DNA from: Collinsella tanakaei | Lineage (GTDB): Bacteria > Actinomycetota > Coriobacteriia > Coriobacteriales > Coriobacteriaceae | NCBI RefSeq assembly: GCF_016902615.1 | Contig: NZ_JACJMB010000010.1 | Coordinates: 1-64,000, forward strand | DNA length: 64,000 nt | Direction: 5' to 3' | Shown here: in pieces, positions 1 to 64,000 of the stretch | Layout of the letters: each line of letters starts with the position of its first letter | Numbering within the stretch: position 1 is the first letter of the stretch | Translations under genes and position numbers: made by a program | Notes under the pieces: model-generated | Seen by the model: only the letters and a program-made list of their open reading frames with translations | Told to the model about the DNA's origin: nothing | Databases searched by the model: none

Positions 1-536
1 ACCTTGGCCGCCGCGAGGGTGTAGGGCGAGATGGGGCAGGTGCCCGGCGCCGCATCGCGCTGGGGAGGCGTCACCATGATGACGCGCTCCACACCGGCGA
101 CCTTCGCGGGGATGGCGTTCATGAGGACCGTCGAGGGGTACTGCGCGCGCCCGCCCGGCACGTAGATGCCGGCCGCAGCGACCGGCGTCACCTTCACGCC
201 GAGCATGGTGCCGTCCGCGCGCGTGGTGAACCACGACTGCTCGACCTCGCGCTCGTGGAAGTCGCGGATCTGCGCCGCGGCCTTCTCGAGTGCCGCCGTG
301 AAGGTGGGGTCGAGCCCCTCGAGCGCCGCGTCGATCTGCTCCTGCGGCAGGCGGAAGCTCGTCAGCTCCACGCCGTCGAACTCTCGGCTGTAGCGACGCA
401 ACGCCTCGTCGCCCTCGGCGCGCACGGTATCGATGATCTGCTGCGCGGCGCGCGTGATGTCCGCCGGCAACACGCCCTCGCGGGTGAGCATGGCGGGTTT
501 GAGCTTCTCGCCGGGTGCAAGCTCGATGGTCCTCAT
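1..536 (-). CDS. hisD: Histidinol dehydrogenase HisD, N-terminal part
   Basis: HisD carries out the last two steps of histidine biosynthesis, oxidising L-histidinol to L-histidine with two NAD+ and a Zn2+ ion in the cytoplasm. The first 178 residues are present and the gene runs off the left edge. The translation starts MRTIELAPGEKLKPAML and contains the family stretch GIYVPGGRAQYPSTVLMN near residue 125-142, followed by VAGVERVIMVTPP. ATG 536 is preceded by GAAGGAG about 11 bases upstream, a rather long spacing. It follows the hisZG fusion on the same strand after about 200 bases, so the two are probably one histidine cluster that continues beyond the window. Confidence 0.93.
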   Translation of the reverse strand, partial: MRTIELAPGEKLKPAMLTREGVLPADITRAAQQIIDTVRAEGDEALRRYSREFDGVELTSFRLPQEQIDAALEGLDPTFTAALEKAAAQIRDFHEREVEQSWFTTRADGTMLGVKVTPVAAAGIYVPGGRAQYPSTVLMNAIPAKVAGVERVIMVTPPQRDAAPGTCPISPYTLAAAK

Positions 537-582
537 ATCGCAATCGTCTCCTTCGCTGGACGCGCGTCCTGCTGAGCGCGAA

Positions 583-612
583 CGGGCGCATGGTGATGCC
601 ACCATGCGCCCG
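583..612. other. Hairpin in the hisZG-hisD gap
   Basis: Arms CGGGCGCATGGT (583-594) and ACCATGCGCCCG (601-612) are perfectly complementary with a 6-base loop. A T-rich run (ATTTTTCT) follows only on the plus strand, while the genes here read on the minus strand. In the minus transcript it is a stem in the hisD leader with no U-tract, so it is not an ordinary terminator for these genes. It may influence hisD leader structure or stop antisense transcription. Confidence 0.5.
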
Positions 613-628
613 ATTTTTCTCGTAGGGT

Positions 629-650
629 CAACTTTATCACGATAAAGTTG
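629..650. promoter_or_regulatory. 22-bp palindrome upstream of hisD, candidate operator
   Basis: CAACTTTATC and GATAAAGTTG form a perfect 10-bp inverted repeat around a 2-base centre. It lies about 95 bases upstream of hisD and 90 bases downstream of the hisZG stop. The size and symmetry suit a dimeric repressor site. No regulator for it is visible nearby. Confidence 0.4.
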
Positions 651-740
651 CACGCGCACGGCGGAGCGCCCGCGTTACCGCGCGGCAACAATGTCCGTTT
701 TCCCGTTTTCGGCGAGACCCGCCGGCACCACGCCCCGTCG

Positions 741-2396
741 TCAGCCGGCCACCGCGGCAAGGCGCTCGGCCAGCCGGCGCACGCGCGCGTCGAGGCGGGC
801 GCGGCCGGGGTTCGCGAAGAAGCGGGCCGTGCACTCCATGACCTCACCGGTGATGACGAGGTCGTTCTCGCGCAGCGTCGTGCCGGTCGCCGTGATGTCC
901 ACGATGCGGTCCGACAGCCCCACGATGGGCCCGAGCTCGATGTTTCCGTGCAGCGACACGATGTCCGCGTTCACGCCGCGGCTCTCGTACCAGGCGCTCG
1001 CGATGCGCGGGTATTTCGTCGCCACGCGCAGGCTCCCGCGCCGCGCGTAGGCGCGCTCCGCCTCGCCGGCGCGCCAGGCGGGCTCGGCTTCGATGAAGCG
1101 GCAGGCACCGAACTGCAGGTCGACCAGCTGCAGCACGTTGAGGTCCGCCTCGATGAGCGAGTCGCGGCCGCAGATGCCGCAGTCCGCGCCGCCGAGTGCC
1201 ACGAACGCCGGCGCATCGGTCGGCCGCACGATGATGTACTCCACGTCGCCGATCGCGTCTGCCCCCTCATGCGTGTCGCGCGCGCGGAAGATGAGGTGCC
1301 GGCCCGGGTCGCGCAAGCAGGCCACATCGAGCCCCGCCGCCTCGAGCACGCGCAGGGCGTCGGCGTTGAGCGAGCCCTTCGGCACCGCGATGCGCAAGGA
1401 CGCTGCCTCGGGCACCTCATCCGTCGAGCGCGCGGCCTCCAGGCGCTCCAGCGAAAACGCCAGGCCCGCCGCCGGCACGTGCGGAGCCGCCGCGAGCACG
1501 CCGTCGAACACGGCGTCGTAGCGGCCGCCCGACCCGACGGCATCCGGGATGCCCGCCGCGTACACCTTGAACACGAGACCCGTGTAGTAGTCGAAGGAAT
1601 TCATGAGCGAGAAGTCAAACGACAGGCGCTCGCGCGCCTCGGGAGCGCGTTCGGCGAGTGCGCCGTACAGTGCGCGCAGGTCCGCCGTGGCACCCGCGCC
1701 CGCGCCGATTCCCTCGAGCAGCTCGTCCACCCGATCGAGCACCTCGACGCCGCCGCTTAAGCGCGGCAGCTCGGTCAACGCGCGGCGGACGGGCGCGTCC
1801 TCGGCGCTCGCCGCGACGACATCGTCCAGGTCGACGAAGTCGTTCGCGTGCACGAGCGCGACGACCCGGTCCGCCAGCTCGCGTGAGCTGCAGCGCGCGA
1901 GCACCTCCTTGAAGGGACGGACGCTGCCGCACACGATGTGCCAAGCGGGCAGCTCGAGCGCGCGGACGGCCTCGATGGCAAGCGACACGACCTCGGCGTC
2001 GCCCGTCGCTCCCCCCTCCCCGATCAGCTCGAAGCCGAGCTGCGTGAACTGGCGCGTAAGCCCGCTGTTGCGCGACGCCGCGCGCACCACCGGCGCCTCG
2101 TAGCGCAGGCGCAGGGGCAGATCGTGCGCATCCATGCGGCTCGACACGAGGCGGACAATCGGCAGCGTGTTATCCGGGCGCACCACGAGGAAGCGGCCGT
2201 CCTCGTCGAACAGCTTGAACGGCGTGTCCGCCAGATGGCCGCCCGCGTCGAGCGCCGCCTTGTCCTCCAAGATGGGCGTCTCCACCGGCAGGTACCCGTG
2301 CCCCTTCAGGCACGCCTTGACCGTCAGCGCGATATCCTCGCGCGCCTGCGCCTCCTCCGGCAGAATGTCCCGAAAACCCCACGGAGTTGCCGTCAT
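741..2396 (-). CDS. hisZG: Fused ATP phosphoribosyltransferase: HisZ regulatory + short HisG catalytic domain
   Basis: ATP phosphoribosyltransferase joins ATP and PRPP to commit carbon to histidine. Bacteria with the short HisG need the separate HisZ protein, an aminoacyl-tRNA-synthetase-like regulatory subunit. Here both are in one 551-aa chain. Residues 1 to about 325 are HisZ (MTATPWGFRDILPEEA, RLRYEAPVVRAASRNSG, DYYTGLVFKVY, GSGGRYD). Residues about 333-551 are HisG (LRIAVPKGSLNADAL, GGADCGICGRDSLIE, then the PRPP-binding segment IVDITATGTTLREN at about 498-511). No stop or reinitiation site separates them. A GTG at 2408 is also in frame, but ATG 2396 is preferred because AGGGGTGG lies about 8 bases upstream of it. 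The chain is close to the sum of the two usual lengths, so nothing seems lost. Confidence 0.93.
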   Translation of the reverse strand: MTATPWGFRDILPEEAQAREDIALTVKACLKGHGYLPVETPILEDKAALDAGGHLADTPFKLFDEDGRFLVVRPDNTLPIVRLVSSRMDAHDLPLRLRYEAPVVRAASRNSGLTRQFTQLGFELIGEGGATGDAEVVSLAIEAVRALELPAWHIVCGSVRPFKEVLARCSSRELADRVVALVHANDFVDLDDVVAASAEDAPVRRALTELPRLSGGVEVLDRVDELLEGIGAGAGATADLRALYGALAERAPEARERLSFDFSLMNSFDYYTGLVFKVYAAGIPDAVGSGGRYDAVFDGVLAAAPHVPAAGLAFSLERLEAARSTDEVPEAASLRIAVPKGSLNADALRVLEAAGLDVACLRDPGRHLIFRARDTHEGADAIGDVEYIIVRPTDAPAFVALGGADCGICGRDSLIEADLNVLQLVDLQFGACRFIEAEPAWRAGEAERAYARRGSLRVATKYPRIASAWYESRGVNADIVSLHGNIELGPIVGLSDRIVDITATGTTLRENDLVITGEVMECTARFFANPGRARLDARVRRLAERLAAVAG

Positions 2397-2557
2397 CGAT
2401 GGCACCACCCCTCGATCGCATAACGTATCCAGACAAAACCGCCGGCACGCGGCCGGCGCTCATGAAGTGTTTCCTCGGCTACTTTAGCATACCGAAGTGC
2501 CCGTTGCCCCTCTATGCGATCTCATTACCAAACGATGACACCGCCACCGCACAGCAA

Positions 2558-2588
2558 AGGGCGCCCCGGAGCAGGTCCGGGGCGCCCT
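2558..2588 (-). terminator. Terminator hairpin after xfp
   Basis: AGGGCGCCCCGGA (2558-2570) pairs with TCCGGGGCGCCCT (2576-2588) over 13 bp with a 5-base loop. On the minus strand it is followed by only TTTG, so the tail is weak. It sits 25 bases after the xfp stop. Confidence 0.65.
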
Positions 2589-2612
2589 TGGTGTACATCG
2601 TGTGAGCTGTCG

Positions 2613-5120
2613 TTACTCGTTGTCGCCGGCGGTCATCTGGGTCGCGGAGAGCTCACCCTCGGTCGCAGCAGCGGCGTCGGGCCAGACCCAGTTGGTGAAG
2701 TCGGGGTGATCGAAGCCCTCGTCCACGGCGAAGCGGAACGCCTCCTCGCGGAAGTCCTCCCAAGCCTGGATCTGATCGGCGTACTTGTCGGCGTCGACCA
2801 GACGCAGCGCATCGGCACCGAGCGCCCAGCGGTCCATGTTGTTCAGGCGCAGCATGTCGAACGGCGTGGTCGTGGAGCCCTTCTCCTCGTAGCCGTGCAC
2901 GCGGAAGGACTTGACGCCCGGGCGATCCCACAGGATGCGGTGGATGGTGCCCTCGTAGGCGTGGAAGCAGAAGAGCACCGGCTTGTTCTCGTCGCCGAAG
3001 AACTCGACGAAGCGCTCGTCGGAGATGGCCTGGTCGTTGTCGGCGAGGCACTGGATCTTCAGCAGGTCGACGACGTTCACGAACCACACCTTGATGCCGA
3101 GCTTCTTCAGCAGGTCGGTGGCGGCGAGCGCCTCCATGGTCGGCACGTCGCCGCAGGAGGCGATCACGAGGTCGGCGTCCTCGAGGCTGTCAGCGGTGCA
3201 GGCCCAATCCCACACGGCCAGACCCTCCTCGAGCTCGGCCTTCGCCTCGTCGACGGTCACGAACGTCGGGGCGGGCTGCTTGCCGCAGAAGATGGCGTTC
3301 ACGCAATTCGTGGACTGGTAGCAGCGCTCGGCCACGGCGAGGGCCATGTTGGCGTCGCACGGATAGTAGGCGTTCACGATGTGCGTGTCGTTGGCCTTGT
3401 TGAGCAGAAGGTCGATGAAGCCGGGGTCCTGGTGCGAGAAGCCGTTGTGGTCCTGGCGCCACACGTGGCTCGTAAGCAGGATGTTCAGACCGGAGATGGG
3501 CTTGCGCCACGGGATCTCGCGCACCGTGGCCTCGAGCCACTTGCAGTGCTGGTTGACCATGGAGTCGACCACGTGCACGAAGCTCTCGTAGGAGCTCCAC
3601 ACGCCGTGGCGGCCGGTCAGCAGGTAGGCCTCGAGGAAGCCCTCGCACTGGTGCTCGGACAGCTGCTCGATGACCTTGCCGGACGTGGCCAGCAGCTCAT
3701 CGTTGTCGGCGTCGGCGTGGTAGCCGGCCTCCCACTGCTTCTTGGTCACCTTGTAGGCGTCCTGCAGGCGGTTCGACGCGGTCTCGTCGGGGCCGAAGAT
3801 GCGGAAGTCGTCGTTCGCGGCGAGCACGTCGGCGGTGTAGGCGCCGAAGACGCGCGCGGCCTCGGTAGAGCCCCAGCCGTGGCCCTTCTCGGCGACCGGC
3901 ACCTCATGGGCGTGAATGTCGGGCAGCACGAGGTCCTGACGGATGACGCCGCCGTTGGCGTTGGGGTTGGCGCCGATGCGCAGGTCGCCCTTGGGCATGA
4001 AGTCGGTCACCTCGGGACGGATCTGGCCCTCCGGGGTGAACAGCTCCTCGGGCATGTAGGAGCGCAGCCAGGCGCGCAGGACGCGGAAGTGCTCGTGGGT
4101 GTCGTTGGCGCTCGCCAGCGGCACCTGGTGGGCACGCCAGGAGTCCTCGGTCTTCTTGCCGTCAATGTGCTTGGGGCACGTCCAGCCCTTGGGCGTGCGG
4201 AAGATGATCATCGGGTAGATCGGGCGGGTCTCCACGCCAGTCTCGGCGCACGCCTTGATGTCGCAGATCTCGTTGAAGACCTCCTCGAGCAGGTTCGCGA
4301 AGCGCGCATGGATGGACATGTGCGGCTCGTTGTCGAAGCCGGCCATGAAGAAGTGCGGCTTGTAGCCCATGCCCTCGAAGAACTTGGTGAGCTCCTCGTC
4401 GGAGATGCGGGCGAGGATGGTCGGGTTGGCGATCTTGTAGCCGTTGAGGTGCAGGATCGGCAGCACGATGCCGTCGGTGCGCGGATTCACGAGCTTGTTG
4501 GACTGCCAGGAGGTGGCGAGCGCCGCGGTCTCGGCCTCACCGTCGCCCACCACGGCCACGGCCAGAAGGCTCGGGTTGTCCATCACGGCGCCGTAGGCAT
4601 GAGACAGCGTGTAGCCGAGCTCGCCGCCCTCGTGGATGGAGCCGGGGGTCTCGGGGGCGAAGTGGCTGGGGATGCCGCCGGGGTAGGAGAACTGGCGGAA
4701 GAACTTCTGCAGACCGGCCTCGTCATCGGTGATGTCGGGACGGATCTCGCGGTAGGTGCCGTCGAGCAGGGACTGCGCGGTGCCGGCCGGGCCGCCGTGA
4801 CCGGGGCCCATGAGGAACACGGTGTTCTGCTGGTGATCGGCGATGAGGCGGTTCACATGGCCGAACAGGAAGTTGATGCCCGGCGTGGTGCCCCAGTGAC
4901 CGACGAGACGGTGCTTGACGTCCTTGCGGCCGAAGTCGCGGACCTCACCCGTCTTCTCGTCAACCCAATCCTTCTTCATGAGGGGATTGGAACGCAGGTA
5001 GATCTGACCGACCGAGAGGTAGTTGGCGCAGCGCCAGTACTTCTCGACACCGGAAAGGGACTCAGTGCTCACCGAGCCGTTGAGCTTCTTCCACGGTGTT
5101 CCGATCACAGGGTTGGACAT
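2613..5120 (-). CDS. xfp: Phosphoketolase (xylulose-5-P/fructose-6-P)
   Basis: This thiamine-diphosphate enzyme cleaves xylulose 5-phosphate, and often fructose 6-phosphate, with inorganic phosphate to acetyl phosphate. It feeds acetate formation and ATP production in sugar fermentation. The product is 835 aa, at the upper end of the family's usual 790-825. Visible markers are [15 protein letters not shown] (74-88), GPGHGGPA (105-112), the family signature HEGGELGY (163-170) and the ThDP motif GDGEAETA (192-199) ending at an Asn about 34 residues on. An upstream ATG at 5261 is in frame, but ATG 5120 is chosen because GGAGGAGC lies 4 bases before it and the extra 47 residues do not resemble the family. 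It is monocistronic, with its own promoter region and hairpin terminator, and is probably controlled by the LacI protein encoded just upstream. Confidence 0.96.
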
Positions 5121-5308
5121 GTGCTCCTCCTTTTCCATCACGCCGGACGGGCGCGCCCGGCGGTTACGGTTATGCAACCTGATGAGGACGTGGGCAGGAC
5201 GGGCGGAATCGGTTGGCGCACGCAGGCAGGGGTTCCGCATGCGCCCGCCTTCAAGCCGCAAGGGGCTCTCGGGCCGGCCGGATTCCGCTCATCCAGCACG
5301 TCAAGCAC

Positions 5309-5337
5309 AGTATAAGTGGTAAAACGTTTTATCACCA
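5309..5337 (-). promoter_or_regulatory. Presumed xfp promoter with LacI-type operator
   Basis: GTGGTAAAACGTTTTATCAC (5316-5335) is a near-perfect palindrome around a central CG with one mismatched pair, the usual shape of a LacI/GalR-family site. On the minus strand, TATACT (5314-5309) can serve as the -10 and TGGTGA (5337-5332) as a poor -35, 17 bp apart. The operator then fills the spacer, which would block RNA polymerase. It lies about 190 bases upstream of xfp and 375 bases past the lacI stop. The operator shape is seen; the promoter assignment is inferred. Confidence 0.6.
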
Positions 5338-5675
5338 CGAAGTTTTCTCGTTTTATTCCGTAAGGGTTGTATCAGCTGAGCGTAAGACCGCACAGGTCAC
5401 ACCACCTATTCGCTCGCCGTGGCGCCCCGTTCGCCGCCCTCATGCGCCAGAGGTGCAAACGGGGGTGTTTATCAGGTGTTTTGCCAGTCTGCCGTCGTGC
5501 ATCACGCTTGTCTGTTCCCACTAAAACACAAGGTAGATGCTTTGTTTTGAACCCCATTCTGCACGAGCCACAAGCCGCTCGCGAGCATCGCAATTCCTTC
5601 ACACTCGCTACCGTTTAGCGACTGTTTACTACCGTTCAGCTTAAATCTGCCAAAACGGACAGACAGCATACAACT
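5338..5675. other. Intergenic stretch with no gene seen
   Basis: This is the part of the 592-base gap between xfp and the lacI-type gene that lies beyond the operator. Open frames here lack ribosome sites and family features. No repeat or RNA gene was recognised. Confidence 0.5.
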
Positions 5676-5709
5676 GCGCTGCCGGCAGGCGGCATGCCGC
5701 AGGCAGCGC
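5676..5709 (-). terminator. Hairpin after the LacI-type gene
   Basis: GCGCTGCC (5676-5683) pairs with GGCAGCGC (5702-5709), with a further small stem inside. It begins 4 bases after the regulator stop. The minus-strand tail is not U-rich, so termination is likely but not certain. Confidence 0.45.
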
Positions 5710-5712
5710 CCG

Positions 5713-6726
5713 TTAACGCGCCGCCACGCTCTCCTTGATGACCAGATGGGGTTTGAGCACGCGCTCGACCGGGTCCGAGGCGGGGTTATCCAGACGGCGC
5801 ATCATGAGGCCCGCCGCATGGTGCGACAGCTCGCCGACGTTCTGCTCGATGGAGGTCAGCGCGGGCTCGAACAGGGCATCGGCCGCGCTGTTGTCGTAGC
5901 TCACGAGCGAATAGTCGCGCGGGATGCGCTTGCCCGCCTCGTGCACGCGCTTGAGCAGGCCGAGCGCGATGTTGTCAGAGGAGGCGAAAATCGCCGTCGC
6001 GTCGCTCGCGAGCACGCCGCGCGCCGCCTCGTAGGCGCTCGAGATGTAGTACTCGGTCTCGAACACGAGCGACATGTCCGGCTCGAAGCCGGACTCGCGC
6101 AGTGCGCGCAGATAGCCGCTCAGGCGCTTGCGGCCGGTGATGGTCTTCGCCGCGTTCACCATGCAGGCGATCCGGCGGTGCCCCATCTGCAGCAGGTAGC
6201 GCGTCGCCATGTAACCGCCCAGCTCGTGATCGAACAGCACCTTGTCGCACGCAAGCTCGTCGACGACACGGTCGACCATGACATAGGGCACGGGCAGGTT
6301 CACGAGCTCGTCAAAGAGCGCCTGGTTGTCGGGCACCTCGTCGCCCACCACGAGGAACATCCCGTCCACGCCGCGCGTGACCAGCAGGTTCAACAGGTCG
6401 ATATCGTTTTGCGGCAGACCGTCGGAGTTCGTGATGAACAGGGCGTAGCCGGCCGCCCGGCAGCGCTGCTCGAGGTTTTTGGCGAGCGACGAGAAGAAGC
6501 GGCTCTCGATGTTGGGGACGATGAGGCCGAGCGTCTTGGAGCGCTGCGTCACGAGGCTGCGCGCGATCTGGTTGGGGATGTAGTGCTCGCGGGCGGCGAC
6601 CTCCTTGATGCGCCGGCGGTTCTCCTCCGAGATGCGGCACGGGCGGTTGTTCAACACAAGGGAAACGGAGGCGGGCGACAGCCCCACCTCGCGTGCGATC
6701 TGCTTGAGTGTCACCTTGTTGGCCAC
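5713..6726 (-). CDS. LacI/GalR-family transcriptional regulator
   Basis: A 337-aa DNA-binding repressor of normal family length. The N-terminus holds the LacI helix-turn-helix and hinge: VTLKQIAREVGLSPASVSLVLN followed by RISEENRRRIKEVAAREHYIPNQIARSL. A periplasmic-binding-like effector domain follows from about residue 60 (TLGLIVPNIESRFFSSLAKNLE, IFASSDNIALGLLKRVHEAG, SLVSYDNS). GTG 6726 is chosen because AAGGAG lies 9 bases upstream and the protein then starts right at the HTH; an ATG at 6771 would add 15 untypical residues. The palindrome in the xfp promoter region makes xfp the probable target, with a sugar or sugar phosphate as the likely effector. The effector cannot be read from sequence. 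Confidence 0.93.
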   Translation of the reverse strand: MANKVTLKQIAREVGLSPASVSLVLNNRPCRISEENRRRIKEVAAREHYIPNQIARSLVTQRSKTLGLIVPNIESRFFSSLAKNLEQRCRAAGYALFITNSDGLPQNDIDLLNLLVTRGVDGMFLVVGDEVPDNQALFDELVNLPVPYVMVDRVVDELACDKVLFDHELGGYMATRYLLQMGHRRIACMVNAAKTITGRKRLSGYLRALRESGFEPDMSLVFETEYYISSAYEAARGVLASDATAIFASSDNIALGLLKRVHEAGKRIPRDYSLVSYDNSAADALFEPALTSIEQNVGELSHHAAGLMMRRLDNPASDPVERVLKPHLVIKESVAAR

Positions 6727-6801
6727 GCTGTTGCGCTCCTTCGCATCACCGCGGGTACATCGACCATGCATCCATATTCTTATCGTGGTTCATACGCCGC
6801 T

Positions 6802-6837
6802 GATATATACAGCATTGTGTTCCCTATAATAACCAGC
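6802..6837 (+). promoter_or_regulatory. Promoter of the Gx transporter, possibly leaderless
   Basis: A perfect TATAAT (6825-6830) lies only 7 bases before ATG 6838, so transcription would start at or next to the start codon. No Shine-Dalgarno sequence precedes the ATG. The expected -35 position (6802-6807, GATATA) matches poorly. The same 111-base gap must also hold the promoter of the divergent LacI-type gene. Confidence 0.5.
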
Positions 6838-7377
6838 ATGATGAATCAGCGCGACAGAAACCTACGAACCCCTATATCGCCCGGACAGCGCGTCGCGCGC
6901 TACGGGCTGCTGACCGCGCTCGCGCTCGTCGCCGGCTACCTGGAGATGCTCATCCCGCTTCCCGTCGGCATCCCGGGCGTGAAGCTCGGGCTCGGCAACG
7001 CGGTCGTGCTGTTCGCGCTCGCGCGCATGGGCGCGCGGCCCGCGTTCTACCTTATGCTCGCCAAGGTCCTGTGCTCGGCGCTTCTGTTCTCGAACCCCCA
7101 GGTGCTCATGTTCAGCCTGGCAGGGGGCCTGCTCTCGTGGCTTGTCATGGCGGCGGCCGTCCGCTTCACCCCGCTTTCCGAGGTCGGTGTGTCGGTTTTG
7201 GGCGGCGTGGCCCATAATGCCGGGCAGCTCGCGATCGTGGCGCTCGTGCTCTCGCCCCATACCGCGCTCGCCGCCGCACCCGTGCTCGGTATCTCGGGCG
7301 TGGTCTGCGGCGCGCTCATCGGCCTGGTCCTGCGCGGCGTGCTCGCGGCGATCCCCGAAGGAGACCTTCATGAATAG
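6838..7377 (+). CDS. Gx transporter family membrane protein
   Basis: A 179-aa integral membrane protein of the family often annotated as heptaprenyl diphosphate synthase component I or Gx transporter. After a short basic N-terminus come about five hydrophobic segments, beginning ARYGLLTALALVAGYLEMLI with the typical PLPVGIPGVKLGLGNAVVLFAL. Family members are ECF-S-like and are often encoded beside ApbE flavin transferases and quinone or extracellular electron-transfer genes. The next gene here is apbE, overlapping by 8 bases. ATG 6838 and ATG 6841 are both possible starts. The gene's longer upstream open frame is only the antisense of lacI. The substrate is unknown. Confidence 0.85.
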   Translation: MMNQRDRNLRTPISPGQRVARYGLLTALALVAGYLEMLIPLPVGIPGVKLGLGNAVVLFALARMGARPAFYLMLAKVLCSALLFSNPQVLMFSLAGGLLSWLVMAAAVRFTPLSEVGVSVLGGVAHNAGQLAIVALVLSPHTALAAAPVLGISGVVCGALIGLVLRGVLAAIPEGDLHE

Positions 7378-8452
7378 AACCGGCACAGGCCTGCATATGC
7401 ACGCTCCTGCGACCGTCCTGTCGCGCCGCGGCGCGCTTGCCGCACTTGCCGCGGGCGCCTGCGCCCTTCCGCTTGCGGGCTGCAACGACGCCGGCACGAG
7501 CGTTTCGGCATCCTCCAAAGACGCGCCCGCCAACGGCTCGACCTTCGCGTTCGACACCTACTGCAGCTTCACGGTCTATGGCGACGACGCCGCGCTCGCC
7601 CGCCTCAGCGAGGCGTGCGCGCACTACGACGCCCTCTTCAACGGCTACGACGGGGAAAGCGACATCGCGCGCATCAATGCCGCCGCCGGCGCCCCGGTTG
7701 AGGTCGACCCCGCCTGCGCGGACATCATCGCGCAGGCGCTCGCCTGGTGCGAGCAGGCAGACGGCCTGTTCGACATCACCATCGGCGCCGTGTCCTACCT
7801 CTGGGATTTCGAGGACGGCATCAAGCCCTCAGACGATGAGATCGCCGCCGCCCTCACCCATGTGGACTGGCGCGGCGTGCACGTCGACACGAAGGCGAAT
7901 ACCGTCCAGCTCGACGACCCGGCCGCCAGGCTCGACCTCGGCGGCATCGCCAAGGGGTATGTCGCCGACCGTCTGGTGGAACTGCTGCGCGACGAGACGG
8001 AGGCGAGCGCCGCCATGATCTCGCTCGGCGGCAACATCGCGCTGTTCGGCGAGAAGCCCGACGGCAGCCCCTGGGCCATCGGCGTGCGCGACCCGAACGA
8101 CCCCGGCGGCAGCACGACCGTGGGCACCGTGTATCTGGACCGCGAGGCGTCCGTGGTGACGAGCGGCCTGTACGAGCGGACCTTCGAGCTTGACGGCATC
8201 ACCTACTGGCACATCCTGGACCCGCGCTGTGGCATGCCCGTGGCGACCGACACCGTGAGCGACACGGTGGTGTGCCCCTCCTCCACCACAGCGGACGCGC
8301 TGTCGACCACGCTCTTCGTGGCGGGCAGCGCGCGCGGCAGCGAGATCGCCGACGCTCATGACGACACGGCCGCCTATTTCTTGCTGCAAGACGGCAGCGC
8401 GGCGGAAAGCACCCGCTGGCAAGACCTCACGGACTTCGACGCGAAGGCGTAG
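7370..8452 (+). CDS. apbE: FAD:protein FMN transferase (ApbE), lipoprotein
   Basis: ApbE moves FMN from FAD onto a Thr/Ser of exported electron-transfer proteins outside the membrane. The 360-aa protein has a lipoprotein signal: an SRR-containing start, a hydrophobic run, and lipobox LAGC at about residue 37-40. The mature part shows family features: TFAFDTYCSFTVYG, a DGLFDITIG segment, RLDLGGIAKGYVADR and MISLGGNIALFG. ATG 7370 has GAAGGAG about 6 bases upstream and overlaps the transporter stop, so the two are translationally coupled. No FMN-binding acceptor protein is encoded next to it, so its substrate is elsewhere in the genome. Confidence 0.93.
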   Translation: MNRTGTGLHMHAPATVLSRRGALAALAAGACALPLAGCNDAGTSVSASSKDAPANGSTFAFDTYCSFTVYGDDAALARLSEACAHYDALFNGYDGESDIARINAAAGAPVEVDPACADIIAQALAWCEQADGLFDITIGAVSYLWDFEDGIKPSDDEIAAALTHVDWRGVHVDTKANTVQLDDPAARLDLGGIAKGYVADRLVELLRDETEASAAMISLGGNIALFGEKPDGSPWAIGVRDPNDPGGSTTVGTVYLDREASVVTSGLYERTFELDGITYWHILDPRCGMPVATDTVSDTVVCPSSTTADALSTTLFVAGSARGSEIADAHDDTAAYFLLQDGSAAESTRWQDLTDFDAKA

Positions 8453-8551
8453 AGCGCCCCTGCACGCCAGGCCGTTGCGCGCGATCATGTCCACGCGGGG
8501 TCATAGGATGCTCCTGACACGAACATATGATCGATTGTGCAGGAGGGCATC

Positions 8552-8875
8552 ATGGTTGGATATCCGCGACGCGCATCGCTTGCCGGACGGTGCGGCATCC
8601 CGGTCGAGAGCAATCGCATCTACGTGAGGGTGGACATGGCGACCGAATCGCTCTCGCCCACCGAACGGGGCGAGCACCCGGTGCGCTTGTGGTGGCCGGA
8701 TGGCCGCTCATGGCATATCGAGAGCGTCTACAGCGTGCGGACCTTCGGGCGCGCCATCTTCGGCAACCTATGCGTGAAGTGGACCGTCTGCATTCGCCAT
8801 GAGCCCAAGGTCATCTGGTGGGAGGGCGGTCGCTGGTTCGTGGCGAAGCGCAGCGGCGTGGCCACCCGGCCATAA
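8552..8875 (+). CDS. Small hypothetical protein, beta-rich (107 aa)
   Basis: Not assigned to a family. ATG 8552 follows AGGAGGG by about 5 bases. The sequence alternates basic and aromatic residues: VRLWWPDGRSWHIESVYSV, then CVKWTVCIRH and KVIWWEGGRWFVAKRSG. The pattern of short strands ending in a W-rich hairpin is like several small actinobacterial domains of unknown function (DUF6504-like, uncertain). No signal peptide or membrane segment is seen. It stands alone between apbE and the protease gene. Confidence 0.7.
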   Translation: MVGYPRRASLAGRCGIPVESNRIYVRVDMATESLSPTERGEHPVRLWWPDGRSWHIESVYSVRTFGRAIFGNLCVKWTVCIRHEPKVIWWEGGRWFVAKRSGVATRP

Positions 8876-9096
8876 GGACGCGAGCCGAGCGGCGCGCCCG
8901 CCGCGGCGAGACGCCTCGCGCGCCCACCCCAAAAATTCGACCGCTGGCGCACGCGGCTTGCGCCTGAAAAAGCTCGTTCATGCCACACCGGTTGAGACGT
9001 CTCGCGCGCCCCCATACGGTAAAGCAAGCTGTCGGATCGCCGCTCCGATGGGACTCGGGTCGGAGCGGTGCCCCTGAAAAGAAAGGACGCGTGCAT
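8876..9096. other. Leader region of the SLH protease with an imperfect direct repeat
   Basis: GAGACGCCTCGCGCGCCC (8908-8925) recurs as GAGACGTCTCGCGCGCCC at 8994-9011, 17 of 18 identical and 86 bp apart. The second copy contains the palindrome GAGACGTCTC. No gene is seen. The repeat may be a regulatory site for the downstream gene or chance in GC-rich DNA. Confidence 0.3.
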
Positions 9097-11442
9097 ATGA
9101 ATCGCAAGCAACCGCACAGCCCGCTGAAGCTCTCGGCTCGCGCAGCCTCGACGCTCGTGCTCGCCGTCAGCATCCTCCCCTTGGGTGCCGTACCCGCCGT
9201 CGCCCAGGAACAGAGCATGGTCGACCAGGTCGCCGAAGCGGCCGCCCAGATCAAGGAACAGGGCTTCTCCACGCTCGGCACCCAGGCGTACAACTGGCGT
9301 GAGGGATCGGGCGCCATCGGGCTGCAGGCCTCCTACCCCGCGAAGTACGATCTGCGCGACGAGGGCGTCGTGACCCCGGTCAAGTTCCAGAACCCCTGGG
9401 GTACCTGCTGGGGCTTCTCGGCCATCGCGGCCTCGGAGACGAGCATCCTCTCCGAGCTCAAGGCCGCGGGCGCAGACTACAGCGCAAGCTCCCCGTTCTA
9501 CGACCTCTCCGAGCGCCAGCTCGCCTGGTTCGCCTACTCCCCCATCCCCGAGGGCGATGACAGCGGCCAGGGCGGAGAGGGCATGGTCGCCGTGACCGAT
9601 GACGAAAACTCCCTGTTCAACAACGGCGGCCTTCCCGTCTTCGCCACGTCCATCTTCTCCTCCGGCATCGGCCCGCTGACCGAGGAGGATGCCCCCCATC
9701 GCAACGACGAGGGCATCATCGACTACCAGACCGACGAGGAGGGCAACAAGGTTCTCGACGAGAACGGCGACCCCATCCCGCTGTGGTACGCCATGGAGGG
9801 CACATGGAAGCTCGATGAGAGCCTTCGCTTCAAGCAGGCGATCGACCTTGAGCAGACGTTCATCCTGCCCGTCCCGGCCACGTTCAAGGAGGTCTATAAC
9901 GAGGAGAGCGACGCGTACGATACCGTCTACGAATATAACGGCGAGGCCACCGATGCCATCAAGGACCAGCTGATGCAGGGCCGCGCCGTGTCTATCGCCT
10001 TCTGTGCGGACCAGTCCCTGCCCGGGCAGCCCAGCGCCGAGCAGTTCCTCAACCCCGACACCTGGGCTCACTACACCTATTCGCCCATGCAGGCGAACCA
10101 CGCTGTCACCATCGTCGGCTGGGACGACACCTACTCGAAGGACAACTTCACCGAGGGCCATCAGCCTCCCGCCGACGGCGCGTGGATCGTCAAGAACAGC
10201 TGGGGCGCCGCCGACAACGAGTTCCCCAACAAGAACGGCTGGGGCATCGACGGCAACGGCTACTTCTACCTTTCGCACTACGACCAGTCCCTCGTGACCG
10301 CCGAGACGTTCGACTACAACACGGCAAGCATCGGCACGCGCGACGCGTACTATGCCAACCAGTACGACTACATGCCCTCCTCTGCCGCGTTCTCCGAGAC
10401 CTCTGAGGACAAACTGTCTGCGGCAAACATCTTCACAGCCGAAGACGACCAGCTGGTGACGACGCTTACGGCCGAGACGACCGCCCCGAACACCACGGTC
10501 ACCTACGAGCTATATCTGCTGAACGACGGCTACACCTCCCCCACCGATGGCAAGAAGGTAGCCGAGGTGACCGAGACGTATCAGTACGGCGGCTTCCATC
10601 GCGCCGAGCTGTCCGGCAACCAGCAGCTCGCGGTGCCCGCAGGCGCCTCGTTCTCCGTCGTGGTCACGCAACGCGTCGCCGATGAGTACACCTGCTCCAT
10701 CGAGGTGGGCAACAGCAAGAAGGCGATTGACGAGCACAACGACGCGATGCGTGAGCTGCTCATCATGTTCACCATCGACTCCGTGTTCGAAGAGCACCCC
10801 GAATGGGACCCGGAGAACGAGGAGGACTACCAGAAGGCATACGATGAGGCGGCCGAGATCGTCGACGCTATGATCGAGCTGGGCATCATCACGCAGGTCA
10901 CGACCTACAACAAGGGCGTCGTCAACGAGGGCGAGAGCTTCATGTACACCGACGGCGCCTGGGTCGACGAGACGGACATCATCGATCGGCTCGAGGCTGC
11001 CGACGAGGGTCTCTACACCTACGACAACTTCGCCATCAAGGCCTATGCCGAGGAGCTGGAGAGCCCGTTTGAGGACGTTTCCGCCGGCGACTGGTACTAC
11101 AGCGCCGTCGATTACGCCAACACCAACGGCATCATGACCGGCTACAGCGATGATACGTTCGGCGTGGGCGACCCTCTCACCCGCGAGCAGCTTGCCCGCA
11201 TCGTGGCGAACGCCGTGGACGGCGTGGCGACCGACCCCGACGCCGCGAAGGATATGCCCGACGCCGACAAGGTCTCCGACTGGGCGGTCGACAACGCCGC
11301 TTGGGCTATCGAGAACGGCGTCATCAACGGCGTCGAGACCGAGAACGGCCGCGAGATCAAGCCGCAGGGCGAGGTCACGTGCGCTCAGATGGCCACCGTC
11401 ATGATGAACGCGATCGAGGGCGGCATCCTGCAGCAGAAGTAA
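9097..11442 (+). CDS. Secreted C1 (papain-like) cysteine peptidase with SLH repeats
   Basis: A 781-aa surface protein. Residues 1-36 are a signal peptide (hydrophobic ASTLVLAVSILPLGAVPAVA). The papain-type domain follows: catalytic Cys104 in NPWGTCWGFSA, His335 in NHAVTIVGW and Asn367 in IVKNSWG, with the oxyanion Gln in KFQNP. The roughly 230 residues between Cys and His exceed the classic papain spacing, so there is an insertion. Residues about 400-640 form a beta-rich region like the lectin-like domain often paired with this family. Two SLH motifs end the chain (about 655-777; DVSAGDWYYSAVDYANTNGI, WAVDNAAWAIENGVING), expected to bind secondary cell-wall polymers. ATG 9097 follows AAAGGAC. 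Likely role: extracellular proteolysis at the cell surface. Target proteins are unknown. Confidence 0.93.
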   Translation: MNRKQPHSPLKLSARAASTLVLAVSILPLGAVPAVAQEQSMVDQVAEAAAQIKEQGFSTLGTQAYNWREGSGAIGLQASYPAKYDLRDEGVVTPVKFQNPWGTCWGFSAIAASETSILSELKAAGADYSASSPFYDLSERQLAWFAYSPIPEGDDSGQGGEGMVAVTDDENSLFNNGGLPVFATSIFSSGIGPLTEEDAPHRNDEGIIDYQTDEEGNKVLDENGDPIPLWYAMEGTWKLDESLRFKQAIDLEQTFILPVPATFKEVYNEESDAYDTVYEYNGEATDAIKDQLMQGRAVSIAFCADQSLPGQPSAEQFLNPDTWAHYTYSPMQANHAVTIVGWDDTYSKDNFTEGHQPPADGAWIVKNSWGAADNEFPNKNGWGIDGNGYFYLSHYDQSLVTAETFDYNTASIGTRDAYYANQYDYMPSSAAFSETSEDKLSAANIFTAEDDQLVTTLTAETTAPNTTVTYELYLLNDGYTSPTDGKKVAEVTETYQYGGFHRAELSGNQQLAVPAGASFSVVVTQRVADEYTCSIEVGNSKKAIDEHNDAMRELLIMFTIDSVFEEHPEWDPENEEDYQKAYDEAAEIVDAMIELGIITQVTTYNKGVVNEGESFMYTDGAWVDETDIIDRLEAADEGLYTYDNFAIKAYAEELESPFEDVSAGDWYYSAVDYANTNGIMTGYSDDTFGVGDPLTREQLARIVANAVDGVATDPDAAKDMPDADKVSDWAVDNAAWAIENGVINGVETENGREIKPQGEVTCAQMATVMMNAIEGGILQQK

Positions 11443-11487
11443 GGGCTGTCGCACACAGCGAGTGCGAGTAAGACGCGCTCATAGGAC

Positions 11488-11526
11488 GCCGGGGCGCGGA
11501 CAGAGGCGTTCGCGCCCCGGCGCTTT
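11488..11526 (+). terminator. Terminator after the SLH protease
   Basis: GCCGGGGCGCG (11488-11498) pairs with CGCGCCCCGGC (11511-11521), followed by GCTTTT. It starts 46 bases after the protease stop. Confidence 0.75.
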
Positions 11527-11615
11527 TGGCGGTGTATATAAATCCCAGGAAACGATGACCAAAAGCCTTCGCAGTCAAAACTCCAAGGGATGAAGTGTCT
11601 TTGATCAGCATTTCC

Positions 11616-11984
11616 CTAGAACGACTTTCCGAACCCCTTCCCTAATATGGCATCGACAAGAAAAGCGTTCGAGAACCTCGTGTACATGCAGGACCCCTTC
11701 CTAAGCATCTCCGCGTTGAGTCGATAACAGGCGTCGAGAACTTCAGGGTCGGCGATAAGCGATGCAAGGCATCCCAGCGTGTCAAAGTGGGCAGTTACGA
11801 CATCATCTACAGATCGGTAGCCCCCACTTCCAATCCATGCACCATCATGGCGGCGCGAGTCTCCAGCAAGACCCTTCATGTTGAGAAACCCCCAAAGCTC
11901 GGACCCATCCTCAAAGATCGTTAGCGTTTCGACATTTCCAACTGAAAGACAGCACAGAACGGTTTCGCCTCTTCTTTTCGTCAT
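11616..11984 (-). CDS. Hypothetical protein; possible 3' half of the GIY-YIG gene
   Basis: A 122-aa open frame starting at ATG 11984, which overlaps the stop of the upstream frame by 4 bases (ATGA). It contains ETVLCCLSVGNVETLTIFEDGSELWGFLNMKGLAG and has no recognised domain. The frame stays open upstream of the ATG and reads LWTATAMTKRRGE, so a single-base shift would join it to the upstream GIY-YIG gene. Either two coupled genes or one gene broken by a frameshift is possible. Base composition is lower in GC than the flanks. Confidence 0.55.
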   Translation of the reverse strand: MTKRRGETVLCCLSVGNVETLTIFEDGSELWGFLNMKGLAGDSRRHDGAWIGSGGYRSVDDVVTAHFDTLGCLASLIADPEVLDACYRLNAEMLRKGSCMYTRFSNAFLVDAILGKGFGKSF

Positions 11985-12562
11985 TGCCGTTGCCGTCCAA
12001 AGGGAACAGCCAAAACGTCAGGAGCGGGAATGGTCTCGTGCACATAACCGGAGAGAACCCTCAGAAGCTCAGGCCACCATGAGGAGTGGGCAAGCTTTTT
12101 GTAACGCCCCAGCATATTCTTGGTGTGATTCTGCGGACCGGCACCACAAGAAACTGATGATGCACGCGGCCGTTTCGAGCGTTCCCAAGGCACCTCGACA
12201 CCAAATCCGCCCACCACTTCAATGCGCAAATTCCCAGCGCCACCAGGCCTCCCCGTCTTCATGAGATTGCGCAGACTGAGCCCCTTGCGTTCGAAAGCCG
12301 CAATTGCCCGCGTCTCAGCTTCATCAAGTTCGTAATCGCTCCCCCGCACCTCCGAGAAAAGCATCCGAACCGGCTCAATGGGCGGATTTGCATGGCGCCA
12401 CTCATGAAGATGCTGTTGATGACGAGCCCTCACATCCACCGACTTTGCGACATACCACGTTCCGTCAGAGAGTTCGTAGGCGTATATCCCGCGACAGCCA
12501 TCATCCGGCAAGTCGCATGCGATCGACCTGCCGCCGTCAAGCCGAAGTTCGCGAAACGTCAT
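11981..12562 (-). CDS. GIY-YIG nuclease-like protein
   Basis: 193 aa. Residues about 22-70 resemble a GIY-YIG nuclease core: GIYAYELSDGTWYVAKSVDVRARHQQH has the two-strand GIY and YVxKS elements and the following Arg. A downstream acidic stretch (DYELDEAETRAIAAF) holds the Glu that usually completes the site. The first motif keeps GIY, while YIG is replaced by YVA, so activity is uncertain. ATG 12562 is preferred over GTG 12628 because GGAGAG lies 5 bases before it. The frame ends at ATGA, where the next ORF starts. Such stand-alone proteins are common in mobile or phage-derived DNA. Confidence 0.65.
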   Translation of the reverse strand: MTFRELRLDGGRSIACDLPDDGCRGIYAYELSDGTWYVAKSVDVRARHQQHLHEWRHANPPIEPVRMLFSEVRGSDYELDEAETRAIAAFERKGLSLRNLMKTGRPGGAGNLRIEVVGGFGVEVPWERSKRPRASSVSCGAGPQNHTKNMLGRYKKLAHSSWWPELLRVLSGYVHETIPAPDVLAVPFGRQRQ

Positions 12563-12624
12563 GCTACTCTCCGGTTTTATCAATGTCGCCTCACCACCCA
12601 CACAACCATCCCGCTTGTTCATCA

Positions 12625-12813
12625 TCACAGCATCATGTCATCAATACCATTATGAAAGCTCAGATACCGCGCTTTTAGCCAAGTGGCCTTGTTGTCGATC
12701 GCTGCAATGCCGAGAAGATTGCTCCGCTTCACTTGTGCCTTGATCGAGCGCTCGCGGACCCGCAGCGCCGCCGAGAACCGTAAGATCGCCCAGCCGGAGG
12801 CGAGATAATCACA
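12625..12813 (-). pseudogene. Possible gene remnant (62 codons, no start)
   Basis: An open minus-strand frame of 62 codons closed upstream by TGA (12816-12814) and with no start codon or ribosome site. Its translation looks protein-like: LASGWAILRFSAALR, then NLLGIAAIDNKATWLKARYL. It reads like the C-terminal end of a protein whose 5' part is missing. The family was not recognised. It could be a chance open frame. Confidence 0.3.
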
Positions 12814-13011
12814 TCACCTTTACCGTGATTCGAGCCAATTCGTGTGTACGCAGGAAGACACAAGGGCGATTAGCAACCGTAGATTCTGAGCCGACCGGAA
12901 GCCCCCAATCCACCAATAGTGAGAAGATTCACCCGTCATTTGCATTGATTATCAAGAGGCCATCGTACGGGAGCCGAGCACCCCTCGCCAACGAGAGCGA
13001 TGATCGCATCG
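12814..13011. other. Non-coding stretch in the accessory region
   Basis: Between the possible remnant and the yafQ stop no supported gene, repeat or RNA was seen. Confidence 0.4.
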
Positions 13012-13305
13012 CTATCGGAATATCTCATCGTGGGTACCCGTTCTTTGAAGAAACGCGACGCCCTCCACCTCGCGCCAAACGAGAAGCCAATCGCCTGCAT
13101 TCGCAACATGGCACTCGCTACTGCCCCGCCAGGCTCCCTTGAGACTATGCATGCGATGGCGACGGCGCAGCTCCTCGCGCGAGCTCGATGTGTTTTCAAT
13201 AATCAAGTCAATCACGCATGCCAAATCGCGTTCATCAAGCCCCCGTTTTCTAATTCTCTTAAGGTCTCGTGAGAATGACGGCGTAAATGACGCTTTGAGC
13301 TTCAC
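13012..13305 (-). CDS. yafQ: YafQ-family mRNA interferase toxin
   Basis: A 97-aa RelE-superfamily toxin that cleaves mRNA on the ribosome. It starts KLKASFTPSFSRDLKRIRKRG, as in YafQ proteins. The residues expected for catalysis are present: His in RRRHRMHSLKG, ECHVANAGDWLLVW, and His in THDEIF at the C-terminus. GTG 13305 overlaps the antitoxin stop as GTGA, giving translational coupling; GTG 13311 is an alternative. It is neutralised by the antitoxin encoded just upstream. Confidence 0.9.
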   Translation of the reverse strand: MKLKASFTPSFSRDLKRIRKRGLDERDLACVIDLIIENTSSSREELRRRHRMHSLKGAWRGSSECHVANAGDWLLVWREVEGVAFLQRTGTHDEIFR

Positions 13306-13574
13306 GCACACTCACCCGCTGCAGCAAGCAGGGAAGCGGCATCATCATACAGTTCATAGTCCCCAGAGGCTATCGCGTCATCCGTCTCCGCGATCGCACG
13401 AAGGCTCTCCTCGTTCGGCTCATACGACTGGAAATTGAGAGGAATGGAATGTTCACGAACCATCTGTGTGTAGAAAGCTCTCGTAACCGAGCCGAGATCG
13501 AGGCCGTAATACTCGGCGACCTTAGATGCTTCCGCCTTCAAATCATCGTTCAGCCTAATTGTCAGCGTCGCCAT
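13302..13574 (-). CDS. dinJ: RelB/DinJ-family antitoxin
   Basis: A 90-aa antitoxin with an N-terminal ribbon-helix-helix (MATLTIRLNDDLKAEASKVAEYYGLDLGSVTRAFYTQMV) and an acidic C-terminal tail that should wrap the YafQ toxin. ATG 13574 is the canonical start for the family, preceded by GGTGAGG at close spacing; an upstream ATG at 13634 would add 20 residues that read through the operator. It is first in a two-gene operon and presumably autoregulates through the repeats upstream. Confidence 0.92.
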   Translation of the reverse strand: MATLTIRLNDDLKAEASKVAEYYGLDLGSVTRAFYTQMVREHSIPLNFQSYEPNEESLRAIAETDDAIASGDYELYDDAASLLAAAGECA

Positions 13575-13614
13575 TTCCTCACCCCGTAATACCTGTTCAT
13601 ACACATATCTCTTG

Positions 13615-13651
13615 TTGAAGTATACCCACTTCAATTGACTTCAATTGAAGT
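13615..13651. promoter_or_regulatory. Toxin-antitoxin operator with four half-sites
   Basis: Four 7-base half-sites are present: TTGAAGT (13615-13621), ACTTCAA (13628-13634), ACTTCAA (13638-13644) and TTGAAGT (13645-13651). The last two join as the perfect palindrome ACTTCAATTGAAGT; the first two form an inverted pair with a 6-base spacer. This suits two ribbon-helix-helix antitoxin dimers. It lies 41 bases upstream of dinJ. Confidence 0.75.
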
Positions 13652-13855
13652 ATTTAGGTCGCTCAGCACCCATAGATAATTTGAACCGTTCCTGCCCGTG
13701 CTGGCGCCAGCACACATGACGTGTCGACGGAAGACCAAACTTGCCTTTCGCCGTCATCGTAATACCGACTTCATAACATGCCGCAAGCGTCCACAATAGC
13801 CGGTAAAAGCAAACAGGCCAGAAGCCAACACGGCATCTGACCTGCTATTTACTAC
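13652..13855. other. Intergenic stretch, one short palindrome
   Basis: No gene is seen. GTGCTGGCGCCAGCAC (13698-13713) is a perfect 16-bp palindrome of unknown role. Confidence 0.4.
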
Positions 13856-13931
13856 TGGTGCCCCCGGGCAGATTCGAACTGTCGACACCCGCTTTAGGAG
13901 AGCGGTGCTCTATCCCCTGAGCTACGGAGGC
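13856..13931 (-). tRNA. tRNA-Arg, anticodon CCT
   Basis: The minus strand folds as a tRNA: acceptor GCCTCCG pairs with CGGGGGC (one G-U), discriminator A and an encoded CCA follow, the D-arm holds AGCTCAGGGGATAGAGC, and the anticodon loop is CTCCTAA, giving CCT. The T-loop is TTCGAAT. The T-stem has one A-C mismatch. It decodes AGG. Its 3' end faces the accessory stretch, but no integrase or duplicated 3' end was found. Confidence 0.93.
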
Positions 13932-14115
13932 AAGTAACGAGCATTCTAACAGATTAAAAGCAATTGCACGCGATACATCACCCAGGCATCCGCTTTTTCG
14001 CATATACGCGGCCGACCCATCGCCTGAGCAGGTATTATTAGGTCGATTACTCACCCATTCGGCCGTGCGCGTCAACGCGCTCGGCCCCCTCAACTCGCCA
14101 GTGAGGAGCATCCAC

Positions 14116-14517
14116 ATGTCACCCAATCGCAAGTACCTCAAGATCGTGAGTCTGCTGCAGGTCGTCGTCGCCCTTGCAGCGCTGGTCTTCGGCATCATCG
14201 CCTTTACCGGAATGAACTCCGCCGAGGGCGACACCGGCGTTCTCGTCGTCCTTTCGGCAAGCGTCGACGGCGTCCTCTACCTGCTGTGCGCCGCGTTGAG
14301 CTTTATCACCGCCTTCATGGGCATCCAGGGCGCCAACCGCCCGAGCGCGCTCGGCAGCCATCGCGTGCTCTCCGTCCTGACCGCCCTCGCCGGCATCGTC
14401 ACCTGTATTATCGGCGGCCTCAACCAGGAGATCCCCATCCTCGGCGCAATCGTCGTTCTGTTCGGTCTCGCCGCAGCCGTCTTCGACACGCTGGTCCGCA
14501 AGGAGCTCGACCGCTAA
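14116..14517 (+). CDS. Hypothetical four-helix membrane protein
   Basis: 133 aa with about four hydrophobic segments (IVSLLQVVVALAALVFGIIAF, GVLYLLCAALSFITAFMGI, VLSVLTALAGIVTCIIGGL, ILGAIVVLFGLAAAVFDTLV). ATG 14116 follows GAGGAG; an earlier ATG at 14065 has no ribosome site. A TATTAT at 14033 may be its -10. Family not recognised. It is monocistronic with its own terminator. Confidence 0.8.
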   Translation: MSPNRKYLKIVSLLQVVVALAALVFGIIAFTGMNSAEGDTGVLVVLSASVDGVLYLLCAALSFITAFMGIQGANRPSALGSHRVLSVLTALAGIVTCIIGGLNQEIPILGAIVVLFGLAAAVFDTLVRKELDR

Positions 14518-14550
14518 CGGGAAAGACTCGCCCAAGCATTGCATACGGAA

Positions 14551-14576
14551 AAGCCGGGGTCCCACCCCGGCTTTTT
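14551..14576. terminator. Bidirectional terminator
   Basis: AAGCCGGGG (14551-14559) pairs with CCCCGGCTT (14565-14573) with a 5-base loop. TTTTTT follows on the plus strand and TTTTCC on the minus strand. It serves the membrane protein gene and the small gene converging from the right. Confidence 0.85.
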
Positions 14577-14611
14577 TCATGCGAAGAATTGTCGGGCATC
14601 GCCACAGGAGG

Positions 14612-14773
14612 CTAATCCCACGGATCGCGTTCGAACAGCGGCTCTGGTTCCGGCCGGAGATCCGAATACGGATCGTAGCCGTCATCGTCCTCGTTCTCCG
14701 CCCGGATGAACGGATCGCGCGGCGCCCTGTCTTTCTTCCGATCTGCCTGCAAACGCTTATCCTTATCACCCAT
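14612..14773 (-). CDS. Small acidic hypothetical protein (53 aa)
   Basis: A short protein with a basic first third (MGDKDKRLQADRKKDRAPRD) and an acidic, proline-rich remainder ending FERDPWD. ATG 14773 follows GGGGGCG. It looks intrinsically disordered. A bidirectional terminator lies after its stop, and the PTS operon terminator lies upstream. Function unknown; the coding call rests on the ribosome site and charge pattern. Confidence 0.55.
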   Translation of the reverse strand: MGDKDKRLQADRKKDRAPRDPFIRAENEDDDGYDPYSDLRPEPEPLFERDPWD

Positions 14774-14838
14774 AACACGCCCCCAGCTCTCATGCCCGAT
14801 GCGAAAGACCTTTCCGCCCCATTTTCCCATAACGCAAA

Positions 14839-14873
14839 AGGCGGGCGACTCCGAAATGGAGCCGCACCCGCCT
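14839..14873 (-). terminator. Terminator of the alpha-glucoside PTS operon
   Basis: AGGCGGG (14839-14845) and CCCGCCT (14867-14873) enclose an inner stem (GACTCC/GGAGCC). On the minus strand TTTTGCGTT follows. It lies 37 bases after the PTS stop. Confidence 0.75.
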
Positions 14874-14909
14874 CCTACAGGCATGATGGACCGCCGTGTC
14901 GTTTGGGTC

Positions 14910-16475
14910 CTATTCCATGCCGAGCGTTTCTCGCATCTGCGTGGCGTAGTTCGCCGCCATCTGGCCGTACACGATTTGCACGCCACCGGCCACATGCACG
15001 ATACCGCGTGCCTCGAGTTTGTCAGTAAACACCTTGTCATCAGCCACCTTGCTGCAATCGTTCAGCTGAAGACGCAGGCGGGTGAAACATGCCTCGGCGC
15101 TTTTAATGTTATCGGGGCCACCGACAGCTTCGATGATGAGCGGGATGAGTTTGCTCGCGGGAGCCTTTTCGACCTTTGAGCCCTCGGAGTCCCCTTCGGG
15201 GAGTTCGCGACCGGGCGTCTTCAGGTTCATGCGAACAATCAGGGTCTTGAAGACGAGATAATACGTCGCGAACCAAATCGGCCCGAGTACGAGAATCCAC
15301 ATCCACCCAGAACCCTTGCCAGCGCCCAGGATGCCGTTGAAGATCAGCGACAGCAGCGGGCCGCCGAATGTTGCTGACCCCGCAACGTTGAAGTTGAGCA
15401 GGAACGTAAAAGCGTACGCCAAACCGGCCATGATGGCATGCACCAGGTACAACACCGGCGCAATGAAAAGGAAGGAGTACTCAAGCGGCTCAGTGATGCC
15501 GGAAAGCACACACGGGATGACGAGTGCGATCATGAGCGCAGCGGTCTTCTTTTTGTTCTCCGGCAACGCCGTCTTGTAGAAGGCGAGCGCGGCACCGGGA
15601 AGACCGAACATGGCGAAGATGACCTTGCCGTTCATCACGAAACGACTCACATTGATATCGAACGGCGTGGTGGCTGACCCCAGGATAGCGCTGTAGATGT
15701 TCACGGCGCCTGAGATGGTCTCACCGTCGATGACCTCGGTTCCACCCAGAGAGGTGAAGAAGAACGGCAGATAGACAAAGTGATGCAGCCCGAACGGCAG
15801 AAGCAGGCGCTCGCCGGCGCCGTAGACGAACGAGCCGAATACGCCGGTGGCGCGGATGAAATCGGACAGCGCCCCCAAGGCCGTCTGGATGAACGGGAAT
15901 ACAAAAGAGAGCACCAGCGCCAACGCGCTGCATCCCACGATTGTCACGGCGGGAATGAACTTCACACCATTGAAAATGGAAAGCGCTGCGGGAAGCTCAA
16001 TCTTGTAGAAGCGGTTGTGCAGATACGCAACGAGGGCTCCGACCAGCAAGCCGCCAATGACGCCCGTATCGAGCGTAACGGTTCCCAAGATGTTGCTCTG
16101 ACCAGTAGCCAGGTTCTCGGGATCGATAGTCCCTATCGCCGTCAGGAAGGTCCCCATAACGGCGTTGAGCGTCATGTAGCCGATCATTCCGCAGAGAGCC
16201 GCAGTCGCCTTCTCGCCGCGCGCAAAACCGTAGGCCAGACACACCGCGAAGATGAGCGGGATGTTGTTCATCACAACGCCCGCCGCGGCCTTCAGGATCG
16301 AAAAGAAGATCGCGAGCGCTGGGGTCCCAAGCCATGGTACGTATTCCAGCAGCATGGGACTCGTGAACGCGTTGCCGAAGCCCTGCAGGATGCCCGCGAT
16401 GGGCAAGATCAGCACGGGCGTCATCAGGACCTTACCCAAGCGCTGGAACTTGGCCAGCAATTCGTCTTTGTTCAT
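14910..16475 (-). CDS. PTS transporter EIICB, maltose/glucose family
   Basis: A 521-aa membrane permease that takes up and phosphorylates a sugar with phosphate from HPr/EIIA. Residues 1 to about 415 are the EIIC domain (FQRLGKVLMTPVLILPIAGILQGFG at the start, GERLLLPFGLHHFVYLP, and the EIIC loop GITEPLEYSFLFIAPVLY). About 435-521 is EIIB, with phosphocysteine Cys463 in SAEACFTRLRL. No EIIA domain is fused. ATG 16475 with GAGGGG upstream is preferred to the ATG at 16652. Its partner is the GH4 6-phospho-alpha-glucosidase just upstream, so a maltose-like alpha-glucoside is the probable substrate. Confidence 0.92.
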   Translation of the reverse strand: MNKDELLAKFQRLGKVLMTPVLILPIAGILQGFGNAFTSPMLLEYVPWLGTPALAIFFSILKAAAGVVMNNIPLIFAVCLAYGFARGEKATAALCGMIGYMTLNAVMGTFLTAIGTIDPENLATGQSNILGTVTLDTGVIGGLLVGALVAYLHNRFYKIELPAALSIFNGVKFIPAVTIVGCSALALVLSFVFPFIQTALGALSDFIRATGVFGSFVYGAGERLLLPFGLHHFVYLPFFFTSLGGTEVIDGETISGAVNIYSAILGSATTPFDINVSRFVMNGKVIFAMFGLPGAALAFYKTALPENKKKTAALMIALVIPCVLSGITEPLEYSFLFIAPVLYLVHAIMAGLAYAFTFLLNFNVAGSATFGGPLLSLIFNGILGAGKGSGWMWILVLGPIWFATYYLVFKTLIVRMNLKTPGRELPEGDSEGSKVEKAPASKLIPLIIEAVGGPDNIKSAEACFTRLRLQLNDCSKVADDKVFTDKLEARGIVHVAGGVQIVYGQMAANYATQMRETLGME

Positions 16476-16614
16476 GTTTTTTGTCCCCTCTGTAGCCGGG
16501 GCGCGAAAACGTCCCTCGCGCCCCTCGGGTTGCTTCAGCGCGCCGCATGCCGGCGCGCCGCAGACTGCTCCCCCTGTCATAAGCGTCCGCAGCGCGTCGG
16601 CCACAGGCGATTCG

Positions 16615-17940
16615 CTAGCGAAGCTCCGGCCAGTAGTCCTTGTTGGCCTCAATCAGGACGTCGAGGATCTTGCGGGCCTTCTTGGCATCTCCCACCAGGC
16701 GGTTGAGCGTCAGCGCCTGCAGGGCCTTCTCGTAAGACCCCTCCATCCAGGCCTCGACGGTCAAGCGCTCATAGGCGTACTGGTTCTCCATGAGACCGCG
16801 GTAGAACGTACCGATCTTACCCACGGCATAGGGGTCCGGACCGTTCTTGCCCACGCTTGCGGCGACCTCGACCATGGCGTCGTCGGGCATGCCTTCGATG
16901 ATGCCGTCGTTGCGGACCATGACGATGAAGGTTTTGCGGGTGTTCCGATAGATTGCCGAAGAGACCTCGACGATCATGTCGCCATGGGCATCGTTTTGCA
17001 CGACGGAGGAGCCCTTTGCGGTACCCACCTCGGCCACGCGGCGGCACTCGGCGAACACGCGCTTCTCGCGGCCGTTAATGACCTCGTCGGAGCGGGTGTA
17101 GTTGGGATCAAGGTGCGCGAGCTTGTACTCAGGGTAGAGGTAGTACTGCAGGTAGGTGTTCGGCAGGTAGTCGGGGAAATCTGCCAGCATGTCCTTCACC
17201 ATGGCATACGTATCGAGCCAGGATTGATCGCGCTGCTCGGCATCGGCGGGAAGGAAACCGTTCTTGGCCGTGTACTCTTTCACCTGCGGCACGAGGTCGT
17301 TTCCCTCCTCGTCGTACAGATGCGTGAACCAGCCGAAATGGTTGAGACCAAAATACACGGGTTCCACGTTGGTCATGTCGCGACCGAGCAGACGACCGTA
17401 GGAGCGAAGCAGGTTCACCGGCTGGTCGCAGATGTTGAGCACGCGCTTCTCATCCGGGAAGATGCGATCCAAGCCGTACGCCACGATCGCCGCCGGGTTG
17501 GTGTAGTTGATAATCCATGCCTCGGGACTGCGCTCGCGAACATCGTTCACGATCTCGACCATATCGCGCATGGAGCGCATGCCGTACGCCATGCCGCCGG
17601 GACCGACCGTCTCCTGGCCGATGATGCCCATAGACAGCGGAATCTTCTCATCCTTGCTGCGCATCTCGTAGCCACCGGTACGTATCTGGCACAGGGCAAA
17701 ATCGATGTCGGTGTAGGCGACGTCCTTATCGGTGGTGTAGATGAATTCGACGTCGGGCGCCTCCTCGGCAAACAGGATCTTGCCGAACTCGCCGATGGGC
17801 TCCTGGCGCTCCGCATCGATGTCATAGAGGCAAACGCGGTTCAACGGGAAAATGTCGAGATGCTTGGTAAGCGCCTTGAGAATACCCGGGCACCATGTGG
17901 AGCCGCCGCCGATAAGTACGATGTTGAGCTTGTCTTTCAT
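16615..17940 (-). CDS. GH4 6-phospho-alpha-glucosidase
   Basis: A 441-aa NAD+- and Mn2+-dependent glycosidase that hydrolyses the phosphorylated disaccharide delivered by the PTS by a redox mechanism. The Rossmann motif IGGGSTW is at residues 10-16. The metal ligands are Cys171 in NICDQP and His201 in GLNHFGW, positions that match the family. CDQP favours an alpha-glucoside specificity over the CN-P form of beta-type enzymes. ATG 17940 follows GAGGGGAG. It is first in the operon with the PTS gene (139-base gap) and divergent from rpiR. Confidence 0.93.
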   Translation of the reverse strand: MKDKLNIVLIGGGSTWCPGILKALTKHLDIFPLNRVCLYDIDAERQEPIGEFGKILFAEEAPDVEFIYTTDKDVAYTDIDFALCQIRTGGYEMRSKDEKIPLSMGIIGQETVGPGGMAYGMRSMRDMVEIVNDVRERSPEAWIINYTNPAAIVAYGLDRIFPDEKRVLNICDQPVNLLRSYGRLLGRDMTNVEPVYFGLNHFGWFTHLYDEEGNDLVPQVKEYTAKNGFLPADAEQRDQSWLDTYAMVKDMLADFPDYLPNTYLQYYLYPEYKLAHLDPNYTRSDEVINGREKRVFAECRRVAEVGTAKGSSVVQNDAHGDMIVEVSSAIYRNTRKTFIVMVRNDGIIEGMPDDAMVEVAASVGKNGPDPYAVGKIGTFYRGLMENQYAYERLTVEAWMEGSYEKALQALTLNRLVGDAKKARKILDVLIEANKDYWPELR

Positions 17941-18083
17941 GAGTAATGCTCCCCTCACAAGGGTCGACTGACGCGGTGCGGGGGAATGCGATGCGGCTCC
18001 GCGGCTACCGTCCCCGCGTCCCTCCGTTGACCATATTGTGCGGCATGAACTCGAGCATTAATGCCTTGAGCAGGGGAAACGGC

Positions 18084-18132
18084 TGTGTGACACATCGGTT
18101 CGCGCACAACACAAAGTTGTGTCGTGCGACAC
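18084..18132. promoter_or_regulatory. Divergent GH4/rpiR control region with inverted repeats
   Basis: The 309-base gap contains TGTGTGACACA (18084-18094), CACAAC/GTTGTG around 5 bases (18105-18121) and GTGTCG/CGACAC around TG (18119-18132). Overlapping repeats in a divergent promoter suggest binding by the adjacent RpiR protein. No other feature was seen in the gap. Confidence 0.5.
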
Positions 18133-18249
18133 GCCGAGCAGACGCCGCTGACGAACGAGATCTGACCGTATGCGGACAAACCCCTTCGAGAACGAGCGGA
18201 GCCATGGGATATTACAATGCTTGTATGTTTGAGGGGAGGTGTCACCATC

Positions 18250-19002
18250 GTGCAGGATTCGTTTTACGAACACGTCAAGTCGGGAGAAAAGCACCTCAAT
18301 GACCTGGAGTCCCAGATCCTTCGTTACATTATCTCGCTGCACAGCGATCTCGAGCAGGCAACATCGAAAGGCATCGCGGCGCACTTCTACGTCGCGCCCA
18401 ACACAATTGTTCGCCTAGCCCATAAACTGGGGTTCACGGGTTTTACCGACCTGAAGCACTCCTATCTCCTCTCGCTCGAACGCAACCGCTACGCCATCGA
18501 GACCATTCCGCTCGACCTGCAGATCATCCAGACGAAAGATCTCGTGCACGACCAAACGATTGAGGCGGTTGCCCGCGCCATCGAGCGCGCTGAGCATATC
18601 GTCTTCTTCTGCTCAGGCCTCTCGAAATTCCCCTGCCTGGAAATGGAGGAAAAACTCCGTGTTATGGGCAAGAACACCGACACGCTGTTCGAGCGCCACG
18701 TGATGCGTCACTACGCAGAGCAGCTCGGACAAAAAGACCTTGTGTTCAGCGTGTCCATCAGCGGCGAGACCGAAGTGTCCCTTGAGGCAACCTCTATCGC
18801 GAAAAGTCGCGGCAGCACGATCGTGACTATGACGGGACTGTCCAAGAACTCGCTATCTAAGCTTGCAGACATTCCCCTGTTCACAGTCGAGAAGCAGATC
18901 CGCTATGGCGACATGGACCTCGATAGTCGCCTGATGTTCCACTACGTGTTTGAAATGGTGTTCGAACGCTTCTTCGAGCACGTCCAGCGGGCACACGAAT
19001 AG
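18250..19002 (+). CDS. MurR/RpiR-family regulator with SIS domain
   Basis: 250 aa. Residues about 1-75 are the RpiR helix-turn-helix (SKGIAAHFYVAPNTIVRLAHKLGFTGFTDLKHSYLLSL). Residues about 100-235 are a SIS sugar-phosphate-binding fold (RAEHIVFFCSGLSKFPCLEMEEKL, VFSVSISGETEVSLEATSIAKSRG). GTG 18250 is chosen because GAGGGGAGGT ends 9 bases before it; ATG 18217 lies upstream of that site. It should sense the phosphorylated glucoside and control the divergent PTS-GH4 operon. Confidence 0.92.
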   Translation: MQDSFYEHVKSGEKHLNDLESQILRYIISLHSDLEQATSKGIAAHFYVAPNTIVRLAHKLGFTGFTDLKHSYLLSLERNRYAIETIPLDLQIIQTKDLVHDQTIEAVARAIERAEHIVFFCSGLSKFPCLEMEEKLRVMGKNTDTLFERHVMRHYAEQLGQKDLVFSVSISGETEVSLEATSIAKSRGSTIVTMTGLSKNSLSKLADIPLFTVEKQIRYGDMDLDSRLMFHYVFEMVFERFFEHVQRAHE

Positions 19003-19040
19003 CGACGAAGCCGTTAGAATCCCGAGAACCGTAACCCAAT

Positions 19041-19084
19041 AAAAACGGGCGGCGGCCCCGGAAGTGAATCCGGTGCCGCCGCCC
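19041..19084 (-). terminator. Terminator of clpB
   Basis: GGGCGGCGGC (19047-19056) pairs perfectly with GCCGCCGCCC (19075-19084). On the minus strand it is followed by GTTTTTATT. It lies between the converging clpB and rpiR genes. Confidence 0.85.
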
Positions 19085-19114
19085 ATAGGCTAGCAGCTCT
19101 CCCCTGCCTGAGGG

Positions 19115-21739
<2,625 letters not shown>

Positions 21740-21852
21740 ATATCTCACCTCTCTTGGGGAGCACCGGACGCGTACGCAAGGCGCACCCGGCCCGCCGCCC
21801 TACGGGGCAGCAGTCATCTATTCGAGAGGTATTGTTTCCAGCTTTGTCCCAT

Positions 21853-21897
21853 ACTATACCGAAAATCTAAGTCTCTATCAAATAGATTTTCTAAGTC
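21853..21897 (-). promoter_or_regulatory. clpB promoter with HspR-type heat-shock operator
   Basis: On the minus strand TTGATA (21881-21876) and TATAGT (21858-21853) are 17 bp apart, a good sigma-A promoter. Across it lies AAAATCTAAGTC (21862-21873), a 10-base spacer and AGATTTTCTAA (21884-21894), with a second CTAAGTC at 21891-21897. The same two blocks with the same spacer length occur upstream of dnaK (58778-58810). The start region of clpB is 114 bases downstream. Confidence 0.75.
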
Positions 21898-21955
21898 TAA
21901 TTGTTGATAGGTATACAACGGTATGACGAGTTGCTTGCAGGCTGTCCTCATCAGG

Positions 21956-22055
21956 GGCGGGTGTCTTCATCCGGGACGGGGTTGTTTGGTGCCACCTGGG
22001 CGCGATCGCGCCCAGGTGGCACCAAACAACCCCGTCCCGGATGAAGACACCCGCC
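21956..22055. repeat. 100-bp perfect palindrome
   Basis: The two 50-base arms are complementary at every position, with the centre in CGCGATCGCG (22001-22010) and no loop bases. Pairing breaks at 21955/22056. It begins 9 bases after the aldo/keto reductase stop and ends 59 bases short of the clpB operator. It may stop transcription from the right, but it is far longer than a terminator needs and lacks a U-tract. No second copy was seen in the window. Confidence 0.95.
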
Positions 22056-22064
22056 GACCTGCGG

Positions 22065-23162
22065 CTACATGCCGAAGTAAGCCGCAATCTCGCGCATGCG
22101 CGCGGGCTGCTCAACGCCGAACGGGCAGCGGCGGTCGCAATGACCGCAACCCACGCACTCGCCCGCATGGCGAGCGAGATTGCGGTAGTGCTCCGCCGCC
22201 AGCTCGTCACCCACGCGCGCCAGGTCGTAGTACTTGTTGATCAGGCCGATCTGCAGCCCTGCCGGGCAGGGCTGGCAATGATTGCAGTACACGCAACGCG
22301 CCTCGCGCGATTGCGGCGCGCACGTGGCGAGCACCGAGTAATCGCGCTCCTCAGGGGTCGCATCGAAATAGGCGAGCAGATCGTGCAAGTCGGCCGTGCC
22401 GTGGACGCCCGGCAGCACCGTCACCACGCCCGGCTTATCGAGCGCGTACTGAATGCACTGCGTGCGCGTGAGCGCGCGCCCGAACGGAGACTGCGCGGCG
22501 TCGAGCAACTGGCCGCCTGCAAACGGCTTCATCACGCTCACGCCCACACCCGCCCGCTCGAACTCGCGCAGCAGCGCCATGCGGTCGGCCACCTCGCCCT
22601 GTCCGTACTCGGACTCGTCCGTGTAGTCGTACATGGGGTTCAGGCTGAACATGGCCAGGTCGAACACATCGGTTGCGAGCAGCCGCCGTGCGATGTGGGG
22701 ACTGTGCGTGGAAAACGCCAGATGGCGGATCGTTCCGTCCGCTCTGCGCGCCTGCGCGTAATCCCAGATGCCGCCGTTCATCACGCGGTCCAGGTCGGCA
22801 TCCTCGTCGATGCAGTGGATGAAGCCGAAGTCCGCATAGTCGGTACCGATCGCAGCCAGGCGCTGCTCGAACTCGGCGATAGCGGGCTTGGCGTCCGTCG
22901 TCCACGCGTAGGCGCCGCCACCGTACAGCGCGCCGATATGCACCTGGATGTGGACATCGGCTCGATGGCGATGCAGAGCGCGCCCCATGGCTGCCAGCGG
23001 CTTCGCCTCGCTGGGAATGAAGTCGAAGTGGTTGACACCCGCGTCCACGGCCTCGTCGATCGTCCGTTCGACCTCGGCATCCGTGGCGCTATGCAGGCCC
23101 GCCGACCCAAGGCCGATCACGCTGATCTTGTCACCGCCATGCGGCAGAACACGGTACTCCAT
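22065..23162 (-). CDS. Aldo/keto reductase with C-terminal ferredoxin domain
   Basis: 365 aa. Residues 1 to about 270 form an aldo/keto reductase barrel (MEYRVLPHGGDKISVIGLG, Asp in NHFDFIPSEAKPLAAMG, SLNPMYDY, VMKPFAGG). The C-terminal part carries two cysteine clusters for 4Fe-4S centres: CVYCNHCQPCP and CVGCGHCDRRCP. The family tetrad Tyr is not obvious at the usual place (FIPSEAK), which suggests a changed chemistry. ATG 23162 follows GAGGAGGGG. Likely a cytoplasmic oxidoreductase; substrate unknown. Confidence 0.88.
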   Translation of the reverse strand: MEYRVLPHGGDKISVIGLGSAGLHSATDAEVERTIDEAVDAGVNHFDFIPSEAKPLAAMGRALHRHRADVHIQVHIGALYGGGAYAWTTDAKPAIAEFEQRLAAIGTDYADFGFIHCIDEDADLDRVMNGGIWDYAQARRADGTIRHLAFSTHSPHIARRLLATDVFDLAMFSLNPMYDYTDESEYGQGEVADRMALLREFERAGVGVSVMKPFAGGQLLDAAQSPFGRALTRTQCIQYALDKPGVVTVLPGVHGTADLHDLLAYFDATPEERDYSVLATCAPQSREARCVYCNHCQPCPAGLQIGLINKYYDLARVGDELAAEHYRNLARHAGECVGCGHCDRRCPFGVEQPARMREIAAYFGM

Positions 23163-23279
23163 ATGCGATTCCCCTCCTCAGTCCCCACCGGGACCCATAG
23201 GTATCCAGGCACGCTGCCATTGTCGTACTTGGAGCACGCTCGAAGGCAAGGGTGCCCGCTTGTATTGCAAGCGAGGGTG

Positions 23280-24497
23280 CTACCGAGCGGACGCACCCGC
23301 AGGATCCGCCTCGGGCACCGCGGCCGTACGCCCGTCGAGGTCCCCGCGCCGCTGCTCCCGCAGGCGCCAGGCAACGAAGATGAGACCGAGCGCCGCACAC
23401 GGCAACGCGCCCAATACGGACGCCGGGGCGCCGCCCGCCGCGATGAAGCCACCGCACAGGGTCGTGCCGACCGTCGTCCCCAGGTTCGTGGCCGTCAGGA
23501 ACATGCCGTTGGCGAAGTCAGGAGCCTCGGGCGCGCTGCGGCCCACCATATATTGGTCGGTCGTGTTGGCAACACCCACCGCCACGCCAAGCACGATGAG
23601 CAGCGCCGCGCAGGCAAGCTGCCAGGCGCCCAGGGCAAACAGCAAGACGTAGAGCGCAAGCAGGACGATCGGGGCGACCACCATGGTCCGCGCGGGCACG
23701 GCGCCCAGCGCGCGCCCCGCGACCGCGTTGCCCGAGATATTAGCCACGCCATAGGCGAACAGCAGGGCGCTTACCGCCGCCGCGGCGAAACCCGCCGAGC
23801 CCAGATAGTCCGAAAGGAAGCTATAGAACCCGAACATGCCGGCATTGATGGCCGCAGCAGCCAACAGCGATGCGATAAACAGCGGCTTTTTGAACACGGC
23901 GAGCTGACGGCCGTAGGACAGCGCGTGCTCGACCGGCATGGACGGCACGAAGGCGATCGTCAGGGCAAGCGCGACGATGGTCACGATAGCGAAAGGCGCC
24001 ATGGCGACGGGAAACGCAACCGAACTCGCCAGCATGCCCGCGATGGGAGCGCCGACGACCATGCCGGCAGACACGCCCACGAACACCCGGGCTGAATTCC
24101 GCGCGCGCTCGGCCGCCGTGTCGCCGGTCTGCTGCGCGACCGCCATAGCCATGGACACGTAGAGCGGATGGAACGCCGCCGGTATCACGCGGGCGGCGAG
24201 CAGCAGCTCGAAGGAGGGGGCGACCGTCGCGAACAGGTTGCAGGCAGAGAAGACCCCCAGCGCCAGCAGCATGACGGCCTTGCGGTTCACGCACGAGAAC
24301 AAAAGCGGCATGGTAGGTCCGGCCACCGCCACCACGAGCGCGAAGCCGCTCACGAGCAGGCCCGCATCGGGCACGCTCACGCCATAGCGTGCGGCGACAT
24401 AGGGGATGAGCCCCACGACGCCCATTTCGGTATTGAGGATGCCGAACACTCCGATCGTCAGAATGAACACGAGCAGTCGGCTGTCAATCTGCTTCAT
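23280..24497 (-). CDS. MFS efflux transporter (DHA1/AraJ-like)
   Basis: 405 aa with about 12 membrane segments, starting LLVFILTIGVFGILNTEMGVVGLIPYVAARYGVS as in the AraJ/drug:H+ antiporter group. The loop RARNSARVFVGVSAGMVVGAPIAGML is typical. ATG 24497 follows GAAAGGG. It probably exports a small molecule or sugar. It is upstream of the aldo/keto reductase on the same strand, 117 bases away. Substrate unknown. Confidence 0.88.
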   Translation of the reverse strand: MKQIDSRLLVFILTIGVFGILNTEMGVVGLIPYVAARYGVSVPDAGLLVSGFALVVAVAGPTMPLLFSCVNRKAVMLLALGVFSACNLFATVAPSFELLLAARVIPAAFHPLYVSMAMAVAQQTGDTAAERARNSARVFVGVSAGMVVGAPIAGMLASSVAFPVAMAPFAIVTIVALALTIAFVPSMPVEHALSYGRQLAVFKKPLFIASLLAAAAINAGMFGFYSFLSDYLGSAGFAAAAVSALLFAYGVANISGNAVAGRALGAVPARTMVVAPIVLLALYVLLFALGAWQLACAALLIVLGVAVGVANTTDQYMVGRSAPEAPDFANGMFLTATNLGTTVGTTLCGGFIAAGGAPASVLGALPCAALGLIFVAWRLREQRRGDLDGRTAAVPEADPAGASAR

Positions 24498-24647
24498 GCA
24501 TTACGCCCTTTCGTCACAGCGGCGCCCACCGGGGCGCCCTCAGGCGCCCGGACACCGTATCCGTCATAACGTTTTAGTTGGTTGCATCACCTGCGAAGAC
24601 GCTCTTGGCGCCCCCGCGCAGAAGGCTCTCGGAGAGACCCCTTCGCC

Positions 24648-25238
24648 CTAGCGAGCCTCGAGCGCAAACGTCACGCGCGCGGAGCCTGCGCCCGCCGCAT
24701 CCGCCAGACCGGACGCGTCGTCGATGCGCCCGATGCGCGTATAGCGGTAACTCGTGGGGAAGCTTTCGTAGAACAGCACGAGGCAGTCGCTGCCGTACAG
24801 CATGAGGTCTCCCGCATGAATCTCGCCCGGACGCTCGGCATCGGTCGGCAGGCCCTCGTCCATATAGAAATACTTCTCGTTGCCATTGAGCTCGGTCATC
24901 TCGAGCGTAAGCGACATGCGGGCCGCAAGCTCGCGCGCCGTCGCGTTGTCCTCGAGCGTCGCCGTGAACGTCGTCCCGTTGATATCCAGGGTGACCGTCG
25001 TCATGTCAGCATCCTCTCCCCTCTCCTGTGCGCCCGCAGGCTCCGACTCGCTCAGCGCGTCCTCGGCAGCGGCTCCGGCATCGATCGCCCCGCTGCCAGC
25101 GTGCTCGGCCGCATCTGCTGCCGGCGCTGATGGATCGTCGGCCTCATCCGGCGCGCCCGCGCATCCCGCCGCGCCCATGGCAAGCATAGCCGCCAAACAG
25201 AGCGGGAGCACCCGGCGCGCCACCAGGTTCCGCACCAT
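24648..25238 (-). CDS. Lipoprotein with cyclophilin-like domain
   Basis: 196 aa. Lipoprotein signal LPLCLAAMLAMGAAGC ends at lipobox GAAGC (about residue 22-26). An Ala/Glu/Asp-rich linker follows to about residue 75. The rest (VTLDINGTTFTATLEDNATARELAARM, then GDLMLYGSDCLVLFYESF) is the cyclophilin-like fold found in small bacterial proteins. It starts 4 bases after the hydrolase stop, so the two are one operon. Peptidyl-prolyl isomerase activity is unproven for this subfamily. Confidence 0.85.
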   Translation of the reverse strand: MVRNLVARRVLPLCLAAMLAMGAAGCAGAPDEADDPSAPAADAAEHAGSGAIDAGAAAEDALSESEPAGAQERGEDADMTTVTLDINGTTFTATLEDNATARELAARMSLTLEMTELNGNEKYFYMDEGLPTDAERPGEIHAGDLMLYGSDCLVLFYESFPTSYRYTRIGRIDDASGLADAAGAGSARVTFALEAR

Positions 25239-25242
25239 CGCG

Positions 25243-26229
25243 CTACCCCAAATACGTCTCAAAGAACGTCTGGATCTTATCCCAGGGGATGGCGTCTTTG
25301 CCGCCGCCGTCATACAGGTCGGTATGCACCGCGCCGGGCACAAGAACGAGCTCCTTGTTCTCGCCCGTGAGGCGTGCGAACGCGTCTTTGCCCATGTAGC
25401 ACGAATGGGCGGCGTCGCCGTGAAGCACCATGACAGCATTCTCGATCTCGTCCGCATAGGCCAGGATCGGCTGGTTGAGGAAGCTCTGCGTGCCGATCGC
25501 GTTCCAGCCCTCGTTCGAGTTGAGCGAACGGGGGTGGTAGCCGCGCGGCGTCTTGTAGTAGTCGTGGTAATCCTTGACGAACCAGGGCGCGTCCTCGGGA
25601 AGCGGGTCCACGACGCCACCCGCGCGCTCGTAGGAGCCCGCCGCGTAGTCCTTCGTGCGCTGCTCTGCCAGCGCCCGGCGCTGGGCCATGCGCTCCTCGA
25701 CGCTGTCGTTCGCGTCGAAATAGCCCTTCGCGGTGACGCGCGACATGTCGTACATGGTGGACGCCACCGTCGCCTTGATGCGCGGGTCGAGTGCCGCGGC
25801 GTTCAGGGCCAGGTCGCCCCAACCGCAGATGCCGATGATGCCCACGCGCTCGGCGTCCACGTCCTCGCGGCAGGAAAGGTAGTCGACGGCGGCGAGAAAA
25901 TCCTCGGTGTTGATGTCGGGCGACGCCATGTAGCGGGGCTCGCCTGCAGACTCACCGGTAAACGACGGATCGAAGGCAATAGTCAAAAAGCCGCGCTCCG
26001 CCATGGTCTGGGCATACAGGCCGGAGCACTGCTCCTTCACGGCACCGAAGGGGCCGCAAACGGCGATCGCGGCAAGTGCGCCCGCCGGTGCATCCTTCGG
26101 CTTGTACAGGTCGGCTGCCAGTGTGATGCCATAGCGGTTGCGGAAGGTCACCTTGCTGTGGTCGACGCGCGAAGACTGCGGAAACGTCTTGTCCCATTCC
26201 TGCGTCAACGTCAGTTCCTCGGTGTGCAT
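25243..26229 (-). CDS. Alpha/beta hydrolase
   Basis: 328 aa, an alpha/beta-hydrolase of the YcjY/dienelactone type. The oxyanion strand reads GALAAIAVCGPFGAVKEQCSG. The nucleophile elbow is GICGWGD with Cys135 in place of the usual Ser, as in dienelactone hydrolases. The catalytic His is probably in PGAVHTDLYD near the C-terminus. ATG 26229 follows AAAGGGGA; the ATG at 26289 is rejected. Substrate unknown. The cyclophilin-like lipoprotein follows it. Confidence 0.87.
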   Translation of the reverse strand: MHTEELTLTQEWDKTFPQSSRVDHSKVTFRNRYGITLAADLYKPKDAPAGALAAIAVCGPFGAVKEQCSGLYAQTMAERGFLTIAFDPSFTGESAGEPRYMASPDINTEDFLAAVDYLSCREDVDAERVGIIGICGWGDLALNAAALDPRIKATVASTMYDMSRVTAKGYFDANDSVEERMAQRRALAEQRTKDYAAGSYERAGGVVDPLPEDAPWFVKDYHDYYKTPRGYHPRSLNSNEGWNAIGTQSFLNQPILAYADEIENAVMVLHGDAAHSCYMGKDAFARLTGENKELVLVPGAVHTDLYDGGGKDAIPWDKIQTFFETYLG

Positions 26230-26265
26230 GCGTTCCCCTTTCTGCTGACGTTTTGTCTCACCGAT

Positions 26266-26294
26266 ATTGTCAGCACAGAGGCAAGGCATTTCAA
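26266..26294 (-). promoter_or_regulatory. Putative hydrolase promoter
   Basis: On the minus strand TTGAAA (26294-26289) and GACAAT (26271-26266) are 17 bp apart, with the start codon 37 bases further on. The rest of the 297-base divergent gap shows no gene. Confidence 0.45.
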
Positions 26295-26526
26295 ATACCT
26301 ATGTTTCATGCTCTTTCATGCAGTTTACGTATAGTTTGAATAGCACGACGTTTGCCAGGTCAACAGAGGGCCGTCGCCTATACCGACCTGCTCAAACGGG
26401 CCGCTCGATCACGCCTGGACGAGATTTTTCCGCCTCGGGACAAATCTGTTGCAAGGATTCCGCACCCTCAATCGTTTCTGTTATGAGGAGCCTCCCCACG
26501 GACACAACGGCAGAAGGGATACGACC

Positions 26527-27018
26527 ATGAAGACGAATACGAAGCTCACGGTATTGGCAACGCTGGGAACCGTCGCGCTGGGCGCAACACTGATCGGTGC
26601 CGTTCCCGCGATGGCGGGCGGCCTCGGCGCAGGGACGGGGCAGGGTAGCCTGCAGGGTGCCCTCAGCCAGACGACGGGAGGCACCCCCTCTGCGCGCTAC
26701 GCAGCAGACGGATGGAGCACCTGCACGGGATACCTCGATGCCGACGGCGACGGGGTGTGCGACACATGCGGCAATGTGGCCTCGCGTGCCCACCATGGCT
26801 GCGCGCGCTATAGCGACGAGAACGGCGACGGCATCTGCGATGCCTGCGCGAACGGCGCCTGCCAAGCGGGCGGGTCAGATGACGGCTTCATCGATGGCGA
26901 CGGCGATGGCATCTGCGACCACCGCGACGCAGGGTCTGCCGCCTCAGGCTGCGCACGTGGAAGCCATCACGGCTACGGCGCAGGCGCGCATCACGCGCAC
27001 GGCCACGGGCACTGCTAA
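26527..27018 (+). CDS. Secreted protein with Asp-rich calcium-type repeats and a His-rich tail
   Basis: 163 aa, exported by a signal peptide (KLTVLATLGTVALGATLIGAVPAMA, cleavage near residue 30). It has three acidic, cysteine-bearing repeats: DADGDGVCDTCGN, DENGDGICDACAN and DGDGDGICDH. The DxDGDGxCD pattern is like thrombospondin type-3 or dockerin calcium loops. The C-terminus is His-rich (GSHHGYGAGAHHAHGHGHC). ATG 26527 follows AGAAGGG. It precedes a sigma factor and anti-sigma factor on the same strand. A role in metal binding at the surface is inferred. Confidence 0.82.
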   Translation: MKTNTKLTVLATLGTVALGATLIGAVPAMAGGLGAGTGQGSLQGALSQTTGGTPSARYAADGWSTCTGYLDADGDGVCDTCGNVASRAHHGCARYSDENGDGICDACANGACQAGGSDDGFIDGDGDGICDHRDAGSAASGCARGSHHGYGAGAHHAHGHGHC

Positions 27019-27191
27019 ACAGGCAATCGGGGCGATGGACAGCTCTCGCCCATGGTGCCGAACGGCACGCGGAACGGACTGCTCGGCACCCGGATGTACC
27101 ATGGTGGATACGGGTGCAGGCGAGACCGGCGTCGGTCCCTGCGAGCATCGCCCCGCATAGCAGCCGTATCGGGGAGGAGAAAGGAGGCGGC

Positions 27192-27680
27192 ATGCGCGCC
27201 AGCAGCGATATCGAGCGGGCCATCGCCACGTTCGGCGATGCCGTCTGGCGCGCGTGTCTGGTCTATCTTTCCCCGGCAGACGCCGAGGACGTCTTTCAAG
27301 ATGTCTTCCTCAAGTTCTCGCTGCACGACGCCGCGTTCGCAGATGGCGCGCACGAGAAGGCATGGCTGCTGCGCGTCGCCATCAACGCCTGCAAGGATGT
27401 CCTCAAAAGCGCGCGCCGCAGCAACGCGTCGGTCGAAGAGCTCGCCGACAAGGGGCGCGAGGGGGAACTCGGCTGCGAGGACGACGAGGCGGCCCTCGGC
27501 CTGCGCACGATCTTGGACGCCATGGACGCGCTGGGCGACCCGCCGAAAACGCAGCTCTACCTCGCCCTGTACGAGGGCTATTCCGCACGGGAGATCTCAC
27601 AGATGACCGGTATGCCGGTGGGCACCGTGTACTCGTGGATCTCGCGCGGCAAGAAGCGACTGAGGGAGGCCCTGTCATGA
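27192..27680 (+). CDS. ECF-type RNA polymerase sigma factor
   Basis: 162 aa. Region 2 includes VYLSPADAEDVFQDVFLKFSLH and the DNA-melting segment KAWLLRVAINACKDVLKS. Region 4 is LYLALYEGYSAREISQMTGMPVGTVYSWISRGKKRLREAL, a helix-turn-helix for the -35 element. ATG 27192 follows AAGGAGG. Its stop overlaps the anti-sigma start (ATGA), so the two are made together. It should redirect RNA polymerase to a small regulon when released. Confidence 0.93.
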   Translation: MRASSDIERAIATFGDAVWRACLVYLSPADAEDVFQDVFLKFSLHDAAFADGAHEKAWLLRVAINACKDVLKSARRSNASVEELADKGREGELGCEDDEAALGLRTILDAMDALGDPPKTQLYLALYEGYSAREISQMTGMPVGTVYSWISRGKKRLREALS

Positions 27681-28648
27681 CCGACAAGCTTGAGCAGCAG
27701 ATGCACGAGGCCTTCGATCGGACGCACATGCCCGCAGGGCTGGCCGAGCGCACGCTCGCGCACATCGAAACGCAGCGGCAGGCTGGGGCCGCCGTCGAGC
27801 GGGCGGATGAGATGGAGGCGCACGCCCCACAGACTGCCAACGAGCCCGCACGTCTCTCGGTCGTCAACGGCGCCGCCGAACAGCCGCGCACACGCGCCCG
27901 GCGCCGCTTCCCGCTTGTCGCCGCCCTCGCGGCGTGCCTCGTCCTCGTGGCGGTGGGCGTCGTCGGCGTCGCCTGGGCATGGCAGCCGTACGCCTACGTG
28001 GCCATCGACGTGAACCCCTCCATCGAGCTCGGCATCAACCGCCTCGACCGCGTGGCGAGCACGAAGGCCTACAACGAGGACGGGGCCGAAGTGCTTGCCA
28101 TAGCAAACGTCGAGGGCGACACCTACGAGGAGGCGATGACGGCCATCGAGGGCGCGCTTGCGACCTATCTCGACAGCTCATCGGCCATCGAACTCACCAT
28201 CGTGTGCGACGACCGAAACGTCGCCACCCAGCTCGAGAGCGTGGGCACGCACTGCCTAGAACAAGACGGCACGGGCCAGGTCCACTGCTCGCACGCAAGC
28301 GAAGAGGACCACGAGCAGGCGGCAGATGCCGGCCTTGGCGTGGGCAAGTACCGCGTGTATCGTGCGCTCGCCGATGCGGGCGTGGACATCACGGCCGACG
28401 AAGCCGGAAGCATGACCATGCGCGAGCTGCTCGACCTGGCCGCTGCCAACGGCGTCGAGCTCTCCTGGCACGATATCCACGAGGCCGAAGGGCATACGGA
28501 CAGCGGCGAGCACGAGGGCTCATCGGCATCTGCCGCCGGGCAGGGCCAGGGATCGGGTGCTGGCAACGGAAACGGAAACAACTCAGGACAGGCCTCCGGC
28601 CATCACGGTGAGCATGCGGGATGGAAAGACGGCCATCACGACGAATAG
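27677..28648 (+). CDS. Membrane anti-sigma factor with RsgI-like extracytoplasmic domain
   Basis: 323 aa. The cytoplasmic N-terminus (1-78) would bind the sigma factor. One membrane helix is at about 79-101 (PLVAALAACLVLVAVGVVGVAW). Residues about 106-175 match the RsgI core: YVAIDVNPSIELGINRLDRV, then NEDGAEVLAIANVEGDTYEEAM. The remainder is soluble and ends in a Gly/Ser/His-rich tail (GHHGEHAGWKDGHHDE). RsgI proteins usually restrain SigI-type sigma factors, whereas the partner here looks like ECF. The tail resembles that of the secreted protein two genes upstream. Confidence 0.88.
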   Translation: MTDKLEQQMHEAFDRTHMPAGLAERTLAHIETQRQAGAAVERADEMEAHAPQTANEPARLSVVNGAAEQPRTRARRRFPLVAALAACLVLVAVGVVGVAWAWQPYAYVAIDVNPSIELGINRLDRVASTKAYNEDGAEVLAIANVEGDTYEEAMTAIEGALATYLDSSSAIELTIVCDDRNVATQLESVGTHCLEQDGTGQVHCSHASEEDHEQAADAGLGVGKYRVYRALADAGVDITADEAGSMTMRELLDLAAANGVELSWHDIHEAEGHTDSGEHEGSSASAAGQGQGSGAGNGNGNNSGQASGHHGEHAGWKDGHHDE

Positions 28649-28694
28649 CGGCGGCCGGGTGCGCCCACCCCGCAGAACCCATCGAGCGCAAATA

Positions 28695-28724
28695 GGGGCC
28701 GCGGGCAAATACGCCCGTGGCCCC
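28695..28724. terminator. Hairpin between converging anti-sigma and transporter genes
   Basis: GGGGCCGCGGGC (28695-28706) pairs with GCCCGTGGCCCC (28713-28724) with one G-U. Neither side has a strong T-run, so it is a presumed shared terminator. Confidence 0.55.
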
Positions 28725-28754
28725 GCCGCATGTCGCAAACCGAACGGTCGACTG

Positions 28755-29588
28755 TTATGCCTCGGTGATGTCGATGCCGAAGAACTCCTGTGAGAGCTCG
28801 GCCAGCGTGCCGTCCTCGCGCAGCTCGGCGATCGCCTCGTTCATGGCCGCTAGCAGGCTCTCGGTTGCCGCCTCGCGGCGCAGCGGGAACGCCACGTGCG
28901 TGGGCTCGTCGTTTTCCGCAGCGATCTTCAGGGCCGCATCGGGGTGCTGGTTCATGTAGTCGTAGAACACGACCTCGTCGTTCAGGGTCGCGTCGATGCG
29001 ACCGCTCTCGAGCAGCTGGATGGTCTGGTTGAAGTCGTCCACGCCCGTATTCGTGGCGCCGAAGCTCTCGGCGAGCGTCGCGTAGCTGGATCCCAACGTG
29101 TTGGCCGTCGTCTTGCCCTCGAGGTCTTCCATGGAGGCGATGTCGGAATCCGCGGTTGTGATGACCACGATGCGGTTGTAGGCATACGGCTCGGTGAAGT
29201 CGTACTTCTCCTCGCGCTCGGGGGTGACCGAGACGCCGTTGGCCATCGTATCGTAGCGGCCCGAATCAAGGCCCGCGAGCAGGCCGTCCCACTCGCCTTC
29301 GGCGAAGGTCGCCCCGACGCCGAGCTTGTCGGCAATGGCGCGTGCGACCTCGATGTCGAAACCCGTCAGCTCGCCTGCCTCGTTGTGGAACGTCCAGGGG
29401 CTCCAGGTGCCCTCGGTGGCGAACACCATCTCGCCGCGATCGGAGATCTGGGCGAGGAGGTCGCCGTCGACAGATGCGGACGCCGAGCCGGCATCCGCGC
29501 TGGTGCCGCCGCAGCCGGCAAGGCCGAGCGCCGACACGGCGGCCACGGCGGCCAAAAAGTCGCGGCGGGAAATCTTCTGGTTCAGCAT
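28755..29588 (-). CDS. Amino-acid ABC transporter substrate-binding lipoprotein
   Basis: 277 aa. The signal (KISRRDFLAAVAAVSALGLAGC) has twin arginines before the hydrophobic run and lipobox LAGC at about 22-25. The mature part is a family 3 solute-binding fold: GTWSPWTFHNEAGELTGFDIEVARAIADKLG, GLDSGRYDTMANGVSVTPEREEKYDFTEPY, and a C-terminal ELREDGTLAELSQEFFG. ATG 29588 replaces the longer open frame from 29642. It is last in an operon with ATPase and permease. Ligand is probably a polar amino acid or cystine. Confidence 0.93.
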   Translation of the reverse strand: MLNQKISRRDFLAAVAAVSALGLAGCGGTSADAGSASASVDGDLLAQISDRGEMVFATEGTWSPWTFHNEAGELTGFDIEVARAIADKLGVGATFAEGEWDGLLAGLDSGRYDTMANGVSVTPEREEKYDFTEPYAYNRIVVITTADSDIASMEDLEGKTTANTLGSSYATLAESFGATNTGVDDFNQTIQLLESGRIDATLNDEVVFYDYMNQHPDAALKIAAENDEPTHVAFPLRREAATESLLAAMNEAIAELREDGTLAELSQEFFGIDITEA

Positions 29589-29628
29589 TCCTATCGAATC
29601 CTTTCTTGCTGTTTCTTCTGAGGCTGTC

Positions 29629-30384
29629 CTACTCGTCGGCACCGGAGACGGTGCGCAGGAACGTGCGCACGCGCTCGTTCGCCGGGTACTCGAAGAACTC
29701 GCGCGCAGGAGCCTCGGCCACCACAGCGCCGCCCTCCATGAAGACCACGCGGTCGGCGACGTTGCGCGCGAAACCCATCTCGTGCGTCACCACGAGCATG
29801 GTCATGCCCTCTTCGGCGAGCCGGCGCATGGACCCCAACACCTCGACGGTGAGCTCGGGGTCAAGCGCACTCGTGGGCTCGTCGAAGTAGATGATCTCCG
29901 GGTCGGTCGCCATGGCGCGCGCGATGGCGACGCGCTGCTGCTGGCCGCCGGAAAGCTCCGCCGGGTAGGCGTCGGCGCGTGCCGCCATGCCCACGCGCTC
30001 CAGGCAGCCGCGGGCGATCCGCTCCGCTCGCGCCCGCGGCATCTTGCGGGCAACGATCAGCCCCTCGGTCACGTTGCCGAGCACGGTCCGGTTCCGGAAC
30101 AGGTTGTAGTTCTGGAACACGAACGCCGTCTTGCGGCGCACCTCCGAGATCTCGCGTCTGCTCGCGCTCGCCAGGTCGTAGCGCCCGCCGCCGAGCTCGA
30201 GCGTGCCGGCATCGGCGCGCTCTAAAAAGTTCGCGCAGCGCAGCAGGGTCGTTTTGCCCGATCCAGACGGGCCCAAAATGGCCACGACCTCGCCGCGGCG
30301 CACGGTGAGGTCGATGCCGTGCAGCACCTCGACGCCACCGAACGACTTGCGCACGCCCGAAAGCCTCAGCATCTCATCTGCCAT
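29629..30384 (-). CDS. Amino-acid ABC transporter ATPase
   Basis: 251 aa with Walker A GPSGSGKTTLLRC, Q-loop FVFQNYNLFRNRTVLGNV, signature LSGGQQQRVAIARAM, Walker B EIIYFDEPTSALD and H-loop VVTHEMGFA. This is the GlnQ/TcyC type that powers polar amino-acid import. It starts 3 bases after the permease stop and precedes the binding protein by 40 bases. Confidence 0.95.
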   Translation of the reverse strand: MADEMLRLSGVRKSFGGVEVLHGIDLTVRRGEVVAILGPSGSGKTTLLRCANFLERADAGTLELGGGRYDLASASRREISEVRRKTAFVFQNYNLFRNRTVLGNVTEGLIVARKMPRARAERIARGCLERVGMAARADAYPAELSGGQQQRVAIARAMATDPEIIYFDEPTSALDPELTVEVLGSMRRLAEEGMTMLVVTHEMGFARNVADRVVFMEGGAVVAEAPAREFFEYPANERVRTFLRTVSGADE

Positions 30385-30387
30385 GTG

Positions 30388-31062
30388 CTATCCCCTCTCC
30401 ATGCCAAACGACGCGAGCTTCTTCTCACCGATGCCCTGCAGCCACGTGAGCACCGTGGAGAACAGCAGGTAGATGGCTGCAACCTCCAGGTACAGCGGCA
30501 GCGCCTCGTAGGTGCGCGACACGATCTGCTGGGTGGCCATGAGCATCTCGAGCACGGTGATGTTCGCCGCGAGCGACGTGTCCTTCACGAGGGCGATGAG
30601 CTCGTTGGAAAGTGGCGGGAACGCGGCGCGCAGGGCTTGCGGCAGCAGAATGCGGCGCATGATTTGCATGTAGCTCATGCCCACGCAATAGCCCGCTTCG
30701 AGCTGGCCCGCCGGCACCGATTCCAGCGCGCCGCGGATGGTTTCGGCAGAATAGGCGCCCGTGTTGATGGAGAACACGATGATGGCCGTCGGGAACGGGT
30801 CGAGCACGATGCCAAAGTCCGGCAGACCGTAAAACACCACGTAGAGCTGCACGAGCAGCGGCGTGCCGCGGATGATCCAGATGTAGAAGCGCGCGAGCTG
30901 CGTGAGCACGGGCACGCGCGCATACTGCACGAGCGCCACGGCGATAGCGATCACGAGCGCGATGGCGAACGAAATGAGCGCCAGCGGGATGGTGGCGGTC
31001 AGGCCCGGGATGAGAATCTTGGTGAACGAATCGGCCAGGATTGCCGCAACGCGGTCACTCAT
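30388..31062 (-). CDS. Amino-acid ABC transporter permease
   Basis: 224 aa with about five membrane segments of the HisMQ/TcyB type. The N-terminal ITRIPLA-like segment (GLTATIPLALISFAIALVIAIAVALVQYA), RGTPLLVQLYVVFYGLP, and the EAA loop (GALESVPAGQLEAGYCVGMSYMQIMRRILLPQALR) are typical. A single permease in the operon implies a homodimer. ATG 31062 overlaps the end of the cysteine-rich gene by 8 bases. Confidence 0.95.
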   Translation of the reverse strand: MSDRVAAILADSFTKILIPGLTATIPLALISFAIALVIAIAVALVQYARVPVLTQLARFYIWIIRGTPLLVQLYVVFYGLPDFGIVLDPFPTAIIVFSINTGAYSAETIRGALESVPAGQLEAGYCVGMSYMQIMRRILLPQALRAAFPPLSNELIALVKDTSLAANITVLEMLMATQQIVSRTYEALPLYLEVAAIYLLFSTVLTWLQGIGEKKLASFGMERG

Positions 31063-31324
31063 GGGAGGCCCCCTCCCCGCTGTTGGCAGACGCCCTGCGC
31101 GGCACGCACTCGCAGCTCACGCGGTGCAGCATGTGATCGATGGCATCGATGCCCCGCTGGTTGGCGTGCAGCTCGTCGAGCAGGCGCTGGCGCTCGCTTA
31201 GCAGTACGCGCTTGGCTTCGCGGACACGGCCCTCTTCGCACGAGCAGCGGGCTTTCGCGGCGCGCGCCTCGTCGCACGCGCAGTCGCACAGGCAGCGCTC
31301 GAGGTCTTCGCTCAAATCACCCAT
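31055..31324 (-). CDS. Cysteine-rich small protein leading the amino-acid ABC operon
   Basis: 89 aa, no family recognised. Cysteines 11, 13, 15, 17, 27 and 29 form C-x-C pairs (CLCDCAC, CSC), and Cys71/Cys73 repeat the motif after a roughly 40-residue charged helix (VREAKRVLLSERQRLLDEL) that may be a coiled coil. No signal peptide is seen. ATG 31324 follows AAAGGAG. Its stop overlaps the permease start by 8 bases, so it is the first gene of the operon. The thiols suggest metal or redox sensing linked to uptake of a sulfur amino acid; this is inference. Confidence 0.78.
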   Translation of the reverse strand: MGDLSEDLERCLCDCACDEARAAKARCSCEEGRVREAKRVLLSERQRLLDELHANQRGIDAIDHMLHRVSCECVPRRASANSGEGASHE

Positions 31325-31445
31325 AGCAATCTCCTTTCGGAGCCTATGGTAGGACGCGGCTCGCACCATGTAAAAGACCTATATCCTATGGCTAGGTATA
31401 TGTTGTGAGCATGGTTTGGGTGCCATGGAATGGGCGCAAAAATGA

Positions 31446-31465
31446 GGGCGGATACAGGTCCGCCC
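31446..31465 (-). terminator. Terminator of the LPXTG gene
   Basis: GGGCGGA (31446-31452) pairs with TCCGCCC (31459-31465). On the minus strand it is followed by CTCATTTTTG. Confidence 0.7.
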
Positions 31466-31498
31466 CCATGTTGATGAAGCCTTTCGTGTGGTTGCGCG

Positions 31499-33976
31499 CT
31501 AGCGCTCCGATCTCCGGGTCCGATGGATGGCGAACAGGCCGCATGCGATTAGTGCGATGCCAGCACCGCCTACAAGGAGCACCGCTGCCAGCGAGTTGTC
31601 GCCGGTCTGCGGCAGAATCTCGCGTACGTTCTTGCCGGTGAGCTCGGCGTTATCGGATGGCTTGGCGGGATCGTCCTTGTTGGCATCCTTCGTGTCTTTC
31701 AGTAGGTCAGCACGGGCAATGATCTCGAAGTACCCGCCAGCAGGCGTCGTGAGGTACACCTCGCCACCGCCGACGACGGTTTCGTACGTGTAGGTGTAAC
31801 CATCGTCGCCGTACAGGACGACCTCGACCGTCTGGTCATCGTAGTCGTGCGTGCGGATGCCGATGCGCGCGTGCATGCCGTCGAAGGTCATGCCCATGAC
31901 CGTGTCGTCAAGCGGCGTCACGAGCGCGATGGCGACACCGAGGACCGCGCGGTCGCCTTTGCCCAGGCTCGTAACGGGATTCTCACGTGCGCCGGTAAGC
32001 ACCAGGCACTCCACGGTGACGCCCGAGGGGACGCCTTCCACCGTGATGCCGGCGCTCGCGTTCCGGTAATCCCAGGTCGCTCCGGTACCGAACACCGCGA
32101 TGCGGCGCGTTGCCGTCACGCTTTCCGCTACGTCCGGGAACGCGCGCGTGGTGGCCGTGATGGTCACGACGCCGTCGGAAACTGCGGTCATCGTGCCGTT
32201 GGCGTCGACGCGTGCGACCTTGGAATTCGACGAGCTCCACGTCACCGCAACTGCGGAGGCGGCGGGATCGAACACGGGCTTTAGATTCAGCGGGTTGCCC
32301 GGAGACGCGTAGGCAACGTCATCGCCAAAGGGATCATCGGGAAGCGCGATCGTGAAGTGCTCGATCTTGGGCTTGGTAGCGATGGCCTGGGAGAACGTCT
32401 CCGTCGCCTTGGCGAGGGAGTCCGTCGCGGCATCGACGTCGTTTTGCGTGAGCGATGTCAGCTCTGCGGTTGCGACGGTTTTGGCCGCAGCGCGAGCGGC
32501 GTTGAACGCGTCGCCCTGCTCCGTTGTTGCCCACCGGGCGCCGGGAGCGACGTCGAAGATGTCCTCGGCGATGGTCACGCCGTTGTCCGCATCAGCAGCT
32601 GCGGCGCGCGCCTTCTCAAGATCAGCGCGGGAAACCTGGGCGACTTTCACGGTGTCCTCGAACGCAGTGCGGGCTATGGCAAGCGCATCCGCCGTGGTGT
32701 CGACGGCGTTCTGGCTGGCGTCCTTTGCGTCGAGCATTGTCTTCGCCTCGGCGAGGGCTGCCTTGAGCGCATCGTGATGTTCGGGGGCTGTCCAGGCGGA
32801 GCCGTGCTTTACATCACGGCCGTCCTTCGAGGCGGCGGTTTCTGCGAGGGCTTTGTCCGCCGCCGCCGCAGCGTCACTCAGGGCCGTGCGGTCGACATGC
32901 ACCATCTTGATGGCAGCGGCGAGCTTCTTATGTAGGTCTTTGACCTCGCCGCGTGCGGCAGAAATGCCGTCGAGCGTGAGGTCTTCGGCCTCGAGCCTTG
33001 CCGCGAGCGCATCCAGCTCGGACGCGAGCGTCGCAGCGTCATCCGCCGGCAGGTAGGCCGTCGCATCAGGCGCGTCTGCCAGCTCATCCTCGTCGAGAAC
33101 GGTCGCCTCGTCCAGCTTCGCGCGCAGCTCTTCCAGCTCAGCCGTTGCCGCGGCGAGCTCCTCCTCGAGCTTGGCGTCGAGATCCGCACCGGGCCCCTCT
33201 TCAGGCTGCTCCTCTTCGAACTGCTCCTCGGGATTCTCTTCGGGGGTCTTCCCCGGCTCGGCCTCGTCACCCTCGCGGGGCTCCGGACCAGGCTCTTCCT
33301 CAAGCTCCTGTTCCGCCGGCTCCGCGGGTTCGGAGGCAACCGCACCGATGACCTCGTAGCGCCCGTTGGCCGTTCCCGTCGGCACGCCGTTCAGCGTGAG
33401 GCGCGCGCCGTCCCAGCGCACTTCCACCAGAGCACCCGCCGGGGATCCGTCCGCGCCGGCGACTACGGTGGCGCTCAGCGTCACCGGCTCATCGCCTTCC
33501 GCGTAGAACACGATGGTCACGGTGTCGCCAACGGCGACACCGCCTGCGGGGAACAACAGGTTGGCACTGACGGGATCGGTCGAATCGTCGCCTTCCGCAA
33601 CCGGATAGGCGAGCTGGCCCACAAAGGTCACGGCCTGGCCTTCCGCGAGCTCCGTCGTCCGGGCCTCCTCAACCGGCAGCACACTTGCCTGGGGTACGAG
33701 GTCGCCCAACGGCCCGACGATCCAGCCGGACCCGTCGACATCCACAGCGCTCACGGCATCGGTCGTATCGTCGGCGGGCGCGGTCTCATCTTCCGCATCC
33801 GGCGGCAGGGTTTCTTCGGTAGCAGCCGCCTCCTCATCCGCCGCAGCGGACTCAAGCTCGACGACCGCCACTTCGGGCGCGTCGTCGGCATATGCAAGGG
33901 AGGGAATCGGACTCACCGCAATCAGCGCAATAGTCAGCAGCATGGCGGGGAAGTTCGCAACGGGCATCCTCTTCAT
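31499..33976 (-). CDS. LPXTG cell-wall-anchored surface protein
   Basis: 825 aa. Signal peptide about 1-29 (FPAMLLTIALIAVSPIPSLAYA). An acidic segment and a beta domain follow to about 210, then a Glu/Pro-rich linker (about 215-265) and a helical region. Two FIVAR-like repeats lie at about 370-520 (GSAWTAPEHHDALKAALAEA; GARWATTEQGDAFNAARAAA). A bacterial Ig-like (Big_2) domain is at about 550-630 (VTWSSSNSKVARVDANGTMTAVSDG). The sorting signal LPQTG is at 788-792, followed by a hydrophobic segment and RRSER. Sortase should link it to peptidoglycan. ATG 33976 follows GGAGGAGGG. Likely an adhesin or structural surface protein. Confidence 0.92.
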   Translation of the reverse strand: MKRMPVANFPAMLLTIALIAVSPIPSLAYADDAPEVAVVELESAAADEEAAATEETLPPDAEDETAPADDTTDAVSAVDVDGSGWIVGPLGDLVPQASVLPVEEARTTELAEGQAVTFVGQLAYPVAEGDDSTDPVSANLLFPAGGVAVGDTVTIVFYAEGDEPVTLSATVVAGADGSPAGALVEVRWDGARLTLNGVPTGTANGRYEVIGAVASEPAEPAEQELEEEPGPEPREGDEAEPGKTPEENPEEQFEEEQPEEGPGADLDAKLEEELAAATAELEELRAKLDEATVLDEDELADAPDATAYLPADDAATLASELDALAARLEAEDLTLDGISAARGEVKDLHKKLAAAIKMVHVDRTALSDAAAAADKALAETAASKDGRDVKHGSAWTAPEHHDALKAALAEAKTMLDAKDASQNAVDTTADALAIARTAFEDTVKVAQVSRADLEKARAAAADADNGVTIAEDIFDVAPGARWATTEQGDAFNAARAAAKTVATAELTSLTQNDVDAATDSLAKATETFSQAIATKPKIEHFTIALPDDPFGDDVAYASPGNPLNLKPVFDPAASAVAVTWSSSNSKVARVDANGTMTAVSDGVVTITATTRAFPDVAESVTATRRIAVFGTGATWDYRNASAGITVEGVPSGVTVECLVLTGARENPVTSLGKGDRAVLGVAIALVTPLDDTVMGMTFDGMHARIGIRTHDYDDQTVEVVLYGDDGYTYTYETVVGGGEVYLTTPAGGYFEIIARADLLKDTKDANKDDPAKPSDNAELTGKNVREILPQTGDNSLAAVLLVGGAGIALIACGLFAIHRTRRSER

Positions 33977-34059
33977 GGCTCAACCCTCCTCCCGTGCGTT
34001 TGTGGCGTCGATTCATCGGTCGGCAGGCTATTGCTCTTATTGCCGCGCCATTGCGCAAA

Positions 34060-34098
34060 AAGCCCTGCGTCCAGCACGATTCGCTGAACGCAGGGCTT
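34060..34098 (-). terminator. Terminator downstream of the MFS pump
   Basis: AAGCCCTGCGT (34060-34070) pairs with ACGCAGGGCTT (34088-34098). On the minus strand it is followed by TTTGCG, adding to the T of the stem. It lies beyond a first hairpin at 34156-34188. Confidence 0.7.
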
Positions 34099-34155
34099 CT
34101 GTCGGCAGCCGGCATGCCAATCGCTGTATTTGATGGCAGCGCGCCCCAAACCACG

Positions 34156-34188
34156 CGTCGGGAACGCAGCGGCGCCGCGTTCCCGACG
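34156..34188 (-). terminator. GC-rich hairpin directly after the MFS stop
   Basis: CGTCGGGAACGC (34156-34167) pairs with GCGTTCCCGACG (34177-34188), 2 bases past the stop codon. There is no T-run. With the hairpin at 34060 it makes a tandem stop region. Confidence 0.5.
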
Positions 34189-34190
34189 AG

Positions 34191-35597
34191 CTATACCGCC
34201 CGTTTGCGATTTTTGAACACGCCGAAGATGATGGCCGTGCACACGGCCTCGGCTGCCGCAAAGGCAACGACCAGCAGAAACGCTTGCTGGGTTCCCGTCG
34301 CCGTGGCTGCCGCCATGTGCGAGGGGTCGGCAGCCTGGGCGCTCGCCACGACAGTCGACACGAACACCGTGCCGATTGCGCCCGCCAGCTGCTGCATCGT
34401 GTTGATGATGGCGTTGCCGTCGGCGTTTTGGCCGGAAGCCAGATGCGCGAGACCGTTCGTCATGTTGCTGGGCAAATTTGCGCCTTTGCCCAGCGAGTAC
34501 AGCACGAAGAGGCAGATGATGAGCGGCTCGGTGAGCGTTGGCGCAAGCCAGAAAAACAGCAACGTAGATGCGAGCGTGACCACGCAGCCCGTGATGATCG
34601 AGACCCCTGCGCCGAGCCGATCGTAGATGATGCCCGACAGCGGCGCCTGCACGGCACCCGCGAGCGCCCCCGGCACAAGCAGGCACCCCGCGGTAAACGC
34701 ACCGATTCCAAGCGAGAGCTGGGCGAAGTTGGGAATGAGAAACGCCAGTCCGAGCGTGCAGAACTGCACGAGCAGAATCCCGAGCGCCGAGAGGGCGAAC
34801 ACCGGGTCGCGCAGCACGCGCACGTTCAACAGGGCATCGGGCTGGGAAAGCGACCGTTTGCAGAACAGCGCGATCGCAACGGCGGCCACGGCGAACAGCC
34901 CGAGCACGAGAGGACTCGTCCATCCGGCCGAGGAAGCGCTATTGGCCGCGAAGATAAAGCAGGCAAAGCCGATGGCAAGCACGATAAGGCCGCAGATGTC
35001 GAGCGACGAGGGCTCGGGCCTCGCCTCCTGCCGAATGCACGCGGCCCCCATAACGAACGACACGAGAACGAGCGGCACGAGCGCCCAGAACACCGCGCGC
35101 CATCCCGCCGCACCCACGAGGAAACCGCCGAGCGACGGCCCGATGGCAGGCGCCGTCGAGGTGATGAAGTTGGCGATGCCGATCATGAGGCCCATGCTTT
35201 TGCGGGGCACCTGCTCCAAAATGATATTGAACATGAGGGGCAGCGCCACGCCCGTGCCCACGCCCTGCACCAGGCGACCGGCAAGAAGCACCGGGAAGGC
35301 CGGGGCGAGCGCCGCCGCCAGCGTGCCTGCCAAGAAGCACGAGGCGCCCACGATGAACAGCGTGCGCATGGTGAAACGGCGCCGCAGGTACGATGACGTC
35401 GGGATGATGATGGACAGCACGAGCAGGTAGCCCGTGGTGATCCACTGCACCACCGCCGTGCTGATGCCGAACTCGCCCATGAGCGTGGGGAACGTCACGT
35501 TCATGGAGCTTTCCACCACCACGCCGGAAAATGACATGATGCCCGCCGCAATCACCGATGCAACGACGCGCGGCGTTAGCTTTTGTTTGCTCTCCAC
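34191..35597 (-). CDS. MFS multidrug transporter (DHA2, EmrB/QacA-like)
   Basis: 468 aa with about 14 membrane segments. Motifs include SGVVVESSMNVTFPTLMGEFG (family motif D1 region), WITTGYLLVLSIIIPTSSYLRRRF (motif A) and GRLVQGVGTGVALPLM (motif B), then AIGPSLGGFLVG (motif C). It should export drugs or toxic compounds with protons. It starts at GTG 35597 with only a weak ribosome site, 3 bases after the MarR stop, so translation is probably coupled. Confidence 0.92.
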   Translation of the reverse strand: MESKQKLTPRVVASVIAAGIMSFSGVVVESSMNVTFPTLMGEFGISTAVVQWITTGYLLVLSIIIPTSSYLRRRFTMRTLFIVGASCFLAGTLAAALAPAFPVLLAGRLVQGVGTGVALPLMFNIILEQVPRKSMGLMIGIANFITSTAPAIGPSLGGFLVGAAGWRAVFWALVPLVLVSFVMGAACIRQEARPEPSSLDICGLIVLAIGFACFIFAANSASSAGWTSPLVLGLFAVAAVAIALFCKRSLSQPDALLNVRVLRDPVFALSALGILLVQFCTLGLAFLIPNFAQLSLGIGAFTAGCLLVPGALAGAVQAPLSGIIYDRLGAGVSIITGCVVTLASTLLFFWLAPTLTEPLIICLFVLYSLGKGANLPSNMTNGLAHLASGQNADGNAIINTMQQLAGAIGTVFVSTVVASAQAADPSHMAAATATGTQQAFLLVVAFAAAEAVCTAIIFGVFKNRKRAV

Positions 35598-35600
35598 GCT

Positions 35601-36128
35601 CTACTCACCCGCGATTCCGGCTTCCGCCGCGCGCCGGGCGAGGCGTTCGTTCTGCCAGTTCGTAAGGTCCGCCGCCGCCGTCACCTCGAGCAAGCGCATG
35701 ACCGTGCGCACCGTCACCTCGATATCGCCTTCCGTCACGCCCGCGTCGCCCAGCAGCTGCGCGGTGTGCTCGTAGACCTCTTCGTACCAGATGCGGTGCG
35801 TGGCAAGACCGTGCTCGGTGAGCTCGACCAGCACCTCGCGTCCGTCCGTAGGGCTGGGAATTTTGCGCAGATACCCGTTTCGCTCAAGGTCGCACACCGC
35901 GCGCGTGATGCTCGGACGCGTGGTGCCCATGTCCTCGGCGATGTCGCTCACGCGGACCGCACGGCGGCAGGCGGGGTCTTCCTCGGCGCATCCTCCCAGC
36001 TCATAAAGGGTGTCGAGCACGCGGGTCCTGCCGTTGGTGAGATCGGGCGGCAAGTCTGGCATCAAGCCGTCGATGCGGCGCGCGCGGCGCAGCGTATCCA
36101 TAAGGACCTTGAATGAACGCTCTTTCAT
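35601..36128 (-). CDS. MarR-family regulator
   Basis: 175 aa winged-helix repressor: RVSDIAEDMGTTRPSITRAVCDLERNGYLRKIPSPTDGREVLVELTEHG contains the recognition helix and the DxR wing. ATG 36128 follows GGGGGCAT; the upstream ATG at 36227 lies before the operator and is rejected. First gene of the MFS operon, so it probably represses its own operon until a drug-like ligand binds. Confidence 0.92.
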   Translation of the reverse strand: MKERSFKVLMDTLRRARRIDGLMPDLPPDLTNGRTRVLDTLYELGGCAEEDPACRRAVRVSDIAEDMGTTRPSITRAVCDLERNGYLRKIPSPTDGREVLVELTEHGLATHRIWYEEVYEHTAQLLGDAGVTEGDIEVTVRTVMRLLEVTAAADLTNWQNERLARRAAEAGIAGE

Positions 36129-36176
36129 GGCGATGCCCCCTGCGATCTGCTCTGTGCTCGATTTTAGTTGCCATTG

Positions 36177-36220
36177 ATAATTACCTTGAGTAATTATAGG
36201 CACGTGCTTTCGTATTTCAA
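36177..36220 (-). promoter_or_regulatory. MarR operon promoter and operator
   Basis: ATAATTAC (36177-36184) and GTAATTAT (36190-36197) are a perfect inverted repeat with a 5-base spacer. On the minus strand TTGAAA (36220-36215) and TATAAT (36198-36193) are 16 bp apart. The repeat overlaps the -10, as expected for repression. Confidence 0.8.
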
Positions 36221-36246
36221 GGGACATCTTGAGGATATGAGGCGGG

Positions 36247-36531
36247 TCAATCGCCTGTGCTACGGGCGGCGATATCCTTCACGCGCTCGAACTGGCGCAT
36301 GATGTAATCGTAGTTCTCCCGGCGATGCGGCACGGTGCAGGCGGAGCAATCCTTGATGTCGCCCGCCTCGCCCACGTAGCGGAAGTTGCCGCCGCAATCG
36401 GGGCCCAGGCAGTACAGCGGGCAATAGCAGAACAGGCAGTTGAGGTCTTCTGCCGGCATATCGTGGCAGGGGTAGAACTCGCATGCCGTGTGGTTGAAGA
36501 ACTTGTAGTGCTCGCCGCCCTGACGCCCCAT
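36247..36531 (-). CDS. Cysteine-rich small-domain metal-binding protein
   Basis: 94 aa with nine cysteines (17, 22, 32, 35, 37, 41, 46, 62, 65) in the pattern ACEFYPCH...NCLFCYCPLYCLGPDCGG...DCSACTVPH. This matches the cysteine-rich small domain family (PF04071-like), thought to bind metal or an Fe-S centre. ATG 36531 follows GAGGTAC; longer upstream starts read through non-coding sequence. Stand-alone gene. Function unknown. Confidence 0.85.
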   Translation of the reverse strand: MGRQGGEHYKFFNHTACEFYPCHDMPAEDLNCLFCYCPLYCLGPDCGGNFRYVGEAGDIKDCSACTVPHRRENYDYIMRQFERVKDIAARSTGD

Positions 36532-36690
36532 ACGTACCTCGCAGGTTCGAATGATCCACCATTGCCGACATCGTACCAAAGCAGATAGCCCGGCAAGATG
36601 CGATGTGAGCACTCAAACGTTTTTGTCCACGCGCGATGATAGGCTTCTATTCAACGGAAGACCTGCAGGCAACAGCGGTAGGAGGCTGCA

Positions 36691-37824
36691 ATGGTACGTG
36701 ACGGTATGAACTATCGAGAAGCAGTCGAGGCCATCAAGGGCGCAATTCTCCAAGCGCAATATGCTGCAGCCAAGAGCGTCAATGCTCAGCAGCTACAGCT
36801 CTACTTTGCCGTCGGGGGCTACCTGTCTCATCAAAGCGAAATACAAGCGTGGGGCAGTGGTGCCATTGACACCATCAGCGAAATGCTCCAGAAAGATCTA
36901 CCCGGTCTCCGCGGTTTTTCTGGAAGAAATCTAAGGCTTATGCGAACCTTCTACCGAGAATGGAGCCCCTACCTCATCCCCACTCCCAATTTGGAACTTG
37001 CGAATTCCGAATTACCAAACGAGCGGACTCCCATAATCTGGAATTTGCAACTTCCGAATTCAAGCGGATGCTCTTTCGATGACTTCTTTTCAATCGGGTT
37101 TACCCACCACCGTTGGATCATCACGCACGCAAAGACCCTTGAAGAGCGCTTGTTTTACGTTCACAAATGCGCTGCCGAACACCTAAGCGTGACCGCCCTC
37201 AAGCGCTCTATCAGAGCGGATGATTTCCACCGCCAAGGCGCGGCGCCCAACAACTTTCTTTCAGCCCTGTCCAAAAGCCAACAGGCGCTCCGCGCCATCG
37301 CCACCTTCAAAGACGAATATCTGCTTGACTTCATCAACGTTGAGGAACTGGGCGTACGCGACACCGAGGATGTCGACGAGCGCGTATTGGAGCAGGGCAT
37401 CGTTCAAAACATCAAGCAATTCATCATGACGTTCGGCAAGGGCTTCTCGTTCGTGGGCAACCAATTCCACCTCGACGCGTTTGGCGTTGACCAATACGTC
37501 GACTTGCTGTTTTTCAATCGCGACCTCAATTGTCTCGTAGCGGTCGAGCTCAAAAACGGCCCGTTCAAAACAGCCTACCTCGGGCAACTTTCCGGATACC
37601 TGAGGGTACTTGACGACTTTGAACGTCGCGAGCACGAAAACCCTTCAATCGGCCTCGTGCTCTGCAGAGATATGAATACTGCGTTCGTCGACTATATGAT
37701 CCGGGACTACACCATGCCGATGGGCGTCGCCACATACAAAACCTCCAAGGACATGTCGCACGAGCTTCTGGATGCCCTGCCCCCAATCGATGCCCTCAAA
37801 GCGTTGCTGGAAGGAGACACCTAA
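36691..37824 (+). CDS. YhcG/DUF1016 PD-(D/E)XK nuclease
   Basis: 377 aa. The N-terminal DUF1016 domain (about 1-180) contains YFAVGGYLSHQSE, LQKDLPGLRGFSGRNLRLMRTFYREW and HHRWIITHAKTLEERLFY. The C-terminal nuclease domain has Asp271, Glu286 and Lys288 in VDLLFF...VAVELKNG, the PD-(D/E)XK triad. ATG 36691 follows TAGGAGG. It is solitary and of lower GC than neighbours, as for mobile defence genes. Residues about 97-127 contain a near-repeat (LELANSELPN and WNLQLPNSS) that may be a small duplication. A role in phage defence or recombination is inferred. Confidence 0.9.
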   Translation: MVRDGMNYREAVEAIKGAILQAQYAAAKSVNAQQLQLYFAVGGYLSHQSEIQAWGSGAIDTISEMLQKDLPGLRGFSGRNLRLMRTFYREWSPYLIPTPNLELANSELPNERTPIIWNLQLPNSSGCSFDDFFSIGFTHHRWIITHAKTLEERLFYVHKCAAEHLSVTALKRSIRADDFHRQGAAPNNFLSALSKSQQALRAIATFKDEYLLDFINVEELGVRDTEDVDERVLEQGIVQNIKQFIMTFGKGFSFVGNQFHLDAFGVDQYVDLLFFNRDLNCLVAVELKNGPFKTAYLGQLSGYLRVLDDFERREHENPSIGLVLCRDMNTAFVDYMIRDYTMPMGVATYKTSKDMSHELLDALPPIDALKALLEGDT

Positions 37825-37927
37825 GCAAGGCGCAAAAGCCGCCGAGCCTCAGCCTCTGCGAGAAGAAGCTCGGCGCCCCAACAGCACGTTGGCGAAAACC
37901 CAGTTCGGGCTCAAGCGCGCCGCGCCG

Positions 37928-38347
37928 CTACGCTTGCGGGTACTGACTGTCGTCGACCGGCTCGAGCCACTCGTTGGAGGTGTCCTCGCCGGGAGCCTCG
38001 AAGGCGATGTGGCTGAACCACGAATCGCGCGCGGCACCGTGCCAATGCTTGACGCCGGCGGGAATCACCACGACGGTGCCGGGCGTGAGCTCCTGCGGGT
38101 CCTTCCCCCACTCCTGGTACCAGCCGCGGCCGTCGGTGCAGATGAGGATCTGCCCACCGCCCTTGCTGGCGTGGTGGATATGCCAGTTGTTGCGGCAGCC
38201 GGGCTCGAAGGTGACGTTGGACATGCCGATGCCCGCCTCCGCCGGATTGGTCAGCGGGTTGAGGTACGAATTGCCGATGAAGTGCTGAGCATAGGCGTCG
38301 TTGGAGTTGCCCATGCCGAACATAGGGGTGAAGTCGGGTGTTGTCAT
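37928..38347 (-). CDS. Cupin-domain protein
   Basis: 139 aa single cupin. The metal site is visible in FEPGCRNNWHIHHASKGGGQILICTDGRGWYQEWG (two His, Gln) and GVKHWHGAARDSWFSHIAF. ATG 38347 follows AAGGAGG. It closes a minus-strand operon with an AEC transporter, a carboxymuconolactone-decarboxylase-like protein and an aldo/keto reductase, a combination often seen together. Likely redox or detoxification role; substrate unknown. Confidence 0.9.
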   Translation of the reverse strand: MTTPDFTPMFGMGNSNDAYAQHFIGNSYLNPLTNPAEAGIGMSNVTFEPGCRNNWHIHHASKGGGQILICTDGRGWYQEWGKDPQELTPGTVVVIPAGVKHWHGAARDSWFSHIAFEAPGEDTSNEWLEPVDDSQYPQA

Positions 38348-38416
38348 AGTTTCCTCCTTAGAATCGGCACGGGACGGAACAGACAGGCCGCCCCGTCCCG
38401 CATGAGTGAATTCGCG

Positions 38417-39382
38417 CTACGCCATCGTCATGACCAGCATGAGGATGGGCACGATGACAAACGAGGCGAGCGTCGACACGATGGTGCCGCGCGCCGGGAT
38501 GTCGCCGTCTTGCCCATAGGTTGCCGCGATGGGGCCGGCCATCGAGCCGGTCGGCATGGCGAGCAGCACGATGAAGACGCCAAGGGCAAGCTCGCTCGGA
38601 ACGATGGGCGCGAGCGCAAGATAGGCGACGAGCGGCGTGATGAGAAAGCGGATGAGCGTGAAGCCCCACAGGCGCCACTCGGCAAGCACGCTCTTGAGGT
38701 CGGCATCGGCGATGGAAAGGCCCACGAGCATCATCGCGAGCGGCGCGGTGATACCGCCGGTCATGTCCGCCGCCTGCATGATGGGCGCCGGCACGGGGAT
38801 GTTCGCGAAGAACACGACCATAGCGATGAGGCTCACGACAAGTGGCACGTTGAGCATGTTCCTGAGGACGGTGTGCGCGGTTTCCGCGAGCGATGCGCGA
38901 TGGGCCTCGGCGCCACTCGCCCCACCGCTCGTCAGCGCGGCAATGCCGAGACTGTACAGGAACACGTTCGAGATCGCGATGAAGATCGAGCCCAGGAACA
39001 CCGACGCACCGCCGAACACGGAATCGAGCACCGCGAAGCCGATGAAACCCGTGTTGGTGAGCACGCCCTGGAACAGGTAGAGGCCGCGCTGCTCCACCGG
39101 CACACGCAGAACCGCCACGGCGACGGCGGCGGCGACGAGCATCACGAAGAAGATCGCCGCGCCGAGGACGATCGACCAGGTGATGGCATCGCCACCGGTT
39201 GACGGGTCGACCTCCCCCACCGACGCGAGCACGGTACACGGCAGGGTGATGTTGAAGATGAGGTTCGAGATCTTGGGGCGGATGTCGGCGGTGAGGTATC
39301 CCACCCGCGCGGCGATGAAGCCCAGAATCGTGACGATGATGAGCGAGAACATGCTCCCCAGCACGCCGGCGATGTCGACCAA
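38417..39382 (-). CDS. AEC-family (auxin efflux carrier) transporter
   Basis: 321 aa with about ten membrane segments. The start (SMFSLIIVTILGFIAARVGYL, then LIFNITLPCTVLASVG) and the ending (AMPTGSMAGPIAATYGQDGDIPARGTIVSTLASFVIVPIL) are typical. The start appears to be TTG 39382, with GGAGGG 7 bases upstream; no ATG fits the N-terminus. It probably exports an organic anion made or handled by its operon partners. Confidence 0.88.
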   Translation of the reverse strand: MVDIAGVLGSMFSLIIVTILGFIAARVGYLTADIRPKISNLIFNITLPCTVLASVGEVDPSTGGDAITWSIVLGAAIFFVMLVAAAVAVAVLRVPVEQRGLYLFQGVLTNTGFIGFAVLDSVFGGASVFLGSIFIAISNVFLYSLGIAALTSGGASGAEAHRASLAETAHTVLRNMLNVPLVVSLIAMVVFFANIPVPAPIMQAADMTGGITAPLAMMLVGLSIADADLKSVLAEWRLWGFTLIRFLITPLVAYLALAPIVPSELALGVFIVLLAMPTGSMAGPIAATYGQDGDIPARGTIVSTLASFVIVPILMLVMTMA

Positions 39383-39400
39383 CGCGGTTCCCTCCCCTGC

Positions 39401-40117
39401 CTACGCGCGCGCAGCGACGGCGTTGTCGATGCAGGCCAGGGCATTCAGGCTGCGGGGATAGCCGATGTAGGGCAGCATCTGCGAGACCACGCGGTACAGG
39501 AAATCGCGGTCGCGGCCCAGGTTGAGGTTCGCGCCGGCATGCGCCGTGGCCTGCGGCTCGCAGCCGCCCTGGGCCGCGATGTAGCAGAACGTGATCATCT
39601 CGCGATCGAGGTCCGACAGGCCGCTGCGGGTGTAGTAGTCGCCGAAGCAGTTGGCAGCGAGCCAGCGGTTGATATGCTCGCGCTCCGCCGGACCGTTTGC
39701 CCAGCTCTCGCGCATGCCCTCGCCGAAGTACTCAATCTGCTTCTGATTGCCTGCGGCCTGGCGCGTGTCGAGCGTCGTGGTCTGCTGGCCGGGAAGCGGC
39801 AGCTCGACGCCGCGCGCGGTGAGGACCTCGTTGGCCGCAGTGATAAACGGGCGCACGCGACCGATGCCCAGGTACGCTGTTGCCTGGTAGACAACCTCTT
39901 TGAGCTCGACGGGCGTCACGCCGGCGCCGAGCGCCTCGGACGCCATCACGCGGAACTCGTCGATGCCCTGGCAGCCCAGCAAGGCCGCAAGAATCGCCAG
40001 GTAGCGCTCGCGGGTCGGCAGCTCAGCCGCGGGATCGGTCGGCACCTGTTCGCCCGCGAAGTACGCGAAGCGCTCGGCGAACTCCGGATCGGTCTTCTCA
40101 AACTCTTTCATGCTCAT
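39401..40117 (-). CDS. Carboxymuconolactone decarboxylase-family protein (two domains)
   Basis: 238 aa with two CMD/AhpD-like halves. The first (about 35-105) has YLAILAALLGCQGIDEF; the second (about 140-235) has MITFCYIAAQGGCEPQATAHAGANLNLG. AhpD-like members use a CxxC for peroxide defence, but only single Cys residues are seen here, so the enzyme activity is open. ATG 40117 (or ATG 40111) follows GGAGGAGGAT. Confidence 0.88.
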   Translation of the reverse strand: MSMKEFEKTDPEFAERFAYFAGEQVPTDPAAELPTRERYLAILAALLGCQGIDEFRVMASEALGAGVTPVELKEVVYQATAYLGIGRVRPFITAANEVLTARGVELPLPGQQTTTLDTRQAAGNQKQIEYFGEGMRESWANGPAEREHINRWLAANCFGDYYTRSGLSDLDREMITFCYIAAQGGCEPQATAHAGANLNLGRDRDFLYRVVSQMLPYIGYPRSLNALACIDNAVAARA

Positions 40118-40128
40118 ATCCTCCTCCT

Positions 40129-40157
40129 GGGAAAACAGGGACAGTCCCTAATTTCCC
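40129..40157. repeat. Interrupted palindrome at the aldo/keto reductase stop
   Basis: GGGAAA (40129-40134) and TTTCCC (40152-40157) flank AGGGAC/GTCCCT (40137-40142/40144-40149), separated by short symmetric loops. It contains the stop codon of the reductase and lies just before the ribosome site of the next gene. It may be a REP-like repeat or an mRNA processing stem within the operon. Confidence 0.55.
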
Positions 40158-41173
40158 GACTTGGTGTTGGGGTTCGTGGTGCCGGCGAGGGGCTTTTCGC
40201 CCGGACGGGCGAGGGGGCCTACGAGCTCGTGAGCCGTGTAGGGATCCTCCAGGTAGGCGACCTCGTCGGCCGTCAGTTCCACGTCGAGCGCTGCCGCAGC
40301 GTCGTCCACGCGCTCGGGGCGCGAGCAGCCCACGATGGGCGACTCCACGCCACGCGCCCAGTGCCAGGCAAGCGCAATCTGTGCCATGGGCACGCCGTGG
40401 CGCTCGGCAACTTCGGTCACGCGGCCCACGATCTGCATGTCGTTGTCGCGCGCCGCGTCGTACTTGTTGCGCATCGTGGCATCGGTCGTGGAGCGGCAGG
40501 AATCGGAATCCCAGGTGGGGCGGCACAGGTGGCCGGATGCCATGGGCGAATACGGCGTGAGCGCCATGTCGAACTGGCGGCACACGGGAATCATTTCGCG
40601 CTCGTCCTCGCGGTAGAGCAGGTTGTAGTGGCACTGCATGCTCGTGAACGGCGTCCAACCGTTCTTCTGCGCCACGACCTGCATGTTGTGCAGCTGATAG
40701 GCGTACATCTCGCTCGCGCCGAGCGCGCGGACCTTGCCGGCGCGCACGAGGCCGTCGAGCGCCTCCATCGTCTCCTCGATGGGCGTGTCGTAATCGAAGC
40801 GATGGATGATGTAAAGGTCGAGGTAGTCGGTCCCCAAGCGCTTGAGCGTGCCGTCGATCTCGCGGTTGATGGCCTCGCGCGAGAGCTTGCCCTCGTTGAA
40901 GTAGACCTTGCTGGCGAGCACCACCTGGTCGCGCGCGATGCCGAGGTCGCGCAGGGCGGCGCCGATGTACTCCTCGCTCGTGCCGAAAGAGTAGGTGTTC
41001 GCCGTGTCGATGAAGTTGATACCCAGGTCGAGCGCGCGCTTGATGACCGCGCGTGCGTCGTCGGGCCCGATGGTCCATTGGTGGAAATCGGGCGACGGCT
41101 TGCCGAAGCTCATGCCGCCCAGGCTGAGCTTCGAGATCTTGATGCCGGAATGGCCAAGCGTTGTGTACTGCAT
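40148..41173 (-). CDS. Aldo/keto reductase
   Basis: 341 aa NADPH-dependent oxidoreductase. It has the family start MQYTTLGHSGIKISKLSLGGMSFG, the catalytic Asp-Tyr-Lys-His set in NFIDTANTYSFGTSE, VLASKVYF and DLYIIHRFD, and the cofactor end PIVGCSRPERVDDAAAAL. ATG 41173 follows a purine-rich stretch with AGGAGG. Second gene of the LysR-linked operon. Substrate probably an aldehyde or quinone-like compound. Confidence 0.94.
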   Translation of the reverse strand: MQYTTLGHSGIKISKLSLGGMSFGKPSPDFHQWTIGPDDARAVIKRALDLGINFIDTANTYSFGTSEEYIGAALRDLGIARDQVVLASKVYFNEGKLSREAINREIDGTLKRLGTDYLDLYIIHRFDYDTPIEETMEALDGLVRAGKVRALGASEMYAYQLHNMQVVAQKNGWTPFTSMQCHYNLLYREDEREMIPVCRQFDMALTPYSPMASGHLCRPTWDSDSCRSTTDATMRNKYDAARDNDMQIVGRVTEVAERHGVPMAQIALAWHWARGVESPIVGCSRPERVDDAAAALDVELTADEVAYLEDPYTAHELVGPLARPGEKPLAGTTNPNTKSGN

Positions 41174-41217
41174 GCTGCCTCCTCCTTTGGCGTGAAATAC
41201 CCTCTAGCGTTTTTCAC

Positions 41218-41583
41218 CTATAAACGCCGTGCTTCGATGGTTACGTCATACGATCCGGTGAGACGACGGAGTTCCTCGATGCTGCCCTCGATGTGACCGA
41301 TGGTGAATTGGTCGCCGTAGCGCTGCGAGTTTTCCTCGTCGTCGAAAAACACCGCGAGCCAGCCGCCGCCAGGGTTGTAGTTGATATCGCCGTTTGTCCA
41401 TCCACGATGGATGCGGGCGGAATCGACAGGAAGCTCGAACGGAGCCGCCCCGCAGATACCCACGGACGAGGCGCTCATGGGGATGACCACGGGCAGCTGC
41501 GTGCAGAGCGCATGGGCGGCCGCGGTATCGTTGAGCTGGGCGGAGATTGTCGCATCTCCAATATGCATCACGATGGGCTGCAT
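41218..41583 (-). CDS. Cyclophilin-like small protein
   Basis: 121 aa soluble protein of the cyclophilin-like fold: MHIGDATISAQLNDTAAAHALCTQLP, then DINYNPGGGWLAVFFDDEE and GHIEGSIEELRRLTG. Such proteins are commonly encoded beside aldo/keto reductases and cupins. ATG 41583 follows AGGAGGAG. First gene of the operon, 118 bases from the divergent lysR start. Biochemical role unknown. Confidence 0.87.
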   Translation of the reverse strand: MQPIVMHIGDATISAQLNDTAAAHALCTQLPVVIPMSASSVGICGAAPFELPVDSARIHRGWTNGDINYNPGGGWLAVFFDDEENSQRYGDQFTIGHIEGSIEELRRLTGSYDVTIEARRL

Positions 41584-41650
41584 GCGCCGCTCCTCCTTCC
41601 CCGGTATTGCCTAGCTTTAGTTTCAGTCCGCGGGAAGAAGAATACAATTG

Positions 41651-41675
41651 CTTATACTGTATATCGTGATATAAG
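41651..41675. promoter_or_regulatory. LysR-type binding site in the divergent promoter
   Basis: CTTATA (41651-41656) and TATAAG (41670-41675) flank ATATC/GATAT around GT (41661-41672). Nested dyads with T and A at the right distance are typical LysR boxes. The gap holds the promoters of both lysR and the cyclophilin-like operon. Confidence 0.65.
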
Positions 41676-41700
41676 GGTTTGTAATGGGTTGGAGGAAGCT

Positions 41701-42582
41701 GTGGAATTCCGTGCCTTGCGTTACTACCTCGCTGTTTGCGAATACGGAACCATGTCGCGCGCTGCTGAGGCGCTACATGTGACCCAGCCCGCGCTGTCGC
41801 GACAGATCGCTCAGCTCGAGCGCGAACTGGGCTGTGAGCTGTTCGAGCGCCACAGCCGCAGCGTTACGCCCACCGAACAAGGCCTGTACCTGCGGCGGCG
41901 CGCTCAGGAGATTGTCGGGCTCGCCGACCAGACTGCCGCGGACTTCTCGCACGACGAAGGGATCGTTGCGGGCGACATCCACATCGGCGCCGGCGAGAGC
42001 GTCGCCATGCGGCAGATTGCACGGCAGGTCGCCGAGTTCCGCAGGCGCTATCCCCAGGTGCGCTTCCACCTGCACAGCGCCATCGCGACCGACCTGATCG
42101 AGCGGCTCGAACACGGGCTCGACGACCTTGTGGTCCTTATGTCCCACCCCGATAACGACCGGTACGAGCACCTGCGCCTGCAGCCCACCGATGCCTGGGG
42201 CGTCGTCATGCAAAAGGGCGACCCGCTGGCGGCACAGGAGATCATCGGCCCCGCCGACCTTGCGGGCACGCCGCTCATCATGCCCGAGCGCTCGTGGAGC
42301 GATGAGGGGCCGATTGGCCCCTTGGGCATGTGGTTCGGTGAGCACGGACGCGAGCTCGATGTCGTCGCGACATATAACCTGTCCTTCAACGCAGCGATGC
42401 TCGTGCAGGAGGGCGCCGGCCGCATGATATCGCTCGAAGGCCTCACCGCGACGGGCGGCGACACGGGTCTGGAGTTCCGCCTGCTCTACCCGCCCGCGGT
42501 CTCGATCATCGACGTCGTCTGGAAGCGCAACGCCCCGCGCTCGCGCGCCGTCCAGCTATTCCTGGAAGAGCTCAGAGCCTAA
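41701..42582 (+). CDS. LysR-family transcriptional regulator
   Basis: 293 aa. The N-terminal helix-turn-helix is EFRALRYYLAVCEYGTMSRAAEALHVTQPALSRQIAQLERELGCELFERHSRSVTPTEQG. The effector domain begins at about residue 90. GTG 41701 is chosen because GGAGGAAGCT ends right before it; the long open frame upstream lacks features. Divergent from the five-gene redox operon, which it probably activates. Confidence 0.94.
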   Translation: MEFRALRYYLAVCEYGTMSRAAEALHVTQPALSRQIAQLERELGCELFERHSRSVTPTEQGLYLRRRAQEIVGLADQTAADFSHDEGIVAGDIHIGAGESVAMRQIARQVAEFRRRYPQVRFHLHSAIATDLIERLEHGLDDLVVLMSHPDNDRYEHLRLQPTDAWGVVMQKGDPLAAQEIIGPADLAGTPLIMPERSWSDEGPIGPLGMWFGEHGRELDVVATYNLSFNAAMLVQEGAGRMISLEGLTATGGDTGLEFRLLYPPAVSIIDVVWKRNAPRSRAVQLFLEELRA

Positions 42583-42690
42583 CTGATCCGACAAGACCAA
42601 ACCCGGCCCCAACTTGTCGCATCAGAGCTTTGTAAGCCTTTCCGCGCATCGATGGCTCCGCCGGTACACTAAGCGCTGGAAAGGAGACCC

Positions 42691-43242
42691 ATGAGTGCTG
42701 TCGTCGTCTTTCGCTCACAGACCGGTTCGGCCAGAATGTATGCACAATGGCTGGCTGAATCACTCACGTGCGCGGTCGCTCCGGTGGAAAAGATCGACGA
42801 GGCCGCCCGCGAGGCCGACCTCGTCATCCTCAGCGGCTGGTTCCACGCTGCCTCCCTCAAGGGCTCCAAGGAGCTCAAGGCGTACATGGCGAAACACCCC
42901 GAAAAGCACTATGCGGTCGTAGCTGTCGGTGCAACGCCCATGCCTAGCAAGGACTGGCCCGCAGCTGAGCATGAAGAGGCATTTCTCCGCTCGTTTCCCG
43001 CCGAGCAATACCCCGATCTTCCATGGTGCTACTGCCGCGGCAGGTTCTTCTTCGACCAGCTGAATGCACTCGACAAGATTGCCATGCGCGTGTACTTTCG
43101 CATGCTCGAAAGCGCTGCTCGCAAGGGTTCGAGGCGCGATTCCGCAGCACTTGAAGGAATGCGCCGCGGCTTTGACGCCTGCGACCGCAGCTACCTGGAG
43201 CCGTTACTTGATGAACTGCGCGCACGCAGATGGATCGACTAG
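42691..43242 (+). CDS. Flavodoxin-domain protein
   Basis: 183 aa. The start VVVFRSQTGSARMYAQWLAESL is a flavodoxin phosphate-binding loop, and LVILSGWFHAASLKGSKEL a second FMN contact. The region resembles HemG/flavodoxin_5 proteins. ATG 42691 follows GGAAAGGAG. Probably an FMN electron carrier or oxidoreductase; partner unknown. Confidence 0.85.
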   Translation: MSAVVVFRSQTGSARMYAQWLAESLTCAVAPVEKIDEAAREADLVILSGWFHAASLKGSKELKAYMAKHPEKHYAVVAVGATPMPSKDWPAAEHEEAFLRSFPAEQYPDLPWCYCRGRFFFDQLNALDKIAMRVYFRMLESAARKGSRRDSAALEGMRRGFDACDRSYLEPLLDELRARRWID

Positions 43243-43290
43243 GGAGGACCGCTTTAACGTCGAACGACAAGATTGAACCCGGCCCCTTTG

Positions 43291-43623
43291 TTACTGGCGG
43301 ATGAAGGCTTGGTCGTGATCGGGTAGACCGGCTTCGTCGGTGATGTAGCGCTCTGCCTTCATGTGCAGGTCGTACTTGTCGCGTAACTCGGCGATCTTCG
43401 CCATCATGGGCGAAGCATGATGCACGTCAAGCGCTTCCTGGTCGCGCCACGCATCGATGAGCAGGATGGTCTCCGGATCGTCGAGCGGCTGGAAATAGCG
43501 GTAGCGGATGTTGCCCCCCTCAGCGCGGATGGCGTCTGCCGTGCCGGACGCCTCCATCTCCTCGGCGAACTTGCGCGCCGCGCCATTTGTTCCCGTGTAG
43601 TACAGATTCGCCGTAATCGCCAT
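43291..43623 (-). CDS. Antibiotic biosynthesis monooxygenase-like (ABM) protein
   Basis: 110 aa ferredoxin-like fold. Characteristic parts are NIRYRYFQPLDDPETILLIDAWRDQEALDVHHASPMM. Related proteins are quinol monooxygenases (YgiN). ATG 43623 follows GGAGGG. Its promoter region contains a perfect inverted repeat facing the divergent tetR gene. Confidence 0.9.
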   Translation of the reverse strand: MAITANLYYTGTNGAARKFAEEMEASGTADAIRAEGGNIRYRYFQPLDDPETILLIDAWRDQEALDVHHASPMMAKIAELRDKYDLHMKAERYITDEAGLPDHDQAFIRQ

Positions 43624-43632
43624 GGTCCCTCC

Positions 43633-43663
43633 TAACCAAAAGCAACCTAGTCTCTTTTGGTTA
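43633..43663. promoter_or_regulatory. Inverted repeat in the ABM/tetR divergent promoter
   Basis: TAACCAAAAG (43633-43642) and CTTTTGGTTA (43654-43663) are a perfect 10-bp inverted repeat with an 11-base spacer. A smaller palindrome, TATTTGCCAAATA, is at 43716-43728, nearer to tetR. Both are candidate TetR operators. Confidence 0.7.
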
Positions 43664-43782
43664 ATTTACGCTACGGTTCGTTACTTGTAAATAGATTTGC
43701 TGAATTTTGTTTTCCTATTTGCCAAATACGAAAAGCCTGCTACAGTTTTGGAAACAGGCTCAGGCAGGGACGGCAGGCAGCT

Positions 43783-44430
43783 ATGGCAGATTTCATCAGG
43801 GCGCGCAGCGACGAACAGAAAGAACAGCGGATGGCCGAAATCAAACGGGTCACCAACGAGCTGTTCGCCGAGCATCCCTACCACGAAATCACGCTCGCGG
43901 CCATCGCCGAGCAACTCGGCTGGTCGCGCGCCGCCCTGTATAAATACGTCACGACAAAAGAGGACATCTTCCTCGAGATTTGCTCCGACAAGCAGGACGA
44001 ATACTACGGCGCGCTGCTAACGGCCTATCCGGCGGGCAGCACGTACTCCCCCGCCGTGCTCACCGAGGTGTGGGTCGAGCAGCTTGCAAGCCACCGCGAC
44101 TATCTGAACTATTGCGACCTGCTGTTCACCATCATCGAGACCAACTCCGCTGTCGAGCGCCTCGCCGCGTTCAAGCGGCACTACTACGAAGGCCAAGACC
44201 AGCTGATCGCGCGCTTCGCGGGCAACCTCGGCTGTGACGCCGCGCATGCATCCAAGCTTCTCAACGCCGTCTATTACCACGCCGTGGGCATCAACGGCTG
44301 GTGCCAGGAGAATCCGCTGGTAGACGAGGCAGTGAAACTCGCAGGCATCACGCGGCGCACGGTCGACTTCCGCGAGGAGATGCGTGACTTCATCGGGATG
44401 TGCCTAGCGCATTACGCCGTAGGAGCGTAG
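43783..44430 (+). CDS. TetR-family regulator
   Basis: 215 aa. HTH region: RMAEIKRVTNELFAEHPYHEITLAAIAEQLGWSRAALYKYVTTKEDIF. The C-terminal helical ligand domain is of normal size. ATG 43783 has a weak site (GGCAGG); the ATG at 43657 adds 42 residues across the operators and is rejected. Divergent from the ABM gene, its likely target. Confidence 0.92.
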   Translation: MADFIRARSDEQKEQRMAEIKRVTNELFAEHPYHEITLAAIAEQLGWSRAALYKYVTTKEDIFLEICSDKQDEYYGALLTAYPAGSTYSPAVLTEVWVEQLASHRDYLNYCDLLFTIIETNSAVERLAAFKRHYYEGQDQLIARFAGNLGCDAAHASKLLNAVYYHAVGINGWCQENPLVDEAVKLAGITRRTVDFREEMRDFIGMCLAHYAVGA

Positions 44431-44586
44431 GTCCTCAGCATAACCGGTCCGCTTGCCCGAACTTGCCGGGTGCACAGCAAGCGAACAGGCCACAGATACA
44501 ACTCAAACTGCAAACGCCCCTCACGGGGTGCAGGGATATCTGTCGAATTTGGACGCATCGCGCCCACAGCTTGAAAGGTGAACAAC

Positions 44587-45402
44587 ATGGACATCGCAAC
44601 CGTACGCACAAACGACAAAGGGCAGGCAGTACCCACCGGAACCGTCGCGCTTACCGCCAACGCCTTTGGCCCACAGGACTTCACGACGATCTCGTGGCTG
44701 GGCGGCGCGGGCTTTTTGCTGAACGCTCGCGGCACTTGCATCATGGTCGACCCCGTGCTCGAGGGCTTCGACATGCCCGTGGTGTTCGACGCGCCCATCG
44801 CACCTGCGGACGTGCCAGAGCTCGACGCCATCCTCATCACGCACATCGATAACGACCATTTCAGCCGTCCCACCTGCCATGATGTTGCTAGCGTATGCCC
44901 GGCATACCATGCTCCTCAGTACGTTGCGAGCGTTGCGCGCGAGGAGGGTCTGCCGGGCATCGGCCACGATATCGACGAGAGCTTCACGGTCGGGAACGTG
45001 ACCGCACGCCTCACGCCAGCGTGGCACAACTGGCAAAACGATTCCAAGAAATGGGGGTACCGCACCTGGGAGCGTGAGGACTACTGCGGCTACTGGTTCG
45101 ACACGCCCGACGGCAGCATTTGGCTGCCCGGCGACTCCAAGTTGCTGCCGGAGCACCTTGAGATGCCCGAACCCGGCCTCATCATGCTCGATTTTTCCGA
45201 CAACGAGTGGCACATCACGTTTGACGGAGCGGTCAAGCTCGCGAATGCCTACCCGAACGCGCGGCTGCTGTGCATTCACTGGGGCACCGTTGACGCACCG
45301 GATTGGTCAACGTTCAACGGCGATCCGCGCGTGCTTGCCGACCATGTGACGAACCCCGAGCGCGTGCTCGCGCCGCTGCCCGGCGAGATCGTGGTGCTGT
45401 AA
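44587..45402 (+). CDS. Metallo-beta-lactamase-fold hydrolase
   Basis: 271 aa of the UlaG-like group. Metal ligands: LITHIDNDHFSRP (the HxDxDH variant of HxHxDH), TPAWHNWQN, WLPGDSK and LCIHWGTVD. ATG 44587 follows GAAAGGTG by 6 bases. Substrate unknown. 156 bases after tetR on the same strand, possibly co-regulated. Confidence 0.9.
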   Translation: MDIATVRTNDKGQAVPTGTVALTANAFGPQDFTTISWLGGAGFLLNARGTCIMVDPVLEGFDMPVVFDAPIAPADVPELDAILITHIDNDHFSRPTCHDVASVCPAYHAPQYVASVAREEGLPGIGHDIDESFTVGNVTARLTPAWHNWQNDSKKWGYRTWEREDYCGYWFDTPDGSIWLPGDSKLLPEHLEMPEPGLIMLDFSDNEWHITFDGAVKLANAYPNARLLCIHWGTVDAPDWSTFNGDPRVLADHVTNPERVLAPLPGEIVVL

Positions 45403-45419
45403 ATAAGGCAACAGCGGGG

Positions 45420-45621
45420 AAAGTGGATGAAAATGTCGATTATGATTTTTTAGAACCCACCCTGGCGCGTGCTTGAGGCTTTAAATCGTTGTGGACGCCT
45501 CCAAATCGCCGGGTTTGGAGCCGAATCGGGCATTCGACGGAGCCTAATCGGGCTCATCGAACGCCCGAGCCCCGCCGCGAGAGCCGTCTGAAAATGCATA
45601 ATCGACATTTTTATCCACTTT
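45420..45621. mobile_element. MITE-like element, 202 bp with 25-bp terminal inverted repeats
   Basis: The left end (45420-45444, starting AAAGTGGATGAAAATGTCG) and right end (45597-45621, ending CGACATTTTTATCCACTTT) are inverted copies with 24 of 25 positions matching. The similarity continues for about 10 bases inward. The interior has no gene but further dyads (GGGCATTCGA/TCGAACGCCC). No clear target duplication is visible. It lies between the hydrolase stop and the phosphatase start. Confidence 0.7.
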
Positions 45622-45687
45622 GGCTCAAAGCACGTGCCATCGCACGCCAAACACCGCCCCCGCCACGCAAGAAAGGACCCCTCGACG

Positions 45688-46305
45688 ATGAAAACGCTGT
45701 ACCTCATGCGCCATGGCGAGACCATGTTCAACGCGCAGCACCGCATCCAGGGCTGGTGCGACTCGCCGCTCACCGTGCGCGGCATCGAACAGGCGCGCAC
45801 CATGGGTGCCAAGCTGCGCGAACGCGGCGTGCGCCTTGATCGCGCCGTCTGCTCGACCGCCGAGCACGCAGCAGATACGCTGGAACTTGTCCTGGCCGAA
45901 CTCGGTCAGCCCGATCTTCCCTGCGCACGCGTCAAAGGCCTGCGCGAGATGTTCTACGACGACCCAGAGGCCCAGCAGGACTTCCTTGCCGAAAACGATC
46001 CCGAGGCCTGCCGGACCTACTATCTGCAATTTGGCGGCGAGTCATCCGATACGGTCCGCGACCGCATGGTCGCCACCTTGACCGACATCATGCTCAAGCC
46101 TGGCAGCGAAACCGTGCTGGCCGTAGGCCACGGCGGCGCCAACTTCAACTTCCTGCGCGCCATCCAGAATCCCATGCCCGTTCTCAACGCCGGCTGGGGC
46201 AACTGCACGACCTGCGTTTACGCATTCGATGAGGCCCACGCAGACGAAGTGCCTGATGGCCACGGCGCTGGCCCGTGGAGGCTGCTGGACGTCGTCAGGC
46301 TGTAG
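45688..46305 (+). CDS. Histidine phosphatase-family protein
   Basis: 205 aa phosphoglycerate-mutase-like phosphatase. The catalytic motif is LYLMRHGETMFNAQHRIQGWCDSPLT, with the second His in LAVGHGGANFNF. ATG 45688 follows AAAGGA at a long spacing; no better start is near. It lies just after the MITE-like element. Substrate unknown. Confidence 0.93.
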   Translation: MKTLYLMRHGETMFNAQHRIQGWCDSPLTVRGIEQARTMGAKLRERGVRLDRAVCSTAEHAADTLELVLAELGQPDLPCARVKGLREMFYDDPEAQQDFLAENDPEACRTYYLQFGGESSDTVRDRMVATLTDIMLKPGSETVLAVGHGGANFNFLRAIQNPMPVLNAGWGNCTTCVYAFDEAHADEVPDGHGAGPWRLLDVVRL

Positions 46306-48207
<1,902 letters not shown>

Positions 48208-48240
48208 GCACAGACTGTCGTATAACGGAGAGTCACAGCG

Positions 48241-48276
48241 AGCGCCCGCCACCCACAGAAAGGGTGGCGGGCGCTT
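48241..48276 (+). terminator. Terminator after the GH1 gene
   Basis: AGCGCCCGCCACCC (48241-48254) pairs with GGGTGGCGGGCGCT (48262-48275), followed by TCTCC. Confidence 0.7.
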
Positions 48277-48291
48277 CTCCTACTATTCTTG

Positions 48292-48723
48292 CTATTTCAT
48301 CGCGACAAGCGAAAGAGATCCTTCATCTCGATCCCCAACTTTGTCGAACAGGTACATCGTATGGCCCCAGGGAATTTGTGCAGCAAGCTGCTGCACAAAT
48401 TCGAAGTCGTACTCGCGCGCAAGCCTAAGCATGTACTTCAAGCTGCGGACCGAAAAGCCTTTGATGCCCGGGTACACCACTCGGATATCCCCGAAGAGGG
48501 GCTCCACGAAGCGGTTCCCCCACTCTGAGCGCTCATCGATGAGCTTGCCGATCGATCCTCTTTTGCGCGACGAGCCCCACCCTTCCATCAAGAGCTCCCG
48601 TAGGAGTGGCATGTCGAACCTCACGAGCCCACTGCCCGCCGGTGCTGCCATAAATAGTGCAACGCGCCGGGTCTCACGAACGAAGCGCCGATATGTCGCA
48701 GCACAATCATGATATTCCGACAA
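48292..48723 (-). pseudogene. Truncated DUF1016/YhcG N-terminal domain
   Basis: A 143-codon frame. Its second half matches the DUF1016 N-domain: GNRFVEPLFGDIRVVYPGIKGFSVRSLKYMLRLAREYDFEFVQQLAAQIPWGHTMYLFDK. The nuclease half is missing, and the first 55 residues (SEYHDCAATYRRFVRETRR) do not match the family. The only start is TTG 48723 with no good ribosome site. It is most likely a decayed gene. A full-length homologue is at 36691. Confidence 0.7.
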
Positions 48724-48778
48724 TGTCTTTAGCGTTCTACCAGATAAATAACTTTACCACCTACGGAATATCATGATT
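48705..48778. repeat. 15-bp perfect inverted repeat beside the DUF1016 remnant
   Basis: AATCATGATATTCCG (48705-48719) and CGGAATATCATGATT (48764-48778) match at all 15 positions around an AT-rich 44-base spacer. It overlaps the first codons of the remnant frame. It may be the end of a small mobile element or an operator. The rest of 48779-48953 is without features apart from the lysR promoter. Confidence 0.7.
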
Positions 48779-48953
48779 TCCCGTGCGAGGACAGGCTACC
48801 GACAGGGCTGCAGCGCGGACCCCGAAGCGCCGCGGCCTCATGACCATGCAACTGTCTCGATAAGAGTCAGAACAAGCGCTCGCCTCTCGCGGGCACGCGA
48901 CACGCGTATACTTATTCGCAATCCATACCTTTAACGCATGGAAAGGCCGCGCT

Positions 48954-49829
48954 ATGGAGCTTCGCCATTTGCAGTACTTCCTGATGGTCGCCCGCGAGGG
49001 GACCATCTCGGGCGCGGCGAACGTGCTACACATCTCGCAGCCCTCGCTTTCGCGCCAGATGCAGGACCTGGAGCATGAGCTGGGCTGCAAGCTCTTTGAG
49101 CGCGGGAGCCGGCGCATCGAGCTCACCGAGGCAGGCATGCGTTTGCGCCGTCGCGCCGAGGAGATCGTCGACCTGGTGGGCCGCACGGAGTCGGAGTTTT
49201 TGGTGTCGGCCGACACGCTTGCCGGCGAGGTGCGCATCGGCGGCGGCGAGACGCAGGCCATGGCGCTCATCGCCGATGCGATCGCCGAGCTGCAGGAGGC
49301 CTATCCCTTGCTGAGGTTTTCGCTGTTCAGCGGTAACGCCGAGGACGTGGGCGAGCGCTTGGATACCGGACGCATCGATTTCGGCGTGTTCATTGGGCAA
49401 ACCGATCTTTCTCGCTACGAGACCATCGAGCTGCCCGCACGCGACACCTGGGGCGTCTTCATGCGCGAGGACGACCCGCTGGCCAAGCTCGACGTCATCC
49501 GCGCCGAAGACTTGCTGGACCGGCCGCTCATCTTCTCGCGCCAGGCCAGCCAGGAGATGCGCAGATGGTTCAAGCACGACTTCGCCGAGCTGGACATCGT
49601 CGCCACGTACAATCTGCTGTTCAACGCCGCGCTGCTCGCCCGGCGTGGCGTGGGTTACGTGGTGAGTCTCGAGGACATCGTGGATACTTCAGCGGGCAGC
49701 GGGCTGGCGTTTCGGCCGCTCGATCCGCCCATGCATGCCAACATTACGATTGCGTGGAAGCGCTACCAGGAGTTTTCGCCCGCAGCGAGCGTCTTTTTGG
49801 ATAAGATCCGCAGCCTGTGGGGCGCTTAG
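48954..49829 (+). CDS. LysR-family transcriptional regulator
   Basis: 291 aa with the HTH ELRHLQYFLMVAREGTISGAANVLHISQPSLSRQMQDLEHELGCKLFERGSRRIELTEAG. It is similar in layout to the regulator at 41701, including the segment VATYNLLFNAALLARRG, so the two are paralogues of one subgroup. ATG 48954 follows AAAGG. No divergent operon is adjacent, so its targets are unknown. Confidence 0.94.
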   Translation: MELRHLQYFLMVAREGTISGAANVLHISQPSLSRQMQDLEHELGCKLFERGSRRIELTEAGMRLRRRAEEIVDLVGRTESEFLVSADTLAGEVRIGGGETQAMALIADAIAELQEAYPLLRFSLFSGNAEDVGERLDTGRIDFGVFIGQTDLSRYETIELPARDTWGVFMREDDPLAKLDVIRAEDLLDRPLIFSRQASQEMRRWFKHDFAELDIVATYNLLFNAALLARRGVGYVVSLEDIVDTSAGSGLAFRPLDPPMHANITIAWKRYQEFSPAASVFLDKIRSLWGA

Positions 49830-49878
49830 CGTGCTGCCCGCAATAAGCACCTTGGGATAATCTTGTGGGCCGCTACGC

Positions 49879-50817
49879 CTACCGCCCGATTGTTCTGCAG
49901 ACAAGGCATGCGAGTGCGCCGAACACCCAGCTGAGCCAGAAAAACGGCCAGTCGAGCAGAAACAAACCCACGAGGGCGACGGCGGTCGCAAACGCCATAA
50001 CCAGCGAGAACATGCGGAGCCGCACCGCACCTGGCTCGCACGACACAAGCTCGTTGCGAGCGTTGTAGCCCGCAACGTCCATGCGTGCAGCCATGAACGA
50101 CGCATAAACCGCTGAAGAAGAAGCAGCGGCGACCCCCATCAGCAAACAAACAAGACCTGTCGTCGTATCGAACGAACAGGCAAACAGCACAAATGCGACC
50201 ATACCCGCGCAGAACAGCGCCGCACATACAAGGCCGATCTTAAACAAGCGATCGTGTGCCGCCGTACGTTCACGCTCCGTGTACTCGCCCTCGATTCGCC
50301 GATAACGCTGCCTGAACGCCATGTGCTCACGCACGGCTGGCATAATGAGCGCCGTCACGGCCGCAAGGGTAACAACCAGGACAATACGGCTGCTGACCGG
50401 CAGCAGGCCTCCCCACAAAAACGCTAGGCCCGACGATCCGCCCAGGCGCACCATCGCGGCCGGGCCCAAAAAGCCCAGGCCAACCGCCACTGAAACGAGG
50501 CGTGCCCTTCGGCGCATATGCGCATCATACGCGGCAAACGATGAGCTCTCCTGCGCGCATGCCGCCGCTTCCCCCTCGTTCTCCAGCTGTCTCTCTAATT
50601 CGGAAGAGGCCTTGGCCACGACATCGCCCCGCACAAGCTCGTCGAGTGTGCAGCCAAACAGGTCACACACACGCAGCAGCTTATCCATCTCGGGATACGC
50701 CCGCTCCGCCTCCCACTTGCTTACCGCCTGGCGCGACACGCCGAGCATCAGGGCAAACTGCTCCTGCGTTAGGCCATCACGCGCGCGAAGGCGCTGCAAG
50801 TTGTCGCGAAAGCTCAT
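49879..50817 (-). CDS. XRE-type regulator with membrane domain
   Basis: 312 aa. Residues 1-60 are a Cro/CI helix-turn-helix (NLQRLRARDGLTQEQFALMLGVSRQAVSKWEAERAYPEMDKLLRVCDLF). The rest has about six hydrophobic segments in three pairs (ARLVSVAVGLGFLGPAAMV; SRIVLVVTLAAVTALIM; IGLVCAALFCAGMVAFVLFAC; and others). The HTH-plus-membrane form is common in Gram-positive regulators that sense envelope stress. ATG 50817 follows GGAGGGAG. It is last in the ABC-exporter operon. Confidence 0.88.
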   Translation of the reverse strand: MSFRDNLQRLRARDGLTQEQFALMLGVSRQAVSKWEAERAYPEMDKLLRVCDLFGCTLDELVRGDVVAKASSELERQLENEGEAAACAQESSSFAAYDAHMRRRARLVSVAVGLGFLGPAAMVRLGGSSGLAFLWGGLLPVSSRIVLVVTLAAVTALIMPAVREHMAFRQRYRRIEGEYTERERTAAHDRLFKIGLVCAALFCAGMVAFVLFACSFDTTTGLVCLLMGVAAASSSAVYASFMAARMDVAGYNARNELVSCEPGAVRLRMFSLVMAFATAVALVGLFLLDWPFFWLSWVFGALACLVCRTIGR

Positions 50818-50839
50818 GACACGCTCCCTCCGCACCCCA

Positions 50840-51799
50840 TTATAGATAGAGGCATGATGCATCTGCCAAGGCGGAGCCCACCTCTTCTGCAGCGTCAGCC
50901 GGAAGCGCCCGCGCCCGCACGCGCTCCAACAGATCATCGCGCATACGGAGCCACTCCGCACGCGACGCCCCATCCGCGACGTAGGCAGTATGGTACGATG
51001 CCTCCTCAAATGTGGTAAAAGGAGTGTCTAGCAGGAAATCCAATGACGCAATCGGCACATCGTCTTCGTTCGAACCAACTGCAAGCTTGGCGTGCGGATG
51101 CTCCATGAGTGCGTAGCGGGGCTGCGCCAAGTCGCCATCGGGCGTCGTCACGGGTTGAAGGAAGAGGATGTACCTCCCGTTTTGATGCATGGGAGTGCCT
51201 CCAAAGGACGAATACCGTCCCCTCGCGCACACCTGGTAGCGGTTGGCAAGCGTCTGGAAATCCGTATCCCAGTCCACCCGGACCTGCGAAGTCCGCACTT
51301 CGGTGTCGCCCTCGCTCAATAGCTTGCTGAGCGCGGAAAATGGCGAGCTGCGCTTGGCGATGTTGTCGATGGCGATAGGCTCGTACACCGAGATGCGTTC
51401 ACCCACGGCGATCCCCGGCAGCCCCTCGCCACGGTAAACGCGGTCAATGGTGACATCGGTCAGCAAAGCATTGTAGCGATGCGTGCGCTGCCCCGTGCAG
51501 GTAGCTTCCACGATGATAGGCGCCACCTCGACCAGCGCGCCCGCATCAAGGAAATCGAACGAGAACCATGCGCCTTCATCGCGCACTTGTCCCACGTCGT
51601 AGGTCGTCAGGGCATACGGGAGCCGATCGAGCGCAAGCGGCCGGCTCGCGCAAAAATCCGTGTAGCTGCCGCGCGTTGCCAGCGCAAACGTCGCGCATGC
51701 AGCAAGCAGCATTCCCCAGATAACACCCCATGCAATCCGAGTACGGCGATGATCGGTCAAGGCTTCGCGCTTCAGTTGTTCTTGCCGCGCATCCTTCAT
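50840..51799 (-). CDS. Membrane-anchored protein of unknown function
   Basis: 319 aa. One membrane helix near the N-terminus (IAWGVIWGMLLAACATFALA, about 22-42) anchors a large external domain containing LLTDVTIDRVYRGEGLPGIAVGERISVYEP and GRYILFLQPV. This resembles an OB-like domain also seen with lipoprotein-type proteins; no family was assigned. ATG 51799 with GAGGGGTGAGGG upstream is preferred to GTG/ATG further up. It is encoded between the exporter ATPase and the XRE regulator. Confidence 0.72.
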   Translation of the reverse strand: MKDARQEQLKREALTDHRRTRIAWGVIWGMLLAACATFALATRGSYTDFCASRPLALDRLPYALTTYDVGQVRDEGAWFSFDFLDAGALVEVAPIIVEATCTGQRTHRYNALLTDVTIDRVYRGEGLPGIAVGERISVYEPIAIDNIAKRSSPFSALSKLLSEGDTEVRTSQVRVDWDTDFQTLANRYQVCARGRYSSFGGTPMHQNGRYILFLQPVTTPDGDLAQPRYALMEHPHAKLAVGSNEDDVPIASLDFLLDTPFTTFEEASYHTAYVADGASRAEWLRMRDDLLERVRARALPADAAEEVGSALADASCLYL

Positions 51800-51804
51800 G
51801 TCCC

Positions 51805-52500
51805 TCACCCCTCGCGCACCGTTCCGTTGTCGAATGCGAACTGTCGGTCGCACAGCGCCTCCAACTCCTTACGATCATGCGAGGCGAAGACGACCGTCGC
51901 CCCGCGCTCGCGCTCTTCGCGCAGCACACCGTGAATGAGCGCCCGGCCGGCGGGATCGAGCGCGCTGGTCGGCTCGTCAAGCAGCAGCAGACTTGGGCGC
52001 TCCATAATGGCCTGCGCCAGGTGCAACCTTTGGCGCATACCCAGGCTATAGCGCCGATACGCCCGCTGGTCGCGCGGGTCGAGTCCGACGCGTTCCAACG
52101 CGCGTTCGAGGTCGCATTCCCGCATGCCGCGCCGAAGCGACGCCAGCAACCGCAGGGTTTCCATGCCGGTGCAGTCGACCCAGAGCGCCATGGGCTCGAT
52201 GACGATTCCCGCAGATGACGGGGAATGACCAGGACGTAGGCGCTCTCCCAAGATATCGATGCTCCCCGCGTCGATGGAAACGAGCCCAGCCAGTGCGCGG
52301 AGCAGCATGGTTTTTCCTGAGCCATTGGGACCATACAGGCCATAGATGCCGCCTGGCGCCATGTGCAGCGTGACATCGCGCAACACGGTGCGGCCGCGCA
52401 GGGTTTTCGTCACGCCGGAAAGCGTGATTCCCGCGTTGGGCTGATGCGCCTCGAAGGCCCACTTTGCCGCAAGGCCCTTCTTCTTGCTCTGCTGAACCAT
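51805..52500 (-). CDS. ABC exporter ATPase
   Basis: 231 aa. Walker A GPNGSGKTMLLRAL, signature YSLGMRQRLHLAQAI (SLGMRQ in place of LSGGQ), Walker B LLLLDEPTSALD, H-loop ASHD. The SxGMxQR signature and the type of permease partners fit bacteriocin/antibiotic exporters (CcmA-like). It ends the coupled set with two permeases. Confidence 0.92.
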   Translation of the reverse strand: MVQQSKKKGLAAKWAFEAHQPNAGITLSGVTKTLRGRTVLRDVTLHMAPGGIYGLYGPNGSGKTMLLRALAGLVSIDAGSIDILGERLRPGHSPSSAGIVIEPMALWVDCTGMETLRLLASLRRGMRECDLERALERVGLDPRDQRAYRRYSLGMRQRLHLAQAIMERPSLLLLDEPTSALDPAGRALIHGVLREERERGATVVFASHDRKELEALCDRQFAFDNGTVREG

Positions 52501-52501
52501 G

Positions 52502-53212
52502 CTAGACCTCCCGATTCGTCAGAATATCGCGGCGCCGCACGCAGGCGAACGCTACCGCAGCGAGCGCGCCCGCAAGCAGGACGAGCCACAGGGCGTCGTG
52601 CGCGGTCGCGGCAAGATTAGGCGGCACATCGACTCCGGCTATTACCCATCCCACCAGCGGCACGCCGCCGCCCGGCACGTTCAGGGTCATGAAGTCCCAC
52701 ACGCCATAGATGAGCGCCGCGATGACCCCCGCCGGCAGCACGCCGGTCGCCCACAACAAGGCGTTGAGCAGCAGCCCGACAACCGTGAAAAACAGCGTCT
52801 GCATCGCCCAGGAACACAACAGGTATGTTGGCGTGAATGCCGGCGCGGGAAAGCGCGCGAGCAATGCGGGCAGCGGGGCCACGGTGAGCGCAGCAGAGAT
52901 GATCGCCGCGGCTTGGAGCACCGATGCCGCGCAGCGCAGCATCAAGCGGAAGCGCGTTTTACACGCGACGATTGGCACGGTGCGGGAAAACAGACGCACA
53001 GGCTGCACAAAGCACGCCAGAGAAGTCGGCACATACACAAGACCCGCCATGGCCGGAGCGTTGAGGCGCGCATACGCCCAGCAGATGTGCTGATCGGGCA
53101 GGCCCTGGGGACTGAGCATGAGCGTCTGACCAGCGCGTACGAGTACCAGCGCGACAAGGGATGCCGTGACTGAAGGTGTGCGCAACCAGCGGGCGAACAT
53201 CGCGGCACTCAT
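52502..53212 (-). CDS. ABC-2-type permease subunit 2
   Basis: 236 aa with about six hydrophobic segments, for example VTASLVALVLVRAGQTLML, ALTVAPLPALLARF and ALWLVLLAGALAAVAFACV. ATG 53212 overlaps the stop of the previous permease as ATGA. Its stop lies 2 bases before the ATPase start. Substrate unknown. Confidence 0.82.
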   Translation of the reverse strand: MSAAMFARWLRTPSVTASLVALVLVRAGQTLMLSPQGLPDQHICWAYARLNAPAMAGLVYVPTSLACFVQPVRLFSRTVPIVACKTRFRLMLRCAASVLQAAAIISAALTVAPLPALLARFPAPAFTPTYLLCSWAMQTLFFTVVGLLLNALLWATGVLPAGVIAALIYGVWDFMTLNVPGGGVPLVGWVIAGVDVPPNLAATAHDALWLVLLAGALAAVAFACVRRRDILTNREV

Positions 53213-54057
53213 AGCAGCACATCCCGTCGCATGCGTATGGCCGCCGCGATGATGAGGAGCGATAAGCCAAAGACGACAGTCGGCGCGATGACAGCAAAAG
53301 CGACGCTCAGGTTGGCGCTTGGGTTGGGGAAGAGGTAGCTGGGGATGAACGTGTTGAATCCGATTGCACCGGAACTGGATAGCAGCCCGTGCACCGCGCT
53401 GCTGAGCACCCCAAAGCCGACGGGCACGCCCCAGGCGACCCAGCGGTTGGTACGCGCAAGCAGCGAAACGGCAAAGCTCAGGAGGGCAACGATTCCTGCC
53501 CACGCGGAGGCGTACAAGGCGTAGGCGGTGTTTGCGAGATACGGGCGGGCGGACGAAAGCCCAGCAAAAAGACCATCCGCGGGGGTCTCGAGATAGACCG
53601 GCGTGTTCATGCTGCCCGCGAACGAGCCCTCGATTGGGAACGTGACGAGTGCCAGCACCTGGAGCAGAGCGGCCATGGCGAGCGTGATAAGAAAGCCGCC
53701 CACGAATGCGACAGTGGCATTCGCCCAGATATATGTAGGGGTTGATGTGCGGCTTACTATGGCAGCCGCCGTTCCTTCGCGCACCTCCTGCGCAAGATTG
53801 CCGGCGGCGACAAGCGAGGCAACCGGAAAGAGAAGCAACGCGATATAGATCATGAGGGCGTGCGCCTGCATGCGCAGATTGTTCCAAGCCCAGCCGTAAG
53901 CAGCGCCCGGGACCGATCCCGCTTCTTCTCCAAAGAACATCCAACACGTTTGCGCAAACCCGATGAGGGCAAACAGCAACATGATCGTGACGGCGGCTTT
54001 GCACTCGCGTCGCGCGCAGGCACGACGTGCTTCCAAGATGAGCAAGCGGGCGAACAT
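53209..54057 (-). CDS. ABC-2-type permease subunit 1
   Basis: 282 aa with about six hydrophobic segments (IMLLFALIGFAQTCWMFFG; ALMIYIALLLFPVASLVAAGNLAQEVREGTAAAIVSRT; GGFLITLAMAALLQVLALVTF). The amphipathic NLAQEVREGTAAAIVSR fits ABC-2 exporters. ATG 54057 follows AGGGGAGG. First gene of a five-gene operon (two permeases, ATPase, anchored protein, XRE regulator). Confidence 0.84.
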   Translation of the reverse strand: MFARLLILEARRACARRECKAAVTIMLLFALIGFAQTCWMFFGEEAGSVPGAAYGWAWNNLRMQAHALMIYIALLLFPVASLVAAGNLAQEVREGTAAAIVSRTSTPTYIWANATVAFVGGFLITLAMAALLQVLALVTFPIEGSFAGSMNTPVYLETPADGLFAGLSSARPYLANTAYALYASAWAGIVALLSFAVSLLARTNRWVAWGVPVGFGVLSSAVHGLLSSSGAIGFNTFIPSYLFPNPSANLSVAFAVIAPTVVFGLSLLIIAAAIRMRRDVLL

Positions 54058-54154
54058 GGCGGACCTCCCCTGCGTCTTTGCGGCTGACTTTGCCTCATTG
54101 TACCGGTGCGGAGTGAGATAGCACCACCATGTTCGAGTTTCTTTTGAGCGAAAA

Positions 54155-54192
54155 CGCCCGCTACCTGTGGTTGACGCCGCAGGTAGCGGGCG
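54155..54192 (-). terminator. Terminator after hspR
   Basis: CGCCCGCTACCTG (54155-54167) pairs with CAGGTAGCGGGCG (54180-54192). On the minus strand TTTTCGC follows. It lies 36 bases after the hspR stop. Confidence 0.8.
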
Positions 54193-54228
54193 CTGTGCGA
54201 GCGAAAGGCTCGAATTGCGCCGTGTGGC

Positions 54229-54642
54229 CTACAAGTCGCCGCCACCCAGCAGGCCGCGCAGAACCTGATGCGGGTCGGCGGAGCCGTCGCGCGGGGCGAG
54301 CGCGGTGATCTTCTTCTGCATCTTGAACTCGTGGACCTCGTCCTCGAGCTCGCGCACGCGGGCGCGGAGCTTTTCCATCTCGCGCTCGCGCTCTTCGGCA
54401 CGCTCCTTCATGTCGAGGATGCGCACCACGCCGGCAAGGTTGATGCCCTCATCGGTCAGCTGGTTGATGAGTTCCAGCCGCTCGATGTCGGCGCGTGAGT
54501 ACAGACGCGTGTTGCCGCCCGAGCGCTGCGGGTTCACCAGGCCCTTCGATTCGTACACGCGCAGGGTCTGGGGGTGCATGCCCGTCAGCTCCGCCGCAAC
54601 GGAAATCATATAAAGCGGCTTGTTGCGCGCATCATCAGCCAT
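54229..54642 (-). CDS. hspR: Heat-shock repressor HspR (MerR family)
   Basis: 137 aa. The MerR HTH is MISVAAELTGMHPQTLRVYESKGLVNPQRSGGNTRLYSRADIERLELINQLT, followed by a coiled coil (KERAEEREREMEKLRARVRELEDEV) and a short tail. HspR represses chaperone genes together with DnaK as corepressor in actinobacteria. ATG 54642 follows GGGGAT; the ATG at 54702 is rejected. It lies 153 bases after dnaJ. The shared operator upstream of clpB and dnaK is its probable target. Confidence 0.92.
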   Translation of the reverse strand: MADDARNKPLYMISVAAELTGMHPQTLRVYESKGLVNPQRSGGNTRLYSRADIERLELINQLTDEGINLAGVVRILDMKERAEEREREMEKLRARVRELEDEVHEFKMQKKITALAPRDGSADPHQVLRGLLGGGDL

Positions 54643-54795
54643 ATCAATCCCCAAACTTTCCGGTGTGACAAGCGTGGCGGGCGGGGCACGCCTCCGCATC
54701 ACGCGTTCATTTTATAGTGCTTCTTGCCGTGCAGGCGCGCCGATCATGACGCGGGAAGGCGCCCGGCATGCCATAATCGGCGGCTGCACATCGTG

Positions 54796-55752
54796 CTAGA
54801 TCTTGGCGCGGAAGCGGTTGACGTCCGCACGGTAATCGCGACGATCGGCAGCGCGCAGCTTCTCGAGCGCCGTCTTCTCGTCGGATGTCAGGTTCGTCGG
54901 CACCTGCACGGCGACTTTCACCAGCAGCGCGCCGGTGCGGCCGCGGTGCTTCACGTCAGGCGCGCCCATCTCCTTGAAACGGAACGTCTTGCCGCTCTGC
55001 GTGCCCGCAGGCACCTTCAGGCGCACGGTCGCGCCACCGGGCGTGGGTACCTCGACCGAGCAGCCGAGAGCCGCCTCGTATATGGAGATCGGCAGCTCCA
55101 TCGTCACGTCGGCGCCCTTGCGCTTGAACAGCGGATGCTCCGCCACGTTCGTGGTCACCACGAGGTCGCCGCGTTCGCCGCCGTTCACGCCGTACTCGCC
55201 GCGGCGCTTGTAGCGCAGCTTGCCGCCGTCGACGGCGCCCGCGGGCACCGAGACCGTGATGGTCTGCTGCTCACCGGTGGACGGAATGCGATAGGTCACC
55301 TTGTGCGTCACGCCGCGAAATGCGTCCTCGGCGGACACGTCGACGGACAGCGACAGGTCGCTGCCCTTGCGGGGCCTGTTGCTGGCCGAGCGGCCACCGC
55401 CGCCCATGCCCCCGAAATTCGTCGCCCAATCAGATCCGAATGCGCCATCGCCGTTGAAGATGCTGCTGAAGATGTCGCTCCAGCCGCTGGCACCGGCGCC
55501 GCCCGTATAGGTGTAGCTGCCGCCGCCCGCTCCCGGGATGCCACCGAACATCAGCATCTGGTCGTACTCTTTGCGCTTCTTGGGATCCGAAAGCGTCTCG
55601 TACGCCTCCGAGATCTCCTTGAACTTCGCCTCGTCGCCGCCCGCATCCGGGTGGTACTTCTGCGCGAGCTTGCGAAACGCCTTCTTGATCTCTTGGTCGG
55701 AGGCGTTCTTCTGGACCCCCAGCACATCGTAGAAATTCTTGCCCTGCGGCAT
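54796..55752 (-). CDS. dnaJ: Co-chaperone DnaJ (CbpA-like, no zinc finger)
   Basis: 318 aa. The J-domain (6-70) contains the HPD motif at 34-36 in KYHPDAGG, followed by a Gly/Phe-rich stretch (about 77-130) and the beta-rich peptide-binding C-domain ([41 protein letters not shown]). The cysteine zinc-finger repeats of classical DnaJ are absent, so it is a type II protein. ATG 55752 follows GAAAGGAGGGGG. It stimulates DnaK. Confidence 0.95.
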
Positions 55753-55897
55753 GATACGCCCCCTCCTTTCCCCAAACACCCCGCACTGGCACCCGGGCGG
55801 GGACCCGGTGCCGATATCTGCGGGGCAATCATCTCAAATTGCTCTTACTCTATCTGAACATGACGGCAGGCGGGTCGCCCCCTGCCATCATGTTGAA

Positions 55898-55931
55898 AAG
55901 GGCTCCGGAGCGCGCATGCCCCGGAGCCCTT
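55898..55931 (-). terminator. Hairpin between grpE and dnaJ
   Basis: AAGGGCTCCGG (55898-55908) pairs with CCGGAGCCCTT (55921-55931). On the minus strand TTCAAC adds to two T of the stem. It may reduce read-through from dnaK-grpE into dnaJ. Confidence 0.65.
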
Positions 55932-55937
55932 CTGACG

Positions 55938-56765
55938 TTACTCCTCGGCCCCCTCGGCGGCATCGCCCACTGGCTGTTCCTCAGGTTCCGGCGCCGGGCG
56001 CTTGGCGCCTCCATAGGTCACCGTGACCATGGCCGAGCGCAAGATGCGGTCGCCCATGCGGTAGCCCTTCTGGTACACGTCGCGCACCGTCTCGTCGTAC
56101 GCCTCGGTGTCCTCGACGCGTCCGACCGCTTGGTGCTCAAGCGGGTTGAACGGCTCGCCCTTAGGGTCGATGACCTCGACGCCCTCGTGCTCGAACACGC
56201 TCAGAAGCTTCGAGTGCACCGCATCGACACCGTCGACGAACTGCTTGAAGTCGTCGGACAGCTCAAGGGAACGCGCGTGGTCGACCGCGCGCTCGACGTC
56301 GTCGACGACAGGCAGCAGCGCGCTCACGAGCTTCTCGGTGGCGCGGGACTGCTCGGCCAGGCGCTCCGCCGCCGTGCGGCGACGGTAGTTCTCCCAGTCG
56401 GCCTGCAGGCGGGTCGCGCGGTCGGCGGCCTCGGTCGCCTTCGTCTCGGCGGCCTTCTGCGCCTCGGCGGCGGACTCAAGCTCGGCACGAACCTCGGCGA
56501 GCTCGTTTTGCACCTGCTCGTACTTCACCTTGAAGTCGTCGTTCGCGGCCTCCTCGCCGGCGCGGATGGCGGCCTCGACCATTTCCTCCTCGGTCATGGC
56601 GGACACCTCCTTCTCAGCGGTCTCAGCGTCGTTCTCGACGGTTTCGGTCTCGGCAGCCTCGCATGCCTCGTCAGCTGCCTCTACGGGAATCTTCACGTCC
56701 TTCTCCTCAGCATCCGCGGAGGCGGCAGCGGCGGCCGCCTCCGTGTGGTCATTGCGGGCGGACAT
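55938..56765 (-). CDS. grpE: Nucleotide exchange factor GrpE
   Basis: 275 aa, longer than the usual 190-210 because of a 75-residue acidic N-terminal extension. The coiled coil covers about 75-140 (EQVQNELAEVRAELESAAEAQ), ending in LQADWENYRRRTAAER. The beta-wing domain is at about 150-250 (LLPVVDDVERAVDHA, FNPLEHQAVGRV, YQKGYRMGDRILRSAMVTV). It releases ADP from DnaK. ATG 56765 lies 2 bases after the dnaK stop. Confidence 0.96.
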   Translation of the reverse strand: MSARNDHTEAAAAAASADAEEKDVKIPVEAADEACEAAETETVENDAETAEKEVSAMTEEEMVEAAIRAGEEAANDDFKVKYEQVQNELAEVRAELESAAEAQKAAETKATEAADRATRLQADWENYRRRTAAERLAEQSRATEKLVSALLPVVDDVERAVDHARSLELSDDFKQFVDGVDAVHSKLLSVFEHEGVEVIDPKGEPFNPLEHQAVGRVEDTEAYDETVRDVYQKGYRMGDRILRSAMVTVTYGGAKRPAPEPEEQPVGDAAEGAEE

Positions 56766-56767
56766 GA

Positions 56768-58666
<1,899 letters not shown>

Positions 58667-58777
58667 GATATATCCCTCTTCTTTCTTGTTGCTTTTCGGG
58701 TGGCTCCGAGAGGGCCCGGCGCCACGCGTTTTTTCTCGTTCGACCTTTACTATATCCCCTTATAGGCTCGGCTATAC

Positions 58778-58810
58778 AAAATCTAAGTCATTCCATATAA
58801 GATTTTCTAA
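58778..58810 (-). promoter_or_regulatory. dnaK heat-shock operator
   Basis: AAAATCTAAGTC (58778-58789), a 10-base spacer and AGATTTTCTAA (58800-58810) repeat the layout found at clpB (21862-21894). The spacers differ in sequence but not in length. A minus-strand TATAGC or TATAGT just downstream may be the -10. The dnaK ATG is about 110 bases away. Confidence 0.75.
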
Positions 58811-59089
58811 AAAAGTTTAGACAGCCCCCGAACGGGAGCCGACGGCGAACGCCTCGGGCGCATCGCCGGCATATCCGGACTCCAAGGGCCGCGTTTCCTG
58901 CGCAAACGGCCGCAACCCCTTGTCTTCGCAGCTAGTAAGCCTAAGCTGACTTGACGAAAGGAAGAAAAAAGCAGACGCCGAGGCTTGCAATGGCGTTCCC
59001 TCGTGGTATGTTAGGCCCAGAACAGCTCGGCCCGCGCTCGCCTGCGCTGCCGAGTGCAATGTGTACCGCACAGAGAGAGGATAACTACT
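58811..59089 (+). promoter_or_regulatory. dnaK-ferredoxin gap with ferredoxin promoter
   Basis: TTGCAA (58985-58990) and TATGTT (59007-59012) are 16 bp apart on the plus strand, about 78 bases before the ferredoxin ATG. No gene was recognised in the rest of the gap. Confidence 0.5.
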
Positions 59090-59272
59090 ATGGCCAAGCC
59101 TATCATTGATGCTGATGAGTGCATCGCCTGCGGCGTCTGCGTCGACACCTGCCCCCAGGGCGTTCTCGAGCTCAACGACGTTGCCACGGTGACCGACGAG
59201 GACTCCTGCATCGCCTGCGGCGCTTGCCAGGAGGCCTGCCCGGCCGGCGCCATCACCGAGATCGAGGAGTAA
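59090..59272 (+). CDS. 2[4Fe-4S] ferredoxin
   Basis: 60 aa with two clusters: CIACGVCVDTCPQG and CIACGACQEACPAG. It is a clostridial-type electron carrier for anaerobic metabolism such as pyruvate oxidation and hydrogenases. ATG 59090 follows GAGAGAGGAT. Monocistronic, with its own terminator. Confidence 0.97.
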   Translation: MAKPIIDADECIACGVCVDTCPQGVLELNDVATVTDEDSCIACGACQEACPAGAITEIEE

Positions 59273-59312
59273 ACTCCCCGCCTATCGGCTGCGCTCACGT
59301 GCACGCACGCAC

Positions 59313-59345
59313 AAGCCCGGATCCTCAGGGGTCCGGGCTTTCTTG
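59313..59345 (+). terminator. Terminator after ferredoxin
   Basis: AAGCCCGGA (59313-59321) pairs with TCCGGGCTT (59332-59340), followed by TCTTG. Confidence 0.8.
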
Positions 59346-59397
59346 TTATTACATATATAGTAGATGGCTGCGGATGAGCCGTCCGCGCGCTCGCACG

Positions 59398-59985
59398 CTA
59401 ATAGGGGGCGCCCGCGGGCGGGATCTGCTTGAGATAGGCCCACATGCGCTGCTTCTCGCGCGGGTCTGACAGCGCGGCCTCAAAGCCGTCGAGCGGCAGC
59501 ACCCGGCGCCCGAGCACGTGCGCCACGAGCCCCGGCGACAGCATCGCCACATCGAAATCCTCTATCACCACAAGCGCATCGGCGTAGGCGTCGCGCATGA
59601 CGTCCGTCGCCGTGGTATCGAGCAGCACGACCGCCTCGGGATCAAGCGTCTCCATCGCCTCGTGGAAAACATCAGGGCCGATGAGCTCGCCTGCGGGCGC
59701 TGCGGCATCGGCGTCTGCCGCAGCATCTCCCGCGCGCACCGCGATACCGCAGAAATCCTCGGGGGCGTAGCCGATCGCCGTCAGGGCGGCGCGCAGGGCG
59801 ACGCCATCCGGCCCCGCGAGCAGCTCCCCGCCCGCCAGCTCGGCATCGTCCAGATCCCCTTTGACCAGCACGATCGGCGAGAGGGCGTTGCCCACCATGC
59901 GGACGCCGCGCGCCGCCAGGCTATCGAGCTGGTCGTCCAGCGCAGCCGCGAACGCCTCTTTGCGCTCAGCCGTAGAAATGTGCAT
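59398..59985 (-). CDS. Hypothetical protein (195 aa)
   Basis: Not recognised. It begins MHISTAERKEAFAAALDDQLDSLAARGVRMVGN and has alternating strands and helices (PIVLVKGDLDD, AVVLLDTTATDVMRDAYADALVVIEDFDV), ending KQRMWAYLKQIPPAGAPY. No signal, membrane segment or metal motif is seen. ATG 59985 follows GGAGGG. It converges with ferredoxin and is divergent from trx. It looks like a soluble alpha/beta protein of normal codon use. Confidence 0.75.
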   Translation of the reverse strand: MHISTAERKEAFAAALDDQLDSLAARGVRMVGNALSPIVLVKGDLDDAELAGGELLAGPDGVALRAALTAIGYAPEDFCGIAVRAGDAAADADAAAPAGELIGPDVFHEAMETLDPEAVVLLDTTATDVMRDAYADALVVIEDFDVAMLSPGLVAHVLGRRVLPLDGFEAALSDPREKQRMWAYLKQIPPAGAPY

Positions 59986-60179
59986 GGGGCCCTCCTATCC
60001 GTCAGGCAGCATCATAGCGCTCCCGGACACGCCGCGCCCCGGAGGCGGGGCGATTCGTCCGAGTGCATGTGCGGCAGAAAAATGACACCGAGGCATCGTG
60101 CATCGACATCCCGCAAGTGGGTATAACCCCCAACGTACCAGACGACCCGCGCCTCCGCGCAGTCAATAGGAGGAACGCC

Positions 60180-60500
60180 ATGGCTACCATCATCGAGGCC
60201 ACCCCCCAGAACTTCAACCAACTGCTCACGTCCGACCTGCCCGTCCTCATCGACTTCTGGGCCCCGTGGTGCGGCCCGTGCCGCACGCTTTCCCCCATCG
60301 TCGACGAGCTCGCCGATGAGCTCGAAGGCAAGCTCGTCGTCGCCAAGTGCAACGTCGACGAGAACCAGGACCTCGCCATGAAGTACGGCGTCATGTCCAT
60401 CCCCACTCTCGTGATGCTCAAGGCTGGCCAGGAGGCCATGCGCACCGTTGGCGCCATGCCGAAGGCACGCCTTGCTGCTGAAATCGAGAAGGCGCTCTAG
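60180..60500 (+). CDS. trxA: Thioredoxin
   Basis: 106 aa. Active site WCGPC at 30-34 in DFWAPWCGPCR, with the cis-Pro in MSIPTLVML. ATG 60180 follows TAGGAGG. It reduces disulfides in the cytoplasm. The upstream 194 bases contain TATAAC (60122-60127) as a possible -10. Confidence 0.97.
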   Translation: MATIIEATPQNFNQLLTSDLPVLIDFWAPWCGPCRTLSPIVDELADELEGKLVVAKCNVDENQDLAMKYGVMSIPTLVMLKAGQEAMRTVGAMPKARLAAEIEKAL

Positions 60501-60550
60501 AGATCCCCTTCCCTTCCTTCCCTTCTCGCGATAACGAGACGCCTTCCCGT

Positions 60551-60587
60551 ACGGGGCGGGCCGCAGACTGTCTGCGGCCCGCCCCGT
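60551..60587. terminator. 17-bp perfect hairpin after thioredoxin
   Basis: ACGGGGCGGGCCGCAGA (60551-60567) pairs with TCTGCGGCCCGCCCCGT (60571-60587) around a 3-base loop. It has no T-run on either strand, so termination would be of the stem-only kind. Confidence 0.6.
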
Positions 60588-60667
60588 CGCATATCTGGCG
60601 GCAGTCGCCATGATTGGCTCGTAGTACACTGGTGCGAACACGAGAACACCCGTCCGAGGAGACGACT

Positions 60668-60916
60668 ATGCACGATACCGGCATGAACATGAGCCAGCTC
60701 GCCATGAGCGTGAAGCAGATCGACGACACGATCGCGCTCGCCCGCTCGTGGAGCCACGACCTGATGCACGCGACCGAGGCCTACGACATGGAGCGCATCG
60801 GCACCAAGCTGCGCGGTGCCATGGATGCGCTCGCCGAGGCGAGAAGCGCCCTCGAGGGATATGAGGATGCGATCGAGGCGGACCACAACGCCGTCGGCAC
60901 CGTCAGGCTGGTGTAA
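60668..60916 (+). CDS. Small helical protein leading the nikR-hyp operon (82 aa)
   Basis: No family recognised. It is predicted mostly helical and holds several Met and His residues near the start (MHDTGMNMSQLAMSVKQIDD) and SWSHDLMHATEAYDMERIG; it ends DHNAVGTVRLV. ATG 60668 follows GAGGAG. It stops 2 bases before nikR, so the genes are co-transcribed. A role in nickel handling is inferred only from position. Confidence 0.75.
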   Translation: MHDTGMNMSQLAMSVKQIDDTIALARSWSHDLMHATEAYDMERIGTKLRGAMDALAEARSALEGYEDAIEADHNAVGTVRLV

Positions 60917-60918
60917 CC

Positions 60919-61368
60919 GTGGGCGCTCCCGAGTCGAATGGCGAGCTCGTCCGGTTCTCCGTCGCCGTGCCCGATGACATGCTGAACGACTTCGACGCGC
61001 TCATCACCCGGCGGGGCGAGGCGCGCAACCGCTCCGAGGCCATCCGCGACCTCATGCGCGCCGCCCTCGTGCGCGATCGCGCCCGCACGCCCACAGCCCA
61101 GGTCATCGGCTCGCTCACGATGATCTACGACCACCATGTCGCCGACCTCGCGCGGCGCCTGGGCGATATCCAGCATGAGTACACCGACGAGATCGTCTCG
61201 ACCATGCACGTGCACCTCGATCACCACAACTGCCTGGAGATCCTTGCCGTCAAGGGTACGGGTGCGCGCGTCTACGAGCTTGCCGACAAGCTGCTCGGCA
61301 TGCGCGGCGTCCACCACGGCGAGCTCACCTGCGCCGCAACCGACGCGAGCCTGGACATGCACGCATGA
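60919..61368 (+). CDS. nikR: Nickel-responsive regulator NikR
   Basis: 149 aa. The N-terminal ribbon-helix-helix is LVRFSVAVPDDMLNDFDALITRRGEARNRSEAIRDLM. The ACT-like nickel domain keeps all four ligands, His86, His97, His99 and Cys105 (MHVHLDHHNCLEIL), spaced as in E. coli NikR. GTG 60919 is the start. Its stop overlaps hypF (ATGA). It should tune nickel uptake or hydrogenase genes; here it is co-transcribed with hypF. Confidence 0.94.
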   Translation: MGAPESNGELVRFSVAVPDDMLNDFDALITRRGEARNRSEAIRDLMRAALVRDRARTPTAQVIGSLTMIYDHHVADLARRLGDIQHEYTDEIVSTMHVHLDHHNCLEILAVKGTGARVYELADKLLGMRGVHHGELTCAATDASLDMHA

Positions 61369-63767
61369 GCGGATCTCGTCACGTCCACATCCACGTCACG
61401 GGCATCGTGCAGGGCGTCGGCATGCGCCCCTTCGTCTACCGCGAGGCGACAGCCCACGGCATCTTCGGCTCGGTGCTGAACGCAGGCGACGGGGTCCACA
61501 TCGACGCCGAGGCGGCCCCGGATGATATCGATGCCTTCGTCCGCGACCTCGCCGCACACGCCCCCGCAGCCGCCCGCATCGAGCATATCGAGGTGCGCGA
61601 CGCCGACCCCGATACCGACGCCTCGCCCGGCTTCCGCATCATCGCCTCAGATGGCACCGGGCGCCGCACGACGCTCGTGTCCCCCGATATCGCAACCTGC
61701 GACGACTGCCTCCGCGAGCTCTTCGACCCCGCGGACCGGCGCTTCCACTACCCCTTTATCAACTGCACGAACTGCGGCCCGCGCTTCACCATCATCAAGT
61801 CGCTGCCCTATGACCGGCCGGCGACCTCGATGAGTGATTTCCCCATGTGCCCCGCCTGCGCGCACGAGTACGCCGATCCCGGCGACCGCCGTTTCCACGC
61901 GCAACCCGACGCCTGCTTCGCATGCGGGCCGCACATCACCTGGCGCGAACACGACGCCGAGGGCATCCTGCATGGGCGCGACCTTCGGCTAAGCGACGCG
62001 ATCATCGTGCGCTGCTGCGAGCTCATCGCCGCAGGCGGCATCGTGGCCATCAAGGGCCTCGGCGGCTTTCACCTGTGCTGCAACGCAGCGGATGAGCAGG
62101 CGGTCACCGAGCTGCGCCGCCGCAAGCGACGCGGCAACAAGCCCCTCGCCATCATGGTCGCAACGCTTGAGGAGGCGCGCGGTCTGTGCGAGATCGACGA
62201 TGCGGAAGCGCAGATCCTCACGGGCACGGTGCGCCCCATCGTCCTTCTGCGCCGGCGTGCAAGCTGCCCGCCGGATGCGCTCGCACCCTCAGTCGCCCAC
62301 GGGCTTCCCGAGCTCGGCGTCATGCTGCCCTACACCCCGCTGCAGCATCTGCTGCTCGCCGCGGCGGCGCACATGGGTATCCGATCCCTCGTCATGACCA
62401 GCGGCAACATCAGCGCGGAGCCCATCGAGACCGACGATGAGACGGCCTGGGAGCGCTTGGGCGACATCGCCGACGCCCTGCTCGGCAACGACCGCGCCAT
62501 CCTGTCGCGCTACGACGACTCGGTCGTGCGCGTCTGGCGCGGCCGCATCCTGCCCGTCCGCCGCGCCCGCGGCTTCGCCCCCAACCCCCTACCGCTTCCC
62601 GACAAGGACGCCCTCTCGGTGCTCGCATGCGGATCTGAGCAGAAGGCGACGCTCGCCATCACGCGCGCGGCAGACGGAAACGTCCAGTGCTTCGTCTCGC
62701 AGCACATCGGTGACGTGGAGAACGCTTCGACGCTTTCCGCCTGGCACGACGCCCGCCATCGCTTCGAGCGGCTGTTCGACCTCAGCCCCCAAGCGCTCGC
62801 CTGCGACGCGCACCCCACCTACCTCACGAGCCAGTGGGCGCGCGGCGAGCGCGAGCGCACGAAGGCCCCCCTCATCGAGGTCCAGCACCACCATGCCCAC
62901 ATCGCCTCGGTTATCGCCGAGGCCGTCTGCACGGGTGCGCACGATGCCGCCGAGCCGGTTATCGGCGTCGCCTTCGACGGCACCGGCGCCGGCGACGACG
63001 GAGCCGTCTGGGGTGGCGAGTTCCTCGTCGCGACGCTTACCGGATACACCCGCGCCGCGCATATCTCCTACTGGCGCCTGCCGGGCGCGGCGGCGAGCAT
63101 CCGCGACGCGCGCCGCTGCGCGCTCGGCCTGCTCACCGCGACCGGCATGCTCGCGCACCCCGGCGCCGCGCCCTTGCTCGCACGCCTCTCGGAGCGCGAG
63201 CGCTCCGTCACGGACACGATGATCGCGCGCGCCATCAACAGCCCGCTCACCTCGAGCGCCGGACGCCTGCTCGACGCCTGCGCCGCGCTCCTTTGCATCT
63301 GCGACACTGCGACCTACGACGGAGAGCCCGCCATCATGCTGGAGGCGGCGGCGCATGCGGCGGCGGCATGCGGCGACGTCCCGGTCCGGCTCGCGCTGCG
63401 GCGCCCGGATGACGCCGCGGCTCCGCTCGCGCTCGACCCCACCCCGCTCGTCGAGCGCCTGCTCGACGGCATCGCGCGCAAAGAGACCGCCGGCGCGCTC
63501 GCTCGTCTCGTACACGAGTCGCTTGCGCAGGCGATCTGCGACACCGTGCACGAGATCTCCCGCGCAACCGGCATCCGCACCGCGGCGCTTTCCGGCGGCG
63601 TCTTCATGAACCGGCTTGTGCTCGAGCGCACCGCCCAGCTGCTCGAGCGCGCGGGCATGACCGTGCTCGTACCGCACACCGTGCCCATGAACGACGGCTG
63701 CATCGCCTATGGCCAAGCCGCCGTCGCCTCCGCCCGTCTCGCCGCACCCCGGGCACGCGCTGTATAG
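61365..63767 (+). CDS. hypF: Carbamoyltransferase HypF
   Basis: 800 aa. HypF makes the thiocarbamate on HypE that becomes the CN ligands of [NiFe]-hydrogenase. Order: acylphosphatase domain (about 1-92; GIVQGVGMRPFVYREA), two zinc-finger pairs (CDDCLRELFDPADRRFHYPFINCTNCGP; CPACAHEYADPGDRRFHAQPDACFACGP), YrdC-like domain (IKGLGGFHLCCNA), and the Kae1-like domain (HHAHIASVIAEA, GVAFDGTGAGDDG, ALSGGVFMN). The full length fits the family. Confidence 0.96.
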   Translation: MSGSRHVHIHVTGIVQGVGMRPFVYREATAHGIFGSVLNAGDGVHIDAEAAPDDIDAFVRDLAAHAPAAARIEHIEVRDADPDTDASPGFRIIASDGTGRRTTLVSPDIATCDDCLRELFDPADRRFHYPFINCTNCGPRFTIIKSLPYDRPATSMSDFPMCPACAHEYADPGDRRFHAQPDACFACGPHITWREHDAEGILHGRDLRLSDAIIVRCCELIAAGGIVAIKGLGGFHLCCNAADEQAVTELRRRKRRGNKPLAIMVATLEEARGLCEIDDAEAQILTGTVRPIVLLRRRASCPPDALAPSVAHGLPELGVMLPYTPLQHLLLAAAAHMGIRSLVMTSGNISAEPIETDDETAWERLGDIADALLGNDRAILSRYDDSVVRVWRGRILPVRRARGFAPNPLPLPDKDALSVLACGSEQKATLAITRAADGNVQCFVSQHIGDVENASTLSAWHDARHRFERLFDLSPQALACDAHPTYLTSQWARGERERTKAPLIEVQHHHAHIASVIAEAVCTGAHDAAEPVIGVAFDGTGAGDDGAVWGGEFLVATLTGYTRAAHISYWRLPGAAASIRDARRCALGLLTATGMLAHPGAAPLLARLSERERSVTDTMIARAINSPLTSSAGRLLDACAALLCICDTATYDGEPAIMLEAAAHAAAACGDVPVRLALRRPDDAAAPLALDPTPLVERLLDGIARKETAGALARLVHESLAQAICDTVHEISRATGIRTAALSGGVFMNRLVLERTAQLLERAGMTVLVPHTVPMNDGCIAYGQAAVASARLAAPRARAV

Positions 63768-63910
63768 CATGCGCGTCGATGCGGCCGTCCTGGACCTGCC
63801 GGCGCGTCGACGCGCGTTGCCCCAATGTTCCGGGCGCGGTACCATTTTCCCGATTGAACGTCATGCGACGAGGGGTACTCCCCCTGCGCCATGTAGAAAG
63901 GAAGGCGCAT

Positions 63911-64000
63911 ATGTGCCTTGCTGTTCCCGGTAAGCTGCTCTCCATCGAGGCGGACGGCAGCGCCGTCGTCGACATGCTCGGGGCGCGCCGCGAGGTGTCG
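63911..64000 (+). CDS. hypC: Hydrogenase maturation chaperone HypC, N-terminal part
   Basis: The first 30 codons (MCLAVPGKLLSIEADGSAVVD) are the HypC/HupF N-terminus, with the essential Cys2. ATG 63911 follows AAAGGAAGG. It passes the Fe(CN)2CO unit to the hydrogenase large subunit. The gene continues outside the window. The 143-base gap after hypF has no gene. Confidence 0.95.
   Translation, partial: MCLAVPGKLLSIEADGSAVVDMLGARREVS

Follow-up and report, generated by a model that had tools for sequence, protein, structure and literature searches.

The window, i.e. the whole 64 kb stretch of DNA that was analysed, contains on its plus strand a compact unit of three genes that encode a small secreted protein, an ECF sigma factor, and a membrane anti-sigma factor with an RsgI-type ectodomain, preceded by a candidate promoter (Table 1). 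The three DxDGDGxCD repeats and the His-rich end that the first-pass annotation had ascribed to the secreted protein are indeed there, in an open reading frame that starts with a signal peptide, and a search of all six frames of the window with the pattern D.[DN]GDG.CD returned the three loops of this protein only.

Table 1. Features of the three-gene unit; positions are counted from the first nucleotide of the window.
Feature	Position	Strand	Details
Promoter TGCAAGGATTCCGCACCCTCAATCGTTT	26450..26477	+	fits TGMAWGGAT-N13-TCGTNT; end 49 bases before ATG
Secreted protein gene	26527..27018	+	ATG 26527, stop 27018; 163 aa, signal peptide, 10 Cys
Loop 1 of secreted protein, DADGDGVCD	26737..26763	+	residue 71
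Loop 2 of secreted protein, DENGDGICD	26815..26841	+	residue 97
Loop 3 of secreted protein, DGDGDGICD	26893..26919	+	residue 123
His-rich C-terminal tail of secreted protein	26947..27015	+	7 His in last 23 residues
ECF sigma factor gene	27192..27680	+	162 aa; regions 2 and 4 (Pfam, alignment)
Membrane anti-sigma factor gene	27677..28648	+	323 aa; overlaps sigma gene by ATGA
Transmembrane helix of anti-sigma factor	27908..27979	+	residues 78-101; AlphaFold/DSSP helix, hydrophobic
RsgI_M ectodomain of anti-sigma factor	27989..28363	+	residues 105-229; Pfam PF23750, 7.5e-23
DVNPS, predicted self-cleavage at Asn113/Pro114	28007..28021	+	N and P invariant; cleaved PDB chains begin at Pro
Gly/His-rich C-terminal tail of anti-sigma factor	28442..28645	+	residues 256-323; 9 His in 68 residues; pLDDT about 50-60

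The acidic DxDGDG loop of the secreted protein occurs likewise in the calcium loops of the Excalibur, EF-hand and TSP3 types, and in Excalibur the loop is followed by a Cys, as is the case here. The protein differs from these families, however, in that it stays below the thresholds of Pfam (for Excalibur 11.3 bits, with a cut-off of 22), has one Cys per loop, and is not predicted to have flanking helices; among its homologues, the best E-value for an Excalibur or EF-hand calcium domain is 0.0043. An AlphaFold model of the secreted protein was discarded (pLDDT 48.5). Cys residues are kept in all 55 secreted homologues (range 4-28), and the type of repeat differs among them, being DADGDGVCDN loops, CYQDGVCxGxGCCDxDGVCQYGGSC units, or CTHNSDCPVHNGSCPDI tandem repeats. 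In three loci (L058, L060 and L089), the partner encoded upstream of the ECF gene is made up of many tandem repeats of the CTHNSDCPVHNGSCPDI type with a species-dependent copy number, and the Cys/His spacing of these repeats recalls metal-binding repeats. One homologue (L073) has a C-terminal segment that resembles a surface-protein repeat.

The sigma factor gene matches both Sigma70_r2 (1.2e-8) and Sigma70_r4_2 (1.3e-10) in Pfam and is therefore a true ECF factor, as the first-pass annotation had called it; TIGR02937 is matched with 63 bits (cut-off 42.9). Region 4, which SigI-type sigma factors lack, is present, and the SigI-like factor of the same genome is a separate gene on another contig (C3). 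A membrane anti-sigma factor is co-encoded in an overlapping gene with one transmembrane helix, and this is kept in 71 loci. With regard to a possible attenuator between the first two genes, the RNA fold of positions 27005-27200 is no more stable than that of shuffled sequences (z -0.76).

For the anti-sigma factor, an RsgI core and a His-rich tail had been noted. RsgI_M, the single helix and the His residues of the tail are confirmed, but the SigI-binding RsgI_N was not found by Pfam, which detects RsgI_M alone in all 57 aligned anti-sigmas. In this alignment, D111, N113, P114, S115, I116, E117, L118, G119, I120 and N121 are invariant. The anti-sigma profile finds RsgI periplasmic domains in the PDB (8hep, 8u9o, 8her, 8heq, 8hdj and 8t9n; E-values down to 4e-19), and as the matched chains of 8hep, 8u9o, 8her, 8heq and 8hdj begin at the Pro of the Asn-Pro pair, they represent the cleaved C-terminal parts. 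A PDB query with the cleavage-motif peptide alone gave zero matches. The AlphaFold model of the anti-sigma factor has a pLDDT of 81, with mostly >90 in the ectodomain, and Foldseek aligns it with the same RsgI structures (E-value 7e-8, TMt up to 0.80). In the monomer model, the cytosolic part consists of two helices (residues 2-15 and 22-47, pLDDT mostly 66-86). Class I anti-sigma domains have four helices, and those of class II, the CnrY type, are short and have two (PMC7406223); judged by the model, the cytosolic part is shorter than a class I domain and more like the CnrY type.

Close homologues of the anti-sigma factor are encoded in 7 of 43 Collinsella genomes, and the secreted protein is found in the same 7, adjoining the sigma gene, and in none of the 36 others. 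The chance of exactly this split is 1 in C(43,7), or about 3e-8, on the assumption of independent genomes, which holds only in part. Scanning of named genomes yielded 80 loci, which span Collinsella, Slackia, Gordonibacter, Enterorhabdus, many Lachnospiraceae and Oscillospiraceae, Thomasclavelia and Treponema. Gut bacteria of three phyla share the three-gene order, which is found in Coriobacteriia, Clostridia, Thomasclavelia and Treponema, and together with the common promoter described below this argues that the arrangement is not due to chance; that the pairing of RsgI with ECF might be an artefact was ruled out by its occurrence in many genomes. A secreted Cys-rich protein is encoded directly upstream in 63 of the 68 ECF/RsgI_M loci that have enough upstream sequence (60 by automatic counting, to which L021, L033, L035 and L042 were added and from which L078 was removed by eye). 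Four of the five loci without partner (L078, L084, L085, L091 and L095) encode longer anti-sigmas of 360-402 residues. In the 17 whole genomes with the module, the secreted family is confined to it, with one weak exception. The three-gene unit, whose credibility had been made dependent on co-conservation of the secreted protein with the sigma pair, is thus upheld both within the genus and across phyla. The same annotation had regarded an ECF partner of an RsgI domain as unusual; in the fetched loci it is the common case, as the sigma gene upstream of the RsgI_M gene is of the ECF type in 71 loci and of the SigI type in 6, with a sampling that is biased to ECF because the query was of the ECF type.

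Neither a clustering of the flanks nor a Pfam tally of 86 flanking proteins revealed recurrent neighbours beyond the three genes, and the amino-acid ABC transporter and the hydrolase that are encoded next to the unit are therefore not counted as part of it. The transporter genes (28755-31062, minus strand; binding protein, permease and ATPase) are convergent with the module; further Collinsella also have them at this place, but members of other taxa do not. Further along the minus strand (31499-33976), a large secreted surface protein of 825 aa is encoded that has a C-terminal LPQTGD-like sorting motif and a membrane anchor. A GC-rich open frame of 684 aa on the plus strand (22041-24095), antisense to a transporter gene, is probably no gene.

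The search for a common promoter upstream of 26527, which the first-pass annotation had proposed, was successful. An ECF-type pattern, TGMAWGGAT-N13-TCGTNT, is found upstream of the secreted gene at a fixed spacing from Treponema to Collinsella, and we infer that the ECF sigma factor reads this promoter at 26450. In 16 of the 17 whole genomes with the module, the strict pattern occurs exactly once, at the module, and the seventeenth (G050) has a one-base variant at this position. In 296 Coriobacteriia genomes, 61 of which have an ECF-type anti-sigma, the strict pattern occurs 53 times, 44 times at the module, i.e. within 2.5 kb upstream of the RsgI_M anti-sigma gene and on the same strand. The nine other occurrences, three in module genomes and six in the other 235, correspond to a background rate. 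At the level of sequence, the strict pattern thus marks essentially this operon only in Coriobacteriia, and judged by this pattern, which would miss degenerate promoters elsewhere, the only target of the sigma factor is its own operon. A second strict target promoter was not found in the own genome, where sites with two mismatches look like background. The simplest reading is that the strong target of the sigma factor would be the operon that encodes it, and the secreted protein the output.

The tails of receptor and secreted partner resemble each other. In 55 loci, the share of His is 12.5% in the secreted tail and 13.3% in the receptor tail, compared with 3.2% in the receptor core, and a higher His count in one tail goes along with a higher count in the other (rho 0.70, p 3e-9). 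Phylogenetic contrasts (PIC) gave r 0.44 with p 7e-4 (same-sign contrasts 32 vs 11) and p 0.14 in the rank version. The tail compositions match better within loci than in shuffled pairs (p 0.0002; p 0.004 and 0.015 when shuffled within clades), and Gly is the commonest residue in both tails. The paired His-rich ends of the first-pass annotation are thus matched in their His content. That both proteins bind the same metal through His is plausible, and we go no further than that because not every secreted homologue has a His-rich end: of the 55, 5 lack His in their last 35 residues and 18 have at most two there. This scarcity of His in about a third of the secreted tails counts against a metal mechanism. 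Judged by the His residues, the Cys residues and the Asp loops, a metal is plausible as leading guess for the ligand; no metal gene recurs near the module in the flank clustering or in the tally of 86 proteins.

Exported partners are encoded also at SigI loci, where SigI receptors with His tails adjoin a His/Cys-rich secreted protein (L056, L066 and L087). This argues that the exported partner is tied to the outer part of the receptor and not to the class of the sigma factor. In Diplocloster (L056:55-825 and 2566-2961, likewise L066), such a divergent His/Cys-rich secreted protein lies beside a SigI/RsgI pair that has a His-rich tail, and about 2 kb away a CbiM cobalt/nickel transporter component is encoded (PF01891, 1.9e-54), which is a weak hint at metals as it is limited to one genus. 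At the SigI locus on contig C3 of the own genome (L002:584-3311), the SigI-like factor is encoded together with an RsgI-type anti-sigma whose tail is rich in Asp (24 of the last 60 residues) and with an adjoining lipoprotein that combines RsgI_M and PepSY with an Asp-rich tail (38 Asp in 60). Here, too, receptor and exported partner are alike in the chemistry of their tails. The same constellation of Asp-tailed receptor and Asp-tailed lipoprotein is found in L011-L014.

How could such a module function? Its sequences show one promoter, three co-conserved genes, an ECF gene that overlaps that of a one-helix anti-sigma, and an RsgI-type ectodomain with its Asn-Pro motif, and on balance we consider it likely that this is a self-contained, autoregulated transmembrane signalling operon that follows the complete mechanism outlined here. 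The domain of RsgI cleaves itself and its fragments come apart upon a signal, whereupon RseP makes a cut within the membrane and an AAA+/ClpP protease completes the process (PMC12203970). In the module, the ECF factor would be held by the cytosolic part of the anti-sigma factor, a short stretch of two helices, and the ectodomain would cleave itself at Asn113-Pro114, with the two halves staying associated. Outside the cell, an event at the Gly/His-rich tail, most likely the binding of a metal ion, perhaps jointly with the secreted protein that bears the matched tail, would then separate the cleaved halves, upon which a site-2 protease and thereafter a cytosolic protease would free the sigma factor. 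M50 proteases are encoded in the own genome, as they are in every control genome. The freed sigma factor would transcribe its own operon, and the output would be the secreted Cys/Asp/His-rich protein, which would capture this ligand extracellularly and thereby close the loop. As a whole, the module has the appearance of a dedicated sensor at the cell surface, and what it senses may be metals. A generalization, which we regard as rather doubtful, would be a gut-wide principle of surface sensing: a self-cleaving receptor and its co-encoded exported partner would carry low-complexity tails of matched chemistry, His/Gly with His/Gly at ECF loci and Asp with Asp at SigI loci, one metal or other ligand would bridge them or be competed for, and the sigma regulon would be one operon.

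What alternatives exist for such a ligand-triggered loop? A sensor of force or wall stress remains a fair rival, if a rather unlikely one. The RsgI-type domain would then respond to force or wall damage and any metal would be incidental, the Gly/His tail would be a flexible anchor that crosses the wall, and the secreted protein would be a calcium-stabilised wall or surface component that is made on demand. Mechanotransduction has reportedly been proposed for RsgI-type domains by Brogan in 2023, and the predominance of Gly in both tails as well as the surface-protein-like end of the L073 homologue would fit. Signalling by separation of cleaved halves, as it is held for RsgI-type domains (PMC12203970), would fit as well, but the enrichment and co-variation of His in both tails and the constant presence of Cys are not explained by a stress sensor.

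It is less probable still that the secreted protein is itself the signal, i.e. an autoinducer or co-receptor that directly contacts the anti-sigma factor at its ectodomain or tail and thereby either triggers or prevents the release, with positive or negative feedback. The strict co-conservation, the first place in the operon, the matched tails, and the presence of partners also with SigI-type receptors, which ties the partner to the ectodomain, would all agree with this, but species differ greatly in the type of repeat, in contrast to the conserved receptor core. Control of several genes by one ECF factor is common, and the operon could in principle be merely the best-conserved target of a wider stress regulon, with degenerate sites escaping the strict pattern; some genomes indeed exceed the control in two-mismatch sites. 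As 16 of the 17 genomes contain a single strict site, and as other sites are at background level in the 296 genomes, we regard such a regulon as very improbable.

The autoregulated operon that we favour shares with SigI-RsgI of Bacillus subtilis and Clostridium thermocellum the membrane anti-sigma factor, the RsgI_M ectodomain of the self-cleaving type with its invariant Asn-Pro, the variable C-terminal sensor part, and the operon with the sigma gene. It differs in that its sigma factor is a true ECF factor that has region 4, that RsgI_N and a carbohydrate-binding module are lacking, and that a dedicated secreted gene occupies the first place. In CnrYXH, the Ni/Co-responsive ECF system of Cupriavidus, an extracytoplasmic partner protein likewise adjoins the ECF/anti-sigma pair; CnrX is a membrane-anchored periplasmic sensor, whereas the partner here is secreted. 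The ECF factor is a further common trait, and a short two-helix anti-sigma of class II (PMC7406223) is a possible one, the likeness being one of architecture and not of shown sequence relation, with a metal response that is hypothetical here. As in SigV-RsiV and other RIP-controlled ECF pairs, the ECF factor would be freed by stepwise destruction of a membrane anti-sigma, but the first cut would be the self-cleavage in the RsgI-type domain, and the sensor domain is a different one. In agreement with the first-pass annotation, which knew of no described system of this composition, text searches with incomplete coverage of the key papers returned no system in which an ECF/RsgI_M pair is accompanied by a secreted protein of this kind. 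We file the module under RIP-controlled sigma/anti-sigma signalling with an RsgI-type receptor, which is already known, the new aspect being the recombination of this receptor with a sigma factor of the ECF type and with a secreted protein dedicated to the module.

The RsgI-type self-cleaving receptor domain is thus used well beyond SigI, in a compact ECF circuit that is found in many host-associated Bacillota, Coriobacteriia and Treponema. A small secreted Cys/Asp/His family that has no other Pfam assignment is now placed under one regulator with a readable promoter. With a regulon of a single promoter, the output would be unambiguous, and the signal could be found with one reporter.
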